NCBI GenBank assembly: GCA_018715835.1 | Contig: DVKV01000168.1 | Span: 1-36,647, forward strand | DNA: 36,647 nucleotides | Direction of reading: 5' to 3' | Source of the DNA: Candidatus Faecousia intestinavium | GTDB taxonomy: Bacteria; Bacillota; Clostridia; Oscillospirales; Oscillospiraceae | Shown here: piece by piece, positions 1 through 36,647 of the stretch | Layout: every line of letters begins with the position of its first letter | How positions within the stretch are numbered: the first letter of the stretch is position 1 | Made by a program: the position numbers and the translations under genes | Notes under the pieces: generated by a model | Seen by the model: the letters and a program-made list of their open reading frames with translations, nothing else | Database searches by the model: none | Told to the model about the DNA's origin: nothing

Positions 1-216
1 CCGTTTTTTCGCCTGTTGCCCGCCCTGAACCGGGAAGTCTGCCGATCACGGGCCATTTTCTTCGGCATATGGAAACACCCCGCCTGAGGTCCAGCATACG
101 GCGCTGTCTGACAGGCGGGGCGCTGTTCACCTGACGTGAACGGCTTTTATGGTACGTTTGGGGGATTTGGCAAATCAGAGAGAATCGGAGGTATTTTCCC
201 CAGGCGTCGGGGCCGG

Positions 217-408
217 TTATTCATCCGGAGCGGATTTCACATCAGGATTTTTCTGACTGCCGCCGCAGCTGCCGCAGCCTCCCCGGGAGCAGGCGCAGCC
301 CTCCGGGCAGCCGATGCACTTTTTTCCGCTCTTTTTTCCCCGGTAGACATAATATGCAGCAGCCGCAACAATCCCCACCAGGATGACAATGGCAATAAAA
401 TCCGCCAT
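217..408 (-). CDS. FeoB-associated Cys-rich membrane protein (63 aa)
   Basis: MADFIAIVILVGIVAAAAYYVYRGKKSGKKCIGCPEGCACSRGGCGSCGG...: one N-terminal TM helix followed by a Cys-rich tail; ATG overlaps the feoB stop (ATGA). Confidence 0.85.
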   Translation of the reverse strand: MADFIAIVILVGIVAAAAYYVYRGKKSGKKCIGCPEGCACSRGGCGSCGGSQKNPDVKSAPDE

Positions 409-2411
409 CAGGCTCTCACCCCGCTTCCGGCATAGGCCCGCTTCACTTCCCGGTCTGCCGCCAGGCACAGGGAAATCAGGATTCCGGCGAAAACAGCCAC
501 GGCAATCAGCCCGGGCACAAAGCCCGCTCCCACGGCGCCGGTGGTGATCAGGGTGCCGATCTGGTAGACCAGGAAGCCCACGGTATAGCCGGTGCCCAGC
601 TGGAGGCCGATGCCGCCCCAGAGCCACTTGGCGCTCTTCATCTCGGAATTCATGGCGCCAATGGCGGCAAAGCAGGGGGGCGTGTACAGATTGAACATCA
701 GATAGGCCAGGGCAGCCACCTTGGTGATGGCAATGATGCCCGCAACCTCGGCACCGGAGCCTTCCAGCATGGCCAGCTCTTCCGTATCGATGAAGTTCTC
801 AAGCCCCACGAAGCAGACCGCCAGGGTGCCTACCACGTTCTCCTTGGCAATGAAGCCGGTGACAGCGGCGGCTGCCAGCTGCCAGCTGAGGACGCCCACA
901 ATGGGCACCAGCAGGTAAGCAAAGGGATGGGCAATGGAAGCCAGGATGGAACTGTCGGCAGTTTCCGCCACCTGGAAGCTCCAGGTGAACGTCTGCATGA
1001 CCTGCACGGCAGTGTTGCACAGCAGAATGATGGTAGCAGCCTTTACAATGTAGGCCCAGCCCCGGGCGCACATGGCCTTGAGGGCAAAGGTCAGGGAGGG
1101 AACCTTGTATTCCGGCAGTTCGATGATAAAGAAGGATTTCCGGTTCTTGTACCCGGCGATCTTGTTCACCAGCAGGGCTCCCAGGAAAATCAGCACGATG
1201 CCGGTAACGTACATGACAAAGCTGACCCAGCCGGCATTGTCAAAGAACGCACCGGCAAACAGGGCGATGACGGGGATCTTGGCGCCGCAGGGCATGAAGG
1301 GGGTGAGCATGGCGGTGGCCCGGCGCTCCCGCTCGTTGCGGATGGTGCGGCTGGCCATGACGCCGGGGATGGCACAGCCGGTGCCGATGACGAAGGGAAT
1401 CACGGATTTTCCGGACAGGCCCACCTTTTTGAAGATGGGGTCCAGCACCACGGATACCCGGGACATATAGCCGCAGTCTTCCAGCAGGGCAATGAGGAAA
1501 TACATCACCATCACCAGAGGCAGGAAACCCACCACGGCGCCCACGCCGCCGATGATGCCATCGGCCAGAAGGGCAGTCAGCAGCGGATTGGCGTCAGCCA
1601 GGCTGTCCGCCGCAAAGCCCTGGAATGTTTCAATCCAGGCAACCAGGGTATCCGCAATGTACGGCCCCACCCAGACCTGGGAGATCTGGAACACCAGGAA
1701 CATGATGCCCGCAAAAATGGGGATGCCGAAGAACTTGTTGGTGAGAACGGCGTCAATGGCATCTCCGGTTCCCTTCTCCCGGGTCAGCACCTTCCGGGTC
1801 TCCACCTGGGACACCAGCTGATTGACAAAGTCGAACCGCTTCCGGTCCGCCTCTTCCACTGCCTTTTTATCCGTCAGGTCAATGCTGCCCTGACTGTACG
1901 GCGCCCGCTGGCCTTTGCCCCGGAGCCCGGCGGCAGCCTCCACCACCGTCTTCAGCCCTTCCCCGGCAGTGGACACGGTTTCCAGCACCGGGCAGCCCAG
2001 TTTTTCGGAAAGCAGGGCCGTATCAATGGTGGTTTGCTTTTTCACATTGATGTCGCTTTTGTTCAGCGCCACCACCACCGGAATGCCCAGTTCCAACAGC
2101 TGGGTGGTGAAGAACAGGCTGCGGCTCAGGTTGGTGGCGTCCACAATGTTGATGATGGCGTCCGGGTGCTCCTTGCGCACATAGGAGCTGGTGATGCTCT
2201 CCTCCGAGGTGAAGGGGGACATGGAATAGGCGCCGGGCAGGTCCACGGCAATCAGCTCTTCCGAGCCGCTGTAATAGGCTTTCTTGATGGTGTGTTCTTT
2301 CTTTTCCACCGTCACACCGGCCCAGTTGCCCACCTTCTCGCTGCGCCCGGTCAGGGCGTTGTACATGGTGGTTTTGCCGGAGTTGGGGTTGCCAGTCAAG
2401 GCGATACGCAT
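408..2411 (-). CDS. feoB: Ferrous iron transport protein B (GTPase-permease)
   Basis: MRIALTGNPNSGKTTMYNALTG (G1), DLPGAYSMSP (G3), NKSD (G4), Gate-type membrane segments; RBS AGGAGGAAATTTC. Confidence 0.97.
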   Translation of the reverse strand: MRIALTGNPNSGKTTMYNALTGRSEKVGNWAGVTVEKKEHTIKKAYYSGSEELIAVDLPGAYSMSPFTSEESITSSYVRKEHPDAIINIVDATNLSRSLFFTTQLLELGIPVVVALNKSDINVKKQTTIDTALLSEKLGCPVLETVSTAGEGLKTVVEAAAGLRGKGQRAPYSQGSIDLTDKKAVEEADRKRFDFVNQLVSQVETRKVLTREKGTGDAIDAVLTNKFFGIPIFAGIMFLVFQISQVWVGPYIADTLVAWIETFQGFAADSLADANPLLTALLADGIIGGVGAVVGFLPLVMVMYFLIALLEDCGYMSRVSVVLDPIFKKVGLSGKSVIPFVIGTGCAIPGVMASRTIRNERERRATAMLTPFMPCGAKIPVIALFAGAFFDNAGWVSFVMYVTGIVLIFLGALLVNKIAGYKNRKSFFIIELPEYKVPSLTFALKAMCARGWAYIVKAATIILLCNTAVQVMQTFTWSFQVAETADSSILASIAHPFAYLLVPIVGVLSWQLAAAAVTGFIAKENVVGTLAVCFVGLENFIDTEELAMLEGSGAEVAGIIAITKVAALAYLMFNLYTPPCFAAIGAMNSEMKSAKWLWGGIGLQLGTGYTVGFLVYQIGTLITTGAVGAGFVPGLIAVAVFAGILISLCLAADREVKRAYAGSGVRA

Positions 2412-2532
2412 GAAATTTCCTCCTCTTTTGCTTGGGTGATTGTTTTTATTCCAGCCCAGAAGTTACCCTATGCTAACCATCGGGCAGAACAAACCGAAAT
2501 CGTTCTTCTTTGCCATGGCAGGGCCACAATGC

Positions 2533-2745
2533 CTATATCTCAATGGCGGAGGCCAGCTGGGTGTCCATGTTGTAGCGCCCATCCTTGATGGAGACAACAC
2601 AGCCGCCTTTCAGATGGGATACCACGGTAATGGGCGCGCCCGCGTAGCAGCCCAGGGAAAACAGGAAGGCATCGAGCTCCTCGTCATCGGTCTGCACCTG
2701 TTTGATGAGATATTCCATGCCTTCTTTTGCTTGGGTCAAATTCAT
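2533..2745 (-). CDS. feoA: FeoA family ferrous iron transport protein
   Basis: Small SH3-like protein MNLTQAKEGMEYLIKQVQTDDEELDAFLFSLGCYAGAPITVV... directly upstream of feoB; start trimmed from the track's 2772. Confidence 0.88.
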   Translation of the reverse strand: MNLTQAKEGMEYLIKQVQTDDEELDAFLFSLGCYAGAPITVVSHLKGGCVVSIKDGRYNMDTQLASAIEI

Positions 2746-2775
2746 AAGCCTCACCTGATTAATTCCGCACATTAA

Positions 2776-2823
2776 TTAGCCTTTGCTAACTAATGCCGTT
2801 AAATTTGAATTAGCAGCCGCTAA
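2776..2823. promoter_or_regulatory. Two inverted-repeat operators in the feoA leader (TTAGC-N4-GCTAA at 2776-2789 and 2810-2823)
   Basis: Identical 5-bp arms and 4-bp spacer; centres 34 bp apart, just downstream of the feoA -10. Confidence 0.75.
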
Positions 2824-2833
2824 CTTCAAACGA

Positions 2834-2862
2834 ATCATACTCCTCTCCTCCGGTTTTGTCAA
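2834..2862 (-). promoter_or_regulatory. Predicted sigma-A promoter of feoAB
   Basis: Minus strand TTGACA (2862-2857), 17-bp spacer, TATGAT (2839-2834). Confidence 0.75.
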
Positions 2863-2920
2863 GAGCATTTTTGAAAAAAGTGGAAATTCCCACGTGGATT
2901 TCCGCCGTTTTTTCCAAATT

Positions 2921-2940
2921 TTGTTAGTTAAAACTAACAA
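2921..2940. promoter_or_regulatory. Central palindrome TTGTTAGTTAAAACTAACAA, a variant operator
   Basis: Perfect 9-bp arms around AA; core TTAGT-N4-ACTAA has the same geometry as the flanking sites. Confidence 0.65.
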
Positions 2941-2964
2941 ACGGGAGAAATATCCAAAAAGGTC

Positions 2965-2993
2965 TTGACAAACGGCCACAGCGGCGGTATGCT
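2965..2993 (+). promoter_or_regulatory. Predicted sigma-A promoter of the microprotein/DUF3793/flavodoxin/regulator operon
   Basis: TTGACA (2965-2970), 17-bp spacer, TATGCT (2988-2993). Confidence 0.75.
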
Positions 2994-3048
2994 GTTCTTG
3001 GTTAGCAGTCGCTAACCAAGAACATATCCGTAAGTTAGCAAGCGCTAA
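2993..3048. promoter_or_regulatory. Two inverted-repeat operators at the rightward promoter (extended 2993-3024; second core 3035-3048)
   Basis: TGTTCTTGGTTAGC-AGTC-GCTAACCAAGAACA (14-bp perfect arms) and TTAGC-AAGC-GCTAA; core centres 33 bp apart. Confidence 0.78.
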
Positions 3049-3072
3049 CCGCAAAAACCATCAGGAGGGCCT

Positions 3073-3177
3073 ATGATTTCTTTGGAATTGCTGCAATCGT
3101 TGGGCGCAGTTGCCGGTATTATCTGCATCCTGCTTCTGTGCGCCTGGCTCAAGCACCATCTCCGGAACCACAAATAA
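3073..3177 (+). CDS. Putative 34-aa single-pass membrane microprotein
   Basis: ATG after RBS AGGAGGGCCT; MISLELLQSLGAVAGIICILLLCAWLKHHLRNHK*; not in the supplied ORF track. Confidence 0.6.
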   Translation: MISLELLQSLGAVAGIICILLLCAWLKHHLRNHK

Positions 3178-3198
3178 CCGCTTTCGGGAGGGAACCCC

Positions 3199-3750
3199 AT
3201 GTCCGACGATTATCTGATCCGCAACTGCGCCCCCACCCTGGCGGGAATCAAAACCGCCAGCCTGTTTGCCTGTCCCTGCAATTGCCCCAGGCAGCTGTTC
3301 CAGGCAGTGGCGCAGCTCAACCGGCGGCTGAAACCCAAGGGGCTGCGGGCGCTGCCCCTTCGCACCTCCGCCAACAAAGCGCTGATCTATGTATACCGTC
3401 CCCGGAGGCTGGCCCAGGATCTGACGGACGCTCTGGCCGCGGAACTTCTGCGGCAGCAGGGATACCTTCCGGGCAGCTGCCAGCAGACCCTGGTGCAGAT
3501 GATCCGCAGGCTCCGGCAGAGCGGGGAATTTCCCCACGAAATCGGCCTGTTTCTGGGCTATCCTCCGGAGGATGTTCAGGGTTTCATCACCCAGGGGCCC
3601 GACTGCTGCAAGTGCAGCGGCTGCTGGAAGGTCTACGGCAACGAAGACCAGGCCAGAAAGAAGTTTGCCCAATACAAAAAATGTACCCAGATTTACTGTC
3701 GGCTCTGGGCCGCGGGAAGCAGCGTGGAGCGTCTGACCGTAGCTGGCTGA
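3199..3750 (+). CDS. DUF3793-like protein, iron-island associated
   Basis: MSDDYLIRNCAPTLAGIKTASLFACPC...GLFLGYPPEDVQGF...CCKCSGCWKVYG resembles the DUF3793 family; RBS GGGAGGGAAC. Confidence 0.75.
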   Translation: MSDDYLIRNCAPTLAGIKTASLFACPCNCPRQLFQAVAQLNRRLKPKGLRALPLRTSANKALIYVYRPRRLAQDLTDALAAELLRQQGYLPGSCQQTLVQMIRRLRQSGEFPHEIGLFLGYPPEDVQGFITQGPDCCKCSGCWKVYGNEDQARKKFAQYKKCTQIYCRLWAAGSSVERLTVAG

Positions 3751-3775
3751 TGCAGGACTTTTCAGAAAGGATGAA

Positions 3776-4210
3776 ATGTTTATGAGTAAAGTTGGAATTG
3801 TATATTGGAGCGGCACCGGCAATACCGAAGCCATGGCCCACGCCGTTGAGGAGGGCGCCAAGACCGCCGGAGCAAACGTGACCCTGTTCACTGCCGGAGA
3901 ATTTTCCGGCTCCATGGTGCATGATTTTGACGCGCTTGCCTTCGGCTGCCCTTCCATGGGGGTGGAGCAGCTGGAAGAAAATGAATTTGAGCCCATGTTC
4001 CAGGACTGTGAAGGCCAGCTGAAAGAGAAGACCATTGGTCTGTTCGGCTCTTACGGCTGGGGCGACGGAGAATGGATGCAGACCTGGGAGGATACCTGCC
4101 GGAGCGCCGGCGCCCGGCTGGTCAGCGGCGGCGTGATCTGTCAGGAAGCGCCGGATGAGGAGGCGCTGGAAAAATGCCGGGCGCTGGGCGCCGCTTTGGC
4201 ACAAGCATAA
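3776..4210 (+). CDS. Flavodoxin
   Basis: KVGIVYWSGTGNTEAMAHAVEEGAK (FMN phosphate loop), FGCPSMGVEQLEE, GLFGSYGWGDGEWM; start could also be 3782. Confidence 0.92.
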   Translation: MFMSKVGIVYWSGTGNTEAMAHAVEEGAKTAGANVTLFTAGEFSGSMVHDFDALAFGCPSMGVEQLEENEFEPMFQDCEGQLKEKTIGLFGSYGWGDGEWMQTWEDTCRSAGARLVSGGVICQEAPDEEALEKCRALGAALAQA

Positions 4211-4271
4211 CCGTCCCCGGGGCCCCTTTGGGGCCCCGAAATGGGTTTCATCCAGAATCGGGGGGATTTTT

Positions 4272-4649
4272 ATGGGCAGAAAAACCACCAGACGGGAAGA
4301 CTACCTGAGAATCATCGCGCAGCTGTCCCGCAAGGGAAAAGTCCGGGGGGCGGACATCGCCAGAATCCAGGGGGTTTCCAGGCCCACGGTGTCTGTGTTT
4401 CTCAAGCGGCTTGCCGCAGCCGGTGACATCACCATAGATTCCCACCACAACATCTCCCTGACCGACCAGGGAAAGGCCGTCGCCTGCACCGTCTTGGACA
4501 AGAACTTCACCCTGTATACCCTTCTGGTACAGCTGGGGGTTCCGGAGGAAATTGCCCGGCAGGATGCCTGCCGGATGGAACATACGCTGAGCGAGCAAAG
4601 CTGCCTGGCGCTGAAAAAGCTTCTGGAGAAGAATCCGGCGCCAGAATAA
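4272..4649 (+). CDS. DtxR/MntR-family metal-dependent transcriptional regulator
   Basis: N-terminal winged HTH (GADIARIQGVSRPTVSVFLKRLAAAG), metal/dimerisation motif DACRMEHTLS; no SH3 domain. Confidence 0.88.
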   Translation: MGRKTTRREDYLRIIAQLSRKGKVRGADIARIQGVSRPTVSVFLKRLAAAGDITIDSHHNISLTDQGKAVACTVLDKNFTLYTLLVQLGVPEEIARQDACRMEHTLSEQSCLALKKLLEKNPAPE

Positions 4650-4701
4650 GCTGTTTCAGAAATCTCTTTGATGCGCTGTTTCTCAGGGAAATATCTTTTT
4701 G

Positions 4702-4730
4702 GTATCTTTTTACATACCCGGGGCATACTG
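4702..4730 (+). promoter_or_regulatory. Possible SigF/SigG-type promoter of sigG
   Basis: GTATC (4702-4706), 17-bp spacer, CATACTG (4724-4730), close to forespore sigma consensus. Confidence 0.35.
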
Positions 4731-4758
4731 TTCCTATCCCAATTTCAGGAGGAACACC

Positions 4759-5538
4759 ATGCAGGGAAAAGTAGAGATCTGCGGCGTGAACACATCCAAG
4801 CTCACCGTCCTGTCCCAAAAGGAGATGGACGCGCTGCTGCGCCGGGCCAAAGACGGAGACGCCGCCGCCCGGGAAGCGCTGATCGAGGGAAACCTTCGGC
4901 TTGTACTGTCGGTGATCCAGCGTTTCGACAAGCGGGGAGAGAATCCCGACGACCTGTTTCAGGTTGGCTGCATCGGCTTAATCAAAGCCATTTCCAATTT
5001 CGATCCGGACAAACAGGTCCGGTTCTCAACCTATGGCGTGCCCATGATTGCCGGAGAGGTCCGGCGGTATCTCCGGGACAACAGCGCCATCCGGGTCAGC
5101 CGTTCCATCCGGGACGTGGCCTACCGGGTGCTGCAGTGCAAGGAGGCCATGACCACCCGGCTGGGACGGGAGCCCACCCTGGAGGAGATTTCCCGGGAGC
5201 TGGACATCCCCCTGGAAGAAGTCAGTCAGGCCCTGGATGCGGTATGCGCCCCGGTGAGCCTGTATGACCCGGTGTATGCCGATGGGGGCGATCCGCTGAC
5301 GGTGATGGACCAGGTCCGGGACACCCGGAACACCGAAGCCAGCTGGATGGAGCACATCACCCTGCGCAACGCCTTCCGGGCCCTCCAGCCCCGGGAAAAG
5401 CAGATTCTGTCCCTGCGGTTTTACGACGGGAAAACCCAGGTGGAGGTGGCCAATACCCTGGGCATCTCCCAGGCCCAGGTTTCCCGGCTGGAGAAAGGCG
5501 CCATCAGCGCCATGCGCAAATCCGTCAGCATTTCCTGA
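4759..5538 (+). CDS. sigG: RNA polymerase sporulation sigma factor SigG
   Basis: Signature N-terminus KVEICGVNTSKL, plus GNLRLVLSVIQRF, DDLFQVGCIGLIKAI, GISQAQVSRLEKGAI. Confidence 0.96.
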   Translation: MQGKVEICGVNTSKLTVLSQKEMDALLRRAKDGDAAAREALIEGNLRLVLSVIQRFDKRGENPDDLFQVGCIGLIKAISNFDPDKQVRFSTYGVPMIAGEVRRYLRDNSAIRVSRSIRDVAYRVLQCKEAMTTRLGREPTLEEISRELDIPLEEVSQALDAVCAPVSLYDPVYADGGDPLTVMDQVRDTRNTEASWMEHITLRNAFRALQPREKQILSLRFYDGKTQVEVANTLGISQAQVSRLEKGAISAMRKSVSIS

Positions 5539-5626
5539 AAACTCCCGGCCCCTTGGTATTCCAGGGGGCCGTGCTATTTTCCTCTTCCCCGGCATATGGT
5601 GAACCAACAGCCAAGGAGGGATGCCT

Positions 5627-5902
5627 ATGCCCGTTAAATTCACCACGCTACAGTGCAAGGAAGTGATCTGCATCAGCAACGGCCAGCGGCTGGGGTTCGT
5701 CTCCGACGTGCAGATCGCCCTGCCGGAGGGCAACGTCTGCGCCATCATTGTTCCCGGTCCCTGCCGGTTCCCGGGGCTGCTGGGCAACCGGGACGATTAC
5801 ATCATCCCCTGGAGCAGCATCCGGAAAATTGGTCCGGACATTGTACTGGTAGACACCAAGCCCGATGAATGCCGGGTTCCCCGGAGCCGCCGCCCGGGGT
5901 AA
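5627..5902 (+). CDS. YlmC/YmxH family sporulation protein (PRC-barrel-like)
   Basis: CKEVICISNGQRLGFVSDVQI...IPWSSIRKIGPDIVLVD; downstream of sigG as in other spore formers; RBS AAGGAGGG. Confidence 0.85.
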   Translation: MPVKFTTLQCKEVICISNGQRLGFVSDVQIALPEGNVCAIIVPGPCRFPGLLGNRDDYIIPWSSIRKIGPDIVLVDTKPDECRVPRSRRPG

Positions 5903-6005
5903 TGCAAACATGAATCATTTATGAACTTTCTTCTGCGTGACTTTACTTTTACCGGAAAAACCACTATAATAAGACCTCCAAAAAGCGAAAAAGGAGGGTG
6001 CAGAC

Positions 6006-6503
6006 ATGGCGCTTCCGGCATATATTTCCAACGTCCTGGCCCAGTCCCGGCTGTTTCAGGTCTTCGGGGCTGCCGTTCTGCCCTTCATTGAAAACAAAGG
6101 GGCCATTGTGCTGGCGGCATCCCTGAAGCTGAAATGGTACGCCGCGTTTCTGGCCTCCACCCTGGGGGCCTACCTGCCGGTTCCCTTCCTGCTCCGTGTG
6201 AAGGCTTCCACCCTGCGCCGCCGGTTGTCAGACGCATCCGCTCTGTGCCGTCCATCGGTGCAGAAAGCCGGGCAGCGCTGCCGCCGGGCTCTTGCCCGCT
6301 ACGGTCACTGGGGGATTTTTCTGGTGCTGAGCATTCCCTTCACCGGGGTGGGCTGCTGGCTCAGCGCCATCCTGGCCAACCTGGGAGGAATCAATCGCCG
6401 CCGGGCCGCCGGAGCAATCTTTCTGGGCACCCTGGTTTCCGGTCTGATTACCACGCTGATGGTGTACGGATTGGTCAGCGGCATCGCTTATTTCTTGAAA
6501 TAA
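6006..6503 (+). CDS. COG2426-type small multidrug export-like membrane protein
   Basis: PFIENKGAIVLAASLKLKWYAAFLASTLGAYLPVPFLL... family pattern; RBS AGGAGGGTG; TATAAT at 5965-5970. Confidence 0.8.
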   Translation: MALPAYISNVLAQSRLFQVFGAAVLPFIENKGAIVLAASLKLKWYAAFLASTLGAYLPVPFLLRVKASTLRRRLSDASALCRPSVQKAGQRCRRALARYGHWGIFLVLSIPFTGVGCWLSAILANLGGINRRRAAGAIFLGTLVSGLITTLMVYGLVSGIAYFLK

Positions 6504-6513
6504 TGTACATTTA

Positions 6514-6545
6514 CAGGCTGGTTCTTTTGAGCCAGCCTTCTTTTT
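6514..6545 (+). terminator. Intrinsic terminator
   Basis: AGGCTGG...CCAGCCT stem followed by TCTTTTT. Confidence 0.7.
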
Positions 6546-6691
6546 GCACAAAAATTTCGACGATTCTTGTGTAATTTGCTATTTTCTTTCTTCTTGCCTT
6601 CCCGACTATTGCGGGGAAATCCGGTAAAATGGTACAATGAGAAAGAGCCCCTTCCGCGAGAGCGGAAAAATTTGGCGCATAGGAGGTCTTT

Positions 6692-8527
6692 ATGAGCAGA
6701 TTGGAGTTTTATTCCACCAGCGGCTCACAGGCAGTGGTGGAGTCTCTTTACCGGGATCTGGAACACCGGATCGTGGCCAGCCCTCCCGGGTTGTGTCCCG
6801 TGGATCTGGCCGCTTCCTTCCTGAAGCTGTGCCACGCCCAGACCTGCGGCAAGTGCGTACCTTGCCGGGTGGGCCTGCGGCAGCTGGAGCTGCTGATGAA
6901 CGATGTGTTGAACGGAACCGCCACCATGGACACCCTGGCGGAAATTGAGCGCACCGCCCAGGTCATCTCCGACAGCGCTGACTGCGCCATCGGCTATGAA
7001 GCGGCTGGCATGGTGCTCAAAGGCATCCGGGGCTTCCGGGATGACTACGAGTCCCATGTGAAGACCGGCCGGTGCCTGTGCAATCTGGATCAGCCGGTTC
7101 CCTGTGTGGCCCAGTGCCCCGCAGGCGTGGACATTCCCGGCTACATCGCTTTGATCGGAGCCGGCCGGTACGCCGACGCCGTGCGGCTGATCCGCAAGGA
7201 CAACCCCTTCCCCGGCGCCTGCGGCCTGGTGTGCGAGCATCCCTGCGAGTCCCGCTGCCGCCGGAACATGATCGAAGGTGCGGTGAACATCCGGGGTCTG
7301 AAACGCTATGCCGTGGACCATGCGGGCATCGTGCCTCCCCCGGAATGCGCGGAAGCCACAGGCAAGACCGTTGCCGTGGTGGGCGGCGGCCCCAGCGGCC
7401 TGTCCGCTGCCTTCTACCTGTCCCTGATGGGCCACCAGGTCACGGTATTTGAGTCCCGGAAACAGCTGGGCGGCATGCTCCGCTACGGCATTCCCAGCTA
7501 CCGGCTGCCCCGGCAGGAACTGCAGAAGGACATCGACGCCATCCTGGCCACCGGCGTGAAAGTGGAGCTGGGAGTCACCATCGGCAAGGACATCTCCCTG
7601 GCGGAGCTGCACCGGAAATTCGACGCCATCTACATCTCCATCGGCGCCCACACCGACAAGAAGGTGGGCATTGAGGGTGAGGATTCCCGGGGCGTCATGT
7701 CCGCAGTGGAAATGCTCCGGGCCATCGGCGACGGCACCATGCCGGACTTCACCGGCAAACGGGTGGCCGTCATCGGCGGCGGCAACGTGGCCATGGACTG
7801 CACCCGCTCCGCCATCCGTCTGGGCGCGGAAACCGTCAGCGTGGTCTATCGCCGCCGGCAGCAGGACATGACCGCCCTGGCCGACGAGGTGGAGGGCGCG
7901 CTGGCCGAAGGTGCGGAGCTGCTGACCATGATGGCGCCTCTGCGGATTGAGGCTGACAGCGAAGACAACGCCGTTGCCCTGTGGGTCCAGCCCCAGCGGG
8001 TAGGCGCCATCGACAAGGCCGGACGGCCCCGTCCGGAGAACGCCGACCAGCCCCCGGTGCGGGTGGAAGCCGACGTGATCATCGTGGCCATCGGCCAGAG
8101 CATCGAACTGAAGGCCTTTGAAGAATATGGCGTGCCCATTCACCGGGGCACCATCGCCGCACTGAGCAGCGGCGGCATTGAGAACAACCAGGGCATCTTC
8201 GCCGGCGGCGACTGCGTCACCGGCCCCGCCACCGTCATCAAGGCCATTGCCGCCGGCAAGGTGGCTGCCGCCAACATTGACGAATACCTGGGCTATTCTC
8301 ACACCATCACCGTGGATGTGAAAATCCCCAAGGCTTACCTGGGCGAGCGTCCCAGCTGCGGCCGCAGCGAACTGCCCATGGAAAAGGCATACGAACGCAA
8401 AGGCAATTTCCAGTGCATTGAGTGCGGTTTCACCGAAGAGGTAGCCAAACAGGAGGCCCAGCGCTGCCTGCGCTGCGACCACTTCGGCTACGGCGTATTC
8501 AAAGGAGGGAGGAAGAAAAAATGGTAA
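6692..8527 (+). CDS. NuoF-type Fe-S domain fused to a GltD-like NAD(P)/FAD oxidoreductase, hydrogenase-linked
   Basis: N-terminal TCGKCVPCRVGLRQL (NuoF [4Fe-4S] motif); GltD-like CVAQCPAGVDIPGYI, VAVVGGGPSGLSAAFYLSLMGHQVTVFE, VAVIGGGNVAMDCTRSAIRLGA; C-terminal CIECGF/CLRCDH. Confidence 0.9.
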   Translation: MSRLEFYSTSGSQAVVESLYRDLEHRIVASPPGLCPVDLAASFLKLCHAQTCGKCVPCRVGLRQLELLMNDVLNGTATMDTLAEIERTAQVISDSADCAIGYEAAGMVLKGIRGFRDDYESHVKTGRCLCNLDQPVPCVAQCPAGVDIPGYIALIGAGRYADAVRLIRKDNPFPGACGLVCEHPCESRCRRNMIEGAVNIRGLKRYAVDHAGIVPPPECAEATGKTVAVVGGGPSGLSAAFYLSLMGHQVTVFESRKQLGGMLRYGIPSYRLPRQELQKDIDAILATGVKVELGVTIGKDISLAELHRKFDAIYISIGAHTDKKVGIEGEDSRGVMSAVEMLRAIGDGTMPDFTGKRVAVIGGGNVAMDCTRSAIRLGAETVSVVYRRRQQDMTALADEVEGALAEGAELLTMMAPLRIEADSEDNAVALWVQPQRVGAIDKAGRPRPENADQPPVRVEADVIIVAIGQSIELKAFEEYGVPIHRGTIAALSSGGIENNQGIFAGGDCVTGPATVIKAIAAGKVAAANIDEYLGYSHTITVDVKIPKAYLGERPSCGRSELPMEKAYERKGNFQCIECGFTEEVAKQEAQRCLRCDHFGYGVFKGGRKKKW

Positions 8528-10272
8528 AGATGGTGCATCTGACAATCGACGGTATTCCCGTCACCGTCCCCCGGAATACTTCAATTCTGGAAGCCGCCCG
8601 GAGCGTGGGCATCAACGTGCCCAGCCTGTGCTATCTGAAGGATCTGAACGAAATCGCCGCCTGCCGGGTGTGCGTGGTGGAGATCGCCGGCATCCAGAAG
8701 CTGGTGGCCTCCTGCAACAACCACGTCTGGGAAGGCATGGAGGTTTATACCAACTCTCCCCGGGTCCGGGAGGCCCGGCGGGTGAATGTGGAGCTGATTC
8801 TGAGCCAGCATAACTGCGACTGCCCCTACTGCGTCCGCAGCGGCAACTGCGAGCTGCAAAAGCTGGCAAACGATCTGGGTCTGACCCACCTGAACTATCA
8901 CAAGGAGATTCCCGCCGCCCGGTGGGACAATACCTTCCCCCTGATCCGGGACGCCAGCAAGTGCATCAAGTGCATGCGCTGCATCCAGGTGTGCGACAAG
9001 GTCCAGAGCCTGAACATCTGGGATCTGACCAACACCGGTTCCCGGACCACCGTGGACGTCTCCGGGGGCCGGACCATCCGGGAAGCGGACTGCGCCCTGT
9101 GCGGCCAGTGCATCACCCACTGTCCGGTGGGGGCCCTGCGGGAGCGGGACGACACCCAGCGGGCCTTCGACATGCTCAGCGACAAGGACCTGGTGACGGT
9201 GGTGCAGATTGCCCCCGCCGTCCGGGCCGCCTGGGGCGAGAGCCTGGGTCTGCCCCGGGAGAAGGCCACCGTCAAGCGGCTGGTGGCTGCCCTGCGGCGG
9301 ATGGGCTTCCGGTACGTGTTTGACACCAACTTCTCCGCCGACCTGACCATTATGGAAGAGGGCAGCGAGTTCCTGGAGCATCTGGCAGAGCCGGACAAGT
9401 ACGCCTGGCCCATGTTCACCTCCTGCTGCCCGGGCTGGGTCCGGTTCCTGAAGAGCCAGTACCCGGATATGGTAAAGAATCTGTCCACCGCCAAGAGCCC
9501 CCAGCAGATGTTCGGCGCGGTGACCAAGAGCTACTTCGCCAAGCTCATCGGCGTGGACCCCCATCGGATTCGCTGCATCTCCGTGATGCCCTGCCTTGCC
9601 AAGAAGCAGGAGGCGGATCTGCCGGTGATGCAGGACGCCTGCGGCGATCCGGACGTGGATCTGGTGCTGACCACCCGGGAAATCGACCGGATGATCCGAT
9701 CGGAGCACATCGACGTCAACGCCCTGGCGGAAGAGGAGTTTGACTCTCCCCTGGGCGTGGGTTCCGGTGCCGGCGTGATCTTCGGCGCCACCGGCGGCGT
9801 AATGGAGGCGGCTCTGCGCTCGGCTTACTACCTGGTCACCGGGGTCAATCCTCCGGCGGACGCCTTCCGGGACGTCCGGGGTCTGGACGGCTGGAAGGAG
9901 GCCACCTTCCACATTCAGGACACCCCCGTCCGGGTGGCCGTGGCCAGCGGGCTGAAGAACACCCGCAAGCTCATCAAGGCCCTGCGCACCGGCAAGGTGC
10001 AGTATGACTTCGTGGAGATCATGGCCTGTCCCGGCGGCTGCGCCGGCGGCGGCGGTCAGCCCATCCACGAGGCCCAGGAGCTGGCCGGGGTCCGGGGGCA
10101 GGTGCTGTACGGACTGGATCAGGTCAGCGATCTGCGGTTCTCCCACGAGAACCCGGCGGTGCAGGCCCTGTACCGGGACTACCTGACCAAACCCCTGTCC
10201 CACCGTGCCCACGAGCTGCTCCACACGGACCACGAGGCCTGGACCATGCCCCTGCGTCCGGAAAAGAAATAA
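8521..10272 (+). CDS. [FeFe] hydrogenase, group A-like
   Basis: H-cluster motifs [34 protein letters not shown]-terminal 2Fe-2[12 protein letters not shown] and two [4Fe-4S] motifs; ATG overlaps the upstream stop (ATGGTAA). Confidence 0.95.
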
Positions 10273-10282
10273 ATATTGTCCC

Positions 10283-10313
10283 GCCGGGGGAGCGTCTGCT
10301 CCCCCGGCATTTT
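10283..10313 (+). terminator. Intrinsic terminator after the hydrogenase
   Basis: GCCGGGGGAGC GTCT GCTCCCCCGGC with 11-bp perfect arms, then ATTTTT. Confidence 0.85.
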
Positions 10314-10511
10314 TCAGGAGGCAGCCGGTCCATCTTCTCTCTGTTTTCCGGGTGTTCGCCGCCCCGGACCCCCTGATCTTTTCGCTGAGCGGCAGGATTT
10401 TGCTGCCGGCCGGACTTCTCCGGAGGGGGACACAGCAGCGTCAATGGCCCCGGCTTTCCCTCGTGTCAGGGGAGAAACCGAATAAAATGGGATTTTACTC
10501 AGCAAAATACA

Positions 10512-10539
10512 TTGACAAGCAAAAAATATGCGGTATAGT
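10512..10539 (+). promoter_or_regulatory. Predicted sigma-A promoter of potABCD
   Basis: TTGACA (10512-10517), 16-bp spacer, TATAGT (10534-10539). Confidence 0.65.
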
Positions 10540-10588
10540 TATACTGTCTATTTGTGACGAATTTTGTAAAAAGAAACGGGGGAGGATA

Positions 10589-11710
10589 ATGTCCAAAGAA
10601 CTCATTCGGCTCCAGGATCTGACCATGGAGTTCGACGGGGAGCGTATTCTCGACGGCATCAATCTTTACTTCAACGACCATGAATTCCTCACACTGCTGG
10701 GCCCCTCCGGCTGCGGCAAAACCACAACCCTGCGGATCATCGGTGGGTTTCTCACCCCAACCTCCGGCAAGGTGATCTTTGACGGAAAGGTTGTCAACGA
10801 TCTGCCCCCCTATCAGCGGCAGGTCAACACGGTGTTCCAGCGATACGCCCTGTTCCCCCACCTGGATGTGTACGACAATGTGGCCTTTGGCCTGAAGGTG
10901 GCCAAGGTTCCCAAGGACGAAATCCGCCAGCGGGTTACGGAGATTCTGGAAACCGTCAGCCTGAAGGGCTACGAAAATCGCCGGGTGGACAGTCTGTCCG
11001 GCGGTCAGCAGCAGCGGGTTGCCATCGCCCGGGCCCTGGTAAACCGGCCCAAGGTGCTGCTGCTGGACGAGCCTTTGGCCGCCCTGGACCTGCGGCTGCG
11101 CAAGGATATGCAGAACGAGCTGAAGCGGATTCAGCAGGCCACCGGCATCACCTTCATCTACGTCACCCACGATCAGGAAGAGGCGCTGTCCATGTCCGAC
11201 ACCGTGGTGGTCATGGACAAGGGCCGGATTCAGCAGATCGGCAGACCTGAGGATATCTATAACGAGCCGAAGAACGCCTTCGTGGCGGACTTCATCGGCG
11301 AAAGCAACATTCTCGACGGCGTGATGCTGTCGGATTATCATGTCCGGTTCTTCGGCCGGGTATTCGACTGCGTGGACAAGGGCTTCGCCCCCAATGAAAG
11401 CGTGGATGTGGTGATTCGTCCGGAGGACATCGACATTGTCCCCCAGGATCAGGGCCATCTGGTGGGCACCGTTACCTCCATCACCTTCAAGGGCTTGAAC
11501 TACGACATCATCGTGGAGTTCAAGGGCTTCAAGTGGCTGATCCAGACCACCGACTACCATCCCGTGGGCGCGGTCATCGGCATCCGCCTGAATCCCGAGG
11601 ACATCCATATCATGCACAAGAGTGAATACTCCGGCATGTTCGGCGACTACAGCTCCTACTCTGCCGAGTACGACGAGCTGACGGAGGACGCGGGAGATGA
11701 AGAAGAATAA
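10589..11710 (+). CDS. potA: Spermidine/putrescine ABC transporter ATP-binding protein
   Basis: Walker [10 protein letters not shown], signature [15 protein letters not shown], Walker B LLLDEP; start trimmed to ATG after GGGGGAGGATA. Confidence 0.95.
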
Positions 11711-12521
11711 CGCAGTGCTGCTCAGCGCCCCCTATCTGATCTGGATGGTGGTCTTCACCCTGATCCCCCTGGGTGTGGTGGCCTATTACGCCCTCACCGA
11801 CCCCTCCACCGGGGCCTTCTCCCTGGGAAACCTGGCCAATCTGGGGATGTATCTGCCGGTGCTGTGGCAGTCCATTGTCTACTCCCTGGTTTCCGCCTGC
11901 ATCTGCCTGATTCTGGGCTACCCCGTGGCTTATTTCATCGCCCACTGCAGCGTCCGGGCCCAGAAGTTCCTGTATATGCTGGTGATGCTGCCCATGTGCA
12001 TGAGCTTTCTGCTGCGGACCCTGGCCTGGGTGGGACTGCTCCAGGACACGGGCATCATCAACACCCTGCTGGGCAAAATCGGCATTGGCCCCCTGACCAT
12101 GATCCGCACCCCTGGAGCCGTAGTGCTGGGCATGGTGTATAACTACCTGCCCTACATGATCCTGCCCCTGTATGCAACCATTGTGAAGATCGACCCCCGG
12201 CTCATCGAGGCGGCGGAGGACCTGGGCTGCAACGGCGTGCAGGTTTTCTCCCGGGTGGTGCTTCCCCTGTCCGTGCCGGGGATTCTGTCCGGCATGACCA
12301 TGGTCTTCGTCCCGTCGGTTTCCACCTTCTATATCTCCCAGAAGCTGGGCGGCACCGACACGGTGCTCATCGGCGACGTGATCGAGCGGCAGTTCAAGCA
12401 GGGCAACAACCCCAATCTGGGCGCCGCCCTGAGCCTGGTGCTGATGCTGCTGGTACTGGTCTGCACCAGCATTCTCAACCGCTTCGGCGGTGACCAGGAG
12501 GAAGGAGGGGTGCTGGTATGA
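11697..12521 (+). CDS. potB: Spermidine/putrescine ABC transporter permease
   Basis: Six-TM permease with [26 protein letters not shown] loop; overlaps potA by 14 nt. Confidence 0.93.
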
Positions 12522-13336
12522 AACGGGCCAACCGGATTCTCACCATTCTGATTTTCGTTTTTCTGTATATCCCCATGGCGGTGCTGGTGGTGGCATCTTT
12601 CAACACCGGCAAGGATATCACGGAGTTTGAGGGCTTCACCTTCCAGCAGTATGTCCGCCTGTTCCAGGACAGCAGCCTGCTGGAGCTGCTGCGAAACTCT
12701 CTGGTTGTGTCGGTGCTGGCCAGTGCGGCGGCCACCATCTTCGGCACCGTGGCCTCGGTGGGCATTCACAGCCTGAACCCCCGGATGCGCAAGGCCGCCA
12801 TGACCCTGACCAACATCCCCATGACCAACCCGGACATCGTCACCGGCGTTTCCCTGTCCCTGCTGTTCGTGTTCGTGGGCACCAAAATGCTGGGCCAGCG
12901 CAACAGCCTGACCTTCTGGACGCTGCTCATCGCCCACATTACCTTCAACCTGCCCTATGTGATTCTCAACGTCATGCCCAAGCTCAAGCAGATGGACGCC
13001 TCCCTGACGGACGCAGCCATGGACCTGGGCTGCACTCCGGTGCAGGCTTTTTTCCGGGTGACCCTGTATGAGATCATGCCGGGCATTGTCTCCGGGGCCA
13101 TCATGGCCTTCACCATGAGTCTGGACGACTTCGTCATCAGCTACTTTGTCAGCGGTCTGGATTTTGTGACGCTGCCGGTGGAGATCTACTCCTACACCAA
13201 AAAGCCCCTGCAGCCCAAAATCTACGCCATGTTCACCCTGCTGTTCCTGCTGATTCTGGCGCTGATGATCGCCATGAACCTGATTCAGATCTACGGCGAC
13301 AAAAAGAAAACCCAATCCCGTTCCGCGGGGGTTTGA
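12518..13336 (+). CDS. potC: Spermidine/putrescine ABC transporter permease
   Basis: DAAMDLGCTPVQAFFRVTLYEIMPGI permease loop; 4-nt overlap with potB. Confidence 0.93.
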   Translation: MKRANRILTILIFVFLYIPMAVLVVASFNTGKDITEFEGFTFQQYVRLFQDSSLLELLRNSLVVSVLASAAATIFGTVASVGIHSLNPRMRKAAMTLTNIPMTNPDIVTGVSLSLLFVFVGTKMLGQRNSLTFWTLLIAHITFNLPYVILNVMPKLKQMDASLTDAAMDLGCTPVQAFFRVTLYEIMPGIVSGAIMAFTMSLDDFVISYFVSGLDFVTLPVEIYSYTKKPLQPKIYAMFTLLFLLILALMIAMNLIQIYGDKKKTQSRSAGV

Positions 13337-13353
13337 AAGGAGATTCCAAGAAA

Positions 13354-14430
13354 ATGAAAAAAGCAATTTCTGCGCTGCTGGCCCTGTGCCTGATTCTGGG
13401 CTGCTGCGCCGCCCTGGCCGGCTGCGGCGGTCAGGACAAGACCACCCTGTACGTCTACAACTGGGGCCAGTACATTTCCGAGGGTGACGACGATTCCCTG
13501 GATGTGATCGCCGCCTTTGAAGAAGCCTACCCCGACATCGAGGTGAAGTATTCCACCTACGACTCCAACGAGATCATGTATTCCAAGCTGTCCAACGGCG
13601 GCATCACCGTGGATGTGATCATCCCCTCGGACTATATGATCGGCCGGATGCGTCAGGAAGGAATGCTCATGGAGCTGAACTTCGACAACATCCCCAACTA
13701 TCAGTATATTGACGAGGCCTTCCGCAACACCTCCTACGACCCGGAGAACAAGTACTCCGTGCCCTACACCTGGGGCACCGTGGGCATCATCTACAACACC
13801 AAGTATGTGGACGAGGCCGACGTCACCGGCTGGGAGCTGCTGTGGAATGAGAAGTACGCCGGCAAGATCCTGATGTTCGACAACTCCCGGGATGCCTTCG
13901 GCATCGCCCAGTACCTGCTGGGCTACGACATCAACACCACCGATGAAGCGGAGCTTCAGGCCTGCGCCGACAAGCTGGCGGAGCAGAAGCCGGTGGTACA
14001 GCAGTACGTCATGGACCAGATCTTCGACGCCATGGAGAATGAAGAGGCCTGGATCGCCCCCTACTACGCCGGCGACTATCTGACCATGGTGGAGGAGAAC
14101 CCGGACCTGGCCTTCTACCGGCCGGAGCATCAGGGCTTCAATATGTTCATTGACGCCATGTGCATCCCCACCTGCTGCCAGGAGAAGGAAGCTGCCGAGC
14201 TGTTCATCAACTTCCTGTGCGACCCGGAGATCAGCGCCGCCAACATGGATTACCTGGGCTACAGCGTCCCCGCCTCCGCTTCCAAGGAATATCTGGACCC
14301 GGAGCTGGCCGCCAACGAGATTGCCTACCCCAGCCAGGAGGCCCTGGCCAATGCCACCAGCTTTGACTACCTGCCGGAGGAGACCTCCCGGTATGTAGAA
14401 AACCTCTTTATGGAAGTCCGCAACGGCTGA
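13354..14430 (+). CDS. potD: Spermidine/putrescine ABC transporter substrate-binding lipoprotein
   Basis: Lipobox LAGCGG; TLYVYNWGQYIS, PSDYMIGRMRQEGML; ATG 13354 downstream of AAAGGAGA. Confidence 0.94.
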   Translation: MKKAISALLALCLILGCCAALAGCGGQDKTTLYVYNWGQYISEGDDDSLDVIAAFEEAYPDIEVKYSTYDSNEIMYSKLSNGGITVDVIIPSDYMIGRMRQEGMLMELNFDNIPNYQYIDEAFRNTSYDPENKYSVPYTWGTVGIIYNTKYVDEADVTGWELLWNEKYAGKILMFDNSRDAFGIAQYLLGYDINTTDEAELQACADKLAEQKPVVQQYVMDQIFDAMENEEAWIAPYYAGDYLTMVEENPDLAFYRPEHQGFNMFIDAMCIPTCCQEKEAAELFINFLCDPEISAANMDYLGYSVPASASKEYLDPELAANEIAYPSQEALANATSFDYLPEETSRYVENLFMEVRNG

Positions 14431-14445
14431 GTTCCAGACATGACA

Positions 14446-14717
14446 AATGCCCGCACGAAAAGTGCGGGCATTACAGGCTGTCGAAAACCCCCTTCGGGGC
14501 TTTCCGACAAGTTTTTGCAGTCTGCCGCGCGCATAATTTGTCCCCCATCGGGGGACAAATTCCACACTTGCAGCCTGAGAAGTGTTTTCTGCCAGGTACA
14601 GGCCCCGGCAGAAAACTGTTTTGAATTTCTTTGCCGCCATTGGCGGCAAACTCTGTGAGACTTTTTTGACACGCTCGAAAGTGCGCCGGGACAGAACGAA
14701 CTGCCCCGGCGCACTTT
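14446..14717. repeat. Block of six consecutive hairpins between potD and the GH25 gene
   Basis: Arms at 14446-56/62-72, 14479-83/14505-09, 14535-46/50-61, 14584-93/14607-16, 14630-38/42-50, 14678-90/14705-17. Confidence 0.8.
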
Positions 14718-14720
14718 GTT

Positions 14721-16061
14721 TTATACTTCGGATAAGTACACGTTCAGATCCACCGGGCCGTTGATGCCCGGCACGCTTCCGCTGTCGGAATACTGCCACA
14801 TCTCCACCCGCCAGGGGTAGGTCATCCGGTCCTGGTACAGGGCCAGCCAGAATTCATAATCCTCCAGCTCGCTGAGGTAGTACAAGGTTTCCGACTGGTG
14901 CCAGTTGAAATACACCATGGGCCGGTAGCCCTTGCGCTTCATGTTGCCGCAGAAATGCCGCTGCAGATCCGTCAGGGTCCGGGCATCCATCCCGTTGGCG
15001 GTCCGGGCGTCCGAGGCGGGAATTTCCCAGTCCAGCACGATGGGCATATCCAGGGTATAGTCCCCCAGAATGTTCAGCATGAAGGTCATCTCCTCCTCCA
15101 CCTCCTGAATGTTCAGGGCCTGGGAGAAGAAATAGGCGCCGATTTTCAGTCCGGCCTTGGTGGCGCCCTCCAGATTGGCCTGGGCGTACTCGTCCTCCAC
15201 CAGCTTGCCGGAGCCGTAGCCCCGATAACCCAGGCGGATCATGGCAAACTCGATGCCGGATGCCTTTACCGCGTTCCAGTCGATCACGCCCTGATGGGCG
15301 GAAACATCCACTCCGGGAGAGCTTTTCAGGTTCTGCAGCACCAGATAGTTGTTCCGGTTGTACTGGAAATCATACCGGTCAAAGGGGTTGCGCTCCGGGG
15401 GGATGGTGGGATTCTCCGGTTCCGTAGCGGACTCCGTAGGCTCCAGGAATTCCTCCGTGGCCTCGGTCTGGCCCTGCATGTGGTAACCCGGCAGATCCTC
15501 CGGGTCCTCGTCCCGGGCCGTAAAGTAGGGAATGCAGAATACCGCCGTCACCCCCAGCACCACCGCCGCCAGCAGGGCGATTGCCCCCAGAATCCACTCC
15601 GGGCGGATGATTCTGCGCTGGCGCAGCTGAGCAATGACCGTCTCCTCCTCGGGATATACGCTGTCCAGGGCTTCCATTTTCTCCGGGATGGGGTCCAGGG
15701 TTTCCACCTCGGGAGGCGGCGTTTCCGGAGTCACCGGAGATTCGGCGGGGGCCGGATTCTCTGGCTGGGCATCCGCCAAAGGCTCCTCAGAAGTCTGGTC
15801 CTGTTCCGGCTCCTGCGTGGATGCAGCCTCCTCCGGCTGGGAAGCGGTCTCCTCGGGCTGCTTCGCCTGGGAAGCGTCTTCCGTCTGTCCGGCTTCCGGT
15901 GTCTGGGGGGATGTCTCCGGCGGATTGGGACTTTCCTTCTGTTCCGGGACCTGCTGGGGCGGCTGTTCCTTCTCCCCAGTGGGCTGCGGGGATGCTGTTC
16001 CCGTATCTTCCGGGATGGGATCGGTGTTTTGCCGGTCTTTCTCTTTCTCCAGGGTCTGCAT
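14721..16061 (-). CDS. Membrane-anchored GH25 (lysozyme-like) protein with a long P/E/Q/T-rich N-terminal region
   Basis: GVDVSAHQGVIDWNAVKASGIEFAMIRLGYRGYGSG...IVLDWEIP...MVYFNWHQSETLYYLSELEDYEFWLALY...WQYSDSGSVPGINGPVDLNVY; TM ILGAIALLAAVVLGVTAVFCIPYF. Confidence 0.93.
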   Translation of the reverse strand: MQTLEKEKDRQNTDPIPEDTGTASPQPTGEKEQPPQQVPEQKESPNPPETSPQTPEAGQTEDASQAKQPEETASQPEEAASTQEPEQDQTSEEPLADAQPENPAPAESPVTPETPPPEVETLDPIPEKMEALDSVYPEEETVIAQLRQRRIIRPEWILGAIALLAAVVLGVTAVFCIPYFTARDEDPEDLPGYHMQGQTEATEEFLEPTESATEPENPTIPPERNPFDRYDFQYNRNNYLVLQNLKSSPGVDVSAHQGVIDWNAVKASGIEFAMIRLGYRGYGSGKLVEDEYAQANLEGATKAGLKIGAYFFSQALNIQEVEEEMTFMLNILGDYTLDMPIVLDWEIPASDARTANGMDARTLTDLQRHFCGNMKRKGYRPMVYFNWHQSETLYYLSELEDYEFWLALYQDRMTYPWRVEMWQYSDSGSVPGINGPVDLNVYLSEV

Positions 16062-16259
16062 GGCTTCCCCTCCTTTCGACGAAAACGAAGCTTTCCGTTA
16101 AGTATACCATAATTTTCCCCGTTCGCCAAGTGGATTGTGCTGGAATTTCATCCTTAAAGAATTCTTAAACAATCCGTAAATTTTCCCCGTTTTATATTGC
16201 ATTCCCCGTTTTTTGCAATATAATAAGGGAAAAACAACCCCATTGGCAAGGTGATCTCT

Positions 16260-16673
16260 ATGAATGGAATCAGCAGCTGGCTGCGGCAGTTTTCCGCCAG
16301 ACTGGGTGCGGGTCTGCGCAGCTTTATGGCAGGCCGCTACGGCACGGATAAATTGAATATGGTAATCCTGTCTGCGGGTCTGGTGGCCAGTCTTCTGTCC
16401 ATGTGGATCTCCGCTCCGGGTTGGAATCTGCTGTTCTTCGCCCTGAGCTATGCCCTGATGATCTGGGCCATCTTCCGCAGCCTGTCCCGGAACACCTACC
16501 GCCGGTATCAGGAAAACCGGAAATTTCTCCAATTCTTCTTCCGGCTGAAAGACCGGGACAACCGGTATTTTGACTGTCCCAAGTGCCGCCAGGTGGTGCG
16601 GGTTCCCCGTGGAAAGGGAAAAATCGCCATTACCTGCCCCAAATGCAAGGAAAAATTCATTCGCAAGACGTAA
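16260..16673 (+). CDS. Membrane protein with C-terminal zinc ribbon
   Basis: Two hydrophobic segments, then YFDCPKCRQVVRVPRGKGKIAITCPKCKEKF (CxxC...CxxC); RBS AAGGTGAT. Confidence 0.8.
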   Translation: MNGISSWLRQFSARLGAGLRSFMAGRYGTDKLNMVILSAGLVASLLSMWISAPGWNLLFFALSYALMIWAIFRSLSRNTYRRYQENRKFLQFFFRLKDRDNRYFDCPKCRQVVRVPRGKGKIAITCPKCKEKFIRKT

Positions 16674-16679
16674 ATCCCA

Positions 16680-16713
16680 AACGGGCCGCACAGTTTTCGC
16701 TGTGCGGCCCGTT
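16680..16713. terminator. Bidirectional intrinsic terminator
   Basis: AACGGGCCGCACAG TTTTCG CTGTGCGGCCCGTT, 14-bp perfect arms between convergent genes. Confidence 0.85.
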
Positions 16714-16714
16714 G

Positions 16715-17083
16715 TTATATTTCCTCAATTTCCGCCCGGGGGGCGTATTTTTTGACACTCTCGATTCCCTCCAGACACCCGACTTTCCCGGCGTAGCCGT
16801 CGGAAAAAGCGATGATCTCCCCGTTGCGGGCTTTCAGCCGGAAGCGGTACTCTCCTGCCCGGTCCCGGTATACTTCAAACCGGGGATTCTTCACCGCCGG
16901 GTTTTCATTCCCTGTCTGATCCGCCACGCCGGCGGCAGCCGCGTTTTTCACCACGCTGGCAATGCCCTTCCGGCAGGCCGCCTCACAGACGTACACCCCG
17001 GAGGTGAGAATGTCCTGGCCGTTGGGGGCAAGCAGATCAAATTTCACACCGGTGGTCACTTCCCGGATGACAAAGCGGGCCAT
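16715..17083 (-). CDS. YegP/DUF1508 family protein
   Basis: PRFEVYRDRAGEYRFRLKARNGEIIAFSDGYAGKVGCLEGIESVKKYAP is the DUF1508 pattern. Confidence 0.85.
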   Translation of the reverse strand: MARFVIREVTTGVKFDLLAPNGQDILTSGVYVCEAACRKGIASVVKNAAAAGVADQTGNENPAVKNPRFEVYRDRAGEYRFRLKARNGEIIAFSDGYAGKVGCLEGIESVKKYAPRAEIEEI

Positions 17084-17086
17084 GGG

Positions 17087-18220
17087 TTATCCTCCGTGAA
17101 CGGCAATGGTAATGGGTTCCGGGGTCAGCAAAAGCTGCTCCGTGTCCCAGTCCCCGATCTCCAGGGTCAGGGTGACGGTTTCCAGCTGATCCCAGCTGGT
17201 AATCTTCAGGTTTTCCAGGTCATACAGGGAGAGGCGAACCACACTGCGGGTATGCGCCGGCAGGTCCGCCCACAGGTACACCTCCCCGTCCTTTCCGTTC
17301 ACCTGGGACTCCAGGCTGTAGATTTCCAGAGGATAGTCCGTGTTGTTTTCCAAGTATAGCTTCAGGCTGCCGTAGCACGGTTCCTCCGGAAGGGAGTAGT
17401 CCGGCTCATAGCCCTGATAGCTCAGCAGCACGCCATCCTGATCCAGCAGCACGGTCCCCGGCTGGAGGGTTTCCTGGACGTAGCCCTCCTCACACTGGGG
17501 ACGGAAGGTCACCGGCTGGGTCAGCAGCAGATCATAGGTCTCGTCGTCCACCACCTGCATCTGGAAGGAGATCTCCTGGAACTGGGTAATGCCCGCGTCC
17601 ATAACCTCCTGCTCATCCAGATAGAAATAGCCCTCCTCCGTCTGTCCCGGATCTGCCAAGGCAAAGAGAGAACCATACTGCATCACAAAGCCGTTGACCA
17701 CAATGCTCTCCGTGGTCAGCCACAGAGGACGGTCGGTGTTGTTTTCCAGCACAAGGCGGATCTGTCCGTCAAATTCGTCCCCGTCCTGCCAGTCCGCCGC
17801 CACCCGGATTCCGTCCCGGTCCAGCAGCACCGTGGCGTTTACCGGCATTTCCACTTCCATCTGCTCCAGGAGATGGTCCGGCAAGGGTTCCGGTTCCGGC
17901 GCCGCCACAGAAACCGCGGAACCAATGGATTCCGCCGCCTCCAGCAAACCGGCCAGCACCGGCCCCGCCAGGACAATGATCAGCACCAGCGCCACACCCA
18001 CCCAGGAGAATTTGTTTTTGCTGTTGCGGGTGCGCTTGTCCCAGACGAAGGGATTCTTCCGCCGGATGGGACGGCGCACCGGTTCGTCAATGACCAGGGG
18101 TTCTCCCCGGTGGGTATGCAGCCCGTGTGTAATTTCCTCGGTGAAGGTTTCATACAGACAGCTGCGGCATTTTTTGCCGTTGTAGGGCTTGCCGCAGCTG
18201 GGACATTTATACGTTGCCAT
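17087..18220 (-). CDS. Zinc-ribbon membrane protein with duplicated extracellular domain
   Basis: MATYKCPSCGKPYNGKKCRSCLYE (zinc ribbon), TM WVGVALVLIIVLAGPVLAGLL, then two similar domains starting TVLLD.DG. Confidence 0.8.
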   Translation of the reverse strand: MATYKCPSCGKPYNGKKCRSCLYETFTEEITHGLHTHRGEPLVIDEPVRRPIRRKNPFVWDKRTRNSKNKFSWVGVALVLIIVLAGPVLAGLLEAAESIGSAVSVAAPEPEPLPDHLLEQMEVEMPVNATVLLDRDGIRVAADWQDGDEFDGQIRLVLENNTDRPLWLTTESIVVNGFVMQYGSLFALADPGQTEEGYFYLDEQEVMDAGITQFQEISFQMQVVDDETYDLLLTQPVTFRPQCEEGYVQETLQPGTVLLDQDGVLLSYQGYEPDYSLPEEPCYGSLKLYLENNTDYPLEIYSLESQVNGKDGEVYLWADLPAHTRSVVRLSLYDLENLKITSWDQLETVTLTLEIGDWDTEQLLLTPEPITIAVHGG

Positions 18221-18290
18221 GACGCTCCCCTCTTTCCTGTTTTTCTCTCATTATATCAGGAAGGTTCCGGCGATGTCAACAAAAGTAAAT

Positions 18291-18321
18291 CTGCGCCTCC
18301 GGAGAAATTCCGGAGGCGCAG
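18291..18321 (-). terminator. Intrinsic terminator of thiT
   Basis: CTGCGCCTCCGGA GAAAT TCCGGAGGCGCAG, 13-bp perfect arms directly after the thiT stop. Confidence 0.8.
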
Positions 18322-18325
18322 ATGT

Positions 18326-18979
18326 TCAGCTCACTTTGGTCACAATCTTGGGCACCCGGGCGATGAGCACCGCCACCACGGCGGTGAGAATCATCTCCGG
18401 CACCATGTACATTCCGTTGTACACCACACTGTACAGCAGGCCCAGAGCGCTGGGGCTCATGGTCTGCACCAGCTGGGCACCCCAGGCGGGGAAGCCTTCC
18501 TGGGTGAAGAACCACTCGGCATAGCTGGCGAAGAGGATGTAGCCGGACAGGATGTGAGCCACATACCGGGCGCCCAGGGCCACCAGGGAACCGGCCATCA
18601 GGGCAACGCCCCGATTGGCGATCTTATCCCGGAAGATGCCGCCCAGACCCAGCAGCGTGTAGGCCAGCACATAATCCAGCAGGCACATCAGGATTGCGTT
18701 CACCACCATGGTCCCGTCGCCGAAATAGCCGGGCTGGAAGGCGGCGGTAACGGTGTCGGCGCCCATGGCCATCTGCACCAGGGAGTAGGCAAAGCCTGCG
18801 GTCAGGCCCCACTTCACCCCATGGCGATAGGAGATCAGCACAATGGGCAGCATGCTCACCAGGGTCAGCTGGCCGCCGAAGGGCATGGGGGGGATCACCA
18901 TTCTGCCGGCAAACTCCAGCACCACAGCCAGAGCAATGAGCATGGCGCTCTCGGTCAGCCGTTTTGTCTTGTTGTTCAT
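18326..18979 (-). CDS. thiT: Energy-coupled thiamine transporter ThiT
   Basis: TESAMLIALAVVLEF, GGQLTLVSMLPIVLISYRHGVKWGLTAGFAYSLVQM, YVAHILSGYILF; downstream of a TPP riboswitch. Confidence 0.93.
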   Translation of the reverse strand: MNNKTKRLTESAMLIALAVVLEFAGRMVIPPMPFGGQLTLVSMLPIVLISYRHGVKWGLTAGFAYSLVQMAMGADTVTAAFQPGYFGDGTMVVNAILMCLLDYVLAYTLLGLGGIFRDKIANRGVALMAGSLVALGARYVAHILSGYILFASYAEWFFTQEGFPAWGAQLVQTMSPSALGLLYSVVYNGMYMVPEMILTAVVAVLIARVPKIVTKVS

Positions 18980-18997
18980 GAGAATTCTACCTCCTGC

Positions 18998-19037
18998 AAA
19001 AAAATGCCGCATTGCAAACCCGTCCAGGTGCAATGCG
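18998..19037 (-). terminator. Intrinsic terminator of the TPP riboswitch expression platform
   Basis: Minus strand CGCATTGCA-N12-TGCAATGCG-GCATTTTTTT, ending just before the thiT RBS GCAGGAGG. Confidence 0.8.
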
Positions 19038-19062
19038 ACACGCGGTGGTATCTCATATGTGC

Positions 19063-19152
19063 ATCTTTCCCTCCGACGGTACTAGCCGTATCAGGTTCAC
19101 GGGTCAGGGCCACAAAGCCCAATCTCAGCCGGATGCGTCCGGCCCCCCGAAG
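19063..19152 (-). ncRNA. TPP riboswitch (THI element)
   Basis: Minus strand GGGGGGCCGGACGCATCCGGCTGAGATTGGGC...CCCTGACCCGTGAACCTGATACGGCTAGTACCGTCGGAGGGAAAG contains the CTGAGA, ACCCG, CTGAT and GGAGGGAA hallmarks. Confidence 0.95.
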
Positions 19153-19214
19153 ACTCAATTTGCGGTGCGAACTATGGACCATTATAGCGAAAAATGGAAA
19201 ATTGTCAAGAAGAA

Positions 19215-19249
19215 AGCCGGAGGCGGACATGTTCGGTCCGCTTCCGGCT
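19215..19249 (-). terminator. Intrinsic terminator of the HIT gene
   Basis: AGCCGGAGGCGGAC/GTCCGCTTCCGGCT stem (one G-T mismatch) followed on the minus strand by TTTCTTCTT. Confidence 0.65.
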
Positions 19250-19277
19250 TCTGATCTGTCTCAGGCCATCTCCAGGC

Positions 19278-19619
19278 TCAGGCCATTTCCAGGGCCAAAG
19301 GCTTGCCCCCCAGAATATGGAAATGCAGGTGGCGTACCGTCTGACCGGCGTCGGCGCCGCAGTTGCTCACCACCCGGTAGCCGTTTTCCAGGCCCTCGGC
19401 CTTGGCAATCTGAGGAATCACCTCAAAAATGTGGGCCACCACCGGGCTGTTTTCCGGGGTAACCGCATCCACGCTGTCCAGGTGGACCTTGGGGATCACC
19501 AGAATGTGGGTGGGCGCCTGGGGCGCAATGTCCCGGAAGGCGAAGACCGTTTCGTCCTCATAGACCTTGTTGGAGGGGATACTCCCCGCGATAATGTTAC
19601 AGAACAGACAATCCGCCAT
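19278..19619 (-). CDS. HIT family protein
   Basis: MADCLFCNIIAGSIPSNKVYEDE...; histidine triad HLHFHIL; RBS GGGAGGAATG. Confidence 0.94.
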   Translation of the reverse strand: MADCLFCNIIAGSIPSNKVYEDETVFAFRDIAPQAPTHILVIPKVHLDSVDAVTPENSPVVAHIFEVIPQIAKAEGLENGYRVVSNCGADAGQTVRHLHFHILGGKPLALEMA

Positions 19620-19639
19620 GTTTTCATTCCTCCCGTTAT

Positions 19640-20119
19640 TCACAATCCAAAAATGTGCACGCCGGTCACGCTCACCACGCCCATGATGATGCCCGCCAGC
19701 ACCACCCCCAGGCACACCGCCAGTGTGGCAGACTTGAAGCCCATATCCAAAAAAGACGCCGCCAGGGTTCCCGTCCAGGCGCCGGTGCCCGGCAGGGGAA
19801 TCCCCACAAACAGCAGCAGTGCCAGGAACAGCCCGCTTCTGCCCGCCCGCTCCGTCAGCTTCTGACCGGCCCGCTCTCCCTTGTTTACACAGAAGGTGAA
19901 GAACTTGCCGATATACTTCTTGTCCATGCCCCAGTGGAGCACTTTCCGGGCGAACAGATAAATGATCGGCACCGGCATCATGTTGCCGATGACGCACACG
20001 CCCAGGGCGGTAAAATAGTCCAAGCCCATTCCCACGGCATAGGGAATGGCTCCCCGCAGTTCAATCAGGGGAACCATGGACACCAGAAAACACAGAAAAT
20101 AATGCAGCAGCATGAGCAT
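19640..20119 (-). CDS. COG2426-type small multidrug export-like membrane protein (second copy)
   Basis: VPLIELRGAIPYAVGMGLDYFTALGVCVIGNMMPVPIIYLFARKVL...FVGIPLPGTGAWTGTLAASFL; start by RBS GGAGAG. Confidence 0.85.
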   Translation of the reverse strand: MLMLLHYFLCFLVSMVPLIELRGAIPYAVGMGLDYFTALGVCVIGNMMPVPIIYLFARKVLHWGMDKKYIGKFFTFCVNKGERAGQKLTERAGRSGLFLALLLFVGIPLPGTGAWTGTLAASFLDMGFKSATLAVCLGVVLAGIIMGVVSVTGVHIFGL

Positions 20120-20251
20120 TCTCTCCAAAATCAGAATTCCAGGCAATTGTATCACAGGGGCACGGCCTTTGCAACAAATTGTGCAAATATTTAGCAATTC
20201 TTATACATTCTCCCGGCTTTTCCCTGCCGCATTTTGGAGAGCACCCCGGTC

Positions 20252-20881
20252 TTACTTGGTGCCGAAGATCCGATCTCCGGCGTCGCCCAGGCCGGGGACG
20301 ATGTAGGCGCGCTCGTTGAGCTTTTCGTCCAGGGCCGCCAGGTAAATCTCCACATCCGGATGGGCTTTCTGCACTGCCGCCACACCCTCCGGGCAGCCGA
20401 TGATGTTCATCATGATGATGCTCCGGCAGCCGTGCTGCTTCAGGAAATCAATGGCCGCCACAGCGCTGCCGCCGGTGGCCAGCATGGGGTCCACCACAAA
20501 CACCACCCGGTTTTCGATGTCCTCGGGCAGCTTGCAGTAATATTCCACCGGCTTGTGGGTCTGCGGGTCCCGGTACAGTCCGATGTGACCGATTTTCGCC
20601 GAAGGAATCAGCGCCACCATGCTGTCCACCATGCCCAGGCCCGCCCGCAGGACGGGAACAATGGCCAGCTTTTTTCCGGAAAGCATCCGGCACTTGGCGG
20701 TGGTGATGGGGGTTTCCACGGTGACTTCCTCTGTGGGCAGATTCCGGGTGGCTTCGTAGCACATGAGGCCCGCAATCTCTCCTACCAATTCCCGGAACTC
20801 CTTCACCGGGGTGTCCTTGCTGCGCAGAATGGCCAGCTTGTGCTGAATCAGAGGATGCTCCAAAATATGAACATTTGCCAT
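20252..20881 (-). CDS. upp: Uracil phosphoribosyltransferase
   Basis: [60 protein letters not shown]. Confidence 0.97.
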
Positions 20882-20930
20882 TGTCTTTATCTCCTTTTAT
20901 CCATGAATTTTCCACTGTTTCTCCGCCGGG

Positions 20931-21638
20931 TTATCCCCTGGCGGCAGATTGTTCCCGTTCCAGCCGTTCCCGCTCCGCCTGGCTCAGCCGCAGATAGTTG
21001 GGCACCAGGGCAGCGGCGTCTCCCGGCTCCCCGGCGGCAATCTTCCGGGCGGCCAGAATGGCCACTCCGTCCGCCCGCTGGTGCATCCGATGTTCCGGCG
21101 GCAGCACCAGGTTGGGCAGGCTCAAAGTCCTGCGGCACAGCAGGCTTCCGTCTCCCACCAGGAAGATAGGTCCGTCCAGGGCTTTCAGTTCCCCTTCCAG
21201 CTCCGCCAGAGAGATAGCCCGATCCGGAGCCATCCGGGTCAGCTTCCCGCCTTCCGCCCGGAACAGGGCATTGTACACCTGACTGCGCCGGGCGTCCATG
21301 CAGGGGCACACATATCCTTCATACACCCCCAGATGCTCCGCCATGGCCTCCAGGGTGCTGACCCCATAGCAGGGGATGTTCCCGCCCCAGGCAAAGCCCT
21401 TGGCGGCAGCCATGCCGATGCGCACCCCGGTAAAGGAGCCGGGGCCCTCCGCCACCGCCACGGCGGTGACATCCGTCACGGTTTTGCCGCACTGGTTCAG
21501 CAGGTCCTGGGCCATGACCATCAGGGTCTGGCTGTGGGTCAGCCCCGTATTCTGGTAGCTCTCCCCCAGAAGCTTATCCTCTCCCCACAGAGCCACGGAT
21601 GCGGCCTTGGCGCTGGTTTCAAAGGCCAAGATCAGCAA
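20931..21638 (-). CDS. tsaB: tRNA t6A modification protein TsaB
   Basis: LLILAFETSAKAASVAL..., VAEGPGSFTGVRIGMAAAKGFA; apparent TTG start after GGAGGGG, overlapping tsaE. Confidence 0.9.
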   Translation of the reverse strand: MLILAFETSAKAASVALWGEDKLLGESYQNTGLTHSQTLMVMAQDLLNQCGKTVTDVTAVAVAEGPGSFTGVRIGMAAAKGFAWGGNIPCYGVSTLEAMAEHLGVYEGYVCPCMDARRSQVYNALFRAEGGKLTRMAPDRAISLAELEGELKALDGPIFLVGDGSLLCRRTLSLPNLVLPPEHRMHQRADGVAILAARKIAAGEPGDAAALVPNYLRLSQAERERLEREQSAARG

Positions 21639-22068
21639 GGTACTCCCCTCCTTCCAGAATGATGTTCCGCCGGGTATCCCCCAGCTTTTCAATGGAGACG
21701 GTGAGGGCGCCCTCCAGGGCGTCGAAGACATTCTCGCTCCACTCCACGGCGCACACCCCGCCCCGCTCCAGATAGTCCTCCCAGCCGATGTCCCACAGAT
21801 CCTCGGAAGACCCCAGCCGATACATATCGAAATGGAACAGAGGCAGTCGGCCTCCGATGTACTCGTTGACAATGGTATAGGTGGGGCTGGTCACCGGCTC
21901 CGGGTATCCCAGGCCCCGGGCCAGGCCCCGGGTAAAGGCAGTCTTCCCCGCCCCCAGATCTCCCCGGTAGGCCAGCACTGTCCCCGGGGGAATCACCCGC
22001 CCCAGGGCGGCTCCCAGAGCCTCGGTCTGCTCCGGAGAATCGGTGCGGAATTCTTTTTTCACCATCAT
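21619..22068 (-). CDS. tsaE: tRNA t6A modification ATPase TsaE
   Basis: YRGDLGAGKTAFTRGLARGLG (P-loop), SPTYTIVNEY, LFHFDMYRL. Confidence 0.95.
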   Translation of the reverse strand: MMVKKEFRTDSPEQTEALGAALGRVIPPGTVLAYRGDLGAGKTAFTRGLARGLGYPEPVTSPTYTIVNEYIGGRLPLFHFDMYRLGSSEDLWDIGWEDYLERGGVCAVEWSENVFDALEGALTVSIEKLGDTRRNIILEGGEYLADLGL

Positions 22069-22072
22069 TTCC

Positions 22073-23131
22073 TCACTTCGCGTTCTTCAATTTCTCTGCC
22101 TGGTCTGCTGTGGCCAGGGCGTTGATAATCTCATCCAGATCCCCGTCCATCACCGCGTCAATGCGGTAAAGGGTCAGATTCACCCGGTGGTCGGTAACCC
22201 GGCCCTGGGGGAAATTATAGGTGCGGATGCGCTCGTTGCGCATCCCGGTGCCCACCTGACTGCGGCGCATGCCGGTGATGGTCTCGTCCAGCTTGCTCTG
22301 CTCGATTTCGTAGAGCTTGCTGGCCAGCATCCGCATACATTTTTCCCGGTTCTGGACCTGGCTGCGCTCCTCCTGGCAGGCCACCACAATGCCGGTGGGC
22401 TTGTGAATCAGCCGGACGGCGGAGGAGGTCTTGTTCACGTGCTGGCCACCGGCGCCGCTGGCCCGGTAGACCTGCATTTCAATGTCCGCCGGGTTGATCT
22501 GCACATCCACTTCCTCCATCTGCGGCAGCACCGCCACGGTAGCGGTAGAGGTATGGACCCGGCCCCCGGACTCCGTCTCCGGCACCCGCTGGACCCGGTG
22601 AACCCCGGACTCATATTTGAGCCTTGAGTAGGCGCCCCGGCCCTCGATAACGAAGTCCGCTTCCTTCACGCCACCCAGTTCGGTTTCGTTATAGTTCATC
22701 AGTTCCAGCTTCCAGCCCATTTTGGCGGCGTACATGGCGTACATCCGGAACAGGCTGTGGGCAAACAGGGCGCTCTCCTCCCCGCCCACGCCGCCCCGGA
22801 TCTCCACAATCACGCTTTTGTCATCATTGGGGTCCCTGGGCAGCAGCAGGATCTGAAGCTTGTCATGCAGTTCCTCCCGGCGCTGCTTGGCCTGGGCGTA
22901 GGTCTCTTGGCACAGCACCTTCATCTCCGGATCGGCCATCAGTTCCTGGGCTTCCTCCATGTCCTGCAGGGCCTTCCGATAATCCTGATAGGTCAGCACG
23001 ATGGGTTCCAGATCATTCTTCTCCTTGATCAGCCGGGCCGCTTTCTTGGGGTCGGCGTAGAAGTCCGGCTGCTCGGACTTGGCGCACAGCTCTTCATAGC
23101 GGCTGCACAGTGCCTGCAGTTTTTCCAGCAT
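22073..23131 (-). CDS. prfA: Peptide chain release factor 1
   Basis: GVHRVQRVPETESGGRVHTSTATVAVLP, GAGGQHVNKTSSAVRLIHKPTG. Confidence 0.96.
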   Translation of the reverse strand: MLEKLQALCSRYEELCAKSEQPDFYADPKKAARLIKEKNDLEPIVLTYQDYRKALQDMEEAQELMADPEMKVLCQETYAQAKQRREELHDKLQILLLPRDPNDDKSVIVEIRGGVGGEESALFAHSLFRMYAMYAAKMGWKLELMNYNETELGGVKEADFVIEGRGAYSRLKYESGVHRVQRVPETESGGRVHTSTATVAVLPQMEEVDVQINPADIEMQVYRASGAGGQHVNKTSSAVRLIHKPTGIVVACQEERSQVQNREKCMRMLASKLYEIEQSKLDETITGMRRSQVGTGMRNERIRTYNFPQGRVTDHRVNLTLYRIDAVMDGDLDEIINALATADQAEKLKNAK

Positions 23132-23242
23132 AAATTGGTCTCCGTTTACTTGGCATTTTCCGGGAAAATCCCCGTTAAAAAGCAGTTTATTATCAATTTT
23201 TCGACTATTTTCCAGACATATTTCCCAAACAGGGCGGGCAAG

Positions 23243-24043
23243 TTAATCCCGGCGGAACACAGAGAGAACACAGCTTGCGGTATCGGTCAGGCTGGGTGTT
23301 TCTTCCAGTCTTTTTGCCCCCTCCTTGCTGATGCGGAACCAATGAGGGGTCATGGCAAGCAGGTTATGTACCTGCCGTCCTTCCACCGTAAAGGAAAAGC
23401 GGACGGGCACGGTTTCTTCCAAGGTAAAGCCGGGAAGTTCCGGAATCTCCTGGGGCGCTTTCTCCGTCACCTGGTCATAGATGATGGATTTCAGACCCAG
23501 CAGGTGATCCGATTCCGCCAGCACCTGGAAGAAATATCCTCCGGGAGCAAGCACCCGGTGAAACTCCTGGGGCACTGTCAGGGCGAACAGGCTCATCACC
23601 AATCCGGCGCTGCCGTCGGGTACGGGAATATGGGAAGCGGTAGCGCACAGCCACTGATACCCTTTGTACTTCCCCGCCGCCCGGCGCACCGCCTCTTTGG
23701 AGATGTCCAGACCGGTCAGGGGCAGATTCAGCGCCTGAGCCAACTGGGCCGAGTAGTAGCCCTCCCCGCAGCCCACATCCAGAATCTCTCCCTGGATGGA
23801 CCGGGCCCGGGCTGCTTCGATCAGGGTCCGGGCAATGGGCTGGTAGAATCCGCCGTCCAGGAATTCCCGCCGGGCGGCCACCTGAAGCTGGGTGTCCCCC
23901 GGGTGCAGGGAATGCTTCTGGTTCACCGGGAGCAAGTTGACATAACCCTGCCGGGCAATGTCAAAGCTGTGCTGATTGGGACATCGCCAGCAGCCGGTTT
24001 CCCGGCTCAGGGGCGATGCGCAAATGGGACAAAGCAAATTCAT
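23243..24043 (-). CDS. rlmA: 23S rRNA (guanine-N1)-methyltransferase RlmA-like
   Basis: N-terminal zinc finger CPICASPL..CWRCPNQHSFD, GYVNLLPV, SAM motif ILDVGCGEGYYS. Confidence 0.85.
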   Translation of the reverse strand: MNLLCPICASPLSRETGCWRCPNQHSFDIARQGYVNLLPVNQKHSLHPGDTQLQVAARREFLDGGFYQPIARTLIEAARARSIQGEILDVGCGEGYYSAQLAQALNLPLTGLDISKEAVRRAAGKYKGYQWLCATASHIPVPDGSAGLVMSLFALTVPQEFHRVLAPGGYFFQVLAESDHLLGLKSIIYDQVTEKAPQEIPELPGFTLEETVPVRFSFTVEGRQVHNLLAMTPHWFRISKEGAKRLEETPSLTDTASCVLSVFRRD

Positions 24044-24127
24044 ACCGCAACCCTCCGCCCCTTACTATACCCCATTTTTCAAACTGAGTCAAAGATTTTC
24101 TATCCCAAACGAAAGGAAGGGATTTTT

Positions 24128-24808
24128 ATGCGGCGCGTGCTGACACTGATTTTATGCCTGGGATTTCTGACGCTGCCTGCCCAGGCTGCCGGCGGGCAGG
24201 AATATGTGGCGCTGACCTTTGATGACGGCCCCTCCGGCCGGTTTACCCGAAGGCTGCTGGACGGGCTTCAGGAGCGGGGGGTGGAAGCCACATTTCTGCT
24301 GTGCGGCTACCGGATGGAGCAGTATCCGGACATCACCCAGCGGATGGTGGACGAGGGGCACGAAATCGGCCTTCACGGCTACAGCCACAAATCCATGAAG
24401 GACATGAGCCGCCGGGACATTGCCCAGGAGCTTTCCGACTGCCAGGCTCTGCTGCCCAGAGGATATGTTCCCCAATTCTTCCGTCCCCCGGGGGGCTGCT
24501 GCAGTGACGCCGTGCGGCAGGTGGCCGAAGTCCGGGGTCTTGCGATCCTCAACTGGTCTGTGGATCCCCAGGACTGGGCTACCAACAGCGCCGCCGCCAT
24601 CGAAAAAGCGGTGCTGAGCCACATCCACGATGGAGACATTGTGGTGCTGCACGATATGTCCGACAGTTCCGTCCAGGCGGCTCTGGACATTGTGGACGTG
24701 CTGCAGGAACAGGGCTACACCCTGGTCACCGTGGGGGATCTGGCCCGGCTCCGGGGCATCAGCGTCCGGGGCGGAAAGACCTATACCAAGTTTCCCCCGG
24801 CATCGTAA
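24128..24808 (+). CDS. Secreted polysaccharide deacetylase
   Basis: Signal peptide; VALTFDDGPS, EIGLHGYSH, FRPPGG, DIVVLHDM (NodB homology). Confidence 0.94.
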   Translation: MRRVLTLILCLGFLTLPAQAAGGQEYVALTFDDGPSGRFTRRLLDGLQERGVEATFLLCGYRMEQYPDITQRMVDEGHEIGLHGYSHKSMKDMSRRDIAQELSDCQALLPRGYVPQFFRPPGGCCSDAVRQVAEVRGLAILNWSVDPQDWATNSAAAIEKAVLSHIHDGDIVVLHDMSDSSVQAALDIVDVLQEQGYTLVTVGDLARLRGISVRGGKTYTKFPPAS

Positions 24809-24813
24809 AAATT

Positions 24814-24835
24814 GGGCAGCCCTTCCGGGCTGCCC
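24814..24835 (+). terminator. Hairpin after the deacetylase
   Basis: GGGCAGCCC TTCC GGGCTGCCC. Confidence 0.5.
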
Positions 24836-24904
24836 ACGGAAATCCCCGGCATCACAGGGCGAACAGTCTCTTCGGAGTGCCCGCAGGGAATTGGGGCATA
24901 AAAT

Positions 24905-24932
24905 GGTGCGCAGCTCTTTCGAGCTGCGCACC
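24905..24932. terminator. Hairpin between convergent deacetylase and mrdA
   Basis: GGTGCGCAGCTC TTTC GAGCTGCGCACC, 12-bp perfect arms. Confidence 0.6.
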
Positions 24933-24949
24933 GGTATTTCAGAAGGGAA

Positions 24950-27148
24950 TCAGCCCACCTGGTTTTCAAAAGCGGTGACTTCGCTGGCTGCCTGCATTTC
25001 GTAGTAGGACAGCAGAATCTTTTCCGCCACCGGGGCCAGGGAGGAACCGTGGGCGATCTTTTCGCCGAAGATGGCGATGGCCACATCCGGCTCGGTCTCT
25101 CCCGCCTTGTGAGAGAAGCACACAAACGCACCATGGTCGGAACCGCCGGATGCGTGCTCGGCGGTTCCGGTCTTGGCATAGACGATGACTTCATCCTTCA
25201 GGGGCCACACGCCGTCTTCATCGGCGTACTGGTCGCCCCAGCCGCCGAAATACTTGTTGGCAGTACCGCCGGCCTTGGTGATAACCATCCGCATTCCTTC
25301 CCAGTAGGTGTTGATGGTGGTAGACTGCATCTCCAGCTGGGAGAGGATCTGAGGTTCGTTTTCCTTGATCAGGGTCCGGTAGTCCGAGGACACCACCCGG
25401 CTCAGGAAGGTGGCCTTCATCCGGGTGCCCTTGTTGGCCAGGGTGGAGGCATAGACGCAAAGCTGCAGGGGGGTGAACCGGTTTTCGCCCTGACCGATGG
25501 CGCCCAGAATCTTATCGCCTGCGCCCCAGACAGAGTCCGCACCGGCGCCGTAGACTTCCTGCTTCCGCTCGGGGGTATTCCGGTAACCGGTCTTCTCCAC
25601 CAGTTCAATACCGGTAGGCTCTCCCAGGCCCAGGGCCTGGGCGGTTTCGTCCACCATTTCCCAGGTGTACCGGTCGCCCAGCTCATAGAAGAAATAGTTG
25701 CAGGAGTAGCACAGCGCCCAGGTGGCATCGATGGGGCCGCCTTCCGGGGTCTTGTGGACGGCGTGGCTGCTGGTCCAGAACAAGCAGGCAGGAGCGAATC
25801 CGGCGTACTTGGTGAACACGCCCTGGTCGTCAATGGTCTCTCCGGGAGACAGAATCCATTCGCCGGAGGATCTCCGGTTTTCCATGGCGGCGATCAGGGT
25901 ACACATTTTGTATGTGGAGCCGGGGGCGTATTCCGCGCCGAAGGCCCGGTTGAAGAAGGGGTTATACTCGTTGCTGACAATCTCGTCCCAGTCTTCATTC
26001 ATGGTGGCCAGATTGTAGGTGGGATAGCTGGCGCAGGCCAGAATGTTTCCGGTCTTGCACTCCATCACAATCACCGCCGCGCCCTGGGCGTCGTGGCCTA
26101 CGTGCTCGCCTTCTTCGGTGTTGCGCAAGGGGTCCCGAATCCGCAGAATCGTTTCCTCCAGGGCATCCTCCGCCACCTGCTGGATCTTGATATCCAGAGT
26201 GGTTTCCACGTTGTTGCCCGCCACCGGAGTCTTCTCGCCGATGACGTTGCCGTTGTCGTCATATTCCTTGGCGTAGTACTGCTTGATGATGGCGCCGTCA
26301 CGGCTGACCACGTCCACACGGGTGCCGTCAATGCCGTGGAGGTAGTCTTCAAAAGCCTCCTCAAAGCCGGACTGGCCGATCATGGCATCCATGGAGTAGT
26401 TCAGTTTCTTGTACTTGGCCCAGTCGGCATCGTCCATACCGCCCAGGTAGCCCAGCACATGGGCAGCGTATTTGGTGTGGTATTCCCGGACGGTGGAGGA
26501 TTCCACCATCAGGCCGGGGGTATTCAGCTCCAGGATGGCGGACAGATTCTCATCGGACACGTCCTCCATGAAGGTGTAGGTGGGCAGGTTGGTAAAGCCC
26601 CGCAGGTCGAACTCGTACAAAAATCCGATGACCGCCCGGGCGTCGGTGTCCGACCAGTCCTCGGGAATGTCGTAACTGCTCCGCAGCCGCTGCACCAACA
26701 GCGGGGCGGTGATATCCGGGTCCAGGCCCCGGTCGGACATGTACAGCAGGAAGTTATTCTGCCAGGTGCTGGCCATGGAGGTCAGGGTGTATTCAAAAGG
26801 CTGGGTCTGGGTGACGGGGAAGTGATCGTTGTAAGTAATGCCCAGCTCCCGGCACTTCTGCACCAGCCGGTACAGTGCCTCATTCCGGTCGGAATAGGAC
26901 TTGATCACGTAGTGGTTGAACACCAGGTCATAAGACGCCCGGTTGCCCACCAGCACGTTGCCGTTGCGGTCCAGGATATCGCCCCGGGCGGCACGGACGG
27001 TGGTCAGAGTGGTGTATGTCTGGGTGTTGTCGGTATTGCCATCGGTTTCCACGATTTGCAGCATGAACAGTTTGCCGGCAAACAAGGTCAGAATAAAAGC
27101 GAACAATACCAGGAACAATGCAGCGCGAAAACGGCTTATTCTTTCCAT
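24950..27148 (-). CDS. mrdA: Penicillin-binding protein 2 (elongasome transpeptidase)
   Basis: RAARGDILDRNGNVLV, APGSTYKM (SxxK), SCNYFFYELG (SxN), YAKTGTAEH (KTG). Confidence 0.94.
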   Translation of the reverse strand: MERISRFRAALFLVLFAFILTLFAGKLFMLQIVETDGNTDNTQTYTTLTTVRAARGDILDRNGNVLVGNRASYDLVFNHYVIKSYSDRNEALYRLVQKCRELGITYNDHFPVTQTQPFEYTLTSMASTWQNNFLLYMSDRGLDPDITAPLLVQRLRSSYDIPEDWSDTDARAVIGFLYEFDLRGFTNLPTYTFMEDVSDENLSAILELNTPGLMVESSTVREYHTKYAAHVLGYLGGMDDADWAKYKKLNYSMDAMIGQSGFEEAFEDYLHGIDGTRVDVVSRDGAIIKQYYAKEYDDNGNVIGEKTPVAGNNVETTLDIKIQQVAEDALEETILRIRDPLRNTEEGEHVGHDAQGAAVIVMECKTGNILACASYPTYNLATMNEDWDEIVSNEYNPFFNRAFGAEYAPGSTYKMCTLIAAMENRRSSGEWILSPGETIDDQGVFTKYAGFAPACLFWTSSHAVHKTPEGGPIDATWALCYSCNYFFYELGDRYTWEMVDETAQALGLGEPTGIELVEKTGYRNTPERKQEVYGAGADSVWGAGDKILGAIGQGENRFTPLQLCVYASTLANKGTRMKATFLSRVVSSDYRTLIKENEPQILSQLEMQSTTINTYWEGMRMVITKAGGTANKYFGGWGDQYADEDGVWPLKDEVIVYAKTGTAEHASGGSDHGAFVCFSHKAGETEPDVAIAIFGEKIAHGSSLAPVAEKILLSYYEMQAASEVTAFENQVG

Positions 27149-27729
27149 GTGTTACCTCCAATCAGGCCAATTTTATAAACAAGGGAATAAAGGGGGATCA
27201 TCGCCAGCACGCTGTAAAAGCCGGTGAGCAGGAACGCTCCCAGGTGAGTGGCAATGGTCAGGCCGTTGGTAACGCCTACCACAAACAGCCCCAGCTCATA
27301 CAGCACAATGGTGATGCCGGAAAACAGCAGGATCGAGCCCCGGCTGCGGTGCCAGTACAGCTGCCGCAGCATTCCCGCCCCGGTGCTCAGGAAGGTCAGC
27401 AGGGCGATGACATAGGCCCCCGGCGCACTGCCGGAGAAGTAATAGCAGGTGGAAGCGATCAGCACAAACACCGTGCCCACTTCCGTGCCCTCCAGAATGG
27501 TAATCAGAATAATGGCGCACACGGCCAGGTCTGTGGTGGCGCCGAACAATCGGATCCGGCTCATAATCACATCCTGTACCACCAGGCACCCCACAATGGT
27601 CAGCACATACAGCAGCCACTTGGTCAGGCGGAGCCGCTGCAGCGCCGTCAGCCGGAAGGTTTTCACCCAGGTTGCGGCTTTGGGGTCCGGCTTGAACTCC
27701 GAAGAACGGTTGCGTCGTTTTTTCGCCAT
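27136..27729 (-). CDS. mreD: Rod shape-determining protein MreD
   Basis: Small polytopic protein between mreC and mrdA; LVVQDVIMSRIRLFGATTDLAVCAIILITILEG. Confidence 0.85.
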   Translation of the reverse strand: MAKKRRNRSSEFKPDPKAATWVKTFRLTALQRLRLTKWLLYVLTIVGCLVVQDVIMSRIRLFGATTDLAVCAIILITILEGTEVGTVFVLIASTCYYFSGSAPGAYVIALLTFLSTGAGMLRQLYWHRSRGSILLFSGITIVLYELGLFVVGVTNGLTIATHLGAFLLTGFYSVLAMIPLYSLVYKIGLIGGNTWKE

Positions 27730-27737
27730 AATCCACC

Positions 27738-28721
27738 TCAGCCTACATTGCCCACCGGCAGGGTGTCAGATCCGTCTCCCGCCGAAGCAGTAGAGGGTAC
27801 CGTGGGCAGGGTGGCCTGGGTTTCCTGAACCGGCTGGGTGGCAGTGGTGCTGTCCGTGGCGGTATCTCCGGTGCCGGTTCCGGTGGTGGCTGTCTCGGTG
27901 GTGTACTGGGTGATGATGAACACCTGCTCCAGGGCGTTGATGTCCGCCGCCGGGTCCAGCAGGGCGAACTTGGCAACGCCCGTATCCTCATAGCCGGCGT
28001 CCACCACATAGCCCATGATCAGGCCCCGGGGGTACACCGTGGAACCGGAGGTCACCACCTGGTCCTGGTTGCGGATGATGGCGGAGGAAGGCAGATAGTT
28101 CATCTGCAGCAAGGTCTCGTGGCCGTCCACATAGCCGCCCCGGACCATGCCGTTATAGCCGGAGGTGGCGATGGTGCCGGAAATTTCCAGGGTGGAGTCC
28201 AGCACCGTGGTCACTTCCGCCCAGTTGGGGCCGGCGGCGGTCACCAGGCCCACCACTTCGCCGTTGGCGGTGATGGCACACATATTCTCCTGAATTCCCG
28301 AGGAGGTGCCCCGGTTGATGGTCAGGGTATTCTCCCAGTCGGTGGAGCTCCAGCCGATGATGTAGGCATCCACCAGCTGATAGCTCTCCTTGGTGGCCTT
28401 CAGATCCAGCAGCGCCCGGAGCCGCTCGTTTTCACGGGTGACGGAGTCGGCCTGTCGGGCCACGTCCTCCATCTGGGCAATCTGCTCCTCCAGCACCTCG
28501 TTCTGGGCTGCCAGAGCCTCATACCGGAACATATAGCCGTAGTATTTTTCCGCCGTGGTGGTCAGGGCCGTCCCCGCCGCCCGGAAGGGGGCCAGAATGC
28601 CCTGGACGATCAGATCCGGCACCGTCACATTGGTAATGCCGCTGAGGATGGCCAGGCCAGCCGTCAGCAGCGCCGCAATCACCAGGATGACTTTCACCCG
28701 GGTGTTGAACAGATTTCTCAT
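27738..28721 (-). CDS. mreC: Rod shape-determining protein MreC
   Basis: N-terminal TM, coiled coil, VDAYIIGWSSTDWENTLTINRGTSSGIQENM, VSA-type C-terminal beta domains; start trimmed. Confidence 0.93.
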   Translation of the reverse strand: MRNLFNTRVKVILVIAALLTAGLAILSGITNVTVPDLIVQGILAPFRAAGTALTTTAEKYYGYMFRYEALAAQNEVLEEQIAQMEDVARQADSVTRENERLRALLDLKATKESYQLVDAYIIGWSSTDWENTLTINRGTSSGIQENMCAITANGEVVGLVTAAGPNWAEVTTVLDSTLEISGTIATSGYNGMVRGGYVDGHETLLQMNYLPSSAIIRNQDQVVTSGSTVYPRGLIMGYVVDAGYEDTGVAKFALLDPAADINALEQVFIITQYTTETATTGTGTGDTATDSTTATQPVQETQATLPTVPSTASAGDGSDTLPVGNVG

Positions 28722-29293
28722 ACATCCGCCTCCATCAGTTCCGGCGCCAGATGCCGCAGCTGCTGCCACAGCCGGCACACCGGAAGTCCCATCACATTAT
28801 AATAATCGCCCTCCATCCGCCGGCAGAACAGGGCTGCTCCCCCCTGGATGCCATAGGCCCCGGCCTTGTCCATGGGTTCGCCGCTTTCCACATAGCGCCG
28901 GATTTCCTCCGGCTCCAGGGGGCGGAAATGAAGATCGGTGATTTCGGTAAAAGTCTGCACCTGCTCCCCTGCCGCAATGGTGCAGCCGGTCATCACCTGA
29001 TGATCCCGGCCGGAGAGCAGCGTCAGCATTTCCTCCGCCTCCCGGGGAGAGTGGGGCTTGCCCAGCACCCGGCCTTCACAGACCACAATGGTATCCGCGG
29101 CAATCACCACGTCGTCCGCCTGCCGGGGCACCGCAAGGGCCTTGCACCGGCTGACCCGGGCCACCTCCTGCTCCGGAGGCAGACTGGGGTCCATGGTCTC
29201 GTCAATATCCGCTGCCCGGATCACAAAGGGGATGCCGAACAGCCCAAGCAGTTCCCTCCGCCGGGGAGAGGCGGAGGCCAATATCAGTTGCAT
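28718..29293 (-). CDS. maf: Maf-family nucleoside triphosphate pyrophosphatase
   Basis: LILASASPRRRELLGLFGIPF, VVIAADTIVVCEGRVLGKP, DKAGAYGIQGGAALF. Confidence 0.96.
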   Translation of the reverse strand: MQLILASASPRRRELLGLFGIPFVIRAADIDETMDPSLPPEQEVARVSRCKALAVPRQADDVVIAADTIVVCEGRVLGKPHSPREAEEMLTLLSGRDHQVMTGCTIAAGEQVQTFTEITDLHFRPLEPEEIRRYVESGEPMDKAGAYGIQGGAALFCRRMEGDYYNVMGLPVCRLWQQLRHLAPELMEADV

Positions 29294-29349
29294 TGCGTTA
29301 AGATCCTTTCGAGAAAAGTGGGGTTATGCCCCGGAATATGGAAGGGACG

Positions 29350-31431
29350 TCATTCCACGCCCCGTAAGTACAGCCCCCGGGTACAGGCGCCGGGGTCCAT
29401 GGGCGCGGGACTCAGGTAATCGTTCATCACCCGGTCCACCTCCCGGGAGTTTTCCGTGGTGAAGTACAGGCGGATTGCCCAGACCCCCACCTTGGCCAGG
29501 TCGTCCTGCCGGTCCAGCCAGCTGAGCTTTTTGCCGTTGAGCAGCACGCTGCGGCAGCTGTCCCCGTCCCGGATGATGGGGAAATCCGCCCCGGTTTTGT
29601 CGGTGAGCTTGGTCAGTCCCAGGTGGCAGGTGCACTCGCCGGTGCGTCCATGGATCAGGCAGTGCTCGGTAAGCATCAGGGGCAGACGGCCGTAGGCAAT
29701 CAGCTCCGCGTTCACCGGCTTGCTCAGATCCCGGATCTGGGGCAGGGTCATCTCGAAACTCACCGTAGCGGAGGTCAGTTCCAGTTCCTTCATCACATCC
29801 ATGGACCGGGAATTGTAAATATTCAGGCCGAAGTCCCCGTGAATCCGCATGCCGGCCTCCCGGACCGGGGCCAGCAGGCCCAGGTTGCCCACCAGGGCGT
29901 CCTTCACTCCCAGATCCCGGAGCTTTCTCAGTCCGGCGGTGAGCTTGGGCAGCTCCCCGTCGTGGACAATCCGGGGCAGAGCCACCGCCAGCCGTCCCCG
30001 CTGGACCAGGCGCAAGGTGGTGGCGTCGTCCTCCAGCAGGATGTGCAGCGGCACATAGAGCATGGCGGTTTCCAGATTCAGCAAGGTGGGAGTCAGCTGC
30101 TCCCGGGTGGTGACCTGGACGGTCAGTCCGGGCAGGCCCCGGCCGCCCCGCTGCTGGGAAGGGGCCTTGGGTTTGCGGATGGGCTGCTCGTCCCGCCGGG
30201 CCCGCAGGGCGGTGAGCTGATTCAGCACATCCCGGCGCATGGCGTTGATGGCGGAGGCGGAGATGATCAGCCCCGGCTCCACATGGGTGCGCACCTCGGC
30301 GCAGCGGAAGGGGGTGCCGCCGGTTTTAGCCACCCGCTCGGCCACCATGGCCCCGGTGAGGGGCAGGTTCCGGGCCAGCTCCGGCCGGGGGCCGTCGCTG
30401 CGGCAGACCCGGCCCTCCGGGTCGGTGGCCGTCAGGTAGCTGCCGTCCACCGTCACGGCGGCGTAGAATTTCAGGTCCACCAGAGGGGTTTCTCCCGCCT
30501 CGTAGGACTGCCGGGCGGCCTGAAGCCACTGGCCGTCTTCCCGGGTCTCCTGGCGGACGCCGAACATCTTCTGGTCCACCCGGCCGGTGTAGTAGCCGTC
30601 GGTAAAGCCCTGGCGGTTGAAGGCGGTCATCAGGGCGTCCATCATGGGTCTGGTCACCGCCCCCTCGTCCAGGGCCTTGCGGTAAACCGCGGTGACGGTG
30701 GCCACATATTCCGGCCGCTTCATCCGCCCTTCCAGCTTGATGGAGGCCACGCCCATGGCCTCCAGCTCCTGCAGGTAGTGCACCAGGCAGTTGTCCTTCA
30801 GGCTCAGGGGGTACTTGTCCTGCCACCGGCCGTAGCCGTAGCTCTGCCGGCAGGGCTGGGCGCACCGGCCCCGGTTGCCGGAGCGTCCGCCGATCACCGC
30901 AGACATATAGCACTGCCCGGAATAGCACATGCACAGCGCTCCATGGGCAAATACCTCAATTTCAATGGGAGAACCGGCGCAGATGTAGCGAATCTCCTCC
31001 CGGGTCAGCTCCCGGCTCAGAACCACCCGGCGCATGCCCATGGCCGCGCACAGCTGCACCCCCGCCAGGGAGTGAACCGTCATCTGGGTGGAGCCGTGGA
31101 TGGGCACCTTGGGGGCAATCTGGCGGCACAGCTGCACCACCCCCAGGTCCTGGACGATGAAGGCGTCCACGTTGTTCTGGGCGGCGTGCCGGATCAGCTC
31201 CGCCACTTCCCTCATCTCCCGGTCCGCCACCAGGGTGTTCACCGCCAGATGAACCTGAACCCCCCGGATATGACAATATTTGATTGCCTCCACCAGGGTC
31301 TGGGGGGTGAAATTCTTTGCGCTCTGCCGGGCGTTAAAGCTGCCGCAGCCGAGATAAACCGCGTTGGCTCCGTTCTGCACCGCGGCCCGCAGCGCCTCCA
31401 TGGAGCCGGCGGGGGACAATAATTCCAGCAT
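29350..31431 (-). CDS. U32 family peptidase with C-terminal extension
   Basis: MLELLSPAGSMEALRAAVQNGANAVYLG, EVFAHGALCMCYSGQCYMSAVIGGRSGNRGRCAQPCR. Confidence 0.95.
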   Translation of the reverse strand: MLELLSPAGSMEALRAAVQNGANAVYLGCGSFNARQSAKNFTPQTLVEAIKYCHIRGVQVHLAVNTLVADREMREVAELIRHAAQNNVDAFIVQDLGVVQLCRQIAPKVPIHGSTQMTVHSLAGVQLCAAMGMRRVVLSRELTREEIRYICAGSPIEIEVFAHGALCMCYSGQCYMSAVIGGRSGNRGRCAQPCRQSYGYGRWQDKYPLSLKDNCLVHYLQELEAMGVASIKLEGRMKRPEYVATVTAVYRKALDEGAVTRPMMDALMTAFNRQGFTDGYYTGRVDQKMFGVRQETREDGQWLQAARQSYEAGETPLVDLKFYAAVTVDGSYLTATDPEGRVCRSDGPRPELARNLPLTGAMVAERVAKTGGTPFRCAEVRTHVEPGLIISASAINAMRRDVLNQLTALRARRDEQPIRKPKAPSQQRGGRGLPGLTVQVTTREQLTPTLLNLETAMLYVPLHILLEDDATTLRLVQRGRLAVALPRIVHDGELPKLTAGLRKLRDLGVKDALVGNLGLLAPVREAGMRIHGDFGLNIYNSRSMDVMKELELTSATVSFEMTLPQIRDLSKPVNAELIAYGRLPLMLTEHCLIHGRTGECTCHLGLTKLTDKTGADFPIIRDGDSCRSVLLNGKKLSWLDRQDDLAKVGVWAIRLYFTTENSREVDRVMNDYLSPAPMDPGACTRGLYLRGVE

Positions 31432-31677
31432 ACCATACTCTCCGTTCCAGCTGTCTGCCGTTGGGTAAACTCCGGCAGTCTAAACATACGCACAGTATAC
31501 CATAGAATAAAGAAAAGTTCCAGCCCTTCCAAAAGAATTCAAGAAAAATTCAAATAACCACCGGATATTGTGACAAGTTTTCCCTAAAAATACAATATCT
31601 AGTAGCGCTTAAAAACATGAACAAAAAACCCCGGGTGGGGGATGGAAAAAAAGCGTCAAATGTGGTCAAATCCACGA

Positions 31678-31706
31678 TTGACAATCGGAATATGTATTGG
31701 TAAAAT
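31678..31706 (+). promoter_or_regulatory. Predicted sigma-A promoter of the cooS operon
   Basis: TTGACA (31678-31683), 17-bp spacer, TAAAAT (31701-31706). Confidence 0.8.
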
Positions 31707-31718
31707 ATTATCGAAACA

Positions 31719-31742
31719 CTGCGTCCGTTTTTACGGACGCAG
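31719..31742 (+). promoter_or_regulatory. 5' leader hairpin of the cooS mRNA
   Basis: CTGCGTCCGT TTTT ACGGACGCAG, 10-bp perfect arms, a few nt after the predicted transcription start. Confidence 0.7.
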
Positions 31743-31792
31743 CGGATGGTACGTTTGTTTTTCTGAAGAAAATTGATTAGGAGGAAATCACT

Positions 31793-33697
31793 TTGAAGGA
31801 TTGGGCATCTTTAACCACCATCGAGGAGATGGAAGCTGCCACCAACTCTCTGCTGGAAAATGCACAGAAGGTTGGCGCTGACACCTGGCAGCAGCGGGTC
31901 AAGAACCAGACTCCTCACTGCGGCTTCGGCGAATCCGGCACCTGCTGCCGTATTTGCTCCATGGGTCCCTGCCGCATCACCAAGAAGGCCCCCCGGGGCA
32001 TCTGCGGCTGCGACGTCCACGGCATTGTAGGCCGTAACTACCTGCGCTTCACCGTAGGCGGCACCGCTGCGCACTCCGACCACGGCCGGGAAATCATGCA
32101 CACCCTGTACCAGACCAAGGAGGGCGGCAACTATCAGATCAAGGATCCCGATAAGCTGATCCGCATCGCCAAGGAATGGGGCGTGGAGACCGAGGGCAAG
32201 GACATTTACGATCTGGCTCATGAGATGGCCGAGATCGGCCTGCTGGAGTACGGCAAGCCCTTCGGTACCCAGCGTTTCGCCAAGCGGGCTCCTCAGCATA
32301 CCCAGGATCTGTGGGATGCCGCCGGGATCACCCCCCGGGCCATCGACCGGGAGATTTCCACCGCCATGCATATGACCCACATGGGCTGCTCCTCCCTGCC
32401 GGAGGCTCTGATCCGTCAGTCCCTGCGGGCCGGTCTGTCCGACGGCTGGGGCGGTTCCATGATGGGCACCGAGTTCTCCGATGTCATGTTCGGCACTCCC
32501 AAGCCTGTGGATACCACCGCCAACATCGGCGTCATGGAGAAGGACAACGTCAACATCGTGGTCCACGGCCATGATCCCTCCCTGTCCGAGATGATCGTCT
32601 ACTACGCCAACGATCCCGAGATGATCGCCCTGGCCAAGAGCCTGGGCGCCAAGGGCATCACCGTTTCCGGCGTGTGCTGCACCTCCAATGAGGTTGCCAT
32701 GCGTCACGGCATCCCCATGGCGGGCAACTTCCTGAACCAGGAGAACGTGGTCCTCACCGGCGCCTGCGAAGCCATCGTGGTGGACATCCAGTGCATCTTC
32801 CCCGCTCTGGGCCCCCTGAGCAAGTGCTTCCACACCAAGTTCGTCACCACCTCTCCCATCGCCCGGATGCCCGACTCCGAGTTCATCCAGTTCCATGCCG
32901 AGACCGCCGGTGAGAACGCCAAGGCAATCGTGAAGATGGCCGTGGAGAACTTCAAGAACCGGAAGCCCGAGCTGGTCAACATTCCCAACCAGAAGCAGAA
33001 CGCCCGGGTGGGCTACTCCCTGGAAGCCATCGTCAAGGTCCTGGACGGCGTTGCCAACTCCCAGGTGGACGAGTTCGGCACCACCAAGCCCCTGCTGGAG
33101 TGCGTCACCTCCGGTGTCCTCCGCGGCGCTGTGGCCATGGTCGGCTGCAACAACCCCAAGGTACGTCCTGACTCCGCTCACATCGGCCTGATGAAGAAGA
33201 TGCTGGAAAACGACATCATCCTGATCGTCTCCGGCTGCTCCGCCCAGGCTGCCGCCAAGGCCGGCCTGATGGATCCCGTCAAGGCCAAGGAGTACTGCGG
33301 CGACGGTCTGAAGCGTGTGTGCGAACTGGCTGGCATTCCTCCCGTCCTGCACATGGGCTCCTGCGTGGATATCTCCCGTATGCTGCTGCTGGCTGCTGAG
33401 CTGTCCAAGGACTCCGGCATTCCCATCTCCAAGCTGCCCGTGGTAGGCTGCGCTCCCGAATGGATGTCCGAGAAGGCCGTCTCCATCGGCAACTACGTTG
33501 TGGCTACCGGTCTGGAAACCTTCCTGGGCGTGGATCCCTACTCCAAGGGTTCCGATCAGGTCACCGAGCTGCTCCAGGGCGAGCACGGCATCAAGGACTG
33601 GGTGGAAGCCAAGTTCGTGGTGGATACCGATATCGAGTCCCTGGGCGACAAGATGATCGCCTGCATCGAGGCCAAGCGGGACGCTCTGGGCATCTGA
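31793..33697 (+). CDS. cooS: Anaerobic carbon monoxide dehydrogenase catalytic subunit (TTG start)
   Basis: CGFGESGTCCRICSMGPCRI (B/D-cluster ligands), HGHDPSLSEMIVYYA, GVCCTSNEVAMRHG, MVGCNNPK, HMGSCVDISRML; RBS GGAGGAAATCAC. Confidence 0.96.
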   Translation: MKDWASLTTIEEMEAATNSLLENAQKVGADTWQQRVKNQTPHCGFGESGTCCRICSMGPCRITKKAPRGICGCDVHGIVGRNYLRFTVGGTAAHSDHGREIMHTLYQTKEGGNYQIKDPDKLIRIAKEWGVETEGKDIYDLAHEMAEIGLLEYGKPFGTQRFAKRAPQHTQDLWDAAGITPRAIDREISTAMHMTHMGCSSLPEALIRQSLRAGLSDGWGGSMMGTEFSDVMFGTPKPVDTTANIGVMEKDNVNIVVHGHDPSLSEMIVYYANDPEMIALAKSLGAKGITVSGVCCTSNEVAMRHGIPMAGNFLNQENVVLTGACEAIVVDIQCIFPALGPLSKCFHTKFVTTSPIARMPDSEFIQFHAETAGENAKAIVKMAVENFKNRKPELVNIPNQKQNARVGYSLEAIVKVLDGVANSQVDEFGTTKPLLECVTSGVLRGAVAMVGCNNPKVRPDSAHIGLMKKMLENDIILIVSGCSAQAAAKAGLMDPVKAKEYCGDGLKRVCELAGIPPVLHMGSCVDISRMLLLAAELSKDSGIPISKLPVVGCAPEWMSEKAVSIGNYVVATGLETFLGVDPYSKGSDQVTELLQGEHGIKDWVEAKFVVDTDIESLGDKMIACIEAKRDALGI

Positions 33698-33736
33698 TCT
33701 TACTTACAAATCTGTTAAGCACGAGGTCTTTTTCCA

Positions 33737-34507
33737 ATGAAACTAGCGATTACCGGTAAGGGCGGCGTGGGCAAGACCACCCTGGCTTCCACATTGGCCC
33801 GGCTGTATGCCGACGAGGGCCGGACGGTCCTGGCCGCCGATGTGGACCCTGACGCCAACCTGGGCCTGGCTCTTGGCCTGACCCAGGAAGAGGTGGACGC
33901 CATCGTCCCCATCTCCAAAATGCGCACCCTGGTGGAAGAACGCACCGGCGCCAACGCCGCCAACAAGTTCTTCAAGCTGAACCCCTACGTAGCGGACATC
34001 CCCGACACCTTCTCCAAGGAGATCAACGGCGTAAAGCTGCTGGTGATGGGCACCGTGGACGTGGGCGGCAGCGGCTGTGTCTGTCCGGAGCACGTGATGC
34101 TCAAGGCCATTCTCTCCGCCCTGACCTATCGGAAAAACGATGTGGTCATCATGGACATGGAGGCGGGTCTGGAGCACCTGGGCCGGGGCACCGCGGCCAA
34201 CATGGATCAGTTCATCGTGGTCATCGAACCCGGTGCCCGTTCGGTGCAGACCTATCACAACGTGAAGCGTCTGGCCGCCGACCTGGGGGTCAAGCAGGTT
34301 CGGGTGGTGGCCAACAAGGTGCGCGATGAAAAGGACGAGGCTTTCGTCCGGGGTGCCATCCCGGCGGAGGATCTTCTGGGCTTCATCCACTACAATCTGG
34401 AGGTCATGGACGCCGACCGTCAGGGAAAATCTCCCTACGATTTCAGCCCCACGGCAATCGAAGAGATCCGGAAAATCAAAGCCATTTTAGACCGTGACGA
34501 ACAATAG
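33737..34507 (+). CDS. cooC: CooC/AcsF-type CODH/ACS maturation ATPase
   Basis: MKLAITGKGGVGKTTLASTLARLYADEGRTVLAADVDPDANLGLALG (deviant Walker A), CVCPEHVML, VVIMDMEAGLEHLGRGTA. Confidence 0.93.
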   Translation: MKLAITGKGGVGKTTLASTLARLYADEGRTVLAADVDPDANLGLALGLTQEEVDAIVPISKMRTLVEERTGANAANKFFKLNPYVADIPDTFSKEINGVKLLVMGTVDVGGSGCVCPEHVMLKAILSALTYRKNDVVIMDMEAGLEHLGRGTAANMDQFIVVIEPGARSVQTYHNVKRLAADLGVKQVRVVANKVRDEKDEAFVRGAIPAEDLLGFIHYNLEVMDADRQGKSPYDFSPTAIEEIRKIKAILDRDEQ

Positions 34508-34518
34508 GAGGAAATATC

Positions 34519-36647
34519 GTGACACTTTTTGATAGAGTTTTTGGCGGTAACGATGCCGTATACGGCCTGACCGTAGCCGCCGTGGATAACGCAATCGCCC
34601 AGTACGGCGAGAGCCAGGCTGTTGCCTTCCCGGAAACGGCCTACGCTCTGCCCTGCTACTATGCGGTGACCGGCGTTAAGGTCACCACCCTGGGCGAGAT
34701 GAAGGCCGCCCTGGACGTCATCAAGTCCCTGATGACCCGGGAGAAGCGGCTGCACGACGCTTTCATGTCCGGCGTGGCCACTGCCCTGTGCGCAGAGTTC
34801 ATCGAGGCTCTGAAGTACATGAACGGTGCCACTCCTTACGAGGCTCCCTGCTACGGCCACATCTCCGACGCTTTCGTGCGGAACCTGGGCGTGCCTCTGG
34901 TTACCGGCGATATCCCCGGCGTGGCTGTCATCCTGGGCTCCGCTCCCAGCGCTGACGAGGCTGTGGAACTGGTGAAGAGCTACCAGACTCAGGGCATGCT
35001 GGTGACCCTGGTGGGCGGCGTCATCGACCAGCTGGTTGAAAAGAACTACAAGACCGGTGACAACGTCCGTGTGGTGCCTCTGGGCAAGGACGTGACCTCC
35101 GTCATCCATGTGGTCAGCGTGGCTCTCCGGGCAGCCCTGATCTTCGGCAACATCACCCCCGGTGATGCCGGCAGCCTGATGAAGTACACCATGGAGCGTG
35201 TGCCCGCCTTCGTCAACGCTTTCAAGCCTCTGGACGACGTGATCGTGGCCTGCGGCGCCGGCGCCATCGCCCTGGGCTTCCCCGTTATCTCCAACGAAAC
35301 CGAGAATATGTTCCGGGTTCCCAAGTCCCTGATCCAGCAGCTGGATGTTTCCAAGTGGAACGCCACCTCTCTGGAAGCCCGTGACATCAAGATCAAGATC
35401 ACCAAGATCGACATTCCCGTGTCCATCGCCTCCGCCTTCGAAGGCGAAATCATCCGCCGGGGCGACATGCAGGTGGAAGTGGACGGCTCCCGTGTGGACT
35501 GCTTCGAGCTGGTTCAGTCCAAGGAAGCCGCTCAGATCGAGGATCACAAGATCGAGGTCATCGGACCCGAAATCGACGACATCCCCGTCGGCTCCAAGAT
35601 CTCCCTGTCCTACACCGTGGAAGTGGCCGGCAAGGCCATGCAGCCCGACTTCGAGTCCGTTATGGAGCGGAAGATCCACTCCTGGATCAACTGCATCGAG
35701 GGCGTGATGCACACCGGTCAGCGTGACATGATCCGTATCCGTATCAGCAAGGCCGACTTCGAGGCGGGCTTCAAGTTCCGTCACCTGGGCGAAGTGCTGT
35801 ACGCCAAGATCAAGAGCGAGTTCGAGGCCGTTGTGGACAAGTGCCAGGTCCGGATCGTGGTGGATGCCGAGCAGAACGCCAAGCTGCGCTCTGCCGCCAA
35901 CGAGGTGTTCAACAAGCGTGATGCCCGTCTGGCCTCCATGACCGACGAGTCCGTGGACACCTACTACACCTGCATTATGTGCCAGGCCTTCTCCCCCAGC
36001 CACGTGTGTATCGTTACCCCCGAGCGTCTGGGCCTGTGCGGCGCTGTGTCCTGGCTGGACGCCAAGGCCACCAAGGAACTGGATCCCGCCGGTCCCTGCC
36101 AGCCCATCAAGAAGGAAGGCTGCCAGGACGAGAAGCTGGGCCGTTTCGACACCGTGGACGAGGCTGTCAACAAGTACAGCCATGGCGCACTGGAGCGCGT
36201 GACCCTGTACTCCCTGTTCCAGGATCCCATGACCTCCTGCGGCTGCTTCGAGTGTATCTGCGGCGTGGAGCCTGTCTCCATGGGCGTGGTCATCACCTGC
36301 CGTGAGCATGCCGGCATGACCCCCCTGGGCATGACCTTCTCCGAGATGGCCTCCATGACCGGCGGCGGCGTGCAGACTCCCGGCTTCATGGGCCACGGCA
36401 AGCACTTCATCTCCTCTCACAAGTTCATCGCCGCCGAAGGCGGCCCGGGCCGTATCGTCTGGATGCCCAAGATGCTGAAGGATCAGATGCGGGAGCGTCT
36501 GGACAAGACCGCTCTGGAGATGTACGGCGTTGAGAACTTCACCGACATGATTGCCGATGAGACCATCTGCACCGAGGATCCCGAGCAGCTGATGAACTAC
36601 CTGTCTGAGGTGGGCCACCCCGTCCTCAGCATGGAGCCCTTCGAGAT
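34519..36647 (+). CDS. acsB: Acetyl-CoA synthase catalytic subunit (CODH/ACS beta), 3' end cut by the window edge
   Basis: GTG start after AATAGGAGGAAATATC; MTLFDRVFGGNDAVYGLTV...; A-cluster ligands YYTCIMCQAFSPSHVCIVTPERLGLCGAVSW and MTSCGCFECI; HAGMTPLGMTFSEMASMTGGGVQTPGFMG; open to the window end. Confidence 0.96.
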   Translation, partial: MTLFDRVFGGNDAVYGLTVAAVDNAIAQYGESQAVAFPETAYALPCYYAVTGVKVTTLGEMKAALDVIKSLMTREKRLHDAFMSGVATALCAEFIEALKYMNGATPYEAPCYGHISDAFVRNLGVPLVTGDIPGVAVILGSAPSADEAVELVKSYQTQGMLVTLVGGVIDQLVEKNYKTGDNVRVVPLGKDVTSVIHVVSVALRAALIFGNITPGDAGSLMKYTMERVPAFVNAFKPLDDVIVACGAGAIALGFPVISNETENMFRVPKSLIQQLDVSKWNATSLEARDIKIKITKIDIPVSIASAFEGEIIRRGDMQVEVDGSRVDCFELVQSKEAAQIEDHKIEVIGPEIDDIPVGSKISLSYTVEVAGKAMQPDFESVMERKIHSWINCIEGVMHTGQRDMIRIRISKADFEAGFKFRHLGEVLYAKIKSEFEAVVDKCQVRIVVDAEQNAKLRSAANEVFNKRDARLASMTDESVDTYYTCIMCQAFSPSHVCIVTPERLGLCGAVSWLDAKATKELDPAGPCQPIKKEGCQDEKLGRFDTVDEAVNKYSHGALERVTLYSLFQDPMTSCGCFECICGVEPVSMGVVITCREHAGMTPLGMTFSEMASMTGGGVQTPGFMGHGKHFISSHKFIAAEGGPGRIVWMPKMLKDQMRERLDKTALEMYGVENFTDMIADETICTEDPEQLMNYLSEVGHPVLSMEPFE

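What the first reader, a model, noticed from the sequence alone, without database searches (positions are those of the whole stretch)
2771..3060. Near-mirror-symmetric five-operator array between two divergent iron promoters
Seen directly: both promoters are TTGACA-17-TATGMT, and each has a pair of TTAGC-N4-GCTAA operators starting at or just after the -10, with centres 34 bp (feo side: 2782.5 and 2816.5) and 33 bp (right side: 3008.5 and 3041.5) apart, about three helical turns. A fifth variant palindrome (TTGTTAGTTAAAACTAACAA, core TTAGT-N4-ACTAA) sits between the two -35 elements. One right-side site is extended to 14-bp perfect arms (TGTTCTTGGTTAGC-AGTC-GCTAACCAAGAACA). Inference: a metal-responsive repressor, plausibly the DtxR/MntR-like protein encoded at 4272-4649 at the end of the same operon, binds in phase and controls both promoters together, possibly by looping. 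The extended palindrome could also form an RNA hairpin near the transcript 5' end.
Basis: partly seen in the sequence, partly recalled or inferred. Interest (0 to 1): 0.72.

Follow-up and report, generated by a model that had tools for sequence, protein, structure and literature searches.

The report
Paired DtxR-type iron operators in Clostridia
Two back-to-back iron-uptake operons of an uncultured gut bacterium share a set of short mirror-image DNA sites, spaced in pairs 33-35 bases apart, and the same sites sit before iron genes across many gut Clostridia, which points to a repressor of the diphtheria-toxin-repressor family (not the usual Fur) that senses iron there.

Summary
Four exact TTAGC-N4-GCTAA sites flank two TTGACA-17-TATGMT promoters as a 34-bp pair and a 33-bp pair, with a fifth site (TTAGT-N4-ACTAA) between. 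A decayed sixth sits before feoB at 2463. The only other exact site in this 1.87-Mb draft genome lies in its second feoAB operon. Two same-genus (Faecousia) genomes keep all six positions. Across Oscillospiraceae/Ruminococcaceae/Lachnospiraceae, 61 of 79 DUF3793 loci carry TTAGY-N4-RCTAA within 500 bp upstream; three control palindromes give 0. 37 of 69 neighbouring pairs are 33-35 bp apart, and the first site overlaps the transcription start. Each site is a single-dimer DtxR/IdeR half-box (TTAG-N6-CTAA). The regulator is most likely not the window's DtxR-like gene (4272-4649), whose metal ligands are decayed, but a paralog on contig C31 with intact iron-type ligands (M,E,H,C,E,H). Its orthologs sit between or beside the operators in many relatives, and it is the only DtxR/Fur-class protein found in one 99%-complete congener. 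The looping and RNA-hairpin ideas are not supported. New variant of a known kind; no binding or expression data.

The parts
2774..2791 (.). Operator 1 (18-bp RGTTAGY-N4-RCTAACY class; core 2776-2789), distal member of the feo-side pair
   Evidence: paired site conserved in L266 and L267
2808..2825 (.). Operator 2 (core 2810-2823), promoter-proximal member of the feo-side pair, over the predicted start of transcription
   Evidence: offset from -10 start to centre 22.5 bp, within the conserved 18-24 bp class
2834..2862 (-). feoA/feoB promoter TTGACA-17-TATGAT
   Evidence: 11 of 12 consensus matches
2921..2940 (.). Central operator 3, TTGTTAGTTAAAACTAACAA; orthologous position TTAGCTTTAACTAA / TTAGCTTTGACTAA in relatives
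   Evidence: same variant class found paired with TTAGC sites in L111, L091, L112
2965..2993 (+). Right-hand promoter TTGACA-17-TATGCT
2993..3024 (.). Operator 4 (core 3002-3015) inside a 14-bp-arm perfect palindrome; the extension is specific to this genome
3033..3050 (.). Operator 5 (core 3035-3048), 33 bp centre to centre from operator 4
2461..2478 (.). Operator 6, decayed (TTACCCTATGCTAA), between feoA and feoB just upstream of feoB; intact in L266/L267 and in the feoA2-feoB2 gap of this genome's second feo operon
2533..2745 (-). feoA
   Evidence: Pfam PF04023, E 2.7e-12
408..2411 (-). feoB
   Evidence: TIGR00437 above its cut-off; PF02421, PF07664
3073..3177 (+). Conserved 34-aa hydrophobic peptide, first ORF of the right-hand operon
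   Evidence: no family match, but 65% identical at the same place in L266/L267
3199..3750 (+). DUF3793 protein (function unknown)
   Evidence: PF12672, E 2e-57
3782..4210 (+). Short-chain flavodoxin
   Evidence: TIGR01753 above its cut-off
4272..4649 (+). P0001: DtxR/MntR-like paralog with a decayed metal site (ligand positions D,R,N,C,E,H)
   Evidence: PF02742 and PF01325 over cut-off; best PDB match E. coli MntR 2h09; ligand comparison

Best explanation
The array is the regulatory centre of an iron regulon run by a DtxR/IdeR-type repressor. Each 18-bp site (RGTTAGY-N4-RCTAACY) binds one repressor dimer. Two dimers per promoter, centred 33-35 bp apart with the first over the transcription start, cooperate to shut off feoAB on one side and the DUF3793-flavodoxin operon on the other when ferrous iron is plentiful. 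When iron runs short both are released, so the cell imports Fe2+ and (by established physiology) can replace ferredoxin with iron-free flavodoxin. The iron sensor is most likely the C31-encoded DtxR paralog (ligands M,E,H,C,E,H), not the window's P0001. P0001 is an iron-repressed duplicate that is losing its metal site; I infer that it still binds DNA and acts as a metal-blind feedback repressor or a dimer partner. Shown here: sites, spacing, conservation, promoter overlap, regulon content, ligand states, gene neighbourhoods. Inferred: binding, iron as effector, cooperativity, direction of regulation, P0001's role.
For: Operator: 61 of 79 DUF3793 loci found without using the motif have TTAGY-N4-RCTAA within 500 bp upstream, against 0 for three control palindromes and 0 inside the gene. 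Flanking positions not used in the search are also conserved (G at -8 in 88%, A/G at -9 in 87%), giving an 18-bp site, the length bound by a MntR dimer (PMC11275975). Code: TTAG-N6-CTAA is the single-dimer half of the IdeR box TTAGGTTAGSCTAACCTAA (half-site TTAGGNNNNCCTAA; PMC8464063). Pairing: 37 of 69 neighbour pairs are 33-35 bp apart. Promoter overlap: offset from the -10 start to the first site clusters at 18-24 bp (38 of 69 upstream regions), as in IdeR-repressed genes (PMC10317159). Iron: sites precede feoAB in both operons of this genome and, in relatives, FecCD permeases and NEAT-domain proteins. Regulator: the C31-type gene lies within 1.5 kb of feo or DUF3793 in 43 of 107 cases, sits between the feo and DUF3793 operator pairs in L252 of the same genus, and is the only DtxR in G049, which has 6 sites, is 99% complete and has no Fur-family hit. 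Ligands M and C are the iron-selective combination (PMC4805248, PMC10317159).
Against: No binding or expression data. P0001-type genes are also tied to the motif: four relatives carry an operator pair just upstream of them, so P0001 could share or dominate the role. The C31 gene of this genome is not next to an operator. Genomes with C31-type proteins of another recognition helix (KPSVSVAMK) also have sites at feo, so the link of KPSVSRA with high site number (19/42 vs 3/48, p 1.7e-5) may reflect regulon size or relatedness. Other spacings (24-25, 38, 44-55 bp) exist, so 33-35 bp is not obligatory.
Confidence: 0.77

Rival explanations
1. P0001 (4272-4649), encoded in the controlled operon, is the main metal-dependent repressor of the array, an ordinary autoregulated DtxR/MntR loop.
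For: Same operon; DtxR family; P0001-type genes in G158, G143, G124 and G144 have operator pairs 33-90 bp upstream of their start; recognition helix RPTVS..LKRL resembles E. coli MntR 2h09.
Against: Metal ligands decayed: E11 replaced by K/R/H in all 14 P0001-type proteins examined, H77 lost in six including the window's, and D8, H77 and H103 all lost in four operon-borne orthologs. P0001-type is rare (2 of 101 family genomes clearly) whereas the motif is widespread, including genomes whose only DtxR is C31-type. Where a P0001-type is found, a C31-type is nearly always present too.
Confidence: 0.1
2. The two paralogs share the operators (a refinement of the best explanation, not exclusive with it): C31-type supplies iron-dependent repression and P0001 supplies metal-independent feedback, competing or forming heterodimers at the same sites.
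For: Both types are linked to the same motif; P0001 is itself inside the regulon; DNA-binding residues are kept (PTV invariant) while the metal site decays.
Against: No binding data; recognition helices differ (KPSVSRA against RPTVSVF), so P0001 may bind other DNA.
Confidence: 0.45
3. A manganese-responsive MntR controls the sites.
For: Best NCBIfam scores of both paralogs are to MntR models, all below cut-off; E. coli MntR is the best PDB match.
Against: Iron-type ligands M and C in the C31 protein; regulon made of FeoAB, FecCD, NEAT proteins and flavodoxin; all five exact sites in this genome are at Feo loci.
Confidence: 0.1
4. The palindromes act as RNA hairpins in the 5' leaders (attenuation or protection) rather than as DNA operators.
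For: Sites fall in predicted 5' leaders; the leader 3000-3080 folds better than shuffles (z -3.06).
Against: Heteromorphic sites on the sense strand upstream of DUF3793 show C..A 11 against U..G 6, no pressure to keep base pairs; the central site lies upstream of both promoters; no Rfam match; fold strength follows from any palindrome.
Confidence: 0.03

Closest known systems
IdeR/DtxR iron regulon of Actinobacteria (19-bp box TTAGGTTAGSCTAACCTAA)
   Same: TTAG-N6-CTAA unit; Met/Cys/Glu/His primary metal ligands in the C31 protein; site over the transcription start; iron-uptake genes (PMC8464063, PMC10317159)
   Different: One-dimer sites as the rule instead of two interleaved dimers; inner base C/T instead of G; sites in pairs 33-35 bp apart; short protein (about 127 aa) without the SH3-like domain; Clostridia, where DtxR proteins are usually said to be manganese sensors
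MntR of B. subtilis and E. coli
   Same: Short two-domain protein, 18-bp operator of two 9-bp inverted repeats, multi-dimer arrays (PMC11275975); closest PDB relatives
   Different: MntR arrays in mneP sit 19 bp apart (18-bp sites separated by 1 bp) with touching dimers, here 33-35 bp; manganese ligands D8/E99 against M/C; iron regulon
SloR and PgMntR-type regulators acting on several sites or with mixed Fe/Mn ligands
   Same: Cooperative repression from several sites (SloR, PMC12096823); Cys ligand in PgMntR (PMC4805248)
   Different: Different half-sites and spacing; PgMntR carries C-terminal FeoA domains, absent here

Membership tests
DtxR/MntR family regulator (protein level) | N-terminal winged HTH plus metal-binding/dimerisation domain (PF01325 + PF02742) | tested here: met
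   P0001 exceeds both Pfam cut-offs; C31 protein over the PF02742 cut-off
IdeR/DtxR-type iron sensor | Primary site Met10/Cys102/Glu105/His106 in the proposed regulator (C31 protein) | tested here: met
   M,C,E,H at the aligned positions; 15 of 16 C31-type rows examined in the genus have them; numbering from PMC4805248
IdeR/DtxR-type iron sensor | Same ligands in the window's own P0001 | tested here: not met
   D,R,N,C,E,H; four orthologs V,H,Q/R,E,E,Q/R
IdeR/DtxR-type iron sensor | 19-bp box with two interleaved TTAG-N6-CTAA units | tested here: not met
   Sites are single units; positions outside the 18 bp are hardly conserved
IdeR/DtxR-type iron sensor | Operator over -10/+1 of iron-uptake genes | tested here: met
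   Offsets 18-24 bp from the -10 start in 38 of 69 upstream regions
IdeR/DtxR-type iron sensor | Fe2+-dependent binding and repression | not testable with these tools
   needs biochemistry
MntR (manganese) | D8/E11/H77/E99/E102/H103 binuclear site | tested here: not met
   C31: M,E,H,C,E,H; P0001: D,R,N,C,E,H
MntR (manganese) | NCBIfam MntR equivalog cut-offs | tested here: not met
   85.4 bits against 153 for NF008273; all others below cut-off
Fur-controlled feo | Fur protein and Fur box at feo | tested here: inconclusive
   One Fur-family protein in this draft, PerR-like, next to a rubrerythrin gene; congener G049 has none. No Fur-box scan was done.

The most novel reading that the evidence does not exclude
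In Oscillospirales-type Clostridia iron homeostasis is run by a short IdeR-like DtxR protein instead of Fur, reading single-dimer half-boxes as phased pairs 33-35 bp apart. Within Faecousia a duplicated DtxR, carried inside the regulon, has lost its metal site and become a metal-blind feedback or dominant-negative regulator on the same operators.
Probability: 0.4. Interest if true: 0.75.

Novelty: new variant of a known kind. Interest (0 to 1): 0.58.

Why it matters
A recent IdeR review states that most low-GC Gram-positives use Fur for iron and keep DtxR proteins for manganese, and that it remains to be investigated where IdeR half-sites are used (PMC10317159, PMC8464063). Here half-sites are the standard operator of a large group of gut Clostridia, at iron genes, with a strictly kept pair spacing. 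That gives a ready-made regulon motif for predicting iron responses in many uncultured gut genomes, a first functional context (iron limitation) for DUF3793, and a natural example of a metalloregulator duplicate losing its metal site while keeping its DNA-binding helix. I found no description of this motif or regulon in the open-access library searched.

Tried and rejected
RNA hairpin as the main element: rejected on the sense-strand C..A/U..G count and no Rfam match.

Looping through the central site: not supported, distances drift between orthologs.

The 14-bp extended palindrome: not conserved, treated as incidental.

P0001 as the metal sensor: downgraded on ligand decay and distribution.

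The link of the KPSVSRA recognition helix with operator number is significant but confounded by relatedness and regulon size, and feo-adjacent sites also occur with KPSVSVAMK proteins, so it is not used as proof of specificity.

An alignment of P0001-type proteins could not be used for a collection scan, so DUF3793 was used instead. In one search one L252 reference was on the wrong strand and returned an MntP-like frame. Paper searches for DUF3793 or for this regulon returned nothing relevant. No structure prediction was run: ligand positions rest on sequence alignment to solved DtxR/MntR chains.

Full report
OBSERVATION. Reading the window confirms every stated element: exact TTAGC-N4-GCTAA at 2776, 2810, 3002 and 3035, the variant TTAGT-N4-ACTAA at 2924, and two TTGACA-17-TATGMT promoters pointing outwards. 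The genome is a 1.87-Mb, 82%-complete draft. It holds 5 exact copies of the main motif (reversed control: 1). Four are here. The fifth lies between feoA and feoB of a second feoAB operon, whose TTGACA-17-TATCAT promoter is followed directly by a one-mismatch site GTTAACAATAGCTAAC. The exact variant occurs once, here. A sixth, decayed site (2463-2476) lies in the feoA-feoB gap.

SURROUNDINGS. Left: feoA, feoB. Right: a 34-aa hydrophobic peptide, DUF3793, a short flavodoxin, and a DtxR/MntR-like protein P0001. The genome has two DtxR-family proteins (P0001, and one on contig C31) and one Fur-family protein, PerR-like, beside a rubrerythrin gene.

CONSERVATION OF THE ARRAY. Two same-genus genomes keep the locus with all six sites: L266 (766; 1065/1098; 1201; 1289/1322) and L267 (762; 1061/1094; 1198; 1289/1322), pair spacing 33 bp, the central site heteromorphic TTAGCTTTRACTAA. 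Named near-copies of these loci (L274, Candidatus Faecousia faecavium; L273) place the window in or next to the genus Faecousia.

CONSERVATION OF THE OPERATOR. In 80 named genomes picked by DUF3793 similarity alone, 61 of the 79 with enough sequence carry TTAGY-N4-RCTAA within 500 bp upstream of DUF3793. Inside the gene: 0 of 80. Three control palindromes: 0 everywhere. These span records titled Oscillospiraceae, Ruminococcaceae and Lachnospiraceae. In family genomes the sites also precede feoA and sit 20-40 bp before feoB. Over 367 unique sites, positions outside the search pattern are conserved (G at -8 88%, R at -9 87%), giving RGTTAGY-N4-RCTAACY, 18 bp.

SPACING AND PROMOTERS. Of 69 neighbour pairs within 150 bp, 15 are 33, 19 are 34 and 3 are 35 bp apart (binomial p about 1e-42 against uniform spacing; related genomes make this an overstatement, but the intervening sequences differ). 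In other families 34, 38 and 44-50 bp occur. The first site is centred 18-24 bp after the start of the -10 in 38 of 69 upstream regions, i.e. on the transcription start; in the window it is 22.5 and 20.5 bp.

WHAT BINDS. TTAG-N6-CTAA is the one-dimer half of the IdeR/DtxR box. IdeR binds such 14-bp half-sites as a single dimer, and their wider use was left open (PMC8464063, PMC10317159). MntR dimers cover 18 bp (PMC11275975). So the code is DtxR-type. In relatives the motif precedes FecCD permease and NEAT-domain genes (and ABC transporter and ZIP transporter genes) as well as feo, which points to iron.

WHICH PARALOG. The C31-type is near universal in the family and keeps M,E,H,C,E,H in the genus (15 of 16 rows), the M/C combination favouring iron (PMC4805248, PMC10317159). 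It lies within 1.5 kb of feo or DUF3793 in 43 of 107 cases and has an operator in its own upstream region in 20 of 107 (controls 0). In L252 it lies between the feo pair and the DUF3793 pair. Congener G049, 99% complete, has six exact sites, one DtxR (C31-type, with a site about 115 bp upstream of it) and no Fur-family hit. Family genomes with a KPSVSRA recognition helix have 3 or more sites in 19 of 42 cases against 3 of 48 (p 1.7e-5; control motif no difference; not corrected for relatedness). P0001-type proteins are additional copies, separated from the 16 C31-type rows by a strongly supported branch (100/99). All 14 lack E11 and six also lack H77; the window has D,R,N,C,E,H and G156, G120, G192, G225 have V,H,Q/R,E,E,Q/R. 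Their DNA-binding helix core (PTV) is kept. Four relatives have an operator pair directly before the P0001-type gene, so it belongs to the regulon.

MECHANISM. Most likely: Fe2+-loaded C31-type dimers occupy both members of each pair, cover the start site and block both promoters; iron shortage releases both operons. Binding, metal, cooperativity and the role of P0001 are inferred.

LIMITS. Draft genomes; many loci were fetched because they hold the motif (the DUF3793 set was not); no experiment; the paper library holds open-access papers only, so 'not described' is limited to that.

Noticed in passing
L248:2575-2643, and the same place in L254, L268, L264 (between fld and the P0001-type gene): One member of the operator pair before the P0001-type gene forms an arm of a hairpin followed by a T-run (terminator-like), so operator and possible attenuator overlap.
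   Followed up: no
window 408-2411; L085, L092, L309, L283: The window's FeoB is 88-92% identical to FeoB in several other genera whose neighbouring proteins are only about 60-70% identical; possible horizontal transfer of this feoAB type.
   Followed up: no
window 3073-3177; L266/L267 about 1362-1463: A 34-aa hydrophobic peptide with no family match is conserved (65%) as the first ORF of the DUF3793-flavodoxin operon.
   Followed up: partly
window 2921-2940; L267 about 1190-1225: The central operator lies in a longer A/T-rich palindrome in the orthologs (TTTCAAAATGTTAG...CTAACATTTTTGAAA), upstream of both promoters; role unclear.
   Followed up: no
window 217-408 (minus): Short membrane-anchored Cys-rich ORF directly after feoB, like the small Cys-rich proteins often found with FeoB; a similar one follows feoB2 (L005 about 4316-4489).
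   Followed up: no
L252:771-1130 (minus strand): Frame with similarity to the manganese efflux pump MntP (below cut-off) downstream of DUF3793 in a congener.
   Followed up: no
L096:5951-6334, L112:1621-2034, L211: A third, divergent DtxR-like protein without the usual metal ligands lies next to DUF3793-flavodoxin in some family genomes: a possible second case of metal-site loss.
   Followed up: no
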